A stretch of 64,000 nucleotides of DNA. Source: Aliarcobacter lanthieri. GTDB lineage: Bacteria; Campylobacterota; Campylobacteria; Campylobacterales; Arcobacteraceae. Numbering within the stretch: position 1 is the stretch's first letter; each line of letters opens with the position of its first letter. The stretch spans positions 1,054,001-1,118,000 of the forward strand of contig NZ_CP053839.1 in the NCBI RefSeq assembly GCF_013201625.1. Direction: 5' to 3'. Made by a program: the position numbers and the translations under genes. The notes beneath the pieces are model-generated. The model was not told the DNA's origin and did no database searches. It saw only the letters and a program-made list of their open reading frames with translations. Positions 1 through 64,000 of the stretch are shown piece after piece.

Positions 1-832
1 TATAATAGATGATACTCCAAATACTATTACTGTTTCTTCTTTTAATCTATATAGAAGAGCAATAGCTACAAAAACAATTCAAGAATTGCTTGAAGATGGA
101 AGAATTCAACCTGCAAGAATTGAAGAAATTTATAAGAAAGTAAAATCAGAATTCGATAAAAACATTCAAAAAGAGGGTGAAGATGTGATTATGGAACTTG
201 GAATAAAATCTATGCATCCAGAATTAATTAAACTTGTTGGAAGACTCAGATATAGAGCAAGTTATGGGCAAAATGCACTTGCTCATACTCTTGAAGTTGC
301 ACATTTATCTGGTTTGATTGCTTCTCAAATGGGAGGAGATACAATATTAGCAAGAAGAGCAGGAATTATGCATGATATTGGTAAAGCTCTAACTCATGAA
401 GCACCAGGAAGCCATGTAGATTTAGGTGCTGAAATCTGTAAAAGATATGGAGAATGTGAAACAGTAATAAATGCAATATATGCTCATCATGGACATGAAG
501 AGCCTATAAATGTAGAGAGTGCTGCTGTTTGTGCTGCTGATGCTCTAAGTGCTGCAAGACCAGGAGCTAGAAGAGAAGTTTTAGAAAGTTTTCTAAAAAG
601 AGTAGAGGAGGTTGAAAATATCTCTACAAGTAAAGTTGGTGTTACAAATGCATATGCAATAAATGCAGGACGTGAAGTAAGAGTAATTGTAAGTGCGGAG
701 CTTATAAACGACGATGAAGCTATACTTCTAGCAACAGAAATAGCAAAAGATATTGAAGAAAAAGTTCAATATCCTGGAGAAATTAAAGTAAATGTTATAA
801 GAGAATTAAGAGCTGAAAGTTATGCAAGATAA
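1..832 (+). CDS. rny: Ribonuclease Y, C-terminal part (gene starts before the window)
   Basis: The reading frame is open from base 2, so the gene enters from the left and only its C-terminal part, about 276 residues, is visible. RNase Y is a membrane-anchored endoribonuclease that starts mRNA decay. The N-terminal membrane helix and most of the KH region lie outside the window. What is visible includes the frame that follows the KH domain (QELLEDGRIQPARIEEI) and the HD phosphohydrolase domain, with HTLEVAHLSG and the metal-binding pair MHDIGKAL, then AHHGHEEP and the conserved C-terminus ending RELRAESYAR. A TTG at 86 is an internal codon, not the start. The gene abuts rsmD. Confidence 0.95.
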   Translation, partial: IIDDTPNTITVSSFNLYRRAIATKTIQELLEDGRIQPARIEEIYKKVKSEFDKNIQKEGEDVIMELGIKSMHPELIKLVGRLRYRASYGQNALAHTLEVAHLSGLIASQMGGDTILARRAGIMHDIGKALTHEAPGSHVDLGAEICKRYGECETVINAIYAHHGHEEPINVESAAVCAADALSAARPGARREVLESFLKRVEEVENISTSKVGVTNAYAINAGREVRVIVSAELINDDEAILLATEIAKDIEEKVQYPGEIKVNVIRELRAESYAR

Positions 833-842
833 GGGGCTTAAT

Positions 843-1439
843 ATGAAAAATGACAAACCAACAACAAAAATCATAGCAGGTGCTTACAAAGGAAAAGTTT
901 TAGAGTTACCATCCCTTGATGTTACAAGGAGCTCTAAGGCTATGCTTAAAGAGTCAGTTTTTAATGTTTTACAGTTTGATATAATTGATAAAATTTTTAT
1001 AGAATCATTTGCTGGAAGTGGTTCTATAGGACTTGAAGCAATAAGTAGAGGAGCAAAAAGAGCTTATTTTATAGAACTTGATAAAAACTCATATTCAATA
1101 CTCCTTAGAAATTGTAAAAAAGTTGATATTGAAAAGTGTCAAACTATACAAGGGAATGCATTTGTTCAAACTCCACTTATTTTGGATTTTATGAAAAATT
1201 CTAAAGATGAAGTTATTTTGTATGTTGATCCACCTTTTGATTTTAGAGATGGAATGGAAGATATTTATGAAAAATCTTTTAGAATGATTGCAAATATTGA
1301 AGTTGATAATATTTTTAAAGTTATTGTAGAACATCTTTCAAGTACAGAAGTACCACAAGTTTTAGGAAAATTTAGTTTAGAAAAAACTAGAAAGTTTGGT
1401 AAAAGTTCGTTATCATATTATAGTTACACACAGAACTAA
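843..1439 (+). CDS. rsmD: 16S rRNA (guanine966-N2)-methyltransferase RsmD
   Basis: This encodes a SAM-dependent methyltransferase of about 198 residues, the usual RsmD length, which methylates G966 of 16S rRNA. The protein shows the RsmD N-terminus (IIAGAYKGKVLELP), a conserved TRSSKAMLKESVFNVL segment, the SAM-binding loop ESFAGSGSIGLEAISRGA and the catalytic motif VDPPF (family form DPPY/F). I place the start at ATG 843, because AAGGGG at 831-836 sits at good spacing before it. An upstream in-frame ATG at 822 lies inside rny and has no such site. It is probably cotranscribed with rny. The next gene starts within a few bases of its stop. Confidence 0.9.
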   Translation: MKNDKPTTKIIAGAYKGKVLELPSLDVTRSSKAMLKESVFNVLQFDIIDKIFIESFAGSGSIGLEAISRGAKRAYFIELDKNSYSILLRNCKKVDIEKCQTIQGNAFVQTPLILDFMKNSKDEVILYVDPPFDFRDGMEDIYEKSFRMIANIEVDNIFKVIVEHLSSTEVPQVLGKFSLEKTRKFGKSSLSYYSYTQN

Positions 1440-1440
1440 A

Positions 1441-2238
1441 ATGTTTAAATTTGCCCTATATTTACTTATAGTTACAGTTTTATTAGTATTTTTATTACCA
1501 ATTTTTTATACAGTTTCACCATATACATTGGATCCTCAAAAAATACTGTTACCTCCATCATTAGAACATATCATGGGTACTGATAGATTGGGACGAGATA
1601 TATTAGCAAGAGTTCTAGAAGGTGGTCAAACTTCATTAATTATAGGATTTTTAGCAGCTAGTTTTTCTTCACTTCTAGGGCTTATTGTAGGAATAACAGC
1701 TGGATTCTTAAAAGGAAATATTGATAAAGCTATAACTATTATAATTGACCTATTTTTAACTTTTCCTACATTTTTCTTACTTCTAGCGCTTGTTTCATAT
1801 ATTGAAGCAAATACAGTTATCTTAATAGTAGTTATTTCTATAACTGGTTGGATGGGAATATCAAGAATGATAAGAAGTGAGAGTTTTGCTATAGGGAATA
1901 GACCCTTTATAAAGGTTTTAAAACTAGCAAATGTTAGTAAAATAAAAATTATTTTAAAATATTTTGCACCACTTTTAGCTCCTATTTTTTTAATATCATT
2001 TTCATTTGGAGTTGCAGGAGCAATTCTAGCTGAATCTGGGTTGTCTTTTTTAGGACTTGGAGTAAATCCACCTAATATGAGTTGGGGAAGTTTACTAAGT
2101 GATGGAAAGACAGTGATTGATATAGCTTGGTGGGTTAGTTTTTTCCCTGGTCTTATGATATTTATAATAACTTTTTGCTTGATTCAAATAAGTGATTATT
2201 TGCAAAATCTTGCAAATAAAAAAGAAGTAGTAACCTAA
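1441..2238 (+). CDS. ABC transporter permease, DppC/OppC family
   Basis: This is an inner-membrane permease of about 265 residues with five to six hydrophobic segments. It belongs to the dipeptide/oligopeptide/nickel (DppC/OppC/NikC) class. The family marker after the first membrane helix is GTDRLGRDILARVLEGGQTSL, quoted here only in part. The EAA-loop that contacts the ATPase is SESFAIGNRPFIKVLKLANV, followed by AESGLSFLGLGVNPPNMSWG, a very typical OppC-class signature. ATG 1441 follows the rsmD stop. An upstream TTG at 1396 would overlap rsmD and add 15 residues. The partner permease, binding protein and ATPases are not next to it, so the substrate cannot be assigned from context. Confidence 0.85.
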   Translation: MFKFALYLLIVTVLLVFLLPIFYTVSPYTLDPQKILLPPSLEHIMGTDRLGRDILARVLEGGQTSLIIGFLAASFSSLLGLIVGITAGFLKGNIDKAITIIIDLFLTFPTFFLLLALVSYIEANTVILIVVISITGWMGISRMIRSESFAIGNRPFIKVLKLANVSKIKIILKYFAPLLAPIFLISFSFGVAGAILAESGLSFLGLGVNPPNMSWGSLLSDGKTVIDIAWWVSFFPGLMIFIITFCLIQISDYLQNLANKKEVVT

Positions 2239-2240
2239 AA

Positions 2241-2264
2241 TACTGGGGTATTATCCCCCCAGTT
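2241..2264. terminator. Hairpin between convergent genes
   Basis: ACTGGGG (2242-2248) and CCCCAGT (2257-2263) form a GC-rich stem between the permease stop and the convergent thioesterase stop. It is flanked by A and T runs and could terminate both transcripts. Confidence 0.6.
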
Positions 2265-2273
2265 AAATATCTT

Positions 2274-2669
2274 TTATAACCATTTTTTCTTAGCAACTTC
2301 TAATAATTTTTCATTATTAATAATTGCTCTTGTATGAGTTCCTTTTCCTGCACTTCCAGTTTTATCAAAAATCTCTACATCAAAAGCAAAAAGTTTACCT
2401 TCCATATGTATAAAAGTAGCTTTTACTTTTATTGTAGCTCCCTCTAATGTTGGTGCAGAGTGTATAACATTTACATTTACTCCAACTGAAAGTTCACCTT
2501 CTTTTAATAAAGGTATCATCAATCTTGAAGCTGCAATTTCCATCAAAGAAATCATTCTATATGTAGCTAAAACAGTAGGGAAAGCATCACCATCTTTAAG
2601 TGGTAAAAGTGATGCCAAATCTTTATCTTCAACTATATAGTCAAATTCACAAGTATCGTTAATATTCAT
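2274..2669 (-). CDS. Hotdog-fold thioesterase, FlK-like family
   Basis: This protein of 131 residues fits the single-domain hotdog thioesterases related to fluoroacetyl-CoA thioesterase FlK. Visible markers are the FPTVLATYRMISLMEIAAS helix region, in which a Thr and a Glu occupy positions equivalent to catalytic residues of FlK, the strand GVNVNVIHSAPTLEGATIKV with its His, and GKGTHTRAIIN near the C-terminus. The likely reaction is hydrolysis of a small acyl-CoA. The true substrate is unknown, and fluoroacetate resistance should not be inferred. It is a lone gene, divergent from the LysR regulator at 2761, which is therefore a candidate regulator. Confidence 0.75.
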   Translation of the reverse strand: MNINDTCEFDYIVEDKDLASLLPLKDGDAFPTVLATYRMISLMEIAASRLMIPLLKEGELSVGVNVNVIHSAPTLEGATIKVKATFIHMEGKLFAFDVEIFDKTGSAGKGTHTRAIINNEKLLEVAKKKWL

Positions 2670-2760
2670 ATTTATCCTTTATTTATTTTTTTAATGGTAT
2701 CATTTTTTTAAATATGAAGTCAAATACTAAATCAAGATATTAGATATAAGGAAAAGAGAT

Positions 2761-3582
2761 ATGGATTCAACTTTATTAAGAATATTTCTCAGTGTAGCAA
2801 ACAATAGAAGTATTTCATTAGCAGCACTTGAATTGGGTTTTGCTCAATCAAATATTACAACAAGAATTAAACAACTAGAAAATGGTATTGGTCATTTGTT
2901 ATTTCATAGAGTTCCAAAAGGTGTAAAATTAACTCATGAAGGAGAAAAACTATATCCTTTTGCTGTTGAGATAGTAAAAAAAATTGATGAAGCTTTTTCT
3001 TTTATGAAAAATATAAATCAGCAAGAAATTTTAAGAGTTGGTTCAACTCAAACAAATGCCCCAATTAGGTTATTCCCCTTTATCTCAAAATTAAATGAAG
3101 ATTATTCCAATATGAAAATAGAGATTTATACAAATACCACTCCTTATGTTGTTGAAGCTTTACTTGATTATAAAATTGATATAGCTTTTGTTAGTGGAAA
3201 TCCAAATCATAAAGATATTATGGTTTTACAAGTTTTTGAGGAAGATATTTATATAGTTGAAGCAAAAGAGAAACAAAGTGAAAATTGTATTTTAGGTTAT
3301 AAAGATAGTTGTGCCTATTTTACATATTTTTATTCACAAATGAGAATTAATAGTAATCAAATAGTAAAAACTAGTACTTTTGAAAACTATGAAACGATTT
3401 TAGGTTGTGTAAAATTGGGTTTAGGAAAATCTTTAGTTCCTATATCAATTATTAAAAAATTTGGTTTTGAAAATGATTTAAAAATGACGAAGTTAGATTG
3501 TGGTTTATTTACACATTTAGTTTGTAGAAAAGATTATATACCTATTATTAGTGATTACTTAAAAAATATTAGTTTTTTATAA
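2761..3582 (+). CDS. LysR-family transcriptional regulator
   Basis: This is a 273-residue protein with an N-terminal winged helix-turn-helix (FLSVANNRSISLAALELGFA, then QSNITTRIKQLE) followed by a periplasmic-binding-protein-like sensor domain. That is the standard LysR layout, slightly shorter than the usual 290-300 residues. An AAGGAAAAGAG stretch precedes ATG 2761. It is divergent from the thioesterase gene at 2669, so that gene is its most likely target. It ends in a strong hairpin shared with the convergent TonB receptor gene. Confidence 0.9.
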   Translation: MDSTLLRIFLSVANNRSISLAALELGFAQSNITTRIKQLENGIGHLLFHRVPKGVKLTHEGEKLYPFAVEIVKKIDEAFSFMKNINQQEILRVGSTQTNAPIRLFPFISKLNEDYSNMKIEIYTNTTPYVVEALLDYKIDIAFVSGNPNHKDIMVLQVFEEDIYIVEAKEKQSENCILGYKDSCAYFTYFYSQMRINSNQIVKTSTFENYETILGCVKLGLGKSLVPISIIKKFGFENDLKMTKLDCGLFTHLVCRKDYIPIISDYLKNISFL

Positions 3583-3609
3583 AATAGAGTAGGGATTTTA
3601 CTCTATTTT
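3581..3609. terminator. Bidirectional terminator
   Basis: An 11-bp perfect stem (AAAATAGAGTA with TACTCTATTTT, loop GGGATTT) is flanked by A/T runs. It lies between the convergent LysR and TonB receptor genes. Confidence 0.85.
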
Positions 3610-3618
3610 ACAAGAAAA

Positions 3619-5715
3619 TTAAAATTTATAAATTGCTCCAATCCCAAATTTTCTAGGTTCATTAAAACCAACCCAAGCATTACCATCTCTTTCCATATAA
3701 GAAGTTACATAGTCTTCATTTGTAATATTTTTAATATAAGCATAAATATCCCAAGTATTTATTTTATAACCAATTTTTGCATTAGCTGTTATTCCACCAT
3801 CTGTTTTTAGTATTTTCCCTTCTCCACCATTATATGAAGAGTTGAAGAAATTATTTGAACCTTGTGCATATAGATCTACTCTTCCATATATTCCACTATT
3901 AGCTAAATATGATATACCTAAATTTGCTGTATATCTTGGAGTTTCTTGTATCCTTTCTCCATCAAAACTTCTTTTTCCATTATTAAAATCATCATATTTT
4001 GCTTGTATTAATCCTAAAGCACCTGAAATACTCCAATTATCAGTTAAGAAATAAGTTCCATCTATTTCTATACCTTGAGAATGTCCTTTTTTTGCATTAT
4101 CAACAAAAAAATTCCCTATATTATCAACATAGTAAACATGAACATCTTTTATATCCATTCTAAAAATAGCTGTATTTAAAGCAAAATTGTCTCCTATATA
4201 TTTTGCTCCTATTTCATAATTTAATGATTTTTGTGGTTCAAAAGTATTCTCTTGACTTAAATTTGATGTAGCATTTGAAGGAGTATAGTTTAATCCACCA
4301 GGTAAGTAACCTTTTGAAACTGAAACATAAGTTGTTAGATTGTCATTAACTTTATAAGAAAGTGCAATTTTTGGTAAAAATGAGTTCCAAGTTTTCTCAT
4401 CTTTATATGTAAATTCTCCTATTGGATTACCACCCCAAATCCTTTTTACATCAGCATCAACTTCTTTTTTAATTCTTTGATATCTTCCTCCTAATGTTAA
4501 ATCAACTTTATCTATAATAGGAATAATAACTTGTCCAAAAATAGCTTGAGTTTTACTTGTTGCAGAAGATTTATAGTTTGCTTGATATACTTGTCCATAA
4601 TAATCACTTTCGTAACCGTATGGTCCTTGATCTCTATCTTCTTTATCTAAATATAATCCAGTTAGCCACTTAATATCTTGATTTTTACTTGAAAGTTTAA
4701 ATTCTTGAGTTGTTGTTTCAAAATCTGTAACATTCCATTGTCTTAATCCATCAAAAGAGTTTCCAGACATATTATCTACATCATAATCTCCATTAACTTT
4801 TACTTTTTTATGAGTTGTTGTAGATTCAAATTTAACTTTATCTAGTTCATAAGATACATTTAAAGCTTGAGAATTTAATTTGGTTTTTTCCCATGTAGGC
4901 ATTTCAAAGCTTACATTTTTTGCATCTTTTCTTTTAAAATCATTTATTAGAGTTGAAGCATTTTTAACTATACCATTGATTCCATATTTATTTTCATAAT
5001 TATTTGTAATAGTTAATTTTGTAGATAAATTATCTGTTGGCTTCCATAGTAAAAATCCACTTGTTTTTCTATCATTTTCTTTATTCGCATGTTTATCCAT
5101 ACTAGGATAATGATTTTCTATCCATCCATCAGTATGATAATATGTGTTATTTATACCAGCAAATAACTTATTATCAATGATTGCACCACTTGCATTTACT
5201 TTTGTATCAAAAGTATTATCATTGCCATATTCTGTTCCAATAGTCCCTTTCCATTTATTTTCTGGAGTTTTAGTAACTATATTTATAACAGCACCAATTG
5301 CATCTTTTCCATAAAGTGTTCCTTGTGGACCTCTTAAAACTTCTATTTGTTCTATATCACCAAAACTTGGATTGTAATCAAATTTATCATAATAAGGAAC
5401 TCCATCAACATAAATAACAACTGGATTGCTATGTGTAAATTGAGAAGTATTTAAACCTCTAAAAGAAGTATTACTTCCTATTGTATTTTGATTGTACATA
5501 TTTGGAATCTCTTTTATAACATCTTGAATAGTTTTAATTCCTTTTTGTTCTATATCTTCTTGCGTTATTACAGATATACTTTGAGGAACATCTTGTATAT
5601 TTTCCTCTATTTTATTTGCACTAACTTTTATTTCATCTAATTTTGTTGTTTGAGTTTCATTTGAAAGAAGTATTGAACTTACAAATAAAGAAGCCAAAAT
5701 TAACTTTTTTTCCAT
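3619..5715 (-). CDS. TonB-dependent outer-membrane receptor, siderophore type
   Basis: This is a 698-residue receptor with a signal peptide (MEKKLILASLFVSSILLSNE). A TonB box-like stretch (KLDEIKVSA) is followed by the plug domain (DVPQSISVITQEDIEQKGI, FRGLNTS, VYVDGVPYYD-like region, IEVLRGPQGTLYGKDAIGAV) and a 22-strand-type beta-barrel ending in aromatic F (GIGAIYKF), as needed for outer-membrane assembly. Such proteins import ferric siderophores or other scarce ligands using TonB energy. The divergent AraC-type gene at 5828 and the palindrome between them suggest iron- or siderophore-responsive control. No siderophore synthesis or ABC uptake genes are adjacent, so a xenosiderophore is plausible. 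Confidence 0.93.
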   Translation of the reverse strand: MEKKLILASLFVSSILLSNETQTTKLDEIKVSANKIEENIQDVPQSISVITQEDIEQKGIKTIQDVIKEIPNMYNQNTIGSNTSFRGLNTSQFTHSNPVVIYVDGVPYYDKFDYNPSFGDIEQIEVLRGPQGTLYGKDAIGAVINIVTKTPENKWKGTIGTEYGNDNTFDTKVNASGAIIDNKLFAGINNTYYHTDGWIENHYPSMDKHANKENDRKTSGFLLWKPTDNLSTKLTITNNYENKYGINGIVKNASTLINDFKRKDAKNVSFEMPTWEKTKLNSQALNVSYELDKVKFESTTTHKKVKVNGDYDVDNMSGNSFDGLRQWNVTDFETTTQEFKLSSKNQDIKWLTGLYLDKEDRDQGPYGYESDYYGQVYQANYKSSATSKTQAIFGQVIIPIIDKVDLTLGGRYQRIKKEVDADVKRIWGGNPIGEFTYKDEKTWNSFLPKIALSYKVNDNLTTYVSVSKGYLPGGLNYTPSNATSNLSQENTFEPQKSLNYEIGAKYIGDNFALNTAIFRMDIKDVHVYYVDNIGNFFVDNAKKGHSQGIEIDGTYFLTDNWSISGALGLIQAKYDDFNNGKRSFDGERIQETPRYTANLGISYLANSGIYGRVDLYAQGSNNFFNSSYNGGEGKILKTDGGITANAKIGYKINTWDIYAYIKNITNEDYVTSYMERDGNAWVGFNEPRKFGIGAIYKF

Positions 5716-5755
5716 TTATATTCCTTTTAATATAATTTAATTAAATTTGAATTAT

Positions 5756-5771
5756 AATAATAAGTATTATT
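5756..5771. promoter_or_regulatory. AT-rich palindrome, candidate Fur-like operator
   Basis: AATAATA-AG-TATTATT is a perfect 7-2-7 inverted repeat midway between the divergent TonB receptor and AraC genes. Its form resembles AT-rich Fur boxes of Campylobacterota. The composition is so AT-rich that chance is a real alternative. Confidence 0.35.
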
Positions 5772-5827
5772 GAATTCAAGTACTATTTTAGTAATTTAGT
5801 ATTTTCTTTAAGTATAAAAGGATAAAA

Positions 5828-6805
5828 ATGTCAAGTAATTTTATGTTAAATGATATGAATAGTTTTTATGACACTAATTTTATAAAAGATTATTCTATAA
5901 CTTTTCCTAAAAATAGTGGAATAATGATGTGTGAAAAAAATATAGTAAATGATGATATCCTTATTTATAAAACTGAAGTTAAAGCTAATGAAGAATTATC
6001 AATTTCATCTGATTCTAAAGTTGATAGTTTAATTATAAATATTGTATTAGATGGTAAAATTTCATATATAGATAATAATCTTGATAAAATAGAAACACTT
6101 AATAAAAATGAAACATATATAAAATATATAGATGATTATAAATCAACAACTATTGTTGATAAAAATAGTTTTTCAAAAGGCTTAGCAATATCTATAAAAA
6201 ATAGTTTTTTAGAAAAACATTTGTCTTCAAATAAATATTTGTTAGAAGAGTTACAAAATCATAAAAAAAATTCAAATTTAACTACAATTATTCATAAAAA
6301 AGATAGTCAAATAAATATAAAACTTGCAAATGAACTTTTTAATTCTCCATTTTATAGTGATTTACATAATATTTATATCCAAAGTAAGGTTTTAGAACTA
6401 ATTTATAATCAATTTAGTGCTTTATTAAATGATAAAAATAAATTATTATTATTCAATGATAGAATAAAACTTTCAAGTGAAGATTTAGATGCTTTACATA
6501 AAGCAAGAGATATTATATTATCTCAAGAATTTCCAGATATATCAACTTTATCAAGAAAAGTAGCACTTAATGAATTTAAACTAAAATATGGATTTAAACA
6601 ACTTTTTAATACAACTCCAGGACAAATGATATTAGAACAAAGAATGTTATGTGCTAAAAATCTACTTGAAACAAGTGAATATTCTATATCAGAAATTTCA
6701 AATCTTGTTGGATATAAACATCAACAAAGCTTTACAAATGCATTTGTTAGATTTTTTAATATACGACCAAAAGATATTATGGTTCAAAGAAAGTATTACT
6801 ATTAA
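5828..6805 (+). CDS. AraC-family transcriptional regulator
   Basis: This 325-residue regulator has a variable N-terminal sensor and a C-terminal double helix-turn-helix of AraC type. The C-terminal part shows LSRKVALNEFKLKYGFKQLF, TTPGQMILEQRMLCAKNLLE and ISEISNLVGYKHQQSFTNAF, then the closing PKDIM motif. This layout matches the PchR-like subgroup that senses a siderophore and activates its receptor. The divergent receptor at 3619-5715 supports that reading. ATG 5828 is preceded by AAAAGGATAAAA. The convergent SDR gene ends 13 bases after its stop. Confidence 0.9.
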   Translation: MSSNFMLNDMNSFYDTNFIKDYSITFPKNSGIMMCEKNIVNDDILIYKTEVKANEELSISSDSKVDSLIINIVLDGKISYIDNNLDKIETLNKNETYIKYIDDYKSTTIVDKNSFSKGLAISIKNSFLEKHLSSNKYLLEELQNHKKNSNLTTIIHKKDSQINIKLANELFNSPFYSDLHNIYIQSKVLELIYNQFSALLNDKNKLLLFNDRIKLSSEDLDALHKARDIILSQEFPDISTLSRKVALNEFKLKYGFKQLFNTTPGQMILEQRMLCAKNLLETSEYSISEISNLVGYKHQQSFTNAFVRFFNIRPKDIMVQRKYYY

Positions 6806-6817
6806 AGTAAACTCGCC

Positions 6818-7639
6818 TTATATTTTTACAAGAAGTTTGTCAAGCCAACTTTGAGATAAAACTCTTTTTGCAAAACCTAAAATATGTGTTGCTTTTGTTA
6901 CATAATATCTTGGTTTAGGTTTTTTACTATTTATTATTTTTAATACAATCTGTGCAACACTTTTTGGTGGAAGTGTAAAAGTTCCTCTATCATCTTTACT
7001 CTCAAGTCTTGTTTTTAACTCTTTTTCATAAGTATCTTTCCAAAAACTATTTCTTATATTTATATTTTTTATAAAATTATTTAATGAATTTTCTCTAAAT
7101 TTTGAAGTAACAGGACCTGTGTTAATCGTACTTATAAAAATATTACTATTCATAGTTTCTAGTCTTAAAGTATCACAAATTCCTTCAATAGCATATTTAC
7201 TTGCATTATAAGCTCCACGAAATCTTAAAGAGATTATTCCTAAAACAGAGCTATGTTGTATTAGTTTACCATATCCTTGAGTTCTAAATATTTTCATTGC
7301 TTGGATAGTTACTTCATGAAGTCCAAAGAAGTTTGTATCAAATTGCTCTTTTAAAGCTTCTACACTTATATCTTCAACTGCTCCTGGTTGTCCAAATCCA
7401 GCATTATTGAAAACACAATCTAATTTTTTATCTTGTTTCAAAATTTCATTTAAAGCAAAACTTATATCATCTTTGTTTCTAACATCTATTTTAAAAGTAA
7501 TTAAACCTAAATTTTTAAGCATTTTCACATCTTTTTCATCTCTTGCACTTGCATAAACTTTTATATTTTTATCTTTTAAAAAAAGTGCTGTTTCAAGTCC
7601 AATTCCACTTGAGCATCCAGTAATTAATATATTTTGCAT
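6818..7639 (-). CDS. Short-chain dehydrogenase/reductase (SDR)
   Basis: This is a 273-residue classical SDR oxidoreductase. It has the N-terminal NAD(P)-binding motif TGCSSGIG (residues 7-14), NNAG in CVFNNAGFGQPG, a catalytic Ser in QHSSVLG and the YNASK active-site pair at about residue 148. The substrate cannot be read from sequence. The tail is basic. It starts at ATG 7639 and is divergent from the TIGR02757 gene at 7698. Confidence 0.92.
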   Translation of the reverse strand: MQNILITGCSSGIGLETALFLKDKNIKVYASARDEKDVKMLKNLGLITFKIDVRNKDDISFALNEILKQDKKLDCVFNNAGFGQPGAVEDISVEALKEQFDTNFFGLHEVTIQAMKIFRTQGYGKLIQHSSVLGIISLRFRGAYNASKYAIEGICDTLRLETMNSNIFISTINTGPVTSKFRENSLNNFIKNINIRNSFWKDTYEKELKTRLESKDDRGTFTLPPKSVAQIVLKIINSKKPKPRYYVTKATHILGFAKRVLSQSWLDKLLVKI

Positions 7640-7697
7640 AATAATCCTAATAAAATTTTGGCTATTATATCTAAAAATAAAAATTAGGCTAATAATT

Positions 7698-8474
7698 ATG
7701 CAAAATGATAAAGAGTTAAAAGAACTTTTGGATATAGAAGTAAATAATAGAAATAATAGTTTCGAATTAAGTTATGAAAAACCAGACCCATTACTTATTG
7801 CAAAAAGACAAAGTGATGAATTTGCAATACTTTTATGTGCTTTATTTGCTTATGGAAATGCAAAACAAATAGTTAAATTCTTAGATAGTTTGGATTTCTC
7901 CCTTTTAAATGAGAGTGAAGAAAAAATTGAAAAAGTACTTAAAAATCACTATTATAGATTTCAAAATAGTACTGATATTATAACAGTTTTTAAAACCTTT
8001 ATAAGATTAAAACAAGAAAATTCTTTAGAAGATTTATTTTATAAAGGTTATAAGAATGAAAATAATATTTTAGAAGGTATTGATTTTGTGATACAGAAGA
8101 TAAAAGAAAAATCAAATTATTCTTCTCAAGGTTTTGATTTTTTAGTAGGGAATCCATTAAAAAGAGACAAAAAAGGATTTATAAAAGAGATTGGAAATGC
8201 TCCATATAAAAGATGGAATATGTTTTTACGTTGGATGGTTAGAAAAGATAGTCTTGATTTGGGAATTTGGAAAAATATAGATAAAAAAGATTTGATTTTA
8301 CCACTTGATACTCATACTTTCAATGTATCTTTGAAATTAGGACTTTTAAATAGACAAACTTATGATTTAAAATCTGCACTTTTAATAACACAAAAATTAA
8401 AAGAATTCGATGAACTTGATCCAATAAAATATGATTTTGCTATATATAGGCTAGGACAAGAGAAAGTTATTTAA
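7698..8474 (+). CDS. TIGR02757 (DUF2400) family protein
   Basis: This 258-residue protein belongs to a conserved family of unknown function common in Campylobacterota and Bacteroidota. Recognisable family segments are DPLLIAKRQSDEFAILLCALFAYGNA near the N-terminus (quoted in part), KRWNMFLRWMVRKDSLDLGIW and PLDTHTFNVSLKLGLL. The fold recalls helix-hairpin-helix DNA glycosylases (RWM-R-D plus PLDTH), so a DNA-related role is possible but unproven. The gene has its own terminator. Confidence 0.85.
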   Translation: MQNDKELKELLDIEVNNRNNSFELSYEKPDPLLIAKRQSDEFAILLCALFAYGNAKQIVKFLDSLDFSLLNESEEKIEKVLKNHYYRFQNSTDIITVFKTFIRLKQENSLEDLFYKGYKNENNILEGIDFVIQKIKEKSNYSSQGFDFLVGNPLKRDKKGFIKEIGNAPYKRWNMFLRWMVRKDSLDLGIWKNIDKKDLILPLDTHTFNVSLKLGLLNRQTYDLKSALLITQKLKEFDELDPIKYDFAIYRLGQEKVI

Positions 8475-8499
8475 AAGTACTAAAATAGTACTTTTAAAT
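8469..8499. terminator. Bidirectional terminator
   Basis: A 14-bp perfect stem (ATTTAAAAGTACTA, loop AAA, TAGTACTTTTAAAT) lies between the convergent TIGR02757 and DoxX genes. Confidence 0.88.
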
Positions 8500-8503
8500 A
8501 GAT

Positions 8504-8920
8504 TTATCTCTTATCTGCACTTATTCTTCCTGCTCCTAAGAACATTAAAGCAATTGCTCCAAACATAAATAATAATTGTAATTCAATAGCTAGTCCACCA
8601 GTTTTTTCATTGAATGCGAATATTTGTGTTGAGTGAGCTAAATAAATAGCAAATAACATTGTCATAGCATATATAAAACTACTTATTCTTGTATAAAGTC
8701 CAACTATGATTAAAATAGGAATAATAATTTCTCCTAGATAAACACCATAAGCAAAAAATTCTGGGAATCCATTATTAACAACTAAAGATTTAATTCCATC
8801 TATTCCATTTAATTTATTTAGACCATGAAAAAGCATTAAAATACCAAGTGTTAATCGTAATATTAATTTACCAATATCTTCACCTAAAACTCTAGCTAAA
8901 AAACTTTCTAAACTTCTCAT
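8504..8920 (-). CDS. DoxX family membrane protein
   Basis: This is a 138-residue protein with four hydrophobic helices. The DoxX hallmarks are LRLTLGILMLFHGLNKL in helix 1, AYGVYLGEIIIPILIIVGL in helix 2, an arginine-containing YTRISSFIYAMTMLFAIYLA stretch, and a final GAGRISAD motif. Family members are small inner-membrane subunits linked to thiosulfate:quinone oxidation or redox stress, but most have no assigned reaction. It is a single-gene unit. Confidence 0.9.
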   Translation of the reverse strand: MRSLESFLARVLGEDIGKLILRLTLGILMLFHGLNKLNGIDGIKSLVVNNGFPEFFAYGVYLGEIIIPILIIVGLYTRISSFIYAMTMLFAIYLAHSTQIFAFNEKTGGLAIELQLLFMFGAIALMFLGAGRISADKR

Positions 8921-9002
8921 ATATTGACTCCTATAAAATTATATATTTGTTTGGCATTGTATCAAAATGAAAATAAAAAAGATTTTTATAATAATATTTT
9001 AT

Positions 9003-9872
9003 CTATTTAAATCTATTTTTTATAAACTCTTTAAAGGTATTGAATAACAAGTTTTTAGCTTTTTCTTTGTTATATATTAAGTAAAATTCTCTTTTAAATT
9101 TTAAATTCTTTAAATCAATTTTATATAACTTTTTGGTTTCTATTTCTTTTTGAACTATGACTTTTGATAGAGCGGTTACTGTATCTTTATTGTTTAATAT
9201 AATAGTTTTTATTTCTTCAAAATCTTGTAATTCCATAAATATGTTTAATTCTTTTGATATTTCTCCTATATTATCAATAAATATTTCTCTTGTTCCACTA
9301 CCACTTTCTCTTAGAATCCACTTCTTTCTTATATTATCAATAAAGACTAGTTTTGCTTGTTGTTCATCACTTGTTACAACTATTAATTCATCATCTGCTA
9401 ATTTTTCTTTTACTAAACTATTATTTTGCGTATCTACTTCAATAAGTCCAATATCTAGTGTACCTTTTGATATTTTATCTATAATTTCAGTTGAATTTAT
9501 ATTTAAAATATCAAGTTTCACATCTTTATATTTTGATATAAAATCAAAATAAATATTTGGCATTATGTAGTTTGATATAGTTTTACTTGAAGCAATTTTT
9601 ATATTTCCTGCAAGTTTATTTTTTTGAAAAATATTTTGTGCATCAATTAGTGCTAGATAATGTAAAAATGTTTTCTCTTTAAAATATCTACCTTTCTCAT
9701 TCAAAATTAACTTTTTACCAACTCTATCAAAAAGTTGTTCATTTAGACTATTCTCAAGTGATTTTATAGCAAGTGAAATTGCTGATTGGCTTATGTTTAA
9801 TTCATTTGCTACTTGTGTAACTTGTGGATTTTCACTGAGTTTATAAAAAAAATTTAATTCTTTTAAAGTCAA
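9003..9872 (-). CDS. LysR-family regulator, probably of the divergent yeiH gene
   Basis: This 289-residue LysR protein has an N-terminal helix-turn-helix (QVTQVANELNISQSAISLAI) and a ligand-binding domain containing the GSGTREIFIDNI segment typical of the CysB/YeiE branch. YeiE/CysB-type regulators often control genes for sulfur compounds. It is divergent from the YeiH-type transporter at 9970, with a 97-base gap holding an AT-rich imperfect inverted repeat at about 9886-9924, a plausible LysR site. Confidence 0.9.
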   Translation of the reverse strand: MTLKELNFFYKLSENPQVTQVANELNISQSAISLAIKSLENSLNEQLFDRVGKKLILNEKGRYFKEKTFLHYLALIDAQNIFQKNKLAGNIKIASSKTISNYIMPNIYFDFISKYKDVKLDILNINSTEIIDKISKGTLDIGLIEVDTQNNSLVKEKLADDELIVVTSDEQQAKLVFIDNIRKKWILRESGSGTREIFIDNIGEISKELNIFMELQDFEEIKTIILNNKDTVTALSKVIVQKEIETKKLYKIDLKNLKFKREFYLIYNKEKAKNLLFNTFKEFIKNRFK

Positions 9873-9969
9873 TATTTCTCCTTATTAAAAATATATATTA
9901 TTATATTAAAAATAATATATTTTACAAATTAATTAAATAGGATTATACTTTCAAAAAAAGGAATATATT

Positions 9970-10989
9970 ATGAAAACTAATAAATCAGAAATTATAAATA
10001 CTATTTATGGAATATTGTTTGTAACAATTATTTCTTTATTTGCAACATTTATATCTAATATTGATTTATTTATTAAATTAGGTATAAGTCCTTTAATCAT
10101 TGGAATAATTTTAGGAATAATATATGCAAATATTTTAAAGAAAAGATTTAATCATATTAATAATGGAATAATTTTTTGTACAAAATATATTTTACGATTA
10201 GGAATTATTTTATATGGATTTAGACTTACATTTCAAAATTTATTTGAAGTAGGGCTTAATGGTATCTTTGTAGCTTTTTTTATAGTTTTATTTACTTTTG
10301 TCTTTGGATATATTATTGGAACAAAAATATTAAAAATGGATACAGAACTTACTATTTTATGTAGTGCTGGAAGTTCTATTTGTGGTGCAGCAGCAGTAAT
10401 GGCAACTTCAAGTGTTTTGAAAAATGAAGCATATAAAAGTGCGATTGCTGTATCTTTTGTAGTAATTTTTGGAACTATTGGAATGTTTTTATATCCATTT
10501 TTACAAAAAATGGGAGTTCTTGGTTTTACAAGTAGTGAAGCTGGTATTTATTTTGGTGCAATATTACATGAAGTAGCACATGTTGTAGGAGCTAGTAATA
10601 CTTTAGGTGATGTAGTTTCAAATAATGCAATTATTGAAAAGATGATAAGAGTTATATTTTTAGTTCCTTTTTTAATATTTTTATCTCTATGGCTTTTAAA
10701 AATAAATTTTCATAATAAAAAAGAAAAATCAAAAATTGTAATTCCTTGGTTTGCTATATTTTTTATTTTGCTTATTGGTTTTAACTCTTTAGATTTATTA
10801 GATAAAAATATAGTAGAAACTATAAATTTTATAGATACATTTGCATTGACTATGGCAATGAGTGCTTTAGGAATGGAAACAAGTTTTGATAAATTTAGAA
10901 ATATTGGAATAAAGCCTTTTATATTATCATTTATATTATTTATTTGGTTAAGTATTTTTGGATTTTTTTTAATTAAACTATTATTTTAA
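9970..10989 (+). CDS. YeiH/YadS-type putative sulfate exporter (UPF0324)
   Basis: This 339-residue inner-membrane protein has about ten helices. Family signatures are LGIILYGFRLTFQNL, the CSAGSSICGAAAVMATSSVL re-entrant-like region, GAILHEVAHVVGAS and ALTMAMSALGMETSF. The UPF0324/PSE family includes TauZ-type proteins thought to export sulfite or sulfate released from organosulfur compounds. The closeness of a LysR regulator and, 800 bases on, of the ferritin-like/ACAD/PhnD operon would fit organosulfur use, but that is inference. ATG 9970 follows AAAAAAAGGAATAT. Confidence 0.9.
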   Translation: MKTNKSEIINTIYGILFVTIISLFATFISNIDLFIKLGISPLIIGIILGIIYANILKKRFNHINNGIIFCTKYILRLGIILYGFRLTFQNLFEVGLNGIFVAFFIVLFTFVFGYIIGTKILKMDTELTILCSAGSSICGAAAVMATSSVLKNEAYKSAIAVSFVVIFGTIGMFLYPFLQKMGVLGFTSSEAGIYFGAILHEVAHVVGASNTLGDVVSNNAIIEKMIRVIFLVPFLIFLSLWLLKINFHNKKEKSKIVIPWFAIFFILLIGFNSLDLLDKNIVETINFIDTFALTMAMSALGMETSFDKFRNIGIKPFILSFILFIWLSIFGFFLIKLLF

Positions 10990-11058
10990 ATATAATTTCT
11001 AATATTGATATTAATATAATGTTATAATAAAAAATAGATTAAAATTAAGGTAAAGATA

Positions 11059-11760
11059 ATGATAAATAATAAAGTTAAGATTAGTATATTTTTAGGTATT
11101 ATTGCTGCTTTATGTTGGACAATTGCAGATATACTTTTAGTAGGATTTGTTCCAAATATTGAATTATATAGTTCTTTTATAGATAAACTTCCAGAGAATT
11201 TTAACTCAAATTTAGCAATTTTAATGTTAGATGGTTCTCCAAATAGATTAATGTGGGGAGTTTATTTTGCAACATTTAGTGTATTTTTGTATTTATTGTC
11301 TGTTTATGGAATTAAAGAGTTATTAGTAAAAAATATATTAAGTAAAATTGTAGTTTTATCGTTATTTATAGGATATGCAACTTCACCTGTTGGACATACC
11401 GGTTTTGCATATATTGGATTATTATCACAAAATATGCAAGCCAATAATACTGAAGTTATATCAGCACAAATAAATTTATTTGAACAATTTGAACAACTAT
11501 TAAATGTTCATTGGGTTATTTCTGTATTCTTTAGTGCATTGGGATGGTTATTATTACAAATACAAATTTTGTCAAAACAAACTATTCTTAATAGATGGAT
11601 TATTTTAGTAAACCCAATAATAATTGCACCTTTAATAGCTATTATTTGTTCTTTATTTCCTACAAATAATATTGCTGTTCTGTTTGGTTGTGCATCTTTA
11701 AATATATCTCAATTAGTATTTTTCTTTGTTGTATTTATAGTGCTAAATAAAAGGTATTAA
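11059..11760 (+). CDS. Multi-pass membrane protein of unknown function (DUF6796-like)
   Basis: This 233-residue protein has six to seven hydrophobic helices. A possible signature is the N-terminal GIIAALCWTIADILLVGFVP with the following loop containing LDGSPNRLMWGVYFATF. It resembles small uncharacterised membrane proteins annotated as DUF6796. No catalytic or transport motif is clear. A strong terminator follows. Confidence 0.65.
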   Translation: MINNKVKISIFLGIIAALCWTIADILLVGFVPNIELYSSFIDKLPENFNSNLAILMLDGSPNRLMWGVYFATFSVFLYLLSVYGIKELLVKNILSKIVVLSLFIGYATSPVGHTGFAYIGLLSQNMQANNTEVISAQINLFEQFEQLLNVHWVISVFFSALGWLLLQIQILSKQTILNRWIILVNPIIIAPLIAIICSLFPTNNIAVLFGCASLNISQLVFFFVVFIVLNKRY

Positions 11761-11768
11761 GTTAGAAT

Positions 11769-11797
11769 AAAAAAGGTATCTTTTTAGATACCTTTTT
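11769..11797. terminator. Bidirectional terminator
   Basis: AAAAAAGGTATC and GATACCTTTTT form an 11-bp stem between the convergent membrane-protein gene and the PhnD-like gene. Its right arm reaches into the stop codon of the latter. Confidence 0.85.
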
Positions 11798-12629
11798 ACC
11801 AATTATTTTTTATTAAATCCTGTTCTTTCATAGCTTGAGTTAAAATATCGTACCCTTTTAATTCTTCTTGAGTTGTAACTACCCATTTATTTAAACCTTC
11901 AAGCTGCATCATTTTTTTAATTATTTGGTCATTTGGATCTTGTTTTAAAAGCATATCTACAAAAGTTTTTTTGATATTTTCATCTAAACTTTCTAATACT
12001 GTAAAATTACAATGGCAATAACCCTCGCTTGTATAAAAAGACTCTATTTCACCTGCTGGAAAGAGTCCTTCTTCAAGTATTCTAACCCATGTGCTAATAC
12101 CAATTGCACCAGCATCAAGTTTTCCATTCTTTATATCTTCAAGAACATCAAATTCACTTCTTCCTGTATCTCCATGTTTCCCTAAATCAGAGTTATATCT
12201 AATTAGTTCAATATCTTTAATATTTTCACCTAATTCATTTTGTAAATATTTTAAAGGTAAAATTGCTGCTTGTGCAGAATCTACACTTCCCAGTCCAAAT
12301 TTTTTTCCTTTTAAATCTTGAATAGATTTTATATCACTTTTTGACTTTGCAATGAATACTGATTTAAAATCAATATCTGTATCTCTCATTAAAAGTGCTT
12401 GTGCTTTATGATTACTAAGTTTATAGGTTCTAACCCATGCAACATTTGTATTCCAAGCAATATCAATTTTTCCACTTAATAAATATTCAATTTGTGCTTC
12501 ATAGTTTGAAAAAAGCATATAATCAAGTCTTACACCATTATCATTAAAATAATCTCTTATAATATCCCAAATTGTTACTATTTTTGGGTCATAAGCAACT
12601 GAACCTACAACTATTGGTTTTTTACTCAT
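11796..12629 (-). CDS. PhnD-like phosphate/phosphonate-type binding protein without signal peptide
   Basis: This 277-residue protein has the fold markers of PhnD-type periplasmic binding proteins: VVGSVAYDPKIV at the start, NYEAQIEYLLSGKIDIAWNT, DLKGKKFGLGSVDSAQAAIL and DAGAIGISTW. Unlike secreted PhnD it starts MSKKPIVVG with no signal peptide, so it is probably cytoplasmic, acting as a ligand sensor or carrier. Its start is well supported by AAGGAGATAAA before ATG. It is the third gene of an operon with an acyl-CoA dehydrogenase-like enzyme (9 bases upstream) and a diiron protein. No cognate ABC permease or ATPase is nearby, which argues against simple uptake. Confidence 0.8.
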   Translation of the reverse strand: MSKKPIVVGSVAYDPKIVTIWDIIRDYFNDNGVRLDYMLFSNYEAQIEYLLSGKIDIAWNTNVAWVRTYKLSNHKAQALLMRDTDIDFKSVFIAKSKSDIKSIQDLKGKKFGLGSVDSAQAAILPLKYLQNELGENIKDIELIRYNSDLGKHGDTGRSEFDVLEDIKNGKLDAGAIGISTWVRILEEGLFPAGEIESFYTSEGYCHCNFTVLESLDENIKKTFVDMLLKQDPNDQIIKKMMQLEGLNKWVVTTQEELKGYDILTQAMKEQDLIKNNW

Positions 12630-12638
12630 TTTATCTCC

Positions 12639-13766
12639 TTAAATTATTTCTTGGTTTGTTAAAGCTTTTCCAAGCCATGTAGTAAGAACATCAGTGCTTG
12701 GTGCCATAACTTGTGCTGCTAGAGAATCTCTTAAAAGTCGCTCTATAGTTAATCTTTTTGCATAAGCTGTCCCTCCACCAATCTTCATAGCTTTTGTACA
12801 AACATCAACTGCAATTTCAGAAGCATTCAATCTTGCTGCAATTACATTTGCTAATGCTGCTGGATCTGCTTCAATTACACTTTTAGAAGCACTAAGAGTA
12901 AAAAACTTTGCACTTGTTGATTTTGTATAAATATCAGCTAAATGATTTTGAACTGTTGGAATATTACAAAGTGCAGAATTATCACTATATTTTCTATTCA
13001 TTGAATATTCAATAATTGTGTTACAAGCATTTATAGCAACTCCACTATAAACTGCAGCTAATCCTATAATAAAAAATGGACCAACTGTATTCATAATTTG
13101 ATCTAATCCAGTTCCTGAAGTTCCAATTCTATATTTTTCATCTATTTTTACATTATTTAATATCATTGGACAAGAAGCATTTCCCTTCATTCCAAGTCCA
13201 TTCCAAGCAGAGTGTTCAAAACTAACTCCTGCTAATTCTTTTGAAACTATCCAGTTATCTAAACCAATATTATCAAAAGAGTTAGCATCAATTAAATAAT
13301 AATCAGCATATTCTGCTGAAGTTACAAAGCTTTTTCTTCCATTCATAAATAAAGTTTGTTCATCTTTTGTAACTTTAATTTCTGGAATATAAAAGTGAGT
13401 TCCTGTACCACTTTCACTATATGCTAAAGCTAACATTACTTCACCATTTGCAATTTTTGGTAAAATCTCTTTTTTTAATTCATCACTTCCATGAGTTGCT
13501 AAGCAATTTGTAGCAACATTATGCATCATATAACATAAAGCAGTTGTTGCACAATAGTTTGCAAAAGCTAAAATAGTTTGCGTATGTTCGTAAAATCCAA
13601 GTCCCATTCCACCAAACTCTTTTGGTACTAATAAACCAGTTAATTTTTTATTTTTTATTGCTTTAAAACTATCAACTGGAAATTTTGATTCATCATCAAT
13701 CTCTTTTGTATATGGTGCTATATTTTGCTTTGCAAACTCTAGCATTTCATTATATAAATTTGACAT
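12639..13766 (-). CDS. Acyl-CoA dehydrogenase family flavoprotein
   Basis: This 375-residue protein has the three-part acyl-CoA dehydrogenase fold. Visible pieces are the N-terminal helical FPVDSFKAIKNKKLTGLLVP, the FAD-binding ALAYSESGTGTHFYIPEIKV region, WNGLGMKGNASCPMILNNV, and a C-terminal helical domain with KAMKIGGGTAYAKRLTIERL and LRDSLAAQVMAPSTDVL. Families of this fold also include flavin monooxygenases that cleave sulfur compounds (SfnC/DszC-like). The operon with a diiron protein, rather than with beta-oxidation genes, favours a specialised substrate. The neighbours on both sides are 9 to 12 bases away. Confidence 0.85.
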   Translation of the reverse strand: MSNLYNEMLEFAKQNIAPYTKEIDDESKFPVDSFKAIKNKKLTGLLVPKEFGGMGLGFYEHTQTILAFANYCATTALCYMMHNVATNCLATHGSDELKKEILPKIANGEVMLALAYSESGTGTHFYIPEIKVTKDEQTLFMNGRKSFVTSAEYADYYLIDANSFDNIGLDNWIVSKELAGVSFEHSAWNGLGMKGNASCPMILNNVKIDEKYRIGTSGTGLDQIMNTVGPFFIIGLAAVYSGVAINACNTIIEYSMNRKYSDNSALCNIPTVQNHLADIYTKSTSAKFFTLSASKSVIEADPAALANVIAARLNASEIAVDVCTKAMKIGGGTAYAKRLTIERLLRDSLAAQVMAPSTDVLTTWLGKALTNQEII

Positions 13767-13778
13767 TATCTATTCCTA

Positions 13779-15029
13779 TTACATAAAATTTGGTGTGTGT
13801 GCTTTGGAAATATCATTTGCTAAATCTTCATCTATACCTATATTTACCAATCTTTTTACTCTATTTTCATTCATCTTTTCTTTTAACTCTTCAACTAAAT
13901 CAAACCCTTTTTTATATGCATTTGGTTCATCACTTCCACTAGCTAATATTGCTAAAGCTTCAAGTAGCATAGATGATTCTCCATTTATTTCATCCATAAA
14001 CTCTTTTCTTTTAAATGCAGTGTTTTTTAGAGCATTAATTCTTTTTGGATTTTGTTCTATAGCAGATTTTACATGTTCAATTCCATAAGAAACATGTCTC
14101 ATTTCATCTCTTTTAGCAAGCCTTATAATTTTTTTTGTTGCATCATCTGGCATATATTTTTCTAAAAAGCTTAATAAATCTACAAAAGTTCCTTCTCCCA
14201 TAACATGAAGTAAAAAAGAACTTTTTATATAATCATCTTCTTTGAATAGTGAAAAAAGTGACCGTTGTGTAACTTCACTAGAGTATTGAAAACCTCCACC
14301 ATTAGCATTTGCTCTTTTTGTAAAAACTTCTATATGTCTTGCTTCATCATTCATTAGTGATGATAAGAATAACGGAACTTCCATATAATATGGATTTATT
14401 TTACTTATAAATTTTGCAGGAATATATAAAGCAGAAAATTCATTTTCAACTAAATAAGTCATAATCTGACAAATAGCTTTTTCTAAAATAGGATTTAATT
14501 CTGGAATTTCATTCCAAGGAATATCTGTTGTAGCATTCCATTGTAAATTTTTACCTTCTTCATATAGAATTGACACAGGATTTGACCACACTTGTTCTTT
14601 ATATGAAAGTTCAAAATCATAAATTGGACTATTCTCTTCAACTATAATTCCCCTCGTAAGAAGTCCATTGTTATGTGGTGCAATATCAAGTATCTCTTCA
14701 CTTAAATTCAAATCTTTTAATTTTGGATTTGAAGTATCTATACCTTGCATTTTTTTATTCCAAGAAGCTTTTTTAGAGAAACTATTAGGTTTAATTTTTT
14801 GTATTTTATACGAGTATTGTTGTTTTAGATTTTCTCTTCCTAAATATAGATGACCTCTTAAGTTTGCCCATCCACGAAGTTCAGTTTCAATATTTGCTTT
14901 TTGTGAAACAATTTCAATTATTTCATAGGAATTTGCAAGTAAAAATGTATTTTCAAGTTTTAAGAATAAAGCTTTTGATGGTGGTAATTCGCCTGTAAAT
15001 ATAGATATACAGTGTTTTAGGTTATTCAA
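13779..15029 (-). CDS. Ferritin-like diiron protein with an N-terminal TusA-like segment
   Basis: This protein of about 416 residues heads a three-gene operon. The C-terminal two-thirds is a ferritin-like four-helix bundle with two metal-ligand motifs, NDEARHIEVF and KRDEMRHVSYGIEH, plus other acidic helices (VENEFSALYIPAKF). That pattern suggests a diiron oxygenase or oxidase. The first ~95 residues resemble the TusA/SirA sulfur-carrier fold (a KHCISIF segment, then IVSQKANIETELRGWANLRG, which matches the end of TusA-like domains), but the usual Cys-Pro-x-Pro motif is absent. TTG 15029 is preferred because GGAG lies six bases before it. A TTG at 15041 in the same frame lacks a site. The exact reaction is unknown. 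Confidence 0.7.
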   Translation of the reverse strand: MNNLKHCISIFTGELPPSKALFLKLENTFLLANSYEIIEIVSQKANIETELRGWANLRGHLYLGRENLKQQYSYKIQKIKPNSFSKKASWNKKMQGIDTSNPKLKDLNLSEEILDIAPHNNGLLTRGIIVEENSPIYDFELSYKEQVWSNPVSILYEEGKNLQWNATTDIPWNEIPELNPILEKAICQIMTYLVENEFSALYIPAKFISKINPYYMEVPLFLSSLMNDEARHIEVFTKRANANGGGFQYSSEVTQRSLFSLFKEDDYIKSSFLLHVMGEGTFVDLLSFLEKYMPDDATKKIIRLAKRDEMRHVSYGIEHVKSAIEQNPKRINALKNTAFKRKEFMDEINGESSMLLEALAILASGSDEPNAYKKGFDLVEELKEKMNENRVKRLVNIGIDEDLANDISKAHTPNFM

Positions 15030-15099
15030 ATGAATCTCCAAAATTATCTTTTTTATTAATTTTGTCCATTCATTAAATTTAAAAAAATTAATGTGTGGA

Positions 15100-15124
15100 A
15101 TATCAACCTGATATCTTAGGTCAA
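15100..15124 (-). promoter_or_regulatory. Promoter with palindromic operator between -35 and -10
   Basis: On the minus strand TTGACC (15124-15119) is followed 16 bases on by TATTCC, a plausible -35/-10 pair for the ferritin-like operon. The spacer holds a perfect ATATCA-GGT-TGATAT inverted repeat (15100-15114). A repressor bound there would block transcription directly. Confidence 0.45.
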
Positions 15125-15164
15125 TATTCTAACACAAAGAGATAAAAAAGTAACTAAATATTAT

Positions 15165-15893
15165 TTATTTTACTTCAATTCCATATCTATTTAGTAGTTC
15201 AACCCAAATAACGCTATTTCCATTTTTATCAAATAATGCTGGAGTTCCTTGAACATTTAAAGTTTGTCCTATATTTATATGTTCTATAAGTTTAGTCTCT
15301 AATTTTTTGAGCTCATTTTTTGAATATTTTGCATTTTTAACTTTACTTAAATCATCTCCAATATTAAACTCAAACATAGCATCTATTTTTTCTTGAGTTG
15401 TTTTTTGACTTAAAATGTATAAAGATAAATCTTTAGCATTTTCATGAAAGTCTAGAGGATAAAAAAATACTTTTATCTTTATTTTATCTTTTATTTGTGG
15501 TAAATAAGATTCAAACTTTTTACAGTACATACATTCTGGATCTGTAAATAAAATAAATTCTTCTTTTCCATTTCCATATACAAAAGCCTCTTTATCTTTT
15601 GTAATAGATAAATCTACAGGAATAGCTAATTGAGAACCTGTTTTAGCATTGATAACTGCACCAGAGATTACGTAGTTTTTATCTTTTGTTAAAAATATTT
15701 CATCTTTTTGACCTTTTACTTGGATACTTAAGATATATAAATCTCCAGCATCAAAAGCTTTTAAAACTTTTATATCATTTCTTTTTAAAAGTTCTAGTTG
15801 TTCTATTTTTGATATTTCAGTTTTTGAAATCTCTTTTAGATTCGCAAACATTAAACTTGATAATAATAAACAAGCTACCAAAATTTTATACAT
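15165..15893 (-). CDS. DsbC/DsbG-like periplasmic thiol-disulfide protein
   Basis: This 242-residue protein has a signal peptide (MYKILVACLLLSSLMFANLK). It has an N-terminal dimerisation-like region and a thioredoxin-fold domain with the CxxC active site in FTDPECMYCKKFESYL. The cis-Pro loop is present as NVQGTPALFDKNGN. The arrangement matches DsbC/DsbG disulfide isomerases or reductases of the periplasm, which shuffle or reduce protein disulfides. It is a single-gene unit. In Campylobacterota such genes often serve cytochrome c or exported-protein maturation. Confidence 0.85.
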   Translation of the reverse strand: MYKILVACLLLSSLMFANLKEISKTEISKIEQLELLKRNDIKVLKAFDAGDLYILSIQVKGQKDEIFLTKDKNYVISGAVINAKTGSQLAIPVDLSITKDKEAFVYGNGKEEFILFTDPECMYCKKFESYLPQIKDKIKIKVFFYPLDFHENAKDLSLYILSQKTTQEKIDAMFEFNIGDDLSKVKNAKYSKNELKKLETKLIEHINIGQTLNVQGTPALFDKNGNSVIWVELLNRYGIEVK

Positions 15894-15943
15894 AAAACAT
15901 CCTTTTGAATTTTTGTCGTATTGTATCTATTTTAGATTAAAAA

Positions 15944-15968
15944 ATGTAAAGTTTTATAAACTTTACAT
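15944..15968. terminator. Terminator of the AEC transporter gene
   Basis: An 11-bp perfect stem (ATGTAAAGTTT, loop TAT, AAACTTTACAT) overlaps the end of the leftward AEC gene and is followed by T-rich sequence on the minus strand. Confidence 0.8.
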
Positions 15969-16865
15969 TATAAGAATATTGAATATATAAGTTGTGGCAA
16001 AAGATATTATTATTCCGTAACCAACAATTGCTGAACTTAGTCTTGGTGCAAGTCCAGCCATAGCAGCTATTGCCCCAGCAGTTATCATAGGAGCCATTCC
16101 TGCTTCAAGTATTGATACTGTAGAAGCTAGATTGTTCCATCCGAATATTTTACAGATAACAATAGCAATTAATGGAGCAATAATAAGTTTAATAACTAAA
16201 GCAACACTAAAAGGTTTTATATCTTCTCTTGGTAATTTTAATTGTAGTTGAAGACCAGCTGCAACAAGTGCTAAAGGTACAGTTGTAATTGCAAAAATTT
16301 CTAATACTTTTGTAATCGCTGGATGGAATTCAACTCCTACTAGAAATAAAGCAATAATAAGACATAAAAATGGTGGGAACGTTAAAACTTTAAAAGTTAT
16401 TAATTTAAAAGTTATTCTTGTCTTACTTGTATATAATGAAACAATAAAAGTTCCATATATTGCAAAAGCCAAGAATGTTCCTAATTGATCATATACAAGT
16501 ATATATGGCATAAATTCTTGGCCAGGTAAATATGTTTGTAGTAGAGGAATTCCTAAAAATGAGCTGTTTGTTAAAACAGCAACAAGCATTAATGCTCCTG
16601 TTATCTCTTTACTAAAGTTAAATATTTTTGATAAGAAAAGTATTAAAAAGGCACTTAGTGTCATTACAATCCATGCGATAATTGCTGGAATCATTAAATC
16701 TAGAGAGAAATGCATTTTGGGAATTTGCAAAAGGACAATAGCTGGATATGAAACATATAATACAAATTGGTTTAAAGCAACAGAACCATCTCTTTGCATT
16801 ATTCCAAAACGATTTAATATATATCCTAAAAAAAGTGCTACTAAGATTAAAACTATATTTTCCAT
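15963..16865 (-). CDS. AEC-family transporter (auxin efflux carrier fold)
   Basis: This 300-residue inner-membrane protein has about ten helices. AEC family traits are FLGYILNRFGIMQRDG and LNQFVLYVSYPAIVLLQIP in the first half, FLGIPLLQTYLPGQEFMPY in the middle and the GMAPMITAGAIAAMAGLAP repeat at the C-terminus. Bacterial members export or import organic anions such as malate or malonate. The substrate here is not determined. It is monocistronic with its own terminator. Confidence 0.9.
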   Translation of the reverse strand: MENIVLILVALFLGYILNRFGIMQRDGSVALNQFVLYVSYPAIVLLQIPKMHFSLDLMIPAIIAWIVMTLSAFLILFLSKIFNFSKEITGALMLVAVLTNSSFLGIPLLQTYLPGQEFMPYILVYDQLGTFLAFAIYGTFIVSLYTSKTRITFKLITFKVLTFPPFLCLIIALFLVGVEFHPAITKVLEIFAITTVPLALVAAGLQLQLKLPREDIKPFSVALVIKLIIAPLIAIVICKIFGWNNLASTVSILEAGMAPMITAGAIAAMAGLAPRLSSAIVGYGIIISFATTYIFNILIM

Positions 16866-16971
16866 AAAAAACCTTTTAATATATATGACGAAACTTTAAC
16901 ATAAAAAAAATTAATTAAAATAATTAAAGTAAAAAATTTTTTACGAAAAAAAGTATAAAATTATAATAGTA

Positions 16972-17343
16972 TTATTTATAGAAATTATTTGCACAAGAGT
17001 TTTCACAAGTTACTTCTCCAAACTCTTTTACATAATCAATTCCCCATTCATACATATTTTCTAAAACAGGACGTAATTTTTCTCCACTAGAAGTTAGACT
17101 ATATATAACTTTTGGTGGAACTTCAGCATACACCTCTCTATGAATAATCTTTTTTTCTTCTAGCTCTTTTAATTTAATTGTTAGAGTTTTTTGTGTTATT
17201 TCACATATGTCTTCATGTAACTCTTTAAATCTTTTTTGACCATCAAGTAAGTGCCAAATAATGGCTAGTTTCCATCTATCATTAAAAATATCAAGTGTTA
17301 CTGCAACACTACATTTATATTCTTTATTATTTATACAATACAT
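16972..17343 (-). CDS. HxlR-family winged-helix regulator
   Basis: This 123-residue regulator shows the HxlR core: CSVAVTLDIFNDRWKLAIIW, HLLDGQKRFKELHEDICEIT, QKTLTIKLKELEEKKIIHRE and VPPKVIYSLTSSGEKL. A Cys at position 10 and others near the C-terminus (CENSC) could sense redox or electrophiles, as in related HypR/YodB proteins. It is divergent from the oxidoreductase-nitroreductase pair at 17475-18707, which it probably represses. AAAGG lies before ATG 17343. Confidence 0.92.
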   Translation of the reverse strand: MYCINNKEYKCSVAVTLDIFNDRWKLAIIWHLLDGQKRFKELHEDICEITQKTLTIKLKELEEKKIIHREVYAEVPPKVIYSLTSSGEKLRPVLENMYEWGIDYVKEFGEVTCENSCANNFYK

Positions 17344-17474
17344 ATTTTACCTTTAAATTCATATTATCATTATATCAAAAAATAAATAAATTTCCATTAC
17401 TTACCTAAAGTAAAGTAAGAGAAAATTAAGTTTATGGAATATATAATTTTAAATAATTTTATAAGGAGAAATAG

Positions 17475-18053
17475 ATGAAGAAAGTTTTAATTTTAAATGG
17501 ACATCAGTATTATGATATCGTTGCTCGTGGTGAACTAACACAAAAAATAATAGATAAGGCAACACAATTTTTTATCAATAATGGTTTTGAAGTAAAACAT
17601 ACAGATATTGATAAAGGATATAAAGTAGAAGATGAGATTGAAAAACTTATTTGGGCAGATTATGTTTTATTTCAATATCCTGTATATTGGATGGGTGTTC
17701 CTTGGATTGCAAAAAAATATTTTGATGAAGTTTTAACTCAAGGAAAGCATTATAAAAATGATGGTCGAAGTAGAGATGATATTTCAAAAACTTATGGAAG
17801 TGGAGGTTTACTAAAAGGAGAGTATATGTTAAGTCTAACTTACAATTGTCCAAAGAGTGAATTCAATAATAAAGAAGGTTTTTTTGATGGTTTATCTTTA
17901 GATGAAGCAAATATTGCTGCTCATAAAACTTTCCAATTTTGTGGGTTAACTCCACTTAAAACATATTCTATTCATGATATTTTTAAAGGAGATATGGATT
18001 TAAACAAAGAGTTAGTACAATTTGAAAATACTCTAAAAGAGAATTTTCTATAA
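17475..18053 (+). CDS. NAD(P)H-dependent flavin oxidoreductase (MdaB/NQO-like)
   Basis: This is a 192-residue flavodoxin-like-fold quinone reductase. It starts KKVLILNGHQ, with the phosphate-binding loop, followed by ADYVLFQYPVYWMGVPWIAK, a family signature for MdaB/YabF-type proteins, and KKYFDEVLTQGKHY. The family carries out two-electron reduction of quinones, avoiding semiquinone radicals. AAGGAG precedes ATG 17475. A nitroreductase gene follows after 18 bases, and the divergent HxlR gene is the likely regulator. Confidence 0.9.
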   Translation: MKKVLILNGHQYYDIVARGELTQKIIDKATQFFINNGFEVKHTDIDKGYKVEDEIEKLIWADYVLFQYPVYWMGVPWIAKKYFDEVLTQGKHYKNDGRSRDDISKTYGSGGLLKGEYMLSLTYNCPKSEFNNKEGFFDGLSLDEANIAAHKTFQFCGLTPLKTYSIHDIFKGDMDLNKELVQFENTLKENFL

Positions 18054-18071
18054 AAAATCAAGGAGGATAAT

Positions 18072-18707
18072 ATGGAAAAAGCATTTATGGAAGCTATGAA
18101 CTTTAGACATGCTTGCAAAGCTTTTGATGAAACAAAGAAAGTTAGTGATGATAATATAAAATATATTCTTGAAGCAGGGCGAAAATCTCCATCTTCTTTT
18201 GGACAAGAAGGTTGGAAATTTTTAGTTATTACAAATGAAGAATTAAAAGCTAAATTAAGACCATATTGTTGGAACCAAGTTCAAATTACTTCTTGCTCAC
18301 ATTTAGTTGTAATTTTAGTTGCTCTTGATAATTTAAAACCAGATAGTAAAGTTCCAGCAAAAAGATTTTCAAGAAGGGAATTACCAAAAGAAAAAATAGA
18401 TGCTTATGTAGAACTTTATGCAAATCATTTGAAAATTACTGGCGTTTTAGATAGTGATAGAACTTTATACGCTTGGGGTGCAAGACAAACATATATTGCC
18501 TTAGCAAATATGATGACAGCGGCAGCAGTTAAAGGAATAGATTCTTGTCCTATTGAAGGATTTGATAAATATGAAGTAGAAAAAGTTTTATCTTTGGATA
18601 CAAAAGAGTATCAAGTAAGTGCTATTCTACCTTTGGGATATAGAATCAATCCACAATCAACTCAAATGAGATTACCTTTTGAAGAAGTAGTTGAATTTAT
18701 AAAATAA
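18072..18707 (+). CDS. Nitroreductase family protein (NfsB-like)
   Basis: This is a 211-residue FMN-dependent nitroreductase. FMN-binding residues appear in RHACKAFDETKKVSDDNI, GRKSPSSFGQEGWKFLVIT and SAILPLGYR near the end. The AWGARQTYIALANMMTAAAV helix is characteristic of the NfsB/FRase I branch. It reduces nitroaromatics or quinones with NAD(P)H. It is cotranscribed with the MdaB-like gene upstream, under likely HxlR control, suggesting an electrophile or quinone stress unit. Confidence 0.92.
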   Translation: MEKAFMEAMNFRHACKAFDETKKVSDDNIKYILEAGRKSPSSFGQEGWKFLVITNEELKAKLRPYCWNQVQITSCSHLVVILVALDNLKPDSKVPAKRFSRRELPKEKIDAYVELYANHLKITGVLDSDRTLYAWGARQTYIALANMMTAAAVKGIDSCPIEGFDKYEVEKVLSLDTKEYQVSAILPLGYRINPQSTQMRLPFEEVVEFIK

Positions 18708-18715
18708 TTTATAAA

Positions 18716-18738
18716 AGAAGAAAATTTTATTTTCTTCT
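18716..18738 (+). terminator. Terminator after the nitroreductase gene
   Basis: AGAAGAAAAT and ATTTTCTTCT form a 10-bp stem with a TTT loop just after the stop codon. The tail has only short T runs. Confidence 0.7.
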
Positions 18739-18809
18739 TCTAACTTACAATCAATAAACTAAGTAAAAATATAGTAGAATAGCCAATATTTCACAATATA
18801 AGGTGTAAG

Positions 18810-20303
18810 ATGTTTAATATTAGTGATATTGAAAATTGGCTAAGAGATCATGGAATAAACAATTATCATATATCAGAAGATTTTTATGTTTCTGTTCAAG
18901 GGAATGTTAATTTAAATGAGAAGTTAAAAGGTGAGAAACTTCCTGTTAAATTTGATAGAATTGATGGGTACTTCGATATAAGTAATAATGATTTATTAAC
19001 TTTAGAAGGATCTCCTAAAATTGTTATGAAAGATTTTAATTGTTCATACAACAAATTAACTTCTTTATTTGATTGTCCTGTTGAAGTAGGTGATTTTGAT
19101 TGTTCACATAATAATTTAAAAAATTTATCATATGGACCAAAAGAAGTTAAAGGATTTTATGATTGCTCATACAACGAGTTAACATCTATTAAAGCAAGTC
19201 CTAGAACAGTAAAAGGTCATTTTAAATGTAACAATAATCGTCTTACAACATTAGAAGGTGGACCAAAGACTATTGATACATATTTCGATTGTTCAAATAA
19301 TATCATAGAAGCTTTAATGGGTGGACCAATTACAGTTAAAGAAGATTATATTTGTAGTGTAAATCGATTGAGTGATTTAGATGGTGTTGCAGATGAAATT
19401 GGTGGAGATTTAGTAACTGATATCAAATTAAGTATTAATTCAAAATATGATGATGAAGGACAATTCTATAGATATAAAGGAAGTGAAGCTGTTTCTCATA
19501 TTTATAGGCCTGTTGTTGCTTTAACAAATGTTGAAGATATCCAATCATGGCTTGATAAATATGATATTAAAGGTGCTACAATTTTACCTGATAATTCTGT
19601 TGATGTTCATGGAGATGTAAAATTATCAAATAGATTACCTAACTTATCAAAATTACCTATTAATTTTAATTATGTTGATGGAGATTTTGATATAAGTGAA
19701 AATGAACTTGTATCTTTAGAAGGAAGTCCTATTAAAGTGGGTGGTAGCTTTTTTGCTTATAAAAATGAACTAAACTCTCTTAGAGGTGGACCAAAAGAGG
19801 TAAAAGGAAGTTTTGTTATTTTACATAATAATATAACTTCTCTTCAAAACTCTCCTACAGTTGTTAAAGATGATTATATCTGTTCACATAATCCTTTAAG
19901 AACGTTAGAAGGTATAAATACTGTTTTAGGGTATGTTTTTACTGGAGTTTATGTTCCAAGATTGAAATGCCAAAAATATAATTATAAAGGTATTACAACA
20001 TATAAATATCCTGGGGATGCTGTAATGAAGTATCTTGATGAAGAGTATATTTCACTAACAGATGAAGAAAAAGCATTTGAAAGTACTAAAAAGAATTTAG
20101 AGAAAGTTATTAAAAAAATGTTAAATGCAAATACTTTAACAAAAGAGATGATAACAGATCAACTTATAAAAAATCTTACTAAATATCAATTAGACCAACT
20201 AAAAACAAAAGTTCTATGGATTAAAAATCCACCAAATGAAGATAATAGTGATATCATAAGTGAAGATGATATTATGAAATTGGCTTTTGAAAAAGAGTTA
20301 TAG
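18810..20303 (+). CDS. Leucine-rich-repeat-like protein with internal duplication
   Basis: This 497-residue cytoplasmic-looking protein has no signal peptide. Repeats of about 20-22 residues have the pattern F-D-C-S-x-N-x-L-x-x-L-x-x-x-P-x-x-V (for example FNCSYNKLTSLFDCPVEVGD). The protein contains two related halves. Residues ~1-220 and ~235-400 each start with an unusual lead-in (IENWLRDHGI and IQSWLDKYDI), then an LP-(V/I)-x-F segment and the repeats. A Lys-rich helical tail follows. The repeats probably make a binding surface for another protein. No partner is evident from neighbours, and the gene stands alone. Confidence 0.75.
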   Translation: MFNISDIENWLRDHGINNYHISEDFYVSVQGNVNLNEKLKGEKLPVKFDRIDGYFDISNNDLLTLEGSPKIVMKDFNCSYNKLTSLFDCPVEVGDFDCSHNNLKNLSYGPKEVKGFYDCSYNELTSIKASPRTVKGHFKCNNNRLTTLEGGPKTIDTYFDCSNNIIEALMGGPITVKEDYICSVNRLSDLDGVADEIGGDLVTDIKLSINSKYDDEGQFYRYKGSEAVSHIYRPVVALTNVEDIQSWLDKYDIKGATILPDNSVDVHGDVKLSNRLPNLSKLPINFNYVDGDFDISENELVSLEGSPIKVGGSFFAYKNELNSLRGGPKEVKGSFVILHNNITSLQNSPTVVKDDYICSHNPLRTLEGINTVLGYVFTGVYVPRLKCQKYNYKGITTYKYPGDAVMKYLDEEYISLTDEEKAFESTKKNLEKVIKKMLNANTLTKEMITDQLIKNLTKYQLDQLKTKVLWIKNPPNEDNSDIISEDDIMKLAFEKEL

Positions 20304-20392
20304 GCTCTTTTTAAGCCATAAAACTTAATTTTTTGCTATAATCGGGCAAATTTTATAAAATAAATAATTTAAAAAATGGAGAAATTTATAAT

Positions 20393-21988
20393 ATGGTACA
20401 AACTGTAAATCTAAAAAAAGCTTTTGGTGCAAGAGTTTTATTTCAGGATATAAATTTAAAACTTGATACTGGAAAAAGATATGGACTTATTGGAGCAAAT
20501 GGTGCTGGTAAGACAACTTTCTTAAAAATACTTTCAGGACAAGAAGAGGCAACTGAAGGAGAAGTACAAATTCAAAATGGTAAAAAAGTAGGGGTTTTAT
20601 CTCAAAATCAATTTGCTTTTGAAAACTTTACTCTATTTGATACTGTTTTAATGGGTAATAAAAGACTTTATGATGCTGTAAAAGAGAAAGAAGAATTGTA
20701 TATGAGTCCAGAATTTACAGATGAAGTAAATAATAGACTTGCTGAATTAGAAATAGTTTGTTGTGAAGAAGATCCAACTTATGAATATGATATTAAAGTT
20801 ACAAAAATTTTAGAAGATTTAGGATTTCCTTCTTCAACTCATCAAAATTTAATGAGTACTTTAACAGGTGGAGATAAAGTTAAAATACTTTTAGCACAAG
20901 TTTTATATCCAAAACCTGATATTTTATTCTTAGATGAACCTACGAATAACCTTGATATCGAAACTATCGGATGGCTTGAAAATCAACTTCAACACCATGA
21001 AGGAACAATGGTTGTTATTTCTCACGATAGACACTTTTTAAATGCTGTTTGTACAAATATTTTAGATGTTGATTTTAAAAAAATTAGAGAGTTTAGTGGA
21101 ACTTATGATGATTGGTATATTGCTTCAACTTTAATAGCAAAACAACAACAAGCTGATGTTAATAAAAAACAAAAAGAGAAAGAAGAGCTTGAAAAGTTTA
21201 TTGCTAGATTTAGTGCAAATGCTTCAAAAGCAAAACAAGCAACTTCAAGACAAAAACAGCTTGATAAATTAGATATTCAAGCTATTGAAGTATCAAGTAG
21301 AAGAGATCCATCTATTATTTTTAGACAAAAAAGAGAAGTTGGAAAAGAGTTGTTGAGTGTTAAAAATATTTCAAAATCTTATGGGGATAAAGTAGTACTA
21401 AATGATATATCATTTACTTTAGAAAAAGGTGATAAAATAGCACTTATTGGACAAAATGGTATTGGAAAAACAACACTTTGTGAAATTTTAATGGGTAATT
21501 TGCAACCTGATAATGGAGAAGTTTTATGGGGTGCAACTATTCAAAACTCATATTTCCCACAAAATACAACTGATATTATAACTGGTGATATGACTTTATA
21601 TGATTGGTTAAGAGGTTTTGATAGAGATGCTGATATTGGTGAGATTAGAAATTGTTTAGGAAGAATGTTATTTAATGGTCAAGAACAAGAGAAAAAAGTA
21701 AATGCTTGTTCTGGTGGAGAAAAACATAGAATGATGCTTTCTAAAATTATGTTAGAACAAGGTAATTTTTTAGTATTAGATGAACCAACAAACCACTTAG
21801 ATTTAGAGGCTATTATTGCTTTAGGTGAAGGTTTACATGAATATGTAGGCTCTATAATTTGTGTATCACATGATAGAGAGTTATTAGATGCTTATGCAAA
21901 TAGAATTATAGAAATTCAACCAGATGGAACTATAATTGACTTTAAAGGAAGTTATGAAGAGTTTAATGAGTCTAAAGAAAATAAATAG
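20393..21988 (+). CDS. ABC-F family ATPase (YbiT-like)
   Basis: This 531-residue soluble protein has two ABC ATPase domains and no membrane segments. Walker A motifs are GANGAGKTT (first) and GQNGIGKTT (second). The signature motifs are LTGGDKVKILLAQVL and CSGGEKHRMMLSKIM. Walker B motifs end in LFLDEPTNNLD and LVLDEPTNHLD, the ABC-F linker lies between domains, and H-switches are present (VISHDRHFL, CVSHDREL). ABC-F proteins act on the ribosome, rescuing stalled synthesis, and the YbiT-like branch is a housekeeping one. Antibiotic resistance is not implied. Confidence 0.93.
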   Translation: MVQTVNLKKAFGARVLFQDINLKLDTGKRYGLIGANGAGKTTFLKILSGQEEATEGEVQIQNGKKVGVLSQNQFAFENFTLFDTVLMGNKRLYDAVKEKEELYMSPEFTDEVNNRLAELEIVCCEEDPTYEYDIKVTKILEDLGFPSSTHQNLMSTLTGGDKVKILLAQVLYPKPDILFLDEPTNNLDIETIGWLENQLQHHEGTMVVISHDRHFLNAVCTNILDVDFKKIREFSGTYDDWYIASTLIAKQQQADVNKKQKEKEELEKFIARFSANASKAKQATSRQKQLDKLDIQAIEVSSRRDPSIIFRQKREVGKELLSVKNISKSYGDKVVLNDISFTLEKGDKIALIGQNGIGKTTLCEILMGNLQPDNGEVLWGATIQNSYFPQNTTDIITGDMTLYDWLRGFDRDADIGEIRNCLGRMLFNGQEQEKKVNACSGGEKHRMMLSKIMLEQGNFLVLDEPTNHLDLEAIIALGEGLHEYVGSIICVSHDRELLDAYANRIIEIQPDGTIIDFKGSYEEFNESKENK

Positions 21989-22007
21989 TTAGGAAACCTA
22001 ACTATTT
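21983..22007. terminator. Bidirectional terminator
   Basis: AAATAGTTAGG, loop AAA, CCTAACTATTT: an 11-bp perfect stem spanning the ABC-F stop and facing the convergent thioesterase gene. Confidence 0.88.
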
Positions 22008-22009
22008 AT

Positions 22010-22483
22010 TTATTGTTTTGCATGTCTTGATGACATTCTAATTTCTCTTCTTTGTAAAGCATCGTTATATCTTCTTTTATCATCTTCAGTAATAAGCTCA
22101 AGTTTTGGTACAGGAACAGGAGTTCCATTCTCATCAACAGAAACCATAGTAAAATAGCAAACATTTGTATTTTTTATTGAATTATCTTTTATATCTTCAG
22201 AAATTACTTTTATACCTATTTCCATAGAAGTTCTTCCTGTATAATTTACTGAAGCATGAAAAGTTACTAATGAACCAATTTTAATTGGATTTTTAAATAA
22301 AACCATATCAACTGATAGTGTAACTGCATAATTTCCTGTATATCTAGCAGCACAAGCATAAGCTACTTGATCTAACATTTTCAATATTTCACCACCATGC
22401 ACATTTTTACCTGAGAAATTTGCTTTTTCAGGTGTCATAAGCATTGTCATAGTAAGTGATTTTTCTCTTTTTAAATTTTCCAT
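22010..22483 (-). CDS. Acyl-CoA thioesterase, YciA/BFIT type
   Basis: This protein of about 157 residues has one hotdog domain. The family marker is ANFSGKNVHGGEILKMLDQV, carrying the catalytic-region HGG, followed by AYACAARYTGNYAVTLSVDM and the VDENGTPVPVPKL tail. Such enzymes hydrolyse medium- or long-chain acyl-CoAs. ATG 22483 is chosen because AAGG lies suitably upstream. An ATG at 22516 would add 11 residues with no site. It is monocistronic. Confidence 0.9.
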   Translation of the reverse strand: MENLKREKSLTMTMLMTPEKANFSGKNVHGGEILKMLDQVAYACAARYTGNYAVTLSVDMVLFKNPIKIGSLVTFHASVNYTGRTSMEIGIKVISEDIKDNSIKNTNVCYFTMVSVDENGTPVPVPKLELITEDDKRRYNDALQRREIRMSSRHAKQ

Positions 22484-22604
22484 ATTTATATACCTTATTA
22501 AAGTTATTCGCATCAATTATAATCTAAATTGATAAAAAAGTATTTTATTTTAAATACTTTTTCTAGAATTAAATACTTAAGAATTAAGAAAGGTAACAAT
22601 AATA

Positions 22605-24569
<1,965 letters not shown>

Positions 24570-24577
24570 TTATAAAA

Positions 24578-25762
24578 TTATTTTATGATATGCCCTACAA
24601 ATTTTGACATATTATTCAAAATCTTTCCACCTCTTCTAAATCCTAAAGCACAAGCTTCATAAGCATAAAAAACTCCAGCTTGATAAAAATTTCCTTTTTC
24701 ATCTTTTGGAAACTCTATATATTCTTGATATATAGCTTTATGTCCTTCATACTCTCCACTTGTTTGTTCATCTATACTACCATCAGCATTTACTATTTTT
24801 GTATTTGCTCCTTCTCTTCCAAAAGCTCTTTTTTCTACATATTTTTTACCTTCTAAAGGTTCAAAAGATGTTTCAAGTAAAAGTGGATGATTTGGATATA
24901 AATCCCATAATATTTTCATAAATGCTTTTGATTGGAACATTAAAGTATATGCTGGATTAAAAATAATAGCTTTCTTTTCTTTTATGATTTCAGTCAAAAT
25001 AAGTGCTAATTGACTCTCTTCAATAGCTATATCTTCCCAAGGAATAAGTTTAAACCAAAACTCAAATAGTTCATCATTTTTAAAAATTCCATCATCACTA
25101 AATTGTACATTTTCTATAAATTCAAAATCTGTATTAAATCCAGATTCACTAGCTATATGTTGTAAAAGTTTTGTAGTATTTATATCTTCATTTGAACTAG
25201 AAATACTAGAAAATAGTATTTTCCAACCAAGCTTAGAGTAATATTCATCAAATTTTTCAATATCACTATCTAAAGTGATAATTCTTTTGAAATTATCTTT
25301 TAATGCTTCATAAAGATTGTTAAATTGACTTTCTTCATTTAAGCCATTTTTCTTTAAGATTGCCCATTGTATAATAGCTGTTTCAAAAAGTGAAGTTGGA
25401 GTATCGGCATTAAATTCTATTAATTTTATAGGATTACCATCAATCCCACCAGCTAAATCAAATCTTGAATACAAATGCCAATGTACATCATTTTCCCATG
25501 ATTCTTTTATAATTTCAACTAAATTAAAAGGGATATTTAGTTCATGAAATAAGTCATTATCAATCACATATTGCCCAGCTTCTGCAAACATATCATAAAT
25601 TTCATTAGTTGCTTCATAGTAATTCTCAGCTTCTTCTTCTGATATTACAACTAATTCATCACTAATATATGAACTATTATCACTATCTGTATGCCAAATA
25701 AAACCTATACTTTCTAAATATTCATTTGTTAAAGGGCTTAATTTCTCTAATTTCATTATCAT
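24578..25762 (-). CDS. Glutathionylspermidine synthase-like ATP-grasp protein
   Basis: This 394-residue protein is of the GspS C-terminal domain type (YgiC/YjfC family). Markers are LVEIIKESWENDVHWHLYSR, RFDLAGGIDGNPIKLIEFNADTPT (quoted as the family's substrate loop, in part), ILWDLYPNHPLLLETSFEPL and KRAFGREGANTKIV, part of the ATP-grasp. Enzymes of this family make an amide bond between a carboxylate and an amine with ATP. The substrates in bacteria without the full GspS are not settled. The start overlaps the upstream UPF0323 stop by ATGA, so the two are translationally coupled. This pairing is common in related bacteria. Confidence 0.85.
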   Translation of the reverse strand: MIMKLEKLSPLTNEYLESIGFIWHTDSDNSSYISDELVVISEEEAENYYEATNEIYDMFAEAGQYVIDNDLFHELNIPFNLVEIIKESWENDVHWHLYSRFDLAGGIDGNPIKLIEFNADTPTSLFETAIIQWAILKKNGLNEESQFNNLYEALKDNFKRIITLDSDIEKFDEYYSKLGWKILFSSISSSNEDINTTKLLQHIASESGFNTDFEFIENVQFSDDGIFKNDELFEFWFKLIPWEDIAIEESQLALILTEIIKEKKAIIFNPAYTLMFQSKAFMKILWDLYPNHPLLLETSFEPLEGKKYVEKRAFGREGANTKIVNADGSIDEQTSGEYEGHKAIYQEYIEFPKDEKGNFYQAGVFYAYEACALGFRRGGKILNNMSKFVGHIIK

Positions 25763-26391
25763 CCACCTTTTGATGTTGATGTATTTGATGAACCAGTAGT
25801 TGAAGATTTATTACCAAAGAAACCACTTTGTTTTGAAGCTCCACTTGATCCTGTTGATCCTGCTGGTTTATTAAATGAACTTTGTGATTTACTATATGTT
25901 TGTGGAGATTTGTATTGAGCTGCTTTTTGATTGTTGAAATTTTGATTATTAAATAATTTATTTCCAAGCCAAGAACCTATCATAGCTCCAGCAATAGAAG
26001 ATAATAAAACTCCACCAAGCCCCATTCCTCCACTACTCATTTCTGGATTTGTAAGAGGAGATGTTCCCGAATCTATTTTAGCTTCTTCTTCTTTTACAAG
26101 CTTATCTATCTCTTCTTGAGATAATATTCTTTCACTTCCATCTGGACTTCTTAAAACAATAGTAGTTTTACTAGCAGGAAATTCATCTGCAATTTTGTAG
26201 CTTCCATCACTTGCTTGTTCTATTACTACAAAAGCACCTTGTTGTTGTGAAGCATTTGTAAAAGAATCTCCAGTTTGATTTTGTTGTTGATTTGTATCGT
26301 TACACCCAACTAATCCAAGCACTAAAACAGCACCTAAACCACCAACCATTGAGTAGTCTGAAATCTTTTTAATATAATTTCTCTTTTTCAA
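25759..26391 (-). CDS. UPF0323 family lipoprotein
   Basis: This is a lipoprotein of about 210 residues. It has a basic start, a hydrophobic segment and a lipobox (VLVLGLVGCND), so acylation on Cys is expected. Then comes the family core (GAFVVIEQASDGSYKIADEF, TTIVLRSPDGSERILSQEEI), a Gly-rich membrane-like segment and a Ser/Gly/Gln-rich tail with low complexity. UPF0323 members (Cj0371-like) are Campylobacterota-restricted and affect surface or motility traits by unknown means. I favour a TTG start at 26391 because AAAGGA lies before it. An ATG at 26418 has none. The ATP-grasp gene follows with a 4-base overlap. Confidence 0.85.
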   Translation of the reverse strand: MKKRNYIKKISDYSMVGGLGAVLVLGLVGCNDTNQQQNQTGDSFTNASQQQGAFVVIEQASDGSYKIADEFPASKTTIVLRSPDGSERILSQEEIDKLVKEEEAKIDSGTSPLTNPEMSSGGMGLGGVLLSSIAGAMIGSWLGNKLFNNQNFNNQKAAQYKSPQTYSKSQSSFNKPAGSTGSSGASKQSGFFGNKSSTTGSSNTSTSKGG

Positions 26392-26501
26392 TTTTAAATC
26401 CTTTAGGTAAAAAGTCATAGATTATACCAACAAACATATCAAAATTAAATAATTTTAAAAAAATTAGGATATGATTTTCAAAAATTTATATATTGGAAAA
26501 A

Positions 26502-27356
26502 ATGAGTTCTTTAATTTTTAGTCTAATTTCATCTTTATTAGTAGGGTTTTATATAAAATATTTGAAAATAGGTACAAAAAGAAATCTTTTTGTATTTATT
26601 TTTGCAAATTATATAATGGCAAGTTTTCTTGCGTATTTTTTATTTAATTTATCATTTTCTAATATTAACTTTGAAGTCTTTGATTATAAACTTATTTTTA
26701 GTATATCTATATTATTACCAAGCGTTTTTTATTTATTACACAAATCATTAGAATTTTCTGGACTTGCAAAAACAGATATTTTTCAAAGATTATCTTTAAT
26801 AATTCCAATTATATTTAGTTTTATTATATTTAGTGAAGAATTTTCCTATATAAAAGGTTTTGTAATAATTTTAACTTTTATTAGTATTTTTATGATTTTA
26901 GGTAAAAAATCAGAACAAGAATCAACAAATATTTTTTATTTAATAGCTGTATTTATAGGATATGGAATTATAGATACTTTATTTAAAGTAATAGCAGTGA
27001 ATAAAAATATAAATTTTTTAGAATTACTTTTTATAATTTTTTTATTATCCTCTTTAATCTCTTTTATATATATACTTATTTTTAAAGGAAAAATAAATAC
27101 AAAATATTTTTTATTTGGACTTTTATTAGGCGTATTAAACTTTTCAAATATATATTTTTATATTAAAGCTCACAAAATATTTGAACAAACTCCAACTTTA
27201 GTATTTATTACTATGAATTTAGGGGTAATTATAGGAGGAGTAATGATTGGAAAATACTATTTTAAAGAAATTCTTTCAAAACAAGTAGTTTTCGGAGTTT
27301 TATTAGCTATTTCTTGTATAGTTTTATTGGCTTTTATACAATTAAAAATAATTTAA
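26502..27356 (+). CDS. DMT/EamA-type membrane transporter
   Basis: This 284-residue protein has about ten hydrophobic helices in two halves, as in drug/metabolite transporters. Examples are SLIFSLISSLLVGFYIKYL at the start and TLVFITMNLGVIIGGVMIG in the last third. It is probably a small-molecule exporter of unknown substrate. ATG 26502 is taken as the start. A TTG three codons earlier is possible. It is very AT-rich, even relative to neighbours. brnQ follows 52 bases later. Confidence 0.75.
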   Translation: MSSLIFSLISSLLVGFYIKYLKIGTKRNLFVFIFANYIMASFLAYFLFNLSFSNINFEVFDYKLIFSISILLPSVFYLLHKSLEFSGLAKTDIFQRLSLIIPIIFSFIIFSEEFSYIKGFVIILTFISIFMILGKKSEQESTNIFYLIAVFIGYGIIDTLFKVIAVNKNINFLELLFIIFLLSSLISFIYILIFKGKINTKYFLFGLLLGVLNFSNIYFYIKAHKIFEQTPTLVFITMNLGVIIGGVMIGKYYFKEILSKQVVFGVLLAISCIVLLAFIQLKII

Positions 27357-27408
27357 AAAGTTAATATTGGTTAATATTTGGTAAACAAAAAGTAAAAATA
27401 GGAATGAA

Positions 27409-28710
27409 ATGGTATCACAAAGTAAATTTTTAAAAGATATATTTATATTAGGATTTGCAATATTTTCTATGTATTTTGGTGCAGGTAATATTATATTTCC
27501 ACCATATTTAGGACTTACTTCTTCGAGTAATTGGGACTTGGCATTTGTGTCATATTTTATAGCAGATATTGGTTTTGCAACTTTAGCTATGTTTGCATTA
27601 CTTAAAGCTGGTGGAAGAGTTGAAAATCTAACTCATAAATTAGGTACATTTGCAGGTATTATTTTGACTTCATCTATTATTCTATGTATAGGTCCTCTTA
27701 TTGCATTACCTAGAACTGGTGCTACAACCTATGAAATGTTAATTGTCCCATTCTTTGGTTCTTCTTTTACAAACTCTTTAATTACTTCTATTGTTTATTA
27801 TGGTTTAATTTTAATTTTTACATTAAAACCAACAACGATGATAGAAATCTTAGGTAGATTTTTAACTCCAGCTCTTTTTATTGGTTTATTAATTTTAATT
27901 ATAAAAGGAATAGTTTATCCTATTGCTGGTGGTGAAATTGCACAAAGTAATGCAGAAACAAATACTATTATTTTTGATGGAATGTTAGCTGGATATCAAA
28001 CATTAGATGTTTTAGCTGCACTTGCTTTTGGAATTATTATATTAAAAGCAGTTTCAGATAAAGGTGTTTATAAAGAACATAGTCAACAAATAAGACTTGT
28101 AGCATTTGCATCTATTGTTGCAGCAGTTTCAATATTTATAATATATTTTGGACTTACATATTTAGGTGCTACAACTTCAACAGTTTATGGAAGTGATATA
28201 GATAGAGCGACATTATTAAATAATATTATCTTCTCATTATTTGGAAGTAGTGGAAACTTACTTTTAGGAGTTGTTGTATTTTTGGCTTGTTTTACAACTG
28301 GAGCAGCACTTGTAAGTGTAACAGCTGAGTATTTTTCAAAACTATCTCATAGAAGAGTATCTTATACAACTTTAGTTGTAGTAGTTACTATTTTTAGTAT
28401 AATTGTTACAAATTTTGGTTTAGAATTTATAATTTCTATTGCTTTTCCAATTTTAACTATTGTTTATCCAGCTGCTATTATTTTAGTTATTATATCTTTT
28501 TTTGATAAATTTATTCAAAATGACAATGTTTATAAATTAGCATGCTTTAGTGCAATAACATATTGTATTGTAGAAGTGATCTCTAAGAATATAGTTGAAA
28601 TTTCATTTTTAAATTCTATTCCATTTTATAAAATAGGTTTTGCATGGGTTATTCCTGCAACTATATTTGGAATAATTGGATATTTTATAAAACCTAAAAA
28701 AGAGGATTAA
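27409..28710 (+). CDS. brnQ: Branched-chain amino acid carrier BrnQ
   Basis: This is a 433-residue LIVCS-family transporter with about 12 helices. The signature start FAIFSMYFGAGNIIFPPYLG is the sodium-site motif of BrnQ, followed by GPLIALPRTGATTYEM and FLACFTTGAALVSVTAEYF. It imports Leu, Ile and Val with sodium. A Met start at 27409 follows GGAATGAA. A terminator overlaps its stop and that of the convergent helicase gene. Confidence 0.95.
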   Translation: MVSQSKFLKDIFILGFAIFSMYFGAGNIIFPPYLGLTSSSNWDLAFVSYFIADIGFATLAMFALLKAGGRVENLTHKLGTFAGIILTSSIILCIGPLIALPRTGATTYEMLIVPFFGSSFTNSLITSIVYYGLILIFTLKPTTMIEILGRFLTPALFIGLLILIIKGIVYPIAGGEIAQSNAETNTIIFDGMLAGYQTLDVLAALAFGIIILKAVSDKGVYKEHSQQIRLVAFASIVAAVSIFIIYFGLTYLGATTSTVYGSDIDRATLLNNIIFSLFGSSGNLLLGVVVFLACFTTGAALVSVTAEYFSKLSHRRVSYTTLVVVVTIFSIIVTNFGLEFIISIAFPILTIVYPAAIILVIISFFDKFIQNDNVYKLACFSAITYCIVEVISKNIVEISFLNSIPFYKIGFAWVIPATIFGIIGYFIKPKKED

Positions 28711-28722
28711 TTATCCTCTTTT
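28698..28722. terminator. Bidirectional terminator across both stop codons
   Basis: AAAAGAGGAT, loop TAATT, ATCCTCTTTT: a 10-bp stem with U-runs in both directions, spanning the adjacent stops of brnQ and the helicase. Confidence 0.9.
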
Positions 28723-29982
28723 AGTTGTTTTTCTAAACTTACTTACTTTTTTTGATTTTTCTTGTCTTTGAGCTTCTTTTCTTGCTTCTGGTTTTTTCTG
28801 TGAAAGAGGTTTAGGTTTGGGTTTTTTATTTCTTGGTTTTTTTTCAGTTGTTTCAAAACCTTCAAGTGTTAATCTTGGTATATTTAATTTTAACTCTTTT
28901 TCTATTTCAGCCATAAGCTTATAATCTTTTACACTTAAAAGTGTTATAGCAAGCCCTTCTTTTCCTGCACGACCAGTTCTTCCAACTCTATGAGTAAAAT
29001 CAATAATTGTTTCAGGTAAAGAGTAGTTAATTACAACTGGTAATTCTTCTATATCTATCCCACGAGCTGCAATATCAGTAGCAACTAAAACTCTAAGTTC
29101 TTTTTCTTTGAATTTTCGTAAAGCTAAAGCACGACTACTTTGTCTTATATCTCCATGTATACAAGCTGATTTTAGCCCATCAAGTTCTAAATTTTCAACT
29201 AGATTATCTGCTTGTGCTTTTTGATTTACAAAAACTAATGCTTGAGAAAAATTTTTTGAACCAATAAGATATGATAAAAGTTCATGTTTTTTATCTTCAT
29301 CTACCAAAACTATTTGTTGTTCTATTAATTTTACACTACTTCTTTGATTTGTTACTTCTATTACAACAGGATCATTTAAAAACTCTTTTGCTAATTTTTT
29401 AACTGTTGGGTTTATTGTTGCACTAAACATCATGATTTGTCTATTTACACCAATATTTGGTAATATCTTTTCAATCTCTTCTAAAAATCCCATATCAAGC
29501 ATGGTATCAAGTTCATCAATTACTACATTTGTAACACTACTTAAATTTATTGTTCCATTTTTTAAGTGTTCTAGCAATCTTCCTGTTGTACAAACAGCTA
29601 TATCAATACCATTTTTAAATTTCTTTTCTTGGTCTTTTGTTGATACTCCCCCAAAAATAGCAGCTCTTTTTATAGGGATATATTTTGAATAATCATCAAT
29701 TGCTTTTATAATTTGTTTGGCTAATTCTCTTGTTGGTACAAGGATTAAACCTCTTAAAATATTATTTGTATTATTTTTTCTTTCTTTTAGTATTTCTTCT
29801 AAAATAGGTAGAATAAATGCACAGCTTTTACCAGTTCCACTTTGAGATATTCCTATTATATCTCTTTTTTTTAAAGCTATTGGAATAGCTTTTTCTTGAA
29901 TAGAAGTAGGATTTTCATATCCTAAATCAACTATTGCTTTTAATATCTCATCACTTAAATTTAAATCTGAAAAAGTTTTGAT
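28711..29982 (-). CDS. DEAD-box RNA helicase (RhlE-like) with apparent ATC start
   Basis: The frame is open from a stop at about 30049 to 28711 and gives 423 residues from ATC 29982. Helicase motifs are all present: Q-motif ENPTSIQEKAIP, motif I SQSGTGKS, Ia PTRELA, Ib TTGRLLEHL, II VIDELDTM, III SATINP, V ATDIAARGIDIE and VI HRVGRTGRAG. The tail is Lys/Arg-rich. Motif II reads DELD, not DEAD. No ATG, GTG or TTG exists upstream of a TTG at 29577, which would delete motifs Q to Ib. AAAGGA lies six bases before ATC 29982, whose next codons KTFSDLNLS look like a family N-terminus. Either a rare start or a base error. Confidence 0.85.
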   Translation of the reverse strand: MKTFSDLNLSDEILKAIVDLGYENPTSIQEKAIPIALKKRDIIGISQSGTGKSCAFILPILEEILKERKNNTNNILRGLILVPTRELAKQIIKAIDDYSKYIPIKRAAIFGGVSTKDQEKKFKNGIDIAVCTTGRLLEHLKNGTINLSSVTNVVIDELDTMLDMGFLEEIEKILPNIGVNRQIMMFSATINPTVKKLAKEFLNDPVVIEVTNQRSSVKLIEQQIVLVDEDKKHELLSYLIGSKNFSQALVFVNQKAQADNLVENLELDGLKSACIHGDIRQSSRALALRKFKEKELRVLVATDIAARGIDIEELPVVINYSLPETIIDFTHRVGRTGRAGKEGLAITLLSVKDYKLMAEIEKELKLNIPRLTLEGFETTEKKPRNKKPKPKPLSQKKPEARKEAQRQEKSKKVSKFRKTTKRG

Positions 29983-30179
29983 AAAAAGTCCTTTATATAT
30001 TAAAATATTATATAATATTGTATCTAAATTGAAATTAGAGATAAATTTTTAAATAAAGTTAATTATTTTATAAAATTATTATTATTTAAACAATACTTTA
30101 TTTAGGTTAATGTTATAATTATATATGGATAGTTTCAGATAAATAATAATAAATATTATGAAAAAAAGTTTTTTTATGT

Positions 30180-30185
30180 TATAAT
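30180..30185 (+). promoter_or_regulatory. -10 element of the secretion operon
   Basis: TATAAT lies 35 bases before the TolC-OmpA start, after a T-rich run and with no clear -35, as usual for Campylobacterota sigma-70 promoters. A second TATAAT-like site lies at about 30114. The gap 30001-30219 otherwise shows nothing coding. Confidence 0.55.
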
Positions 30186-30219
30186 TCTGTACTTAAAATT
30201 ATAAACGAGGTATAAAACA

Positions 30220-32799
30220 ATGGCTAAGTTAAGAACTAAAAAAAATTTACTTAGTATAGTTGCAAGTAGTTTTTGTTTATTTGGTATAAACTTAAATGCT
30301 TTAACTTTACAAGAAACTTTGGTTGAAGTTATGAACACTAACCCAGTTGTTCAGGAGAGACTAAAAAACTTTAATGAGACTCAACAAGATTTAGAAATAG
30401 CAAAATCAGAATGGTTGCCATCTATTGATTATAGAGGAAGTTTTGGTAGAAACAATGGGGGAGATATTAAAGACAATGGTAATTCAAAATATGATTTTAC
30501 AGCCAGAGATGCTACATATAATCACTATACAAATTCTCTAAAGATAACTCAAAATCTTTTTAATGGATTTAGTACAACAGAAAAAATAAACTATCAAGAA
30601 GCTAGAGTTTTAGCTGCCGCTCATCATTATTTAGAAAATGCAAATGATATGGCTTTTCAAATGGTTGGATCATATATTGATTTATTAAGAAGTTATCAAT
30701 TATTACAAAATGCGAAAGATAATGTTGCAATAAATAAAAAAATTTATGAAGATGTACAATCACTTTATGATCAAGGACTAACAACAAAATCTGAAATGAC
30801 AAAAATATATGCATCTTTATCTTTAGCAAACTCAAATTTAACAGTTCAACAAAATAATACTATGGATAAAGAGTTCAAATTTAAAAGAATATTTGGTAGA
30901 AGTGTAAATGTTGGAACTTTAGAAGTACCAAAACTTAATTTACCAATGCCTGAGAGTATTCAACGAGCTAGCATGGTTGCAATTTCAAACAATCCTTCTA
31001 TGATCGTAAGTAACTTTAACATTAAAGGTGCACAAGCTTTATATAGAGAGAAAAAAAGTAAATTTTATCCAACATTAGATATTGAAGCAGAACAATTATT
31101 TAATGATGTTTCTAAAAATAACAATGGATATGATAATCCAGATGATAGACAAAAAATCTATGCTGTAATTAACTGGAATCTATTTAAAGGTGGTGCACAT
31201 ACTGCTGATTTACAAAAAAGTAGAAGTTCTATTAATAAAGAAATAGAAATTCAAAGAGATTTAAAAAGACAAACTATTGAGAGTTTAGAACTTTCTTGGT
31301 CAGCTTATGAAATGCTTGGTAAACAATTAGAAGATTTATACAAATATTATGAATATTCAGAAGAGACACTTTCAAGTTATCAAAGTGAGTATGAAATGGG
31401 AAGAAGAACACTTCTTGACTTATTATCAGCTCAAAATGATTTAATAAGCTCTAAAGCACAAATTATAAATGCACAAATGGATAAGCTTTTTGCACAATAT
31501 AGAATTTTAGATGCAATGGGAATGTTAGTAAGCTCTGTTTTAGATGAAAAAGATTATGCAAATGTTATTAAAGTAACTACAAACCCATTTGACGTATTAA
31601 AAGATGAATTACCAGTAGAGCTTGATGTTGATAAAGATGGTATTGTTGATCATTTAGATATTTGTGATAACTCTGTTGTTGGAAATGATGATATAACTCC
31701 TTATGGATGTAATCAGTATGAAAAAGATAGCGATTTTGATGGAATTCCTGATAGTAAAGATAGATGTCCAGATACACCATTTGGTGCTATTGTTGATGAA
31801 TTTGGTTGTCCTATTGAAGGTCAAAATAAATTTAATATGACAAGTGGTGAATTTATTAATAATATTTTAGCTTATAATGAAAATAGTCCAAAAAAATCAG
31901 AAAAATTAGGGCTTTATGATTATGAATTTAATGCTGCAGCTAATAAAAATATTGCATCAACTTCATTAGATAAACATTTAATGTATGATGATTTTGCAAT
32001 GATTAAAAGATTTGATTATGTAAATATGGATAATATTAATACTAATCAATTAGATGATATGGCTAGAGTTTTAAAAGAATATAATAATACAAATGTTGTT
32101 GTAACTGTAATTGGAAATACTCAAGGAACAAAAGATAAAGAAGAGAGTTTTAATAAAGCTCAAGAGTATGCAAATAATATTAAATCTTCTTTAATTGATA
32201 GAGGAGTTGATGAAAAAATTTTAGTTACTCAATCAAGAGTTGATTATGATAAAACATTTTTAGAAACTGTAAGCAGCGATTCTACACTAAATAATGTTGT
32301 TTATGTTGCTTTATATGTTCCTAAATCTACAACTTTAGGAAAAGATGATGACAATGATGGTGTAATTAATGATTTAGATGAATGTCCAAATACACCTGCT
32401 GGTCAAATGGTAGATGAAAAAGGTTGTTCAAGAAATATTAATCTTGAAGTTTTATTTGAAAATGATTCAGCTAAAATTTTATCAGGTAGTTTAGATAAAG
32501 TTATGGAATTTGCACAATATTTAAAAGATAATCCACAGTTTGATGCTAAAATTATTGGACATGCAAGTAACTCTGCAAGTGGTGTTAAAGCTCATACAAG
32601 CAAAAATTCGGCAGAATACAATATTGATTTATCTCAAAAAAGAGCAAATTCTATAAAAGATGTTTTAGTGAATAATGGTGTGGATGCTTCAAGACTTACA
32701 ACTGATGGGAAAGGTTTTTCTGAACCGATTGTAAGTAATGAAACAGCAGAAGGAAGAGCAAAAAACAGAAGGATAGAAGCTGTTCTTATAAAAAAATAA
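30220..32799 (+). CDS. TolC-family outer-membrane channel fused to TSP3 repeats and OmpA domain
   Basis: This 859-residue protein is exported (signal peptide ending LFGINLNALT). Residues ~25-440 are a TolC-type channel with the two repeat halves (TLQETLVEVMNTNPVVQERL, GLTTKSEMTKIYASLSLANS, YEMGRRTLLDLLSAQNDLIS). Then come Asp-rich thrombospondin type 3 calcium-binding repeats (DVDKDGIVDHLDICDN, DSDFDGIPDSKDRCPDTP, DDDNDGVINDLDECPNTP). An OmpA peptidoglycan-binding domain lies at the end (LFENDSAKIL, SQKRANSIKDVL, GRAKNRRIEAV). It is the outer part of a type I secretion system, anchored to the cell wall. The ABC and HlyD genes follow. Such fusions are found in LapE/AggA-type systems that export large adhesins. 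Confidence 0.9.
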   Translation: MAKLRTKKNLLSIVASSFCLFGINLNALTLQETLVEVMNTNPVVQERLKNFNETQQDLEIAKSEWLPSIDYRGSFGRNNGGDIKDNGNSKYDFTARDATYNHYTNSLKITQNLFNGFSTTEKINYQEARVLAAAHHYLENANDMAFQMVGSYIDLLRSYQLLQNAKDNVAINKKIYEDVQSLYDQGLTTKSEMTKIYASLSLANSNLTVQQNNTMDKEFKFKRIFGRSVNVGTLEVPKLNLPMPESIQRASMVAISNNPSMIVSNFNIKGAQALYREKKSKFYPTLDIEAEQLFNDVSKNNNGYDNPDDRQKIYAVINWNLFKGGAHTADLQKSRSSINKEIEIQRDLKRQTIESLELSWSAYEMLGKQLEDLYKYYEYSEETLSSYQSEYEMGRRTLLDLLSAQNDLISSKAQIINAQMDKLFAQYRILDAMGMLVSSVLDEKDYANVIKVTTNPFDVLKDELPVELDVDKDGIVDHLDICDNSVVGNDDITPYGCNQYEKDSDFDGIPDSKDRCPDTPFGAIVDEFGCPIEGQNKFNMTSGEFINNILAYNENSPKKSEKLGLYDYEFNAAANKNIASTSLDKHLMYDDFAMIKRFDYVNMDNINTNQLDDMARVLKEYNNTNVVVTVIGNTQGTKDKEESFNKAQEYANNIKSSLIDRGVDEKILVTQSRVDYDKTFLETVSSDSTLNNVVYVALYVPKSTTLGKDDDNDGVINDLDECPNTPAGQMVDEKGCSRNINLEVLFENDSAKILSGSLDKVMEFAQYLKDNPQFDAKIIGHASNSASGVKAHTSKNSAEYNIDLSQKRANSIKDVLVNNGVDASRLTTDGKGFSEPIVSNETAEGRAKNRRIEAVLIKK

Positions 32800-32811
32800 T
32801 AAGGACACATA

Positions 32812-34968
32812 ATGATAAATAAAAGTTTAAGAAAGAATGATACATTACTTGATTCATTAGTTCTTTATACAAGACTTTTTCACAAACCTTTTTCAGCTGA
32901 GTCTTTACTTCAAGGTCTTCCTTTAGGAGACAATGAAGCAGACCAGCTTCTTTTTTCCAAAAATAGTTCAAAATCAATGTTTAGTAGAGCGGCTGCTAGA
33001 GCAGGGCTTAAAACAACAATTATTGAAAAACCTATTAAAGATATTTTAAATCTTCAACTTCCTGTAATATTACTTTTATCAAATGAAAATAGTTGTATTT
33101 TAGACTCTTTTAATGAAGATAGGACAAAAGCAAAAATTATATTTTCTGGTATTAATGATCCTTTAGAAGAATGGGTAGATATTGAGGAATTAGAAAAAGA
33201 GTATTTAGGTTATTCTTTTATGCTTAAGAAAGTTTATGAATATGAACATGATAATGGGAAAAAAACACTATCAATTGATAATCAAAAACATTGGTTTTGG
33301 AGTACTTTAGGTTTTTCAAAAAAAATTTATATGGATTGTATTATAGCTTCAATTTTAATAAATTTATTTGTTTTAGCAACACCACTTTTTACAATGAATG
33401 TTTATGATAGAGTTATTCCAAATAATGCTCAAGAAACTTTATTAGTTTTTACTATAGGGATTGTAGTTGTATTTTTACTTGATGCAACTTTAAAATTTGT
33501 TAGAACATATTTTTTAGAAATGGCTGCTAAAAAAAGTGATATTATAATGTCTTCTATTATATTTGAAAGAGTATTAGATATGCAAATGAGTGAACATCCA
33601 AAATCTGTTGGTTCTTTTGCAAATAATCTAAAAAGCTTTGATAGTATTAGAGGTTTTTTAACAAGTGCAACTTTAAGTGTATTGATAGATTTCCCTTTTG
33701 CAATACTATTTTTAATGGTAATTACTTATCTTGGTGGATTTTTAGTAATAGTCCCTATTTTTATCATTATTTTAATTATAATTTATGCAAAAATGATAAA
33801 AGACCCACTTAAACAAAGTATAGAAGCAACTTATGAAGCAAGTGCTAAGAAAAATGGTATTTTAATTGAATCTTTACACAATATTGAAACTATAAAAGCA
33901 CAAGGAATGGCTGGAAATATACAATATTCTTGGGAAGAATCAACAGGTGAGATAGCAAATAAAGGATTAAAATCTAAACTTATTTCTGCTTCAATACCAA
34001 CTGTAACTGGACTTTTAGTTGGTTTAAATACAGTTTTAATAGTAGTTTTTGGAGTGTATTTAATACAAGATTTTAAACTTACAATGGGAGGGTTAATAGC
34101 AACTATGATACTTTCAGGTAGAGCTATTGCGCCTATGGGACAAATTGTTTCACTTATTACAAACTATGAGGATACAAAACAATCTTTTAAAATGTTAGAT
34201 GAAATTGTAAATAAACCACAAGAAAGACCATTTGCAAAAGAATTTGTAAAAATGCCATCTATTAGTGGAAATATTGAGTTTAGAAATGTAAGTTTTAAAT
34301 ATCCACAAAGTGATGCTTATGCTTTAAAAGATGTTAGTTTTAAAATAAAAGAAGGGGATAAAGTTGCATTTATTGGAAGAATAGGAAGTGGAAAGTCAAC
34401 TATTGCAAAGCTTATATTAAAACTTTATGAACCAGATGAAGGTTCTATTTTAATTGATGGAATAGATATAGCTCAAATTGATCCTGCCGATTTAAGAAAA
34501 GGTATAAGTTATGTTCCTCAAGATATTCATTTATTTAGAGGAAGTATAAAACAAAATATACTAGGAATTCATAAATTTATTGATGACCAATGGATGTTAG
34601 AATGTTCAAAAACAAGTGGAACAGATGAATTTATAAGACTTCATCCTGCAGGATATGATATGCCAATAGGTGAAAGAGGACAAGGATTAAGTGGAGGGCA
34701 AAGACAAAGTGTTGGGATAGCTAGAGCTTTAATAAATAATGCTGATATTTGGATGTTTGATGAACCAACAAATGCCATGGATCAAACAAGTGAGTCTATT
34801 GTTCTAAAAAATTTAGGTGAAAAAATAAATGGTAAGACATTACTTTTAGTTACTCAAAAGATGAATATGATAGATTTAGTTGATAGAATTATAGTAATGA
34901 ATTTTGGAGAGAAAGTATTAGATGGTTCAAAAGAAGAGGTTATAAAACAATTAGGTGGTGAAAGATGA
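32812..34968 (+). CDS. Type I secretion ABC transporter with C39-like domain (LapB/LssB type)
   Basis: This 718-residue inner-membrane exporter has three parts. The N-terminal ~130 residues look like a C39 peptidase-like domain lacking the catalytic Cys, typical of RTX exporters that do not cleave a leader. Next is a membrane domain of about six helices (MDCIIASILINLFVLATPLF). Last is an ATPase with Walker A IGRIGSGKST, signature LSGGQRQSVGIARAL and Walker B DIWMFDEPT. It powers export through the TolC-OmpA channel. The start is 12 bases after the upstream stop, and the stop overlaps the HlyD start by ATGA. Confidence 0.93.
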   Translation: MINKSLRKNDTLLDSLVLYTRLFHKPFSAESLLQGLPLGDNEADQLLFSKNSSKSMFSRAAARAGLKTTIIEKPIKDILNLQLPVILLLSNENSCILDSFNEDRTKAKIIFSGINDPLEEWVDIEELEKEYLGYSFMLKKVYEYEHDNGKKTLSIDNQKHWFWSTLGFSKKIYMDCIIASILINLFVLATPLFTMNVYDRVIPNNAQETLLVFTIGIVVVFLLDATLKFVRTYFLEMAAKKSDIIMSSIIFERVLDMQMSEHPKSVGSFANNLKSFDSIRGFLTSATLSVLIDFPFAILFLMVITYLGGFLVIVPIFIIILIIIYAKMIKDPLKQSIEATYEASAKKNGILIESLHNIETIKAQGMAGNIQYSWEESTGEIANKGLKSKLISASIPTVTGLLVGLNTVLIVVFGVYLIQDFKLTMGGLIATMILSGRAIAPMGQIVSLITNYEDTKQSFKMLDEIVNKPQERPFAKEFVKMPSISGNIEFRNVSFKYPQSDAYALKDVSFKIKEGDKVAFIGRIGSGKSTIAKLILKLYEPDEGSILIDGIDIAQIDPADLRKGISYVPQDIHLFRGSIKQNILGIHKFIDDQWMLECSKTSGTDEFIRLHPAGYDMPIGERGQGLSGGQRQSVGIARALINNADIWMFDEPTNAMDQTSESIVLKNLGEKINGKTLLLVTQKMNMIDLVDRIIVMNFGEKVLDGSKEEVIKQLGGER

Positions 34969-36371
34969 GTTTTTTTAATAGTCCACAACTTCAAAAATAT
35001 AAAGAAATTTATAATACTTTTATGGATAAAGATAATATAAAAGTTCCAAAAACTCCACTAAATCCAAATGATTATGAATATATGAAGAGTTTAAGTGCTG
35101 CTGTAGTATTTAACTCTTCAAAAAAATTACATTGGGTTTTAATATCTTTTTTAATAACTATTTTCTTATTTATCTTTTGGGCTGCATTTGCAGAGATTGA
35201 TGAAATAGCAAGAGGAAGTGGAAAAGTAGTTCCAAGTGGTCAGAATCAGATTGTACAAAATTTAGAAGGTGGAATAGTACAAGAGATATTAGTTACAGAA
35301 GGTGATACTGTTGAAAAAGACCAAATTCTTATTAGAATTTCAAATGAAAAAGGTACTTCAACAGCTATGTCAAATGAGTTAAAATCTTACTATTTACAAG
35401 CTCAAATACAAAGATTAAGTGCAGAGTTAGCTCGTATTCCTTTTGAGTATGAAAAAAGTGATATTCAAGAATATAATGAGTTTTTAGATAATGAAAATGA
35501 ATTATACCTAACAAATCAAAAGCAATTAGAATCAAAAGTTTCTATTTTAAAAGAGCAGATAAAACAAAAAGAGAATGATTTAAAAGATGCAAAACAAACT
35601 ATTGAACATATGAAGTTTTCAGTAAATGCTATTTCAAAAGAAGTATCTATGACTAAACCTATGGTTGATAGAGGGATAAGATCTCAAGTAGATTTCTTAA
35701 AACTTCAAAGAGAAGAAAGTGATGCTAAAAATAAACTTCAAAGTGTTACTTTATCTGTTGATAAAATCAGTTCTGAAATTACTGAATTAAATAAAAAAAT
35801 TGATGAAACAAATGAAATTCATGATGCAGAGATTAGAGGCAAATTAAATGAAGCTTTTACTCAATTAAAAGATGTTGAAGCAAATAAATTAGCATCAAGT
35901 GATCAAGTAGCAAGAACAGTTGTTAAGTCACCATCAAATGGTATTGTTCAAAAACTTCATGTGAATACTATAGGTGGAAGTATAAAACCAGCACAAGATT
36001 TATTAGAAATAGTTCCAACTGATCATAAATTAATAGTTGAAGTAAAAATTTTACCAAAAGATATTGCTTTTATTTATCAAGGTCAAAAAGCTATAGTTAA
36101 ATTTTCAGCTTTTGATTTTTCTATATTTGGTGGATTAGATGGACATGTTATAAATATTAGCCCAGATACAATAGTGGAAAAAGATGAAAAAACATTTTAT
36201 ATTGTAAGAATAGAAACAGATAAAAACTATATAGGTGAAGGTGAAAAACAAAAGCATATAATACCTGGTATGATAGCAGATGTAGATATTTTAACAAGTA
36301 AAAAAACTGTACTGGATTATATTTTAAAACCTATATTAAAAACAAAAACTTATGCAATGACAGAGAGATAA
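34965..36371 (+). CDS. HlyD-family membrane fusion protein of type I secretion (LapC type)
   Basis: This is a 468-residue periplasmic adaptor. It has an N-terminal membrane helix (LHWVLISFLITIFLFIFWAA), the lipoyl/barrel-like domain starting at DEIARGSGKVVPSGQNQIVQ, a long coiled coil of about 180 residues (QLESKVSILKEQIKQKEND onward) and the C-terminal barrel (LLEIVPTDHKLIVEVKI, PGMIADVDILTSKKTVLDYI). It links the ABC transporter to the TolC-OmpA protein. Translation is coupled to the upstream ABC gene. Confidence 0.93.
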   Translation: MSFFNSPQLQKYKEIYNTFMDKDNIKVPKTPLNPNDYEYMKSLSAAVVFNSSKKLHWVLISFLITIFLFIFWAAFAEIDEIARGSGKVVPSGQNQIVQNLEGGIVQEILVTEGDTVEKDQILIRISNEKGTSTAMSNELKSYYLQAQIQRLSAELARIPFEYEKSDIQEYNEFLDNENELYLTNQKQLESKVSILKEQIKQKENDLKDAKQTIEHMKFSVNAISKEVSMTKPMVDRGIRSQVDFLKLQREESDAKNKLQSVTLSVDKISSEITELNKKIDETNEIHDAEIRGKLNEAFTQLKDVEANKLASSDQVARTVVKSPSNGIVQKLHVNTIGGSIKPAQDLLEIVPTDHKLIVEVKILPKDIAFIYQGQKAIVKFSAFDFSIFGGLDGHVINISPDTIVEKDEKTFYIVRIETDKNYIGEGEKQKHIIPGMIADVDILTSKKTVLDYILKPILKTKTYAMTER

Positions 36372-36396
36372 TTAATAAAAAAGAGGAGAGTTTTTT

Positions 36397-37359
36397 ATGA
36401 GAAAAATATTTTTATCAACATTAATGGCAAGTACAATACTTTTTGCTTCTAATATAGATGAAGCAAAACTTGCAATGGATAGAGGAAATTATAGCCAAGC
36501 CATAATAATATTTGATAATTTAGCGAATAATGGAAATACAGAAGCTATGTTTAACTTAGGGCTTCTTTATTTAAGTGGAAATGGGGTTAATCAAAACTAT
36601 TCACAAGCTAAAAAATGGTTTGAACTGGCTGCTAAAGATAATGATGCTATGTCTTTATATAACTTAGGAGTTATTTATTATAAAGGTCTAGATGTAAAAG
36701 AAAATAAGCAAGAAGCTTTTAGATATTACGATTTATCAGCGAAACAAGGATTTTCTGAAGCACTATATACGGTTGGATTAATGTTAGAAAAAGGTGATGG
36801 TGTAAAAAAAAATTTAAAAGAAGCTTTTAATTATTTTTATAAAGCTGCAAAGCAAGAACATATAAATTCAGCATATAAAATTGGCAAAATGTATAGATTA
36901 GGTGAAGGTACTACAAAAAATGATAGTGAAGCTTTTAAATGGTATGAAATAGCTTCTGAAAAAGGAAATACATATGCTCAAGTTAATTTGGGACTTATGT
37001 ATAAAAATGGTATAACAGTTCCTAAAGATTATACTAAAGCTTTAAAATGGTTTGAAAAGTCTGCAAACTCTAAAAATAGTTTAGGAGTTTTAAATCTTGC
37101 TAGTATGTATCATAATGGTTTAGGTGTTAAAAAAGATTCAATAGAAGCTTTTAAATTATATAAAGAAGTTGCTGATACAGCAAATAATTCAAATGCTCAA
37201 TATAATGTTGGTTTGATGTATTTAAAAGGTGATGGAGTAAATCAGAGTAATCAGCAGGCATTTGAATATTGGACAAAGTCATCATATCAAGGAAATGAAT
37301 CAGCTAAAAAGAATTTAGATATTCTTTGTAAAGAAGTACCAACAGTTTGTAAAAAATAA
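36397..37359 (+). CDS. SEL1-repeat (TPR-like) exported protein
   Basis: This 320-residue protein has a signal peptide (MRKIFLSTLMASTILFAS) and seven or so SEL1 repeats of 36 residues. The repeat core is A-x-x-x-L-G-x-x-Y-x-x-G-x-G-V-x-x-x-x-x-x-A-x-x-W, for example AMFNLGLLYLSGNGVNQNYS. SEL1 repeats are scaffolds for protein interaction. Being next in the secretion operon, 25 bases after the HlyD stop, it may help secretion or adhesin handling, but this is not shown. A Cys pair sits in the last residues. Confidence 0.85.
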   Translation: MRKIFLSTLMASTILFASNIDEAKLAMDRGNYSQAIIIFDNLANNGNTEAMFNLGLLYLSGNGVNQNYSQAKKWFELAAKDNDAMSLYNLGVIYYKGLDVKENKQEAFRYYDLSAKQGFSEALYTVGLMLEKGDGVKKNLKEAFNYFYKAAKQEHINSAYKIGKMYRLGEGTTKNDSEAFKWYEIASEKGNTYAQVNLGLMYKNGITVPKDYTKALKWFEKSANSKNSLGVLNLASMYHNGLGVKKDSIEAFKLYKEVADTANNSNAQYNVGLMYLKGDGVNQSNQQAFEYWTKSSYQGNESAKKNLDILCKEVPTVCKK

Positions 37360-37438
37360 AATAATTTGTGACTATTTTATAAAGTATTTACATAAATTAC
37401 TTTATAATATATGCAAATAAACTAGTGTAAGGTAGGGT

Positions 37439-38047
37439 ATGTTTATGAAAAAAGTAGCACTATTTACAGGTTCAAAAAATATTTTAAATAGATGGGAAAA
37501 TTATCTTGTTAATTATGATTTATCAATTATTAATAACCAAAATGATTTATTAAATATTAAAGATAGTTTAGTTGTCTTTAGTACGTGTGTTAAATTAAAA
37601 AATGAATATCTAGTTATAGAAAACTTACTAAAAAATAAAAATAAAATTTTGGTTTTGGATAGTTCTCCTAAACTAGAAAATGCTCAAAAATGGCTATCTT
37701 TTGGTGTAAATGGTTATGGAAATAGTTTTATGAGTAGTGTTTACCTAAATTCAGCTGTTGAATCTATATTTAATGGATTGATTTGGATAGTTCCTGAAGT
37801 TACTCTGCAGCTTATAAAAGATTTCTCTAAAATAGAAGTTAATAATGATGATACAATTTTGATTGATTTGACAAAATCAGAATATCAAATAGCATTATTA
37901 TTAAAAGATGGATATTCAAATTCTGAAATTAGTACAGATTTGAATATCTCTATAAATACAGTAAAAACTCATATTAAAAATATTTATTTAAAATTAGATG
38001 TTAATGATAGAATATCTTTTATAAATCTATTTACTAATAAAAACTAG
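37439..38047 (+). CDS. LuxR-type regulator with degenerate receiver domain
   Basis: This 202-residue protein pairs an N-terminal domain resembling a response-regulator receiver (KKILVLDSSPKL-like strand, then FGVNGYGNSFMSSVYLNSAV) with a LuxR helix-turn-helix at the C-terminus (LTKSEYQIALLLKDGYSNSE, ISTDLNISINTVKTHIKNIY). The receiver lacks an obvious phosphate-accepting Asp at the expected strand end (LVVFSTC), so it is likely phosphorylation-independent, like CsgD/VpsT-type regulators. Its place after the secretion operon suggests control of biofilm or adhesin genes. AAGG lies six bases before ATG 37439. Confidence 0.82.
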   Translation: MFMKKVALFTGSKNILNRWENYLVNYDLSIINNQNDLLNIKDSLVVFSTCVKLKNEYLVIENLLKNKNKILVLDSSPKLENAQKWLSFGVNGYGNSFMSSVYLNSAVESIFNGLIWIVPEVTLQLIKDFSKIEVNNDDTILIDLTKSEYQIALLLKDGYSNSEISTDLNISINTVKTHIKNIYLKLDVNDRISFINLFTNKN

Positions 38048-38066
38048 AAAAGTCTCTAGTTTTTAT
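38037..38066. terminator. Bidirectional terminator between LuxR gene and aroE fragment
   Basis: A 12-bp perfect stem (ATAAAAACTAGA, loop AAAGTC, TCTAGTTTTTAT) covers the stop codons of the LuxR gene and of the convergent aroE fragment. Confidence 0.9.
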
Positions 38067-38175
38067 TACTCTTTAAACCTTTCCTCATCGCTTCAATTAG
38101 TGATGAATTAGTCTTTGTATTTGTGAATAATTCAAATGCTAAAACACCTTGATACAAAAGCATATCTTTTATATC
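38056..38175 (-). pseudogene. aroE: Displaced 3' fragment of aroE (shikimate dehydrogenase)
   Basis: The minus strand reads DIKDMLLYQGVLAFELFTN and then TKTNSSLIEAMRKGLK before a TAG stop at 38058-38056. This matches the C-terminal helix of shikimate dehydrogenase (AroE), whose last helix typically carries MLLYQG-x-AFE. Upstream, reading leftward from 38178, an in-frame TGA appears and the AroE match ends. So only about 40 codons remain, facing the integrase. The most likely explanation is integration of the element into the 3' end of aroE. Either the intact copy is at the far end of the element outside the window, or the gene is broken. Confidence 0.7.
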
Positions 38176-38317
38176 TCAAATTTACATATAATTACAATTT
38201 TATTCAAATAGCTACAAATAAAGCTCTAGAGAAAGTTTATTTTAGTTATCATATTACATTTATTTACATTAAAATACAACTATCTACATTATATGGGTAG
38301 TTATAAGGTAGGTTTTT
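38176..38317. other. Presumed left attachment region of the integrated element
   Basis: Between the aroE fragment and the integrase start is a 142-base AT-rich stretch with repeated TTTACAT/ATTACA words (about 38182-38199 and 38254-38268), which could be integrase arm-type sites. The core crossover site should lie near 38150-38180. No gene is seen here. Confidence 0.45.
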
Positions 38318-39427
38318 TTGGCAAAAAGGTATATAAAATCTAATAAATATGTCGGAGTTTATTATTGCACTCTCCTTAGTGGAGATCGTGCTTATTATAT
38401 TACATATAAGGATAATAGTCAAAAGAAGATATGGTTAAAAATTGGTTTGCATAGTGAAGGAATTAGAGAAGCATATTGTCATCAAAAAAGAAGTGAAATT
38501 GTAACAAAACAAAGACTAGGTGAAGATTTACCATTTATTGCTACTAAAAAAACTTCTAAGACACTTTTAGAACTTTCTTCAGAATTCTATAATTATAAAG
38601 AGTTACATAATAAACAAAATAAAAAAACTAGATCAAGAGTCGAAAATAGATTAAAAGCACATTTTATAGGTTCTAAATCTATAAAAACAATAATAAAATC
38701 AGATATTGAGAATTTTCAAGTAGAAATACAAAAGGATATAATGCCAGCTACTGTTAATTTTATTATGCAACAAGTTAGTTCAGTTTTTAATTGGGCTATT
38801 GAAAATGAGATTTTAGATAAAAACCCTTGTAAAACAATTAAAAATTTAAAAGTTAATAATTCAAGACTAAGATATTTGGAATTAGATGAAATAAAAAAAT
38901 TACTCGATACTATTAGAAATGATATTTCACTGTATTATTTTGTTATGATTAGTTTATCTACAGGTGGAAGATTGCAAACTATTTGTAATATAAAAGTATC
39001 TGATATTAAATCAAATGGATCAATAAGGCTATATGACTTTAAAAATGAAAGTGAATATTTTGGTTTTTTGAATAATAAGTTAAAAGATGAAATAGAACAA
39101 TTTATAAAAAATTCAAATATAGATAAAGATGGGTATATTTTTAAGAATACTGGTAAACAAAGTTATTCAAATCAATATTATTATAGAAAATTACAACCAA
39201 TTTTTAATATACTATTTAATCCAGATGGAACTGAAGCATTAAATAAAGTAACAATTCATACTCTAAGGCACACTTTTGCAAGTCAATTAGCCATTAATGA
39301 AACACCAATTCTGACAATAAAAAAACTTATGAACCATAATGACATAAATGCCACTATGAGATATGCAAAATTAAGTAAGAGTAGTGGAGAAAATCATGTA
39401 AATAGTTTTATTAATAGTTTTATGTAA
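38318..39427 (+). CDS. Tyrosine-type integrase of the element
   Basis: This 369-residue site-specific recombinase has an N-terminal DUF4102-like arm-binding part, a core-binding domain (TVNFIMQQVSSVFNWAIENE) and a catalytic domain. Catalytic residues are Arg in TGGRLQTICNIK, His314 and Arg317 in HTLRH, the NHND His at 340 and nucleophile Tyr349 in MRYAKL. It starts with TTG 38318 after AAGGTAGG. It lies at the element edge beside the aroE fragment, as expected of an integrase that targets that locus. No excisionase is obvious nearby. Confidence 0.9.
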   Translation: MAKRYIKSNKYVGVYYCTLLSGDRAYYITYKDNSQKKIWLKIGLHSEGIREAYCHQKRSEIVTKQRLGEDLPFIATKKTSKTLLELSSEFYNYKELHNKQNKKTRSRVENRLKAHFIGSKSIKTIIKSDIENFQVEIQKDIMPATVNFIMQQVSSVFNWAIENEILDKNPCKTIKNLKVNNSRLRYLELDEIKKLLDTIRNDISLYYFVMISLSTGGRLQTICNIKVSDIKSNGSIRLYDFKNESEYFGFLNNKLKDEIEQFIKNSNIDKDGYIFKNTGKQSYSNQYYYRKLQPIFNILFNPDGTEALNKVTIHTLRHTFASQLAINETPILTIKKLMNHNDINATMRYAKLSKSSGENHVNSFINSFM

Positions 39428-39516
39428 ATTTTTAGTTTAAATATTCTATGTGACTAATATTTATTTTGATATTAAATATGCTAATATTCATTATAATTTT
39501 TAAATGAAGGATATAT

Positions 39517-39792
39517 ATGAATAAAACAGAGTTTATCGATGCAGTTGCTGTAAAAGCAGGTTTATCTAAAAAAGATGCAAAAGGTGCAGTTGATGCTGTA
39601 TTAGAAGTTATTACTGAAGCTTTAGTTAAAAAAGATTCTGTAAGTTTTATAGGGTTTGGTACATTTGCTACAGCTGAAAGAGCTGCTAGAGTTGCAAAAG
39701 TTCCAGGTACAGATAAGACTGTTAATGTTCCTGCTACAACTGTTGCCAAATTTAAAGTTGGAAAATCTTTAAAAGAAGTTGTTGCTAAGTAG
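39517..39792 (+). CDS. HU family DNA-binding protein
   Basis: This 91-residue protein is a typical HU/IHF-like nucleoid protein: MNKTEFIDAVAVKAGLSKKD at the start, IGFGTFATAERAAR in the arm region and NVPATTVAKFKVGKSLKE at the end. It bends DNA. It may be chromosomal-type HU carried by the element, or support integration. AAGGA precedes ATG 39517. A weak ACCATTC/GAATGGT stem follows at about 39810-39840. Confidence 0.93.
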   Translation: MNKTEFIDAVAVKAGLSKKDAKGAVDAVLEVITEALVKKDSVSFIGFGTFATAERAARVAKVPGTDKTVNVPATTVAKFKVGKSLKEVVAK

Positions 39793-39849
39793 TTTTTCAT
39801 ATAACTAAACCATTCAATCTTTTTACAAAGAAAGAATGGTGTAATTTAT

Positions 39850-39884
39850 AATTAAAAGTGCTACTTTACAATTAAAAATGATAC
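39850..39884 (+). repeat. Two 15-bp direct repeats
   Basis: AATTAAAAGTGCTAC (39850-39864) is followed at a 20-base interval by AATTAAAAATGATAC (39870-39884), 13 of 15 identical. Such repeated ends occur in IS21-family elements, but no transposase is left here. Confidence 0.4.
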
Positions 39885-39925
39885 AAGAAATCTAATCAAA
39901 GATAATATGTGTTAAAGAAAGTGAC

Positions 39926-40046
39926 ATGCCAAAATCTATTAATCATAAATTTATTAAAAAGTTTATCAGACATAGTGATATAAAAAATATTATGAGATAT
40001 ATTTCGACTAACAGATGAAGATTTAAAGAAATATTTAATTAGATAA
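39926..40046 (+). pseudogene. Decayed C-terminus of a second tyrosine integrase
   Basis: The plus strand reads KFIKKFIRHSDIKNIMRYIS, which matches the HSDIK-x-x-MRY catalytic end of tyrosine recombinases. It then continues after a frame shift as LTDEDLKKYLIR and a stop at 40046. A TGA follows the first part in its own frame. The remainder of the gene is missing. This is a dead remnant, different in sequence from the integrase at 38318, and implies an earlier integration event at or near this site. Confidence 0.65.
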
Positions 40047-40079
40047 AACAAACTTTTTATTTTAATTATATTTATAAGC

Positions 40080-40235
40080 TTACTTATTTATTCCATAATC
40101 CCTTAATGTTTGTGGAACTTTGCATTTCTTATTTTTTGAACACTTTTTTGAACATGGTAAATACATTAATATGTCATATGTTCCATAACTTAGAGGTTGT
40201 TGAACGGTTGACTTCAGTGACACGGTAGTGTTCAT
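40080..40235 (-). CDS. Small Cys-rich protein downstream of the NLR gene (51 residues)
   Basis: An ATG at 40235, two bases after the NB-ARC-TPR stop, opens a 51-residue frame: an N-terminal MNTTVSLKSTVQQPLSYG, then YDILMYLPCSKKCSKNKKCK and a basic end. Three Cys in CSKKCSKNKKC could bind zinc. I do not recognise the family. The tight linkage argues that it belongs to the same operon, but the frame may also be spurious. No Shine-Dalgarno beyond the coupled stop is evident. Confidence 0.45.
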   Translation of the reverse strand: MNTTVSLKSTVQQPLSYGTYDILMYLPCSKKCSKNKKCKVPQTLRDYGINK

Positions 40236-40237
40236 TG

Positions 40238-42493
40238 CTAGGTTTGTTTTCTTTTTTCTATATCTATAAGCATTTTCTTTACAGTATCATTTTCAAGAAA
40301 TGACTTATTATAATAGATAGCTTTAAGTAGATAATTTCTTGCTTCTTTAAAATTTTCTAACATATAATATGATACACCTACATTGTAATAATTCATCACG
40401 GTGCTATAGTGAGATTCACCCAATAGTTTTTCATGAAGTTCTAAGGCTTTTAGTGTAAAAGTATTTGCTTGTTTATAGTCTCCACATTTATTATAAATAG
40501 TTCCTAAATTATCATAAGCAAGTGCAATATCAGGATGTAACTCTGTTAAATATACAGTTTTGTAGATATCTATCGCTTTATTAGTATATTCTATACTTAA
40601 TTTACAGTCCTTTTTATATTCCGAATAAAATAAAGAAATACCCATATATGCAGTTGCAACATCATTATGACATTTTCCAAATGTACTAATTTTAGATTCT
40701 AAAACATCAATATATAGTTCTTCTGCTCTATCATATTCTCCGCAATATTCATATCCCTTTGCTAAATTAAATTTGCATGTTATAAAGGCTGGATTAGAAT
40801 AATCCTTATCTTGTATATATAAATCAACCGCTTTTTTTAAATATTTTAAAACTCTATTTTTATTTTTATATTCTATTTTAATTAAAAATGATCCATAGTT
40901 AGAGTATAAAGTTGACTTCTCATTTAAAATTGTTATTTCTGAATTTTTTTCATTAACATTTACTTTGGTTATATTATATAGAGATTTTATGAACAGTTTT
41001 TTTGCATTATCTATATTTCCACAACTAAAATATAATTGTGCTAAATTAGTATAAGATTGAATTGTATATATGTGATTTTTACCTAAAATTTGTTCTCTTA
41101 ATACTAAAACTTTTTTATCTAAAACAAGTGTTTTTTTATAATTAGCTAAATAATAATAAGTTTGTGATAAGTTGTTGTAAATGGATGATTTCCATATTAA
41201 TAAGTTTTCTAAATCTGTACTATCAATGTTATTTTCTAAAACATGTATTCTTTTTAAAGATAATCGAATATAAAATAAAGCTTTTTTATATGTTGATAAT
41301 GTCCTATAGATATTTCCAAGATTCATGTAAAAGATAGTAACCTCAAAATTTTCATACTTCTTAATAACATTACTTAATGATTCAAAAAATATCAATTTAT
41401 CTTTATGTAAAATAGCCATATTCATATCAGCACTATTTTCAATTAATTTGAAAAAATATGAAAAAATACTTTTCATTTCCTCAAATGTAAGAGTATGATT
41501 CCCTAAAAAATATTCTTTTGTAATTTGATGAAGTTTATAGCCAGATTCAAACTTACTTAACCATCCTTTTTCACAAAGATAATCTAATAGTTCTTCAAAT
41601 TCAAGATCACCTTTTTTTTGGAAAATATCTTCTAAAAATTCAAGAGATATTTCAATTGAAGGTAGTGTTGATAATTGTTTGAGCATAAGTATTTCTTCAT
41701 TATCTAATGCATCAAGGTTAAAAAGTTGATTTAACAGTTTATTGAAATTCTGCTTTCTTTTAACACTAATAGCCGAAAATGCACCACTTAAAAATTTTTC
41801 TTTAATTATCTGTGGACTTAGGTTTTTTTTTATACTCTGAGCTGTTTTTTCAATAAAAAAGGCATGGTAGTCCAAATATTCTAAAATTTCTTCTAAAAGT
41901 TTAGTATCATCAACTTTATAAATTGAGTTAAATAGTGCTTTAGCATCATTGGGACTTAAAATATTTAAGGGGTAGATTTTTACTTTTTCTATCTCTTCTC
42001 TTGAAGTAAGTAAAATACTATAACCTTTATGTTTCAATTCCAAAATACTTTTTATTTTTTCTTGATTATTATCTATATATTTTATGTCATCTAAAACTAG
42101 AAGTTTTTTTCCTTCTAAGTTACCAAGTTTAAATAATATTTCAATAAAAGCATCTTGCTCTTTTTCTGAATTAATATCCAAATTAATTATAAGTTCAGTT
42201 AAGAAACTTTCTATCCCTTCAAAAAAACCATAATAATCAAAGTTATTCTTATGTTTATTAATATAAGTACTGGCAATAGTTGACTTTCCAATTCCTCCAA
42301 TTCCCTTTATTAAAAGTGTATTATCTGAAATTAGTAGCTTATCTTCTATTTCTATTAACTCTTTTTTTCTTCCTATACAAGTAGATTTACCTAATTTTAG
42401 GCTCAATTGATTTGGAATTTTTTTAACATTATTTATAATTGTAATAGTACTATTATAATTATTATTAAAACTATTAGATATAGATTTAGGCAT
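40238..42493 (-). CDS. NB-ARC-TPR protein (bacterial NLR) with N-terminal amyloid-like motif
   Basis: This 751-residue STAND ATPase has the order: short Asn-rich N-terminus (residues 5-19, ISNSFNNNYNSTITI), NB-ARC with Walker A GIGGIGKST (64-72), Walker B LLVLDDIKY and sensor-like GYSILLTSREE, a winged-helix region, then about seven tetratricopeptide repeats (YTNLAQLYFSCGNIDNAKKL, YDNLGTIYNKCGDYKQANTF). Such proteins sense an invader by the repeats, oligomerise through the NTPase and recruit an effector. There is no effector domain of its own; the adjacent gene appears to supply it. The start overlaps the upstream stop as TAATG, so expression is coupled. Confidence 0.85.
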   Translation of the reverse strand: MPKSISNSFNNNYNSTITIINNVKKIPNQLSLKLGKSTCIGRKKELIEIEDKLLISDNTLLIKGIGGIGKSTIASTYINKHKNNFDYYGFFEGIESFLTELIINLDINSEKEQDAFIEILFKLGNLEGKKLLVLDDIKYIDNNQEKIKSILELKHKGYSILLTSREEIEKVKIYPLNILSPNDAKALFNSIYKVDDTKLLEEILEYLDYHAFFIEKTAQSIKKNLSPQIIKEKFLSGAFSAISVKRKQNFNKLLNQLFNLDALDNEEILMLKQLSTLPSIEISLEFLEDIFQKKGDLEFEELLDYLCEKGWLSKFESGYKLHQITKEYFLGNHTLTFEEMKSIFSYFFKLIENSADMNMAILHKDKLIFFESLSNVIKKYENFEVTIFYMNLGNIYRTLSTYKKALFYIRLSLKRIHVLENNIDSTDLENLLIWKSSIYNNLSQTYYYLANYKKTLVLDKKVLVLREQILGKNHIYTIQSYTNLAQLYFSCGNIDNAKKLFIKSLYNITKVNVNEKNSEITILNEKSTLYSNYGSFLIKIEYKNKNRVLKYLKKAVDLYIQDKDYSNPAFITCKFNLAKGYEYCGEYDRAEELYIDVLESKISTFGKCHNDVATAYMGISLFYSEYKKDCKLSIEYTNKAIDIYKTVYLTELHPDIALAYDNLGTIYNKCGDYKQANTFTLKALELHEKLLGESHYSTVMNYYNVGVSYYMLENFKEARNYLLKAIYYNKSFLENDTVKKMLIDIEKRKQT

Positions 42494-42828
42494 TATTTAA
42501 TCTTTATAGGTGAATTTACATTATCTTTAAAACTATTAGTTACCTTAGCACCTTTTCCCAAGTCGGCATCTATTCCTGAATTTTCTAATCTCTTAAAAGA
42601 ATCGTTAATAGTTTTTCCTTCCATTAAAGATTTTATCTTTTTAACTAAATTTTCATCTTCTAGTAGTATTTCTAACGCACCATTGAATTTTTCTTTTTGG
42701 TTACTAGAAAGGTACTCAGATAGTTTGTTAAATGAGGAACCTAAAATTACTTTCAAACTATCATAAACTGTATTACCTACAATTCCACTTGCTATTGATG
42801 TTGAAACAAATTGTATTATTTCTTGCAT
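42493..42828 (-). CDS. Candidate NLR effector with C-terminal amyloid signalling motif (Bell-like)
   Basis: This 111-residue protein has an all-helical N-terminal part of about 85 residues with a hydrophobic first helix (IIQFVSTSIASGIVGNTVYD), then GIDADLGKGAK and a C-terminal motif, residues 96-110 (VTNSFKDNVNSPIKI). The order small helical domain plus C-terminal motif is that of the Bell-domain effectors paired with bacterial NLRs, which are cell-death executors activated by amyloid templating. The motif matches the N-terminus of the next protein at 8 of 15 positions. No enzyme motif is visible. It heads the operon; its promoter is in 42829-43061. Confidence 0.65.
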   Translation of the reverse strand: MQEIIQFVSTSIASGIVGNTVYDSLKVILGSSFNKLSEYLSSNQKEKFNGALEILLEDENLVKKIKSLMEGKTINDSFKRLENSGIDADLGKGAKVTNSFKDNVNSPIKIK

Positions 42829-42908
42829 TTATTTCCTTTTTAACTTCTAAGACAACTATTTATTAAACACACATTATATACAAAATAGCCTGAGAATCAA
42901 CAAATAAC

Positions 42909-42930
42909 ATGTACAAAAAGTTTCGTACAT
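42909..42930. promoter_or_regulatory. Palindrome upstream of the NLR operon
   Basis: ATGTAC and GTACAT are separated by ten bases about 80 bases before the effector start. It is a possible operator. The rest of 42829-43061 is AT-rich and shows no gene. Confidence 0.35.
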
Positions 42931-43061
42931 CAAAATGTCTATAAACACTGTTAAAAGAACTACTAAAATTTTCAGAAAGAACTAAAAAAGTTACTCTTTA
43001 GGCTTAAATATAATGCTTTCATATCTATATAAAGTGAATAATTAATTATTTATAATCCAAT

Positions 43062-43148
43062 AAAAATATACAAAATCTAAAATTTACAAAAAAACTATTC
43101 ATCAAAAGTGACTTTTATTGTTTTAATTATCTTGAATAAAGAAATTAA
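43062..43148 (+). repeat. 87-bp leader, copy A (rightward tra operon)
   Basis: This stretch is 84/87 identical to the reverse complement of 52406-52492. It ends 18 bases before the TraN-like start. It contains AAAAG-TGA-CTTTT, an inverted repeat kept in copy B as AAAAG-TGC-CTTTT. It probably carries the promoter and a shared operator. Confidence 0.85.
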
Positions 43149-43165
43149 AAGTAAAAAGGTTTTTT

Positions 43166-45133
43166 ATGTTTAAAAAAATAGGATTAATTTTTTTTGGATT
43201 AGTAACTTTAATAAATGCTTCAAGTAAATGTCCAGATATACAAGATTTAAAACAACATAATGGACACTATTATGGAATAACAACTAATACTATGACTTTT
43301 GATGAAGCTAAAAAATTTGCTGAAAGTAAAGGAGGATATATAGCTATACCAAATAATGCTGCTGAGAATACTTTTTTAAAAAGTATTTTAGGTGGTAGAA
43401 AAGGTGGTTGGATTGGAGTTTATGATCCAAGTTATAGTGCAAGTTATTCATATTCAGTTGGGCAAAAGAAAAATTCTTCAAGATTTAGAGATATAAAAGG
43501 TAATGCTTTATCTTATTCCTATTGGGAAAGTTCACAACCAGATAATTTAGTTGAAGAATATGATACATACAATGGACAACAAAGAGTATCTCCTTTAGGA
43601 GAACATTGGGTAGCTATGGATGGAAATAGTGGAAGATGGTGGGATTATGGAAATCACTTTGGAATAGGAAATGCTAAATATTATGTTTTGTTAGAATTTG
43701 ATTCTGTTCCTACTTGCTTTGAAGATTTATCATCAAATGTTACAGATACTTTTACAAATAAAAAATGTAGTACTCAAATATGGGATAACAAAACTGGTAA
43801 CTTAGAAACTGGAACTATATTTGATTGTAGAACAGACAGTTACGGTAATACTTATTGCCCATCAGCATTATCACAATGTGGACAAGAATGGGACTATGAT
43901 AACGGCTTTAGTGTTGCTGGAGTAGGGCAAGTAGTTGATTATACAGACAAAGAAGTTCATATTGAAATTGTACCTGCAAATTGTAATTGTGGATATTATT
44001 TTTCTTGTCAGTATGGGTTTTTGTATAATCATTTTTTTACAAAAACACGAGCAGAGTCAGAATCCTATTTTTTGCAATGTGTTGCTCAAGGTGGTTTTGG
44101 TTTAAATGTAGGCTTTTATCAGTGTGCCGATGGAGTTGAGCCAAAAACAATAGGAATGACTACTCAGAACATTCAAATACCTACAGATATGAGCTGTAAA
44201 ACAGAGATAGCAACAAAAAAATGCAGTCCTGGCTATACAGAAACAACAAGTTCTGAAACTTCAAAAGGAGAATGTAAAAAGACTATAGAATATACTTACT
44301 ATAACTATCTATGTAATAACTCAAAAAATGAACAAGGATATAACTATACTCCAATAAACTCTGGTGGAAATTGTAATAAAATAGATTCAAATAATACAAC
44401 TGCCAATCCTGAACTTACTAATCCTTGTAATAACTCAACTCCTCCAGTAAATAATTGTAAAAGAGAAAAATTTATGTGTCAAGCAAATAAAGATCGTCCT
44501 TGCTCTTTTGTAGATAACTCTTGGCAATGTAGTCCATTTCCTTGTTTTGGTGGGAATGATATTGTTCCTGAAGGAGATGTAGAAGGAGCTAATGATAAAA
44601 ACAATGATGGATGGAATGAAAATGGTATGTGTGATGGACAAATATATATATTTAATGGAAAAGATAGAAGATGTAGAAGTTCAGATACTTTTTTTGGATT
44701 AGCTGGTGGTGGTTGTTGCGATAAAGATAAAGTATTTATGGGATTAATAGAATGTAAAGAAAATGAAAAATTACTTGCAAAACAAAATAAAGCCGAATTA
44801 TGTACTGAAATAGGTGAGTATTGTTCTAAAAAAATAAATCTTGGATTTGCAAAAATATGTGTTCAAAAATCTAAAGGACATTGTTGTTTTGGTAGTAAAC
44901 TTGCAAGATTTGTACATGAACAAGGTCGTTCACAAATAGGAATAGAATGGGGAAGTCCTGAAAGTCCACAATGTAGAGGTTTTACTCCAGAGGAGTTTCA
45001 AAAATTAGATTTCTCAAAAATTGATTTAACAGGTGCTTTTGATATGCCAGAAATAAATCAAACAGATTTAACAAATAAGATTAATAATACTGTTGAAAAT
45101 TTCAAAAATATGGTTAGTAGTGGAAATAATTAG
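43166..45133 (+). CDS. traN: TraN-like mating-pair stabilisation protein with N-terminal C-type lectin domain
   Basis: This 655-residue protein is exported (signal peptide MFKKIGLIFFGLVTLINASS). Residues ~22-185 form a C-type lectin-like domain: YYGITTNTMTFDEAKKFAES, GGYIAIPNNAAEN, WIGVYDPS, YWESSQPDN and WVAMDG...WWDYG. The QPD triplet is the galactose-type sugar motif of lectins. The remainder is Cys-rich, and the final 100 residues carry the TraN signature CCFGSKLARFVHEQGRSQIG, WGSPESPQCRGFTPEEFQKL. TraN of F-like plasmids is the outer-membrane protein that binds a recipient receptor. The lectin domain is an unusual addition and suggests recognition of a surface glycan. Confidence 0.8.
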   Translation: MFKKIGLIFFGLVTLINASSKCPDIQDLKQHNGHYYGITTNTMTFDEAKKFAESKGGYIAIPNNAAENTFLKSILGGRKGGWIGVYDPSYSASYSYSVGQKKNSSRFRDIKGNALSYSYWESSQPDNLVEEYDTYNGQQRVSPLGEHWVAMDGNSGRWWDYGNHFGIGNAKYYVLLEFDSVPTCFEDLSSNVTDTFTNKKCSTQIWDNKTGNLETGTIFDCRTDSYGNTYCPSALSQCGQEWDYDNGFSVAGVGQVVDYTDKEVHIEIVPANCNCGYYFSCQYGFLYNHFFTKTRAESESYFLQCVAQGGFGLNVGFYQCADGVEPKTIGMTTQNIQIPTDMSCKTEIATKKCSPGYTETTSSETSKGECKKTIEYTYYNYLCNNSKNEQGYNYTPINSGGNCNKIDSNNTTANPELTNPCNNSTPPVNNCKREKFMCQANKDRPCSFVDNSWQCSPFPCFGGNDIVPEGDVEGANDKNNDGWNENGMCDGQIYIFNGKDRRCRSSDTFFGLAGGGCCDKDKVFMGLIECKENEKLLAKQNKAELCTEIGEYCSKKINLGFAKICVQKSKGHCCFGSKLARFVHEQGRSQIGIEWGSPESPQCRGFTPEEFQKLDFSKIDLTGAFDMPEINQTDLTNKINNTVENFKNMVSSGNN

Positions 45134-45148
45134 GTATAAGGAGGAAAT

Positions 45149-45877
45149 ATGTCAAGAGATACTGGATTTGATGGTAGAGATATAGAGTGGCATAATAAAG
45201 GCTATAGTAAAGATATAGAATTTGATAAATCAAAAGAGAATAGAGATAAAAATGTAAAAGAGTTAAATTGTGGAAGTCCTATGGGATTTATTTCTAGTTT
45301 ACAAGAGATTAGCGTTCAGGAAAACTTACTAGATGGAAGTATAGATAAAAATTTATTTACTCTCCAAAAAACAATCTGTGCTTTAAGAAATGGAATGAAT
45401 TTAGGATTTACTTCAAGCCTTACAATTATATTGCATATAGTTTTTTGTTATATATTCTCTTTTGAATATATTATAAATTTATTTAAAAGTAATGAGATTA
45501 TGGGATTATTTATAAAGTATTTACCTGCCATTGTAACTATTGCTATAACTGTTTATATATCAAACTTAAGTAAATATGCTGTTGGTGATTATACTGCTAG
45601 AGCATTAAAAATATTTTATATTGGTAAAATGACATCTACTGTAATGGTTGGTTTCGTGACTTTTTTATCTTTTATATATTTAGAAGTTTTATTAAATAAA
45701 ATTAGTTTTAATAACTCAATGATATATGCAAAGAATATGTTTTATAGTGATATTAACACTATTTACTATATTACAATAATGCTTATTTTAATATCTTCAT
45801 TCTTACCTTTCTTGTTCTATGGGTTTAGAAAGTTTTTGTTTAATTCTAGTGAAAAATTTAAATATGATGAGTATTGA
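45149..45877 (+). CDS. Membrane protein of the tra operon, unknown function
   Basis: This 242-residue protein has about 85 hydrophilic residues, then four hydrophobic helices (LTIILHIVFCYIFSFEYIIN, LPAIVTIAITVYISNLSKYA, STVMVGFVTFLSFIYLEVLL, IYYITIMLILISSFLPFLFY). No family is recognised. AAGGAGG before ATG 45149 is strong. The coupling-protein gene starts within its last codon (TTGA overlap), so it may assist the coupling protein, many of which rely on a separate membrane partner when they lack their own membrane helices. Confidence 0.6.
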   Translation: MSRDTGFDGRDIEWHNKGYSKDIEFDKSKENRDKNVKELNCGSPMGFISSLQEISVQENLLDGSIDKNLFTLQKTICALRNGMNLGFTSSLTIILHIVFCYIFSFEYIINLFKSNEIMGLFIKYLPAIVTIAITVYISNLSKYAVGDYTARALKIFYIGKMTSTVMVGFVTFLSFIYLEVLLNKISFNNSMIYAKNMFYSDINTIYYITIMLILISSFLPFLFYGFRKFLFNSSEKFKYDEY

Positions 45878-47292
45878 TTTTGGATTGTAGATTATTAAAT
45901 GCTTCTAGGGAATTAAATACATATCTTAGCAACTTATTAAAAAGTGAGAAGCATCCAAAAATAGTTAATTACACAAATATTGGTAAAGGTTTTACTCTTA
46001 ATGATTTAAAAAAAGAAGAGTTTATAGATATCAATTTAGATAATGACCATAGACGAGGGCATGTTATTGGTTTTGGAACAACTGGAGCTGGAAAATCAAG
46101 ATTTATTGAGAATATGGTTGAACAAGATATTATGGTTCAAGGAAATTGTGTAGTTATTATTGATCCAAAGATTGATAATGCTTTATTAAGTAGAACATAT
46201 CAAGCTGCTGTTCGTTCTGGAAATGAAAAGGCATTTATGCTTTTATCACCAGTTCATCCTCATCTATCTATAAAACTAAATCCAATGAGTCAATATTATA
46301 TGGATGAAGAGATTGTTGGACATATTGTATCTGCTATTGAAACTAGTGGAGATGTTTTCTTCTATAATATTGCTTTGGAGGTTTCTACTGCGATTGTTAA
46401 ATCAAGATTACTTATTAAAAAATATATAAAAGATCATACACCTTTAAGTTTTAGAGAAATATATAAATATGTAAGCCACGATGGATTGTTACAATTAAAA
46501 GAAAATCTTGAAAAAATTAGTAATTCAAGAGATAGAGATTTAGAAGATATGGTCAATTTGATAAATAATGTTTTAGGTTCAAATGCTGATTATTTCTCAA
46601 AAGTTGTTTCTTCTTTAAGAACAGTATTAACACAAATGAGTACAGGAGCAATTGGTGCTGTATTTGGTGGAGCAAAAAGAAATAGATTTATTGAAATGCT
46701 AGAGAATGATGAAAAAGTTATTCTATATGTTCAAACACCATCTATGCTTACAAAGAAAACATCTGATATTGTATCTAAAGTATGTCTTTCTATGATACAG
46801 TCTTGTATTGGTAGAAAATCTGTTGTAGATGAGAAGTTTACTCATGGATTGTCTATCTACATTGATGAAGCTTCTAACTCTTTGTATCAAGGTGTTGAAA
46901 ACCTATTTAATAAAAGTAGATCTACTGATACAAGAATTACTGCTTTATCTCAAAACTATGCTGATTATATTGATTCTGTTGGAAGAGAAAAAGCTAAAAT
47001 GATTTTAGGAAATGCAAATGGAAAAATATTCCTAAGACTTACTGACCCAGATTCTGCTGAAGATGCAGCAAGATATGCAGGTGAAATAACAAAATGGGAT
47101 TCTGTAATCTCTACAAATGGGATAATGTCTAAACAAACAAAAGATATGGCATTGAAGCCTGATGATTTAATGAGTCTTAAGCCAAGAGAGTTTTATTACT
47201 TTGGTATGGAAGGGAAGTTTAAAGGTAAAACTACTCCTATTGGTGATACTGAAATAAAAATAACTCCTCCAAAAATGGTGAATAGAAGATGA
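45874..47292 (+). CDS. traD: TraD/TraG-type coupling ATPase without membrane helices
   Basis: This 472-residue protein is a VirD4/TraD-family ATPase. It has Walker A GTTGAGKS (68-75) after the family stretch RGHVIGFGTTGAGKS, DPKID after the first strand, Walker B GLSIYIDEASN, and a TraD-like C-terminus with NANGKIFLRLTDPDSAED and REFYYFGMEGKFKGKT. It has no N-terminal transmembrane segments, unlike most coupling proteins, but the preceding gene is a membrane protein and may take that role. Start is TTG 45874 overlapping the upstream stop. Its job is to bring the relaxase-DNA complex to the type IV channel. Confidence 0.85.
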   Translation: MILDCRLLNASRELNTYLSNLLKSEKHPKIVNYTNIGKGFTLNDLKKEEFIDINLDNDHRRGHVIGFGTTGAGKSRFIENMVEQDIMVQGNCVVIIDPKIDNALLSRTYQAAVRSGNEKAFMLLSPVHPHLSIKLNPMSQYYMDEEIVGHIVSAIETSGDVFFYNIALEVSTAIVKSRLLIKKYIKDHTPLSFREIYKYVSHDGLLQLKENLEKISNSRDRDLEDMVNLINNVLGSNADYFSKVVSSLRTVLTQMSTGAIGAVFGGAKRNRFIEMLENDEKVILYVQTPSMLTKKTSDIVSKVCLSMIQSCIGRKSVVDEKFTHGLSIYIDEASNSLYQGVENLFNKSRSTDTRITALSQNYADYIDSVGREKAKMILGNANGKIFLRLTDPDSAEDAARYAGEITKWDSVISTNGIMSKQTKDMALKPDDLMSLKPREFYYFGMEGKFKGKTTPIGDTEIKITPPKMVNRR

Positions 47293-48968
47293 TGCAAAGA
47301 TTTCAAATGATGGTATTTTATACAATTTGGATTTTATTTCTTATTGTTATTTCTATTGGATATGCAAATTATCACTATTTTGGTACTTTGAGTTTAAACT
47401 TGAATATTGTAACCTTGCTAGTAAAAGCATATCCTTTTACAACAATATTTATAATTATATTTTTATTGATAGTAGTATTTTACCAGTTTAAAATATATAG
47501 AGAGAAGATAAAGAATAGAAGAAATTGCCAAATTACTTACGTTGATTTAGAAAAAATAGCTCATTTATGGTTAGAATTTGAAGAAATAGAAGATAATATA
47601 GAACATAAAATGATGGAAAAAATGGAAGTATCATTTGATGAATCTAAAAAAGATATTCAAGAAGTAATAAATACTCTTATAGGTAATAGAACTATAACTG
47701 ATATGAATTTCTATAAAAAATATGTATTTAATTATTTGGATTCTTTCTCTAAACAAGAATTAGAAATTGTAGCTGTTTTATATGAATTACTAGAAACAAA
47801 AGCAAAAGAATTGCCTTCTGTTGCAACTTTATATAAATCTGATACAGATAAAAATATATACAAAGATATAGTATCAGAAAAATTAACATCTTATGAGATT
47901 TTGTATAAAGTAAATTTATTTGATCATACAATGAATGTTGTTGATAGTATGTACAACCTTTTAATTAAAGAAAAAGACTCTTTTGTGTTTGGTTGGAGTA
48001 GGATGTTAATTTCTGCATTATCTCATGATATTGGCAAAATAGAAAAGATTGAGTCTTTAAAGGGGTTAAGTGGCTTAGATAAGGGTAAATATGAAAATAA
48101 TACTCATGAGAATATAAGTAGATTGATATTAAGTAATGCCTTCCCTGGTTATGAGTATATAGATGATGTTTGTGAGATTATAGAAAAACATCACTTGCAA
48201 AGTATAGATGAAAAAAATAAAAACTATAAAGCGATTAAATATTTAAAAAATGCTGATCAAATGGCAAGAAAATTAGAAATTAAAGAGTATTTAAATAATA
48301 AAAAAGACAATATCAAAAAAGACGATATTGAAAATAAAGAAAATCTTTTAGATGAAATAATTCCAGATGATGATTTAAAATATTTTGAGAATGCATCTAC
48401 TCCAAATGATAAGAATGAAGTAGAGGTTATTTTAAGAAATCATAATGATAATATAAAGAATTTAGTAGAACCTAACAAAATAGCTGAATCTGATACTATA
48501 AATAAAGCAATAGATAATAAAAAAGATATGATCCATCCAGAACAAGAAGTTGATCTGAATCCTTCTGATATTGGAAATCTAATAGAAATGCTTATAAATA
48601 GTATTAATGAAGTAGAAATATCTCCTAAAACAAAAAGATTAAAATTAATATCTATTTCTGATTCAGATGAGCTTTATATACCTAAAGATATTTTTACAAA
48701 GTTTGTAAAAAGTGCTGGTATAAGTTTAACTATTGAAAAAGATTTATCAAATTTAATAAAAAAACTTAAATCAGATAATGTATTAAAATATGAAACAAGT
48801 AATATAACAATTGATGGATTTGGAAATTTAGCATATAAATCAAGAAGAGATTATGTTGTATTTAGCTTAGAAAGTATGGGTATAACAGCAGAGGAAGCTG
48901 ATTTAAAAAAGAGAAATCAAGAGCATTTACGAAATGTTACTATCAATAAAGGCAAAAGAGAGGATTAA
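47289..48968 (+). CDS. Membrane-anchored HD-domain protein, possible MobH-type relaxase
   Basis: This 559-residue protein has two N-terminal membrane helices (MVFYTIWILFLIVISIGYAN and TIFIIIFLLIVVFYQF), a long helical region and an HD domain (LFDHTMNVVDSM, SALSHDIGKIEKI, EKHHLQS, NADQMAR). A charged linker follows and a winged-helix-like end (YIPKDIFTKFVKSAGISLTI). MobH relaxases, as in SXT/R391 TraI, combine an HD domain with a similar C-terminal winged helix and sit next to the TraD gene, as here. The two membrane helices and the regular HD phosphohydrolase motif could instead mean a signalling phosphohydrolase. The start overlaps the traD stop. Confidence 0.55.
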   Translation: MMQRFQMMVFYTIWILFLIVISIGYANYHYFGTLSLNLNIVTLLVKAYPFTTIFIIIFLLIVVFYQFKIYREKIKNRRNCQITYVDLEKIAHLWLEFEEIEDNIEHKMMEKMEVSFDESKKDIQEVINTLIGNRTITDMNFYKKYVFNYLDSFSKQELEIVAVLYELLETKAKELPSVATLYKSDTDKNIYKDIVSEKLTSYEILYKVNLFDHTMNVVDSMYNLLIKEKDSFVFGWSRMLISALSHDIGKIEKIESLKGLSGLDKGKYENNTHENISRLILSNAFPGYEYIDDVCEIIEKHHLQSIDEKNKNYKAIKYLKNADQMARKLEIKEYLNNKKDNIKKDDIENKENLLDEIIPDDDLKYFENASTPNDKNEVEVILRNHNDNIKNLVEPNKIAESDTINKAIDNKKDMIHPEQEVDLNPSDIGNLIEMLINSINEVEISPKTKRLKLISISDSDELYIPKDIFTKFVKSAGISLTIEKDLSNLIKKLKSDNVLKYETSNITIDGFGNLAYKSRRDYVVFSLESMGITAEEADLKKRNQEHLRNVTINKGKRED

Positions 48969-48971
48969 AAT

Positions 48972-49256
48972 ATGAATAAAAAAAGATTTAATGGTAATTT
49001 GTTTTCTGAAAATATTGAATCTGGATTTTTAGAGATAATAAAACCTCAAGTTTCTTCTATGTTCAAGAAGTTAAATACTATGTCACCAGAACTTGAAAGA
49101 GAATGGAAAGATTTATTTGCAAAAAATGTTATTTTGTATGTAGATGGATTTTTAGAAGAGATGGCTGATGAGTTAAAAATGCCTTATAATAGAGATATGA
49201 GAATTGAAAAATTAAAAGAATATTTTGAAAAGATTGATTCTAATAGGGTGGAATGA
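48972..49256 (+). CDS. Small protein of unknown function, last gene of the rightward tra operon
   Basis: This 94-residue, mostly helical, charged protein (PELEREWKDLFAKNVILYVD in the middle) starts 3 bases after the HD gene. No family is recognised. Directly after its stop comes an IS256-family transposase remnant. Confidence 0.55.
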   Translation: MNKKRFNGNLFSENIESGFLEIIKPQVSSMFKKLNTMSPELEREWKDLFAKNVILYVDGFLEEMADELKMPYNRDMRIEKLKEYFEKIDSNRVE

Positions 49257-49302
49257 CCCTAAGCTAGTAGACTTTTTTATTCAGTTAACACCTTGGGGTG
49301 AG

Positions 49303-49515
49303 TAACACTATCATTGAATCGGTTCATAGACAATTTAGGAAACTTACTAAAACCAAAGGTGCATTTCCAAATGATAATTCACTTTTAAAATTGCTTTATA
49401 TGGGTATTTAAAATGCTACAAAAAATGGAATATGCCAATGTGGAACTGGAACTTAACACTTTCACAATTGGCTATATTTTTTGAGGGTAGATTAGATAGC
49501 GAACTTAAAATTTAA
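49303..49515 (+). mobile_element. Remnant of an IS256-family transposase (C-terminal end)
   Basis: The plus strand encodes the C-terminal part of a mutator/IS256-type transposase: NTIIESVHRQFRKLTKTKGA, then FPNDNSLLKLLYMGI, and after an in-frame TAA and a frame shift KKWNMPMWNWNLTLSQLAIF and FEGRLDSELKI with stop at 49515. The KW-x-x-P-x-x-NW-x-x-x-x-x-QLAI-x-F pattern is the family signature. The N-terminal two-thirds is gone. A GATAGGA/TCCTATC stem at about 49526-49543 may mark the former end. The rest of 49257-49604 shows no gene. Confidence 0.8.
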
Positions 49516-49604
49516 GTTATGGTGTGATAGGATTCCTCCTATCAGAGTTACTTTGACACGAAATATTTAATGTTCTCAAATACTTTAAATCTAAGTATTT
49601 TAAT

Positions 49605-50111
49605 TTAATATATAAATCTCATAGGTTTATATTTAGTCATAGTCCAAAAAATAAAAGAAAAGAATATTATAAAGGCATAGGTAGCAAAACCAATATCTCT
49701 TCCATTTTCTTTTTCATAAAAGTATCTATCAACTACTTGTTCAAAAGACTTTTTTGTTGATCCTCTAATAGAATAAACACCACTTAAACTACATTGACTA
49801 TTTACAAACTCCAAATATTTTCCATTAAGCCAAACATCAGGTCTTTCTCCCATAACATTTGTACTAATTGTCATTACATCATGTATTTTAGTATCCCAAG
49901 CCCCTTTCCCTCTACAATTTTCTGGATGAGTTATCCTTTTTGCCCACTCAGAAGAATATGGATTTTTTTGCCAATCATCATTTTTATTAATTATCTTATC
50001 TCTCATTTGGTTTTTTATTTGTTCTCTTGATTGTTCATTTAATTCTGAATAATTAGTATTAGCAAAAGAAAGACTTGATACAAAAACAAGTATATTGATT
50101 AAATTTTTCAT
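49605..50111 (-). CDS. Exported protein with C-terminal membrane helix, unknown
   Basis: This 168-residue protein has a signal peptide (MKNLINILVFVSSLSFANTN), a charged middle region with two Cys (HPENCRGKG, SQCSLSG) and a final membrane helix (ATYAFIIFFSFIFWTMTKYK). It may be a type IV secretion accessory protein. No family is recognised. The gap to the upstream transglycosylase gene is 195 bases with nothing evident. Confidence 0.5.
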   Translation of the reverse strand: MKNLINILVFVSSLSFANTNYSELNEQSREQIKNQMRDKIINKNDDWQKNPYSSEWAKRITHPENCRGKGAWDTKIHDVMTISTNVMGERPDVWLNGKYLEFVNSQCSLSGVYSIRGSTKKSFEQVVDRYFYEKENGRDIGFATYAFIIFFSFIFWTMTKYKPMRFIY

Positions 50112-50306
50112 GTAATTTCTCTTTTTATTTATATATTTTGAATTTTAACATTTAACAAAAATAAAAACAACCAAATATGAAAATTATTTTAATTTTTTTA
50201 TTTTCTAATAATAAATTATACTTAGAAGTTTATTATATATTTTATATTTTGTCCCAAGAAGGACAAGGTTATAATAGTTAAGTATTAAGATTATTTAAAG
50301 GTCTCT

Positions 50307-50894
50307 TCAATATATGACAAGTGAATTTTCTATTTCTATTTTTGAAGAACTATAAGTTGGATTATCGCCCTGTTGTTTTGATAATTTAATGTAATTATCG
50401 ATTAGCTTCTTTTTATAAATTTTATTATACTTAGGAGTCATTGAATGATAACTAGCTAAAACTTCCCAACTCCATTTACCTTTGTTTAATTTTATTTTTT
50501 TTTCAATAATGCTACAAGCATTTTTATAGGATATATTTTTGTCAAAATAGTTATCTAATGGGTATTTAAAGCTATTATAATTAATTTGAAAAAGACCCAA
50601 ATCTAAATTAGTGATTTTGTTTTTGATTAGTGATTTAGAAATATTTATGCAGTTCTGAATATTTATACAATCTATTAACATATTATCATCTGTTTTTTTG
50701 TACTCAAAACCATTTAATATATTTTTGAATTTTTTTAATGTTGAGGTTTCATTTGTTCTTATGAAATATGGATATGAGGTTTCATTCTCTGTAATTTTTA
50801 TTGTTTTAAGAAGTATATCAGGAACAATACATCTTTCATTATTATTTGCAAAAGATATTTGAAATATAATAAATAAAGATAATATTGCTCTCAT
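50307..50894 (-). CDS. VirB1-like lytic transglycosylase
   Basis: This 195-residue exported protein (signal peptide MRAILSLFIIFQISFANN) has a lysozyme-like SLT domain: KITENETSYPYFIRTN with the catalytic-type Glu, NLDLGLFQINYNSF (the GLFQIN motif of SLT enzymes) and VLASYHSMTPKYNKIYKK. It cuts peptidoglycan locally so the type IV channel or pilus can be built. It is the fifth gene of the leftward tra operon, 5 bases after the TraE stop. Confidence 0.85.
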   Translation of the reverse strand: MRAILSLFIIFQISFANNNERCIVPDILLKTIKITENETSYPYFIRTNETSTLKKFKNILNGFEYKKTDDNMLIDCINIQNCINISKSLIKNKITNLDLGLFQINYNSFKYPLDNYFDKNISYKNACSIIEKKIKLNKGKWSWEVLASYHSMTPKYNKIYKKKLIDNYIKLSKQQGDNPTYSSSKIEIENSLVIY

Positions 50895-50899
50895 TGATA

Positions 50900-51451
50900 T
50901 TATTTTATAACCTCAAAGCTTTTAATAACAAGTTTTTTATTATTAACTCTATAATTAAAATTTATTCTTGCTTTTTTCTCTTCCATTGCTATATTACCTG
51001 TCATAGTTTTTAAAAGTCCTTCGACTGTAAAACTATTATTTTGGTGATTTTCTAGTAATTTTAAAGGATAAAAAGCTTGATAGATATTGTCTTTTTTGAT
51101 TTGTTCAGCTTCTTTAACTAAAAAATCTTTGATTGCTTTTGCTTCCATTGGATCACTACTAAAATAACCTTGAATAGAATCAAAAGTTTTATTAACATTA
51201 GATGGACTAATAGTTAGTAAAGCACTACTTAAATGAAAACCAATTTGTTCGTAATAGCTATAGCTAAATGCATTTCCCACATTTTCAAATTCGCTTGTTA
51301 TGTAAGGAGGTGTTATTATTATTTTACTATTTTTGCTAGTGTTTATTACAGTTATTGCAAGGAATAAATTTGTTAATACTAGTAAAAATGAAAAAACTTT
51401 AAATAAATCTAATTGTCTTAGATTTCTGTTGTATAATCCCCAGAATCTCAT
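50900..51451 (-). CDS. traE: TraE family type IV secretion protein (VirB8-like)
   Basis: This 183-residue protein matches TraE of F-type systems: an N-terminal membrane helix (FSFLLVLTNLFLAITVIN), then IIITPPYITSEFENVGNAFS, YYEQIGFHLSSALLTISPSN, FYPLKLLENHQNNSFTVEGL and a C-terminal strand region ARINFNYRVNNKKLVIKSFE. TraE is an inner-membrane assembly factor. The start overlaps the end of the upstream 70-residue gene. The order pilin-TraL-x-TraE is that of F-type operons. Confidence 0.85.
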   Translation of the reverse strand: MRFWGLYNRNLRQLDLFKVFSFLLVLTNLFLAITVINTSKNSKIIITPPYITSEFENVGNAFSYSYYEQIGFHLSSALLTISPSNVNKTFDSIQGYFSSDPMEAKAIKDFLVKEAEQIKKDNIYQAFYPLKLLENHQNNSFTVEGLLKTMTGNIAMEEKKARINFNYRVNNKKLVIKSFEVIK

Positions 51452-51660
51452 CTTTGTTCATCTTTCTTTTTTTCAAAAAATAAAACACTAGCTAATATTG
51501 TGAAAAGAGCAAATGCTGGTACAAAATAATCTTGTGTTGAATCTGTTATTAAAAATTCTATAGTTGTTGCAAAAAAAACTACTATAAATAGAGTTTTTAA
51601 AACAACTATTCCATCTTTTGAGCCAAATGCTTTTTTAAGTTTATTGATTTTATCTTCCAT
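51448..51660 (-). CDS. Small two-helix membrane protein between traL and traE
   Basis: This 70-residue protein has two membrane helices (VVLKTLFIVVFFATTIEFLI and FVPAFALFTILASVLFF) and a charged tail. Its position inside the operon with overlaps on the TraE side supports a role in the type IV apparatus. No homologue comes to mind. Confidence 0.6.
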   Translation of the reverse strand: MEDKINKLKKAFGSKDGIVVLKTLFIVVFFATTIEFLITDSTQDYFVPAFALFTILASVLFFEKKKDEQR

Positions 51661-51670
51661 ATTTTCCTCT

Positions 51671-51949
51671 TTATCTTGATAATTCTCTACACCAGCTCTC
51701 TGGAACTCTATTTTTTAATCCATAGAGCCCAAAGTGATATGCTAAGTGTTTTTGATAACCAGCTTCCTTTTTTGAAGCAAGTTTATCACTAACTTTTAGG
51801 AAAATTAAACCTAATATTAAGCCTATAAATGGGTGGTTTGATAAAACTCCAAAAAATATAAAGAATAAAACTTTAATAAAATCTGACAAATCCCACCATA
51901 AAATTTGAGGTTCAGCATTTAAAAATTTAGGTATATATCTTCCTTCCAT
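51671..51949 (-). CDS. traL: TraL family type IV secretion protein
   Basis: This 92-residue inner-membrane protein has the TraL pattern: RYIPKFLNAEPQILWWDLSD at the start, two hydrophobic helices (FFIFFGVLSNHPFIGLILGL), and the closing HFGLYGLKNRVPESWCREL. This equals the H-x-x-Y-x-x-G...P-x-S-x-x-RE consensus of TraL. It works in assembly of F-type pili and lies directly after the pilin gene, as in F. Confidence 0.82.
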   Translation of the reverse strand: MEGRYIPKFLNAEPQILWWDLSDFIKVLFFIFFGVLSNHPFIGLILGLIFLKVSDKLASKKEAGYQKHLAYHFGLYGLKNRVPESWCRELSR

Positions 51950-51960
51950 ATTTGCTTCTT

Positions 51961-52314
51961 TTAATATATTTTTGTCAGAATATTTTGAATTCCATTTTGA
52001 ATAGATTCAATATAATTAAATGTAGAACTTTCAATCATTAATGCTGTATATCTTGAATCAACCATATCTGGAATCATTCCAACTCCAAAACCAACCATTA
52101 GCATAAAAATACCAGCTAAAATTGCTCCACTTTTAAATAGGATTATTGTTAATCCTAGAAAAGCTGTCGCTATTATCTTCCCCCAAGTACCTTTTAAAGC
52201 TTCTGAAATATCTGTGTACCAATCATTTACTTCACTCCCACCTGTTCCAGCAAAAGCTGAAATGCCTAATAATCCAAGTAGAATAAATATTTTTAAGAAT
52301 ATTTTTTTGTTCAT
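51961..52314 (-). CDS. Pilin-like protein (TraA/VirB2 class)
   Basis: This 117-residue protein has a signal peptide (IFLKIFILLGLLGISAFAG) and two hydrophobic helices (WGKIIATAFLGLTIILFKSG and AGIFMLMVGFGVGMIPDMV). The size and helix arrangement are those of type IV conjugative pilins. The mature part would be about 95 residues. It is the first gene of the leftward operon, after an 87-bp leader copy and an AGAGG site. Confidence 0.78.
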   Translation of the reverse strand: MNKKIFLKIFILLGLLGISAFAGTGGSEVNDWYTDISEALKGTWGKIIATAFLGLTIILFKSGAILAGIFMLMVGFGVGMIPDMVDSRYTALMIESSTFNYIESIQNGIQNILTKIY

Positions 52315-52405
52315 TTTTTACCTCTATTTTTTTAATTAATCTTCTAAAATAAGACACCAAACACTAAATAAAAAAGTAATTATTTATCTTTTCAATATTT
52401 CCTCC

Positions 52406-52492
52406 TTAATTTCTTTATTCAAGATAATTAAAACAATAAAAGGCACTTTTGATGAATAGTTTTTTTGTAAATTTTGGATTTTGTGTATTTTT
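52406..52492 (-). repeat. 87-bp leader, copy B (leftward pilin operon)
   Basis: This is the inverted counterpart of 43062-43148, with only three differences in 87 positions. Transcription from it would run into the pilin operon. After the conserved block the two copies diverge. Here AAGGAGG follows directly and could serve a tiny open frame. The gap to the pilin start (52315-52405) holds no other clear signal. Confidence 0.85.
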
Positions 52493-52549
52493 GATTGATT
52501 TATTGTATATCTATGATTGATTATTTATTTTAAAAATATCAACTAAGTA

Positions 52550-52578
52550 TTGACAAATAATAAAAATTTTACTAAGAT
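52550..52578 (+). promoter_or_regulatory. Sigma-70-type promoter upstream of the intron
   Basis: TTGACA (52550-52555), a 17-base spacer and TAAGAT (52573-52578). It would give a transcript that runs rightward into the intron region. The region 52579-52670 shows no coding frame. Confidence 0.55.
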
Positions 52579-53152
52579 TCCATATATTACTTTTATAGTT
52601 GAATAAGATTTTTTTAATCTAGTGTTTTCCAGACACATTTTTTAGATTTTTTAATCTTTAATTTTTTTAAGGCTCTCTTATCTGGAAAAGCCTTGGTAGA
52701 ATTTCTTTTAATATGAGATAATTAGAAATTCAAGTCGGTAAAAAAGTCGAATGCCGACTTAAAACCCCTCTAATTGCGGGGAAGTGCTAGGCGACTAAAA
52801 AAGAAAGACTAGCAGTATTCTGTACATACTCTCGAAAGTACAGCATTTACGAATGTAAATGATAGGTTTTGTCTGTGGTTTAAAAGAGTAATCTCCACTT
52901 TTATAGTTTATAAATTGTAAAAACCGCATTTATGTAGCAAATACATAAAGTAGCAAATAGGGTAATACCTATTGGATGGTAACAATGACAAAAATAGAGA
53001 CTATCAACTAAACGCAGCGAAGTTTCTTATGTAAGCATAATGAAGAGCTAAAAGGTTTGAAGAAATCATAAGCTCCACTTTTTAGCTTTTTACTATGCTT
53101 ATTCTAAGAAGTTTGTTCAGAGACTGGATCGAAAGATCGTAAACTACAAGCA

Positions 53153-53741
53153 ATATCAATCTACACTACACACAAATCACAATCAAACAATCAACATTTA
53201 ATAATTCAAACAAGAAAATCTTGTTATTTATAAGGATTTATTAATGGCTGAAACAAAAGAGAATCAAAAAAAAGAAGTAGAAATTCCAAGATGGCAATTT
53301 TTACAAAATGAGAGTATTACTAGAGCAACAAATCTTATAAAAGAGCATGGTGCAAATGTTGAATTTTTAGTAATAAAAGATAAACAATTTCTTGCTGAAA
53401 CTGTAAGACCGATAGAAAATATCGATGAGTCTATGGACTACCTTTACCGATTAGAAGGAAGAGGGATAAATACAGAGGATATTCAAAAATTTAGAACAGA
53501 ATATCAAATGATGTGTGAACAAATTAAAACTGTTGAGAATATGGCTGTTGAGTTTTTATCAAAAGCTAGAGTTAGAACTAGCAATAGAAACTTAAATAGA
53601 AAAATACAAAGATTAAGTAAAGCATCAAATAAAGCTTCTACTGATGATAAAGAAGAAAAAGCAGGGTAAATAAGCTTTTTTAAGACAGATATACAGGTTT
53701 TGTGATTGTGTATTTGTGGTGTGTGTAGTGTAGATTGATAT
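53153..53741. repeat. Inverted repeat enclosing the intron gene (extended P8 stem)
   Basis: The 21 bases at 53153-53173 are the perfect reverse complement of 53721-53741. Further imperfect pairing extends inward (CACAAATCAC with GTGATTGTG-like sequence). In the RNA this closes a long stem around the 53244-53669 gene, exactly where group I introns place P8. Confidence 0.85.
53244..53669 (+). CDS. Intron-internal protein of unknown function
   Basis: This 141-residue, mostly helical, charged protein (start MAETKENQKKEVEIPRWQFL) has a predicted coiled segment FRTEYQMMCEQIKTVENMAV and a basic tail (RNLNRKIQRLSKASNKASTD). It shows no LAGLIDADG, GIY-YIG or HNH homing-endonuclease motif, the usual cargo of group I introns. 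AAGGA precedes ATG 53244. It lies wholly inside the P8 inverted repeat. It may be a passenger gene or a DNA-binding factor of the element. Confidence 0.6.
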   Translation: MAETKENQKKEVEIPRWQFLQNESITRATNLIKEHGANVEFLVIKDKQFLAETVRPIENIDESMDYLYRLEGRGINTEDIQKFRTEYQMMCEQIKTVENMAVEFLSKARVRTSNRNLNRKIQRLSKASNKASTDDKEEKAG

Positions 53742-53976
53742 AAGGTAGTTGAAATGTGGGGTACATTTTGCAAAGTTTTTTATTAATATTTTGTAAATTG
53801 TAAAAGTATAGTCCGTTCTTATGTGAGAGCATAAGCTGTTTATATGTAATAGATTACATTTTAAACGGGATAGAAGTTGCGATTCTATCTGAACATTAAG
53901 GCAAGTTTATAACTAGCACAAAAAATGATTTTTTTAGTGCTAGTACTTACATCACTTAATTAAAAATCCTTTTTTG

Positions 53977-54018
53977 TGTTAGTTATTTAAAAATTGTTTC
54001 TAAGGAAACAAACTAACA
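53977..54018 (+). promoter_or_regulatory. Nested hairpin just before a gene start
   Basis: Outer stem TGTTAGTT/AACTAACA and inner stem GTTTC-TAAG-GAAAC end two bases before the AAAGGAGG ribosome site of the next gene. Sequestering or exposing that site is possible. An ACTAGCAC/GTGCTAGT stem with T-run (53912-53944) comes before it. Confidence 0.55.
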
Positions 54019-54033
54019 TCAAAGGAGGTGTTT

Positions 54034-54312
54034 ATGGTATATTTTGCATATATATTATTGTTTATATTATTTTATATAATAATAAAAACAAAAGAAATAA
54101 AAATAAGCAGAGATACAATTCTGTTTTATGGAAAATATATAGCAATAGCAATAATGGGCATAGGCACTAATATTATTAGTGCAGGAATATTAGGACATTT
54201 TATGCCAGTTGAAGGAGTTACATTAGAAACATTGTTTTTAGTTAAAAATTTTGGTATAATTATTCTAATAAGTGGTGCAAAAATGCTATTAAAAATCGAA
54301 AAAGGAAAATAA
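54034..54312 (+). CDS. Small membrane protein
   Basis: This 92-residue protein has three hydrophobic helices (YFAYILLFILFYIIIKTK, YIAIAIMGIGTNIISAGIL, FGIIILISGAKMLLKI). ATG 54034 is set by AAAGGAGG five bases upstream. GTG 54028 is less likely. It is followed at 1 base by another tiny membrane protein. Function unknown; entry exclusion is one possibility for small membrane proteins of conjugative elements. Confidence 0.55.
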   Translation: MVYFAYILLFILFYIIIKTKEIKISRDTILFYGKYIAIAIMGIGTNIISAGILGHFMPVEGVTLETLFLVKNFGIIILISGAKMLLKIEKGK

Positions 54313-54313
54313 A

Positions 54314-54436
54314 ATGGTTAATGTAACTCAAGGGCTAATAGCACTAGGAACATTTACAGTTATTGTAGCTTTAATTCCAATTTTAATGGATATCTTTATG
54401 AAAGCTCCAAATAAAAAAAACAAAAAATCTTGCTAA
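54314..54436 (+). CDS. 40-residue single-helix membrane protein
   Basis: The frame has an N-terminal MVNVTQGLIALGTFTVIVAL, continuing hydrophobic, and a basic, Asn/Lys-rich end. It starts one base after the stop of the preceding gene, so the two are likely cotranslated. No family is known. Terminator-like stems follow. Confidence 0.5.
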   Translation: MVNVTQGLIALGTFTVIVALIPILMDIFMKAPNKKNKKSC

Positions 54437-54445
54437 ATTCTTAGC

Positions 54446-54483
54446 AAACTAATCTATAAATAATTTATTGTTTAAATTAGTTT
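54446..54483 (+). terminator. Hairpin after the small membrane protein genes
   Basis: AAACTAAT and ATTAGTTT are separated by 22 bases. A smaller TGCTAA/TTAGCA stem precedes it at 54431-54446. Probably ends the small operon. Confidence 0.5.
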
Positions 54484-54543
54484 CCAGTTAATTCTGGAGG
54501 GTTTTTGTTGTCAAAAATTTGTTGCTCATATGAGTCAATCTGT

Positions 54544-54589
54544 AAGGATACACAATATGTCACTATCCTTATGGATAGGTGTATTCTTT
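54544..54589 (+). promoter_or_regulatory. Nested hairpin upstream of the SSB-like gene (family 1)
   Basis: Outer stem AAGGATA/TATTCTT and inner stem CTATCC-TTAT-GGATAG, then TTT. It has the same architecture and similar words as the hairpins at 58166 and 59961. It ends about 22 bases before ATG 54612. Confidence 0.6.
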
Positions 54590-54611
54590 AAATAATCAAA
54601 AAGGAAAAATT

Positions 54612-55127
54612 ATGGCAAACAATACAAATACAATAAAAAGAACATATGGTAAAGAAAGAAATTTCGGAGATGTTATATATAACCCACAAACGAAAAGTGT
54701 GTTTTGTAATATTGAATTAGGTTTTTTTGGTAGAACAACATTAACTCTTATAAAAAGAGAAGATGGTGGATTCGATTTAATGAAACCATATGTTGATAAA
54801 CAAGGGCAAGATCAGGTTGCAATGATAGGTAAAACTTTTCCTGCAAAGAGAAAAGATGGAACTATTATACTCGATGTAACAAAGGGTACTTTGGGTTTAT
54901 TTAAAAGATATGATAAAGAGAGCAAGAAAAATCTAACAGATAATTCTGATGCACTTTTTATAACGACTTTCAAATTAAAAGAAGCTCAAAAACTTGGAGA
55001 TACTGGACTTTTAAAAGTAGGGTATATATCTGGTCAATTTGGTATTGAAATAGATGGGGAACAAACTCAAAAATCAGATAATTCATATGCTTATGAAGAT
55101 ATGGCTGATGAGGAAATCCCGTTTTAA
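54612..55127 (+). CDS. Single-stranded DNA-binding-like protein with SSB C-terminal tip
   Basis: This 171-residue protein starts at ATG 54612 (MANNTNTIKRTYGKERNFGD) after AAAAAGGAAAA. The body is beta-strand rich (FCNIELGFFGRTTLTLIKRE, LLKVGYISGQFGIEIDGEQT). Its last residues are DMADEEIPF, the acidic hydrophobic tip by which SSB proteins recruit partners. It is not an obvious classical SSB OB-fold by sequence, so it is called SSB-like. The neighbouring RecT, nuclease and primase genes support a role on single-stranded DNA during transfer. Confidence 0.6.
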   Translation: MANNTNTIKRTYGKERNFGDVIYNPQTKSVFCNIELGFFGRTTLTLIKREDGGFDLMKPYVDKQGQDQVAMIGKTFPAKRKDGTIILDVTKGTLGLFKRYDKESKKNLTDNSDALFITTFKLKEAQKLGDTGLLKVGYISGQFGIEIDGEQTQKSDNSYAYEDMADEEIPF

Positions 55128-55154
55128 CCAAATAAAAATACTAGATATTTTTAT

Positions 55155-55206
55155 AGCGAAGTATTCTAACTTTAGCTTTTTGCTAAGAGAAGCTTCGCTT
55201 TTTTTA
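55155..55206 (+). terminator. Rho-independent terminator after the SSB-like gene
   Basis: AGCGAAG (55155-55161) pairs with CTTCGCT (55193-55199), followed by a run of seven T. An inner TTAGC/GCTAA stem is present. Confidence 0.85.
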
Positions 55207-55210
55207 TAAT

Positions 55211-55276
55211 TAATGGCTTCTATAAGCCGATTTTGAACTTGTGAAAATAAGTTTGAATAATCGGCTTAGGCCATTA
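55211..55276. repeat. Large interrupted palindrome (cruciform)
   Basis: TAATGG, then TAAGCCGATT, an inner AACTT/AAGTT stem, then AATCGGCTTA and CCATTA form three nested perfect stems over 66 bases. It lies in the 340-base gap between the SSB-like gene and recT. It could be a single-strand origin, transfer-related site or RNA structure. Confidence 0.65.
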
Positions 55277-55360
55277 TTCTATTTATTTCATACTGCTCTT
55301 AGTCGGTTTATGGAAGTCCTTTTTGGATTTCAATAAATTTTACTTACAAAATTATATAAC

Positions 55361-55439
55361 AAGTTAAACAATCAATATATTTACTATCAACTATTTTTAG
55401 AATATGTCCTGTAAAGGATAGTAAATTATTGTTTAAGTT
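55361..55439 (+). promoter_or_regulatory. Long hairpin upstream of recT
   Basis: Outer stem TTAAACAAT/ATTGTTTAA, middle stem ATTTACTATC/GATAGTAAAT and an inner TCCT/AGGA. It ends about 34 bases before ATG 55473. Confidence 0.55.
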
Positions 55440-55472
55440 GATTTGATTTTTGTAGGTTTTTAGGAGCTTATG

Positions 55473-56675
55473 ATGAGTAATGAAATGCAAACAACGAATA
55501 GAAGAACTAATCTTCAGATTTTAGACGATAAAAGAAAAGAATTAGGGGAAGGATTGTCTAAGTATAAACAATACTTAGATGTTATTCCAATTAATAAACA
55601 AGAGCAGTTTAAAAATAACTTTCTTGAACTGGCAACTCAAGACTATCTTTTGAGCATTGTAGATGTAAAAGAGTTAGTTAGATTTGCATCTATTATTACA
55701 AAAACTGGACTAGATATTAGTCCTTCAAGTAAAGAGGTTTATATTATACCTTTTGATACAAAAGCAAACAATATAAAAGTTATGTTACCACAAGCAATAA
55801 TTCCTTTAAATGGTATGCAACAACTTGCTTATCAAAAAGGATTTTTATTAACAATGGAGTCTGTTTTCAAGTTTGATGATGGTTCTTTTGAGTCTGAATC
55901 AAAACTTTCAAGAATGCAACAAAGTTATTTAAGAACTGCTGATCCAAAATGGGTGGATGATCATTTTATTGGTTTTGATGTTGTTTTAGAAGATCTAAGA
56001 AAAGAACTTCCAACTCAAACAAAATTTGTTGATTTGAACTATGTTCAAGAAGCAACAAAAACCATTAAAGATAATAGATGGAAACTACAAACTTGGAGAC
56101 ATAAAGCAGTAAGAAGAGCTTATGGTGATTTTATGATTCCCAAAGGTAGAAAAATTGAAGCATTTGAAGAAATTGAAGCATTAAATGATTCTATTTTAGA
56201 AAATGCAGATATTTTAAGTGATAAAACTTTAACTCTTGAAAATGAACAAGCATTGCAACAATTAGGTATTAAATTACAAAAATTTAATGGTATTGCACTA
56301 GCTTCAAATTTTCAAGGAAAAGAAAAATATCTTGAAGAATATGGTTTTGTAAAAAATGGAGGTAACTGGTCGATTCCGTATGTTGAAAAACCTTCTCAAA
56401 TTCCAGCTCCTAAAAATGTAGAACCAAAAAAAGAAAATAAAGGACCTATTAGCCCAGCTGCTAAACTTTTTAGTTATTTGAACAAAAAACAATTAGATAA
56501 TGAACAGATAAAAGTGTTTGTTAATGATGTTTTGGGTCTTACTAAAGAGGATACTGAAGGGATTAATGAAGTATTGGCTGACTTGAAATTACTTGATCTA
56601 ATGATTGATGAATATGTTAATTCAAATTCTCAACAAAATATCAGTGATGAAAAAATTGCAGATACATTATTTTAG
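55473..56675 (+). CDS. RecT-family single-strand annealing protein
   Basis: This 400-residue protein has the RecT pattern: VRFASIITKTGLDISPSSKE, VYIIPFDTKANN, MLPQAIIPLNGMQQLAYQKG, and WRHKAVRRAYGDFMIPKGRK at about residue 215. RecT proteins pair complementary single strands and work with a 5'-3' exonuclease. A nuclease gene of the Cas4/RecB type is two genes on. The C-terminal ~150 residues are variable. ATG 55473 is preferred over ATG 55470 because AGGAG is six bases from it. Confidence 0.82.
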   Translation: MSNEMQTTNRRTNLQILDDKRKELGEGLSKYKQYLDVIPINKQEQFKNNFLELATQDYLLSIVDVKELVRFASIITKTGLDISPSSKEVYIIPFDTKANNIKVMLPQAIIPLNGMQQLAYQKGFLLTMESVFKFDDGSFESESKLSRMQQSYLRTADPKWVDDHFIGFDVVLEDLRKELPTQTKFVDLNYVQEATKTIKDNRWKLQTWRHKAVRRAYGDFMIPKGRKIEAFEEIEALNDSILENADILSDKTLTLENEQALQQLGIKLQKFNGIALASNFQGKEKYLEEYGFVKNGGNWSIPYVEKPSQIPAPKNVEPKKENKGPISPAAKLFSYLNKKQLDNEQIKVFVNDVLGLTKEDTEGINEVLADLKLLDLMIDEYVNSNSQQNISDEKIADTLF

Positions 56676-56683
56676 GAATTGAA

Positions 56684-56869
56684 ATGATTATGCAAGATGA
56701 AATTATAAATGAAATAATTTATAAAGGACTACGAGATAATAGAGTAATAGATGAAATATATTCTTTTGCTATTCAACTTGTAGAAAATGAATCTTATTCA
56801 GTAGCTGAAGCAGTTGCAATAGCTATAAAAGAACAAGAATTTAATAGAAAACAAAATAGTTGCCATTAA
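56684..56869 (+). CDS. Small helical protein, unknown function
   Basis: This 61-residue acidic, mostly helical protein (DEIYSFAIQLVENESYSVAE) starts 8 bases after the RecT stop and ends in CH. Its end overlaps the first copy of a repeated hairpin leader. No family is recognised. It may be an accessory to RecT or to the nuclease. Confidence 0.5.
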   Translation: MIMQDEIINEIIYKGLRDNRVIDEIYSFAIQLVENESYSVAEAVAIAIKEQEFNRKQNSCH

Positions 56870-56943
56870 AGGCTAATTTACCCAAAGGGGTTTAGGACTA
56901 GTTCCATTCCCCTCTGGGGATTGGTCTGTCCTTTTTATAAAAG
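56858..56943 (+). repeat. Repeated structured leader, family 2 copy 1 (before the nuclease gene)
   Basis: AGTTGCC-x-TTAAAGGCTAA, then an AGGAC/GTCCT stem enclosing CCATTCCCC-TCT-GGGGATTGG, then TTTTTAT. A closely similar copy is at 61030-61120. The stem followed by a U-run looks like an intrinsic terminator, yet it sits 8 bases before the gene's ATG. Confidence 0.75.
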
Positions 56944-56950
56944 GTTGGTT

Positions 56951-57916
56951 ATGAGTGCAAATAATACAAATAAAGTATCTTTATTAAAAGCAAAATTTGA
57001 AAGTAATTTTAGACAAGCTTTAAAAAAAGATACAGAAAATTCTTTGGGTGATCGTTCAAAATATATTGGAGCTTCTGATATATCAGGTTGCCTTAGAAGT
57101 GCATATTTGTCTAAAGTTGCAAAAAAAGAAGATGATATTTCTCAACTTCTTACTTTTGAACGAGGACATCAATTTGAGAATATTGTAAGAAAATTCTTGC
57201 ATGGTGAAACTTTCAAAGAACAAGTGGAGATAAAAAATGCAAAAACTAGCAATGGATTTGCTTTAAAACCTCACTTGGATTTTGTAATCTACGACAAAGA
57301 GAGAAAAAAAGCAACTATAGTCGAAGCTAAAAGCACTAAAAATACAATAGAGCTTTATGAATCGTATGTGTTGCAAATTCAAATACAAATGGGACTATTA
57401 CAAGAGCAATGCGGTGATAAATGGACGGTTAATGGGTTGATTTTTGTTATCTCAACAGAATCTGAATATGGAATATTCCCAGTTGAGCAAAACAAAACCC
57501 TTTTTGACATGGCAATGCAAAGAGCAGATGTTTTAGCAGATGCTATCAAAAAAGGTATTGAACCAGAAGCAGAAATACAAGCTTATTGTAGTATGTGTCC
57601 GTTTAAAGGTGATTGTAAAGCTGTTTCTAAAGGAGTAGATAAACAATTACCTTTTAATATCAAATCTTCAATTCGGAAATTGAAAACTCTTCAAGGAGCA
57701 GAAAAAGAGATTAAAAATATAAAAGAGACAGTTAAGTCGTTTATGGAAACAACAAATACTTTTGTTGCGAAATGTGATGATACAACTGTTTCATTATGTA
57801 AAAGTTCAGGAGATCAATATTCAGTAGATGTAAATCTATTAAGAGTTGAGCAACCTGATATTTATGCTAAGTATAGAAAAGAATCGAAAGGTTCTACTTG
57901 GCTTAGAATAATTTAA
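56951..57916 (+). CDS. Cas4/RecB-like PD-(D/E)XK exonuclease with Fe-S cysteines
   Basis: This 321-residue nuclease starts at ATG 56951 (MSANNTNKVS). The DNA-binding and catalytic core shows YIGASDISGCLRSAYLSKV, GHQFENIVRKFLHG, HLDFVIYDKERKKATIVEAK with Asp, Glu and Lys of the PD-(D/E)XK core, and QIQIQMGLLQ. Cys in SGCLRSA and CSMCPFKGDCKAV are spaced as in Cas4/AddB iron-sulfur nucleases. Together with RecT this makes a Red-like exonuclease/annealase pair, known from SXT-like elements. No CRISPR array is nearby, so a Cas4 adaptation role is unlikely. Confidence 0.8.
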   Translation: MSANNTNKVSLLKAKFESNFRQALKKDTENSLGDRSKYIGASDISGCLRSAYLSKVAKKEDDISQLLTFERGHQFENIVRKFLHGETFKEQVEIKNAKTSNGFALKPHLDFVIYDKERKKATIVEAKSTKNTIELYESYVLQIQIQMGLLQEQCGDKWTVNGLIFVISTESEYGIFPVEQNKTLFDMAMQRADVLADAIKKGIEPEAEIQAYCSMCPFKGDCKAVSKGVDKQLPFNIKSSIRKLKTLQGAEKEIKNIKETVKSFMETTNTFVAKCDDTTVSLCKSSGDQYSVDVNLLRVEQPDIYAKYRKESKGSTWLRII

Positions 57917-58105
57917 CTAAAAAGCCTTATCTATAAAATCTTTCACTCTCCAATCAGAGTCTTTTTTCCAATTTAAAAATGTTAAAAAGAATCCACAAAA
58001 CAATAAAAATATTGCAGCTTCTTTAGAGCCTTCTAAATTGCTCATAAAAAATATTGCAGCTGGAATGATTGTTAGAATATAGATTATTAGATAGCTTTTT
58101 TTCAA
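57917..58105 (-). CDS. Small two-helix membrane protein on the minus strand
   Basis: This 62-residue protein starts with TTG after AAGGACC. Two hydrophobic stretches (YLIIYILTIIPAAIFFMS and AIFLLFCGFFLTFLNW) and a charged end (KKDSDWRVKDFID) are seen. It runs against the neighbouring genes and its stop abuts the nuclease stop. Coding is plausible because it fills the gap exactly. Function unknown. Confidence 0.45.
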   Translation of the reverse strand: MKKSYLIIYILTIIPAAIFFMSNLEGSKEAAIFLLFCGFFLTFLNWKKDSDWRVKDFIDKAF

Positions 58106-58165
58106 TACTAAGGTCCTTATTAAATTTAGGGATTATACAAAATGTTGTCTTATGACTTACCCATT

Positions 58166-58206
58166 AGGGATATTAACTTATACCTATGGGATAGTTATAT
58201 CTCTTT
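58166..58206 (+). promoter_or_regulatory. Nested hairpin (family 1) before a small membrane protein gene
   Basis: AGGGATAT-x-AAC pairs with GTTATATCTCT, enclosing TTATACC-TAT-GGGATA, then TTTT. The matching hairpin at 59961 has the same inner loop and compensated outer pairs. Confidence 0.65.
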
Positions 58207-58229
58207 TAATGTCATTAAAGGAGAATAAA

Positions 58230-58460
58230 ATGACAAAAATTAATTATAAATCACTTCTTATTGGAATTGTACATAGTGTAATTATTCCATTTATACTAGT
58301 TTATATAAGCAAAAACCTATTTATTGGTTTAGCTTATTATCTTATTCCAATTACTGCATATGAAACATTTGCTACACAAAAAGAAGGAAGCAAAGCAGTG
58401 TTTTACACTATTTCTATTTTCATTTCTTTAGTGTTATTGATAGCAATGGGAGGTATGTAA
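58230..58460 (+). CDS. Small membrane protein
   Basis: This 76-residue protein starts at ATG 58230 after AAAGGAGAATAAA. Two or three helices (SLLIGIVHSVIIPFILVYIS, LAYYLIPITAYETFA, FYTISIFISLVLLIAMGGM). An upstream in-frame ATG at 58152 lies before the hairpin and has no site. No family is recognised. Confidence 0.55.
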   Translation: MTKINYKSLLIGIVHSVIIPFILVYISKNLFIGLAYYLIPITAYETFATQKEGSKAVFYTISIFISLVLLIAMGGM

Positions 58461-58461
58461 A

Positions 58462-58524
58462 ATGGATTGGGAATCAAGAGAAAATATTGCAGAACTTTTA
58501 CAAGAATTGCAAGAAGAGTATTAA
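58462..58524 (+). CDS. Possible 20-residue peptide
   Basis: A tiny frame (MDWESRENIAELLQELQEEY) starts one base after the preceding stop and ends 20 bases before the primase start. It is strongly acidic and helical. It may be real or chance. Confidence 0.25.
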   Translation: MDWESRENIAELLQELQEEY

Positions 58525-58544
58525 ATATATAAAGGAGAAAAATA

Positions 58545-59948
58545 ATGTCAATGATAAAGACAGAATCAATCGAAAGATTAAAACAACATATCAATATTGT
58601 TGATGTTGTTGATTCTTTTATTGAGTTAAAGAAAAATGGTACAAATTTTAAAGCTTGTTGTCCATTTCATGGAGAAAAAACTCCATCTTTTGTTGTAAGT
58701 CCTTCAAAACAAATTTATAGTTGTTTTGGTTGTGGGGTTAAAGGTGATGCAATTAAATTTGTAATGGAATATGAAAGAGTTAGTTATCCAGAAGCTGTTG
58801 AAAAAATAGCAGCTATAACTAACTTTCAATTAGATTATGAAGATGAAAACTATGAGCCTAAAAAACCAATAGTTGTTGTAGCTCCTAAAGTAAAAGAGGA
58901 GAAAAAAATAAAATATTTTATTCCATCTTTAAAAAGAGATGCGAATTTAAAAGATGGTTTTAAAAATTATGTTTCTTTGCCTTTAAAGTTTAAGATGATG
59001 CTTATTTACACATTCATTTATAATTTTTCTTTAGAACAAGATCAAGCTAAAAAGATTGAATATTTTTCAAAAAGAGAAGTGAATTTAAACCACTCATCAA
59101 TTAATAAACTTGGATTTATTCCAGTTGAAAAATTTGATGAATTAACTCTTAAGTTAATTAAATGGTTTGGAGAGGATGTATTAGTGGATTTGAATATCTT
59201 AAATGATGTAGAGCATGAAAAAGCTCCATTAAAATTTAAACTTTGGTATATAAAGCAAGGCGGAGTAATTACATTCCCATCTTTTCATATTTACCAAACA
59301 AATCTTGTAACATCTTTTATGTTTAGACCAACTCAACCAGAAAAATGGATGAGTAAATCTCATATGAAAGAGATACAAATGTCAAATAATGACTTGTATT
59401 CAAGTGCTCCTTTTGGATTAACTTATGATTTTATTGCAAATAAAAATGCAATTAAATGTTTAGTTGAAGGTGGTCCAGATACTTTATGTAATGAAGAAAC
59501 TTTCAATGGTAAAGATTTTCTTTTTATTGGAAGCCCAGGAACTAATGGTTTAAAAGAAGAACATTTGAATTTGTTAAAAGGTCAAACTTTAAGGATTATG
59601 CTTGACCCTGATAATGCAGGTCGTATGGCAACATATGGCTCAGTAACTATCAGTTGTGAAGAATTTACTAAAAGGTTTGCAAAAGACAAAAAAGGATTAC
59701 AAGAGATAGAGATTCAAAAAAAATATTTAGATTTGAACAAAATCAAATATTATGAATCTCATAATGATGGATATGCTCAAAAATGCTTAAATGCAGGAGT
59801 AATACCTGAATTGTGTTCTTGGAATCCAGAATTTGGAGATATGAATGATGTGAGAAAACTTGCATTAAGTGGAGAAGCTCCATTTAAATCGATGGAAGAA
59901 TTTTTTAAAAAATTTGTATCTGTTGTTAAAAAATATAAGTTGCCTTAA
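58545..59948 (+). CDS. DnaG-type primase (zinc finger plus Toprim)
   Basis: This 467-residue protein begins with the CHC2 zinc finger (FKACCPFHGEKTPSFVVSP and SCFGCGVKGDAIKFVMEYE) followed by a shortened primase core and a Toprim domain (KCLVEGGPDTLCNEE with catalytic Glu; LRIMLDPDNAGRMATYG with Asp-x-Asp). At 467 residues it is shorter than chromosomal DnaG (about 550-600) and lacks an evident DnaB-binding C-terminal domain. It is element-encoded and probably makes primers on the transferred single strand. AAAGGAG precedes ATG. Confidence 0.88.
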   Translation: MSMIKTESIERLKQHINIVDVVDSFIELKKNGTNFKACCPFHGEKTPSFVVSPSKQIYSCFGCGVKGDAIKFVMEYERVSYPEAVEKIAAITNFQLDYEDENYEPKKPIVVVAPKVKEEKKIKYFIPSLKRDANLKDGFKNYVSLPLKFKMMLIYTFIYNFSLEQDQAKKIEYFSKREVNLNHSSINKLGFIPVEKFDELTLKLIKWFGEDVLVDLNILNDVEHEKAPLKFKLWYIKQGGVITFPSFHIYQTNLVTSFMFRPTQPEKWMSKSHMKEIQMSNNDLYSSAPFGLTYDFIANKNAIKCLVEGGPDTLCNEETFNGKDFLFIGSPGTNGLKEEHLNLLKGQTLRIMLDPDNAGRMATYGSVTISCEEFTKRFAKDKKGLQEIEIQKKYLDLNKIKYYESHNDGYAQKCLNAGVIPELCSWNPEFGDMNDVRKLALSGEAPFKSMEEFFKKFVSVVKKYKLP

Positions 59949-60003
59949 TAGGCTAACCCGCTAGGGATATGAATTTATCCCTATGGGATAGTTCTATTTC
60001 TTT
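59938..60003 (+). promoter_or_regulatory. Structured leader (family 1 hairpin with family 2 prefix)
   Basis: AGTTGCCTTAATAGGCTAA (as in the family 2 leaders), then AGGGATA-x-GAA pairing with TTCTATTTCT around TTATCCC-TAT-GGGATA (59976-59990), and TTT. It links the two hairpin families. Confidence 0.65.
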
Positions 60004-60019
60004 CATCAAGGAGATTAAA

Positions 60020-60472
60020 ATGGCAAATACAGAAAATAAAGTAAAAGAATATATCTTAGGAGATATATTTTGTGATACTCCAAATATGGATAATGATTGG
60101 GATATTTTTATGAATAACAAAAAAAATGAATATCCTGATGGATTTCAGGTTTGTGAAGCTTATGAACTAGAGAGTGCAAGAGATATTAGAAATTTAATGC
60201 AGATGAGATTGGAAGATTTAATTAGATTATCTGAAAATATTATTCCAAAAAATATCTATATTCTTGAAGAAAGAGATACTTGGTATTCAGATAATGATGT
60301 AGTTCAACTAGGAGTTTTTGACTCTTTAGATAAAGCTGTTGAAGCTGCTACAAAAGAATATGGAAAGTTAGAAAAAGATAGAAGTGATTGCCATTATAAA
60401 CCAATTAAAAATCCAAACAATGTAAAGCTTTTTATTAAAGAAGCTACATTAAATGTTTTTGAGGAGTTGTAA
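60020..60472 (+). CDS. Protein of unknown function
   Basis: This 150-residue acidic cytoplasmic protein starts at ATG 60020 after AAGGAGATTAAA. The start is MANTENKVKEYILGDIF, and the middle contains RDIRNLMQMRLEDLIRLSEN and WYSDNDVVQLGVFDSLDKAV. No family is recognised. The next gene starts 1 base after its stop. Confidence 0.55.
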   Translation: MANTENKVKEYILGDIFCDTPNMDNDWDIFMNNKKNEYPDGFQVCEAYELESARDIRNLMQMRLEDLIRLSENIIPKNIYILEERDTWYSDNDVVQLGVFDSLDKAVEAATKEYGKLEKDRSDCHYKPIKNPNNVKLFIKEATLNVFEEL

Positions 60473-60473
60473 T

Positions 60474-60734
60474 ATGGAAAAACTTCAAAACTTTATCGAA
60501 AATAACTCTCCGTTATTTCTATTTGATTTTTATGGTGCATTGTCTTTAGGACTTGAAGAAGAAAATATTAAACAAGAAATATGGAAGAAAGTTGAAGGAA
60601 TGACTGAAATGGAAATTTTTGAACATTTCTTTAATTCTAGTACTCTTGAAGATGAACCTGGTTGTACAGATGAGGATATTGAAAGAATTTCTGATTTTGG
60701 AGAAGAATATTTTGGAGGAAAACAATGGGAGTAA
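60474..60734 (+). CDS. Small acidic protein, unknown
   Basis: This 86-residue protein, MEKLQNFIENNSPLFLFDFY at the start, is strongly acidic (DEPGCTDEDIERISDFGEEY). Acidic DNA-mimic anti-restriction proteins are often of this size and charge, but no family match is claimed. It is tightly packed between neighbours. Confidence 0.5.
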   Translation: MEKLQNFIENNSPLFLFDFYGALSLGLEEENIKQEIWKKVEGMTEMEIFEHFFNSSTLEDEPGCTDEDIERISDFGEEYFGGKQWE

Positions 60735-61003
60735 TCACATATGCAAAGCCTCCATCTTTAAAAATTGTTCCAAAAGAACATTTTTGGGTTTCAGGATTAA
60801 AAAGAGCATTTGACCTAAGTGCAATTATGCCTTTATATCTTTATGTTTTAAATAATCTTGAAAAAATTGAAAGAGATAAAGATTTGGAAATTACTATCGG
60901 TAGTTCTACAATTGTCTATCAAGTAAATAAAAAAGATGATATTCAACTAATTACAGGTTGGGTAGGAAATAGAGGAAGTCAAAATATTTATATGAATATT
61001 TAA
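60725..61003 (+). CDS. Small protein, unknown
   Basis: This 92-residue protein (MGVITYAKPPSLKIVPKEHF at start; IERDKDLEITIGSSTIVYQV in the middle) overlaps the upstream gene by 10 bases, so the two are cotranslated. No family is recognised. Confidence 0.5.
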   Translation: MGVITYAKPPSLKIVPKEHFWVSGLKRAFDLSAIMPLYLYVLNNLEKIERDKDLEITIGSSTIVYQVNKKDDIQLITGWVGNRGSQNIYMNI

Positions 61004-61029
61004 TTGACAAATCGAATTAATATTTTTTA

Positions 61030-61120
61030 AGTTGCCTTTAAAGGCTAACCAATAAACCCAAAGGGGGTAGGACAAAATCCATTCCCTTTTGGGGATTGGT
61101 GTCTGTCCTTTTTATAAAAG
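61030..61120 (+). repeat. Repeated structured leader, family 2 copy 2 (before the HExxH gene)
   Basis: Second copy of the 56858-56943 leader: GCCTTTAAAGGC palindrome, then AGGAC (61069) and GTCCT (61105) enclosing a CCATTCCC/GGGGATTGG stem, then TTTTTAT and AAAAG. It ends 11 bases before ATG 61132. Confidence 0.75.
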
Positions 61121-61131
61121 AAGGGCTTAAA

Positions 61132-63642
61132 ATGAGTAGAAATAGCTTAATAGATGTAAATAAACATCAAAATAAATTAAGAAAAATTGTAGCTTTGAAT
61201 GAAGCTGGAGCAATTATCTTTACGGATAAAACTTCAATAGCTTTAAACACAAGTATTAGTAGAAGTGAGTTTATTGAAGACTTTAAGTCTGACATAGATA
61301 AAACTGCTACATATTTAATTGATAGCTTAGGAATTATAAACTCAATAAAAAATGGTTTAATTCAAGAACTTGATATACTAGATAATAGTGTAGAGAGTTT
61401 TTTTGGAAGCACCTATAAAGATGGAGTAATAACTCTATCTGGAGTTGAGTTTATCCCTGGACTTCAAATGAAAAAAAGTGAACTTATAGATAAAATCTAT
61501 AATAATCTTTTTGGTGTAAGCAAAAAAGAGTTAAATACTCTATCTAAAACATTAGTTAGATATGAAACAGCTACTTCTGATATAGAAAAAGCTTTATTAT
61601 ATCCATCTACTGTAATGGCTGATAATCTTATTGAAAAAATTGGTTTAATAAACCATAATTTTAATGAATTTAGAAGCAAGATGGATTATTATGAATTATC
61701 AGAATTTAACACTTCTTTTTGTAGAAGTGGTATAGATGATGTAATTCAAAACTCTACTTATATTGATACTAAAGGGGTTAGACAACTAGCTAATTCTCAT
61801 AAAAACAAACTTTCAATTATTTCTGAATTATCTGAACATCTAAAACAATGTACATTTAAGTATGTACAAGCTATTGAAATAGATGCAGATGGAGATCCAA
61901 AAAAAGTATTTAATGTAATTTCTCAAATCGAAAGATTAAAGATAAACATTAAAGAAAAATTTGTGTTAAAGTTTAGAAAATTGGGAAATCATAATGCTAA
62001 AGGATTATACCTTGGTGGATTAAATATAGTAGCTGAAGATGTGAGAGATAGTAGTGCTTTATTACACGAAATTGCTCACTGCATTCATATTGGTAATCAA
62101 CAAATAAATAACTCAAAATTTGTAAATTACATGATAAGTAAATTATCTAGTAAGATAGATTTTGAGAATATACCAGATAAATTTAAAATTGAAGCTGCTA
62201 GAAAAAATAATTACTATAATGATCCAAAAGAAGTTATAGCAAGAGCTTTAGAAATAGCAGCTTTATTTGCTAATGAAACTTCAAGAATTATCTGGAGTGA
62301 TGCAGATTTAGATTTAATAAAATCAAGATCTCATTATGAGGAATTTGAAGGGCTTTATTTTAACTTTAACTCTTTTGACAATGAAACAAAAGGTGAGATG
62401 TTAAAACTTTGGGAATTATTTTATGAAACTTCTTATTATGAAGTAGTAAACACAGATGTTGATCTGTTTCTAAAAATTGATACTAAATTCAAAAGAGTTG
62501 AAAAATCAATCGATGAAATCATCAAAGAGGGAATTAAAATATCTTTAAAAGAGAAAAAAGAGCTTTACTCATTAGTGAAAGCAGATACTATTGATTTAAT
62601 CATAAAAAACAAACCTTCAACATTAGGAATTCAGAATTTAGCATTAGTGCTTTTTAAAGATATTTTTATGTGGGGTTGTATGAGTAAAAAGACTAGTGTA
62701 GAGAACTGGGTAGATGTAATTGAAAACCAATTTGCAAAAATATTCATAAAGCTAAATTCGGTTGTAAAAGCAGAATTAAGTGATATCGAATATTTTGAGT
62801 ATCTTTCAAACTTTCAAAAAAATGTATTTGATAATGTAGATAACATTATTGGTTGTAATGGATTTAAAAATTTAGACTTTAGAGTTAAATTGAAAAATTC
62901 TTTAGTCAAAGAGATAAACTGGACTGAATATAAAAATTTTAGAGACTCTCTTGTTCATTTTGGACCTATTTCTTTAATTGAAAGAGATTTGTTATTAGAT
63001 ATAGAATTTGTAAAAAAATACTATAGTGAATATGATGAATATGCTTTAAAGCTTAGAGAATCTAATCTTTTTTCAGAAGAGATTTGTGTCGAGATATACC
63101 AATATCTTTATGACATAGAAAAAACAAGTTTTATTCCAAGTAAAACACTTGAATATATGGTTAAAAAAGAGCGTGTCGAGATGAATTCACATATGATAAA
63201 TATGCTAGAAAGAGACAAAGATATAAACAAAATAATCACTGATTTAGAAGCAAAAGAGCCAGATAAATTAAAAGAAGTTACTAAAGAGTATGAAAAAAGA
63301 AGATCTACTTTGTCTTTTAACGGGACTCTTGGTGATAAAATTGAAGAGATAAAGCATCTCCAAAAACAAGAGTTTGAAGAGTTAATAAAAAACTCAACAA
63401 TTGAAGATTTTGAACATACAAAAACTGGTGAAAAATTAAAAGTAATGAAAATTAGTGAGAGAATTCCTAATTTCAAAGCTTTTAATGAATATTTAATAAA
63501 TAATAAAATCGCATATTATTCAAAATATGCACAAGGTTTTATTATCAAAAACATACAAAGAGTTCAAATTGCAAGTGCTATAGCTATGGCTATTTATAGT
63601 CCAGAATTACTTGAAACTTTTGCAACAGGTACTCTATTTTAA
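61132..63642 (+). CDS. Large protein with zincin HExxH domain
   Basis: This 836-residue protein starts at ATG 61132 (MSRNSLIDVNKHQNKLRKIV) after AAGGG. A metallopeptidase motif SALLHEIAHCIHIG lies at about residues 310-320, followed by EVIARALEIAALFANETSRI, whose Glu could be the third zinc ligand as in large polyvalent protein (LPD) and ArdC-like domains. The rest is helical with coiled coil near residues 675-730 (LEAKEPDKLKEVTKEYEKRR). Similar proteins in phages and plasmids are thought to act early in the recipient, for example against restriction. The reaction is unknown. Confidence 0.6.
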   Translation: MSRNSLIDVNKHQNKLRKIVALNEAGAIIFTDKTSIALNTSISRSEFIEDFKSDIDKTATYLIDSLGIINSIKNGLIQELDILDNSVESFFGSTYKDGVITLSGVEFIPGLQMKKSELIDKIYNNLFGVSKKELNTLSKTLVRYETATSDIEKALLYPSTVMADNLIEKIGLINHNFNEFRSKMDYYELSEFNTSFCRSGIDDVIQNSTYIDTKGVRQLANSHKNKLSIISELSEHLKQCTFKYVQAIEIDADGDPKKVFNVISQIERLKINIKEKFVLKFRKLGNHNAKGLYLGGLNIVAEDVRDSSALLHEIAHCIHIGNQQINNSKFVNYMISKLSSKIDFENIPDKFKIEAARKNNYYNDPKEVIARALEIAALFANETSRIIWSDADLDLIKSRSHYEEFEGLYFNFNSFDNETKGEMLKLWELFYETSYYEVVNTDVDLFLKIDTKFKRVEKSIDEIIKEGIKISLKEKKELYSLVKADTIDLIIKNKPSTLGIQNLALVLFKDIFMWGCMSKKTSVENWVDVIENQFAKIFIKLNSVVKAELSDIEYFEYLSNFQKNVFDNVDNIIGCNGFKNLDFRVKLKNSLVKEINWTEYKNFRDSLVHFGPISLIERDLLLDIEFVKKYYSEYDEYALKLRESNLFSEEICVEIYQYLYDIEKTSFIPSKTLEYMVKKERVEMNSHMINMLERDKDINKIITDLEAKEPDKLKEVTKEYEKRRSTLSFNGTLGDKIEEIKHLQKQEFEELIKNSTIEDFEHTKTGEKLKVMKISERIPNFKAFNEYLINNKIAYYSKYAQGFIIKNIQRVQIASAIAMAIYSPELLETFATGTLF

Positions 63643-63767
63643 AAATAAAAAACTAACAAAACTAATCATCTAACAAATTACATATAAATCTTTAATTTGA
63701 CTGCATTGCAGAGGATAAAGTATTGTCTATTTGAATTGATTGGGTTTTGTTTCTAAAAGGAAAAATT

Positions 63768-64000
63768 ATGGCTCAAAAAATAGAAGAAAAATTGTTAAAA
63801 ATTGCAAAAGCAATTATTGAATATAGAGATTTTTTCAGTAGTGAAAAAACACATTTCAAAAGAAATTGGAAAGTTGAACTTCAAGAGAATAGTCTAAAAA
63901 ATACTCAAATTGGAGTTTTAATAAACAACTTTGATATTGAGAAAATCATTGAACAAATAGATGCTAATTCAAGTGAAGAAGAAATATTTTCTTTGCTTAA
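63768..64000 (+). CDS. Partial gene of unknown function (runs off the right end)
   Basis: Seventy-seven codons are visible from ATG 63768 after AAAAGGAAAAA. MAQKIEEKLLKIAKAIIEYR begins a helical, charged region. No family is recognised from this part. The 125-base gap before it has a small CTGCATTGCAG palindrome and little else. Confidence 0.5.
   Translation, partial: MAQKIEEKLLKIAKAIIEYRDFFSSEKTHFKRNWKVELQENSLKNTQIGVLINNFDIEKIIEQIDANSSEEEIFSLL

Follow-up and report, generated by a model that had tools for sequence, protein, structure and literature searches.

Comparative evidence for an IA2-like group I intron carrying a non-endonuclease gene in the noncoding leader of an Aliarcobacter element

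The window analysed here, a 64-kb stretch of Aliarcobacter lanthieri DNA, contains on its forward strand a noncoding leader that is divided into a 5' exon (52579–52673) and a 3' exon (53901–54033) by a long structured element with a 141-codon gene inside it. Upstream of the 5' exon lies a promoter-like sequence, TTGACA-N17-TAAGAT (52550–52578), which scores 10/12 in a consensus scan; such sites are no more frequent in the region than in shuffled sequences, and the hexamers are recognisable in a congener genome, G022, as TTGACA-N17-TAATAT. The 5' exon is conserved in G022 and contains a hairpin, GTGTTTTCCAGACAC, at about 52622–52636. The 3' exon is a structured leader with alternative hairpins and ends in the ribosome-binding site of the first of two small membrane ORFs (54034–54312 and about 54314–54436, both +), which together with a terminator-like hairpin (54481–54510) make up the remainder of the predicted transcript (54034–54510). 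Across the ligated junction no reading frame stays open for more than 37 codons, in agreement with the original prediction that the exons are noncoding. Its further claim, that the spliced product is not an ordinary mRNA, was not borne out: the exons make up the leader of a small mRNA, and the spliced product would be the leader of an ordinary message for two tiny membrane proteins. Downstream of this operon come a gene with no match in any library, which was called SSB-like by eye on the basis of its position and the tail at its C terminus, and the RecT and nuclease genes, recognised through weak similarity to Pfam families. The window also holds F/SXT-type transfer genes. Plasmid leading regions bear ssb and anti-defence genes (PMC11541004), and from gene content we infer that these operons are leading regions.

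Several further features of the surroundings were observed. Sequence resembling the end of a 94-aa gene (..SIDK stop) remains next to the promoter at 52529–52560, and it looks as if the transfer genes at 49605–52314 had inserted between the 94-aa gene and the leader; these transfer genes are absent from the corresponding place in G022. Two noncoding blocks (53901–54033 and 54409–54504) are 84–95% conserved between otherwise unrelated Aliarcobacter plasmids and elements and flank the small, divergent membrane ORFs, with which they possibly form a regulated small-protein or type I toxin-like cassette. The 3' exon is 84–85% identical in intronless Aliarcobacter plasmids and in the G026 chromosome. 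These intronless relatives have the 3' exon in common but a different sequence upstream in place of the 5' exon, and hence there is no clean empty site. At the G026 loci (L067/L007) the sequence AACATTAAG upstream of the conserved 3' exon equals the last 9 nt of the intron and is possibly an intron relic.

By comparative evidence, the element at 52674–53900 (+, 1227 nt with its ORF) is a group I intron with the layout of subgroup IA2. The original prediction had placed it at 52677–53900; the intron and its end were upheld, but the start is most likely 52674, a position taken from the P1 pairing only. The P element AATTGCGGGGAA (52772), the Q element AACGCAGCGAAG (53011) and the R element GTTCAGAGACT (53115) each occur once on the two strands of the window, with 0.10, 0.68 and 0.08 occurrences expected per window, respectively, for patterns that were composed after the sequence was seen and modelled on the RF00028 consensus. 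They lie in the correct order on the + strand, and an S element, TATAGTCC, is present at 53807. The intron ends in TCTGAACATTAAG, with its last base at 53900, which resembles the end of the T4 td intron (TCTGAACATAATG/C). The earlier reading of ordered P, R and S elements with a td-like 3' end is therefore confirmed, P and R being unique in the window. An early candidate for R near 53000 (AGAGACTATC) was dropped because Q comes after that site.

The P3/P7 pseudoknot and the P4, P6, P8 and P9 pairings are all found in the intron. P1 pairs AAGGC (52669–52673) with GCCTT (52690–52694) and is followed by P2 (52699–52706/52724–52731) and P2.1 (52732–52739/52753–52760), while P3 joins ACCCC (52764–52768) to the distant GGGGT (53758–53762). 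The P element, which lies with the 5' strand of P3 in 52764–52783, contains the 5' strand of P4 (TTGCG, 52774–52778) and the Q element (53011–53022) its 3' strand (CGCAG, 53013–53017). Between them lies a P5 domain of about 230 nt (52784–53012) with the motif GTAGCAA..GGTAATNC..GGATGGTAA..AATAGAGAC; this domain is 85.8% identical to that of G022, has a structure z of -6.2, and its motif recurs in other members of the family described below. P6 and its extension (53020–53029/53105–53114, spanning 53020–53114) show 8 two-sided compensations (z = -9.5). The R element (53115–53125) holds the 5' strand of P7 (GACT, 53122–53125), which pairs with AGTC (53810–53813) in S, and is followed by the P7.1 hairpin GATCGAAAGATC within 53115–53138. 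The junction GAAAT, P3', P8, S and P9 occupy 53751–53839, where P8 forms a separate hairpin (53762–53779/53785–53802) and P9 spans 53818–53835. P9.1, P9.2 (53869–53889) and the conserved 3' end TGAACATTAAG with its terminal G complete the intron (53840–53900); similar ends are found in td and in other members. The 3' splice site was placed from the common end GAACANNAAG and the conserved 3' exon.

The gene lies in P7.2, which pairs AACTAC (53142–53147) with GTAGTT (53745–53750) and is lengthened by a stem that encloses the ORF, a perfect inverted repeat of 22 bp (53153–53174/53720–53741; null maximum 15 bp). The original prediction had described this repeat as perfect and as enclosing a 141-codon gene, both correctly, but as 21 bp long, and had assigned it to an extended P8 stem. 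That assignment does not hold because P3' and P8 are both downstream of the ORF stem, which makes the stem an extension of P7.2, as in IA2 introns. Phage IA2 introns likewise place P7.1 and P7.2 between R and P3', and it is the presence of both between P7 and P3' that assigns the intron to subgroup IA2.

The congener G022 carries the same element at 75% identity (78% for the intron alignment with the ORF loop excluded). Relative to column-shuffled controls, RNAalifold gave this alignment a z of -14.1; two-sided compensatory changes between the window and G022 numbered 24, compared with a mean of 9.3 and a maximum of 16 in the controls; since the structure was predicted from the same alignment, the controls were folded like the real one. 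P6 and P9 covary, and both genomes have a stem of 22 bp around the ORF, with a different sequence in each. The usual pair at the 5' splice site of group I introns is U·G. In the window this pair is C-G, in G022 it is U·G, and U·G is also readable by eye in both Campylobacter members. The C-G pair, together with a P7 5' strand (GACTGG) weaker than that of the relatives, could mean that the element is a relic, an intron that has lost its former splicing activity and survives as structured leader RNA with a gene. We regard this as improbable, given compensatory change that keeps the core pairs at about 25% divergence, an intact 3' end, intact P, Q, R and S elements, and the U·G pair retained by the relatives.

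The RF00028 covariance model, the check proposed with the original prediction, found nothing in the window, either at its gathering score or at E values up to 10, and Rfam as a whole identified no family in the window, including any group II intron domain; other weak Rfam matches (miRNA, snoRNA) were set aside as chance. At its gathering score RF00028 also misses the known T4 nrdB intron, and therefore the check is blind here and its silence on the window says little; we attribute the silence to the long P7.2 and P5 insertions. By blastn, the best matches of the 3' part of the intron among phages were Pollock (E = 1e-3) and KIL1 (E = 4e-3), and both fall at S and P9 of genuine introns, which RF00028 scores at 101 and 60 bits, respectively. 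We built a covariance model, R1, from 19 aligned introns of phages and viral contigs with the R-P7.1-P7.2 pattern, a training set that held no Campylobacterota genome sequence. R1 matches the window at 53751–53839 (39.1 bits, E = 2.7e-7), its sole match in the whole genome at E up to 0.1, and matches G022 with 38.5 bits (E = 3.8e-7). R1 also detects six further loci at E values of 1e-12 to 7e-8, while Rfam at gathering scores detects 0/6. One viral contig (L063) and three genome matches (L028, L103, L109) were judged to be chance. The lack of an Rfam match and the noncoding surroundings would suit an unrelated large structured noncoding RNA in which P, R and S patterns occur by chance, but this is hardly credible in the face of the independent phage-derived model, its matches at the six other loci, and the ordered P, Q, R and S elements in all seven loci that were examined in full.

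With G022, the six loci bring to seven the further introns that hold a non-endonuclease ORF at the same place; their host elements are from Campylobacter, Nitrosophilus, Poseidonibacter, Aliarcobacter and others. The six are G118, Nitrosophilus labii pHRV44 (G175), G256, G174, the Campylobacter upsaliensis plasmid NZ_OU701460.1 and C. iguaniorum pCIG1485E. The full order P-Q-R-ORF-P3'-P8-S-P9 was found in 7/7 loci examined in full; for N. labii a span of 900 nt yielded just the part from R onward. An integrase-core gene (L129, 2525–3592) precedes the intron ORF there, at the place expected for the first half of the intron, and the N. labii intron may be interrupted. Repeated AGTATTAAATTACTTCG units, iteron-like, were seen upstream of the C. 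upsaliensis intron (L127, about 3718–3930). An uninterrupted ORF-enclosing stem exceeds every shuffle in the window, G022, C. upsaliensis (15 vs 14), C. iguaniorum and G256, is borderline in N. labii, and does not exceed the shuffles in G118 and G174. Each of the eight introns lies upstream of ssb and/or recT/bet genes (in G022, by synteny with the window). The core of the original prediction, a group I intron that carries a gene other than an endonuclease between noncoding exons, is corroborated by the independent covariance model, the covariation with the congener and the seven further loci, and the locus is very probably an IA2-like group I intron that interrupts the 5' leader of a small operon next to ssb-like, recT and nuclease genes on a conjugative element of an Aliarcobacter-type genome.

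The rarity of group I introns in Campylobacterota, also part of the prediction, applies broadly, with RF00028 matches in 1/60 relatives and IA2-type matches in 9/399 genomes of the order, but this kind recurs on mobile elements. Further introns detected by R1, with endonuclease-like genes or coding exons (nrd, polA, dnaK), look ordinary. The other Campylobacterales IA2-type introns in nrd, polA and dnaK are at L111, L112, L116, L117, L119, L120 and L121, some with ORFs that by eye appear HNH- or GIY-YIG-like, and an ordinary group I intron is present in the 23S rRNA of another congener (L021 of G017, 1501–1773; RF00028, 85 bits). Among open-licence papers we found no published report of introns of the window's kind in Campylobacterota.

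The intron ORF (53244–53669, +, ribosome-binding site AAGGA) encodes a basic, helix-rich protein of 141 aa. Its homologue in G022 is 68% identical, with dN = 0.21 and dS = 1.25 between the two, and the dN/dS of about 0.17, which is only approximate because dS is near saturation, points to purifying selection. The ORFs of the window, G022, G256, N. labii and both Campylobacter members are homologous though diverged, while those of G118 and G174 have no detectable homology to this main group. At least eight introns appear to share an RNA layout, and their ORFs fall into two or more types with no homology detected between them. No family library names the window ORF or any of the family ORFs, a peptide-pattern search for homologues in viral and genome contigs found none, and AlphaFold2 with 2 or 4 sequences gave low-confidence models (pLDDT 58–60). 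A free-standing, diverged homologue is encoded in G185 and G208, both of which lack an R1 signal; at these loci (L135 and L134, respectively) it lies beside an ORF that by eye resembles ArdC-type antirestriction genes.

In line with the original prediction, searches of Pfam, PHROGs, NCBIfam, PADLOC and PDB sequences revealed no homing-endonuclease domain in the ORF. Where a bacterial intron has an ORF, it usually encodes a homing endonuclease, the type of gene described for group I introns of bacterial rRNA, tRNA and protein genes (PMC3984707), and by that precedent the ORF could be a homing endonuclease or mobility protein of a novel type. This is very doubtful, as no library search turned up a nuclease motif and the exons differ between members, which have a common target only between closely related elements. 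A maturase-like splicing factor, dedicated to the intron and stabilising the ribozyme, is a possible though less likely identity for the protein: the position of the ORF is constant in the eight introns and the product is basic, helix-rich and under purifying selection, but two or more ORF types without detectable homology occupy the same site and the diverged homologue stands free in G185 and G208, where no intron signal was seen. As the proteins at the site differ between introns, we prefer to regard the protein as cargo of the element rather than as a homing endonuclease. As a guess, it might help an incoming element to become established, or bind RNA or DNA in a helper role.

Transcription would start near 52580. 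The RNA is predicted to fold into the P3-P8 and P4-P6 core, with the long P7.2 stem holding the ORF aside, a fold supported by the covariation. Family membership suggests that GTP would then cleave the RNA 3' of 52673 and that the released 5' exon would in turn attack 3' of the terminal G (53900), ligating the two parts of the leader; splicing by the window intron is thus presumed. The ORF would be translated from its own ribosome-binding site on the unspliced or the excised intron. The loop of the 5'-exon hairpin, TTTTCCAGA, and TCTGGAAAA of the P1 loop have complementary sequences in both the window and G022, and their pairing could aid or gate splicing. A more ambitious proposal takes the eight introns as a dedicated ribozyme family with a regulatory role on conjugative elements, in which the large P5 domain and the exon hairpin/P1-loop pairing would gate splicing and so time the expression of the ssb/recT establishment genes, P7.2 being an exchangeable expression site for element proteins; this we consider speculative and unlikely.

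The T4 td and nrdB introns and those of the phages KIL1 and Pollock, all IA2, have the same order R, P7.1, P7.2, GAAAY, P3', P8, S and P9. The P9 hairpin of KIL1 is near-identical to that of the window, as is the 3' end of td. In contrast to the window, where the exons are noncoding, td, nrdB and KIL1 interrupt protein genes, and their ORFs, where present, are homing endonucleases. The P7.2 of the T4 and phage IA2 introns is a short hairpin, whereas that of the window carries the ORF, and the large P5 domain of the window is also unlike theirs. IStrons combine a group I intron with the genes of an IS transposon (PMC4227781). They likewise are group I introns with a gene other than a homing endonuclease, but no transposase or TnpB gene was found in the window intron. 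The c-di-GMP allosteric group I ribozyme of Clostridioides difficile, to which PMC3984707 refers, lies, as the window intron does, in a noncoding leader upstream of an ORF; by comparison, the window intron carries an ORF and no known aptamer was found in it. In fungal mitochondria, a group I intron with rRNA exons contains rps3, a gene that is under selection and encodes no endonuclease, a case that differs from the window in organism, gene and exon alike.

The finding describes a set of introns in the noncoding leaders of Campylobacterota conjugative elements, with other genes placed in one fixed stem. The set is invisible to the standard covariance model and, judged from sequence comparison, would constitute an unrecognised family missed by the standard RNA library, which suggests that group I introns are undercounted on plasmids. 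It also raises the question of why conjugative elements keep a ribozyme ahead of their ssb/recT genes.
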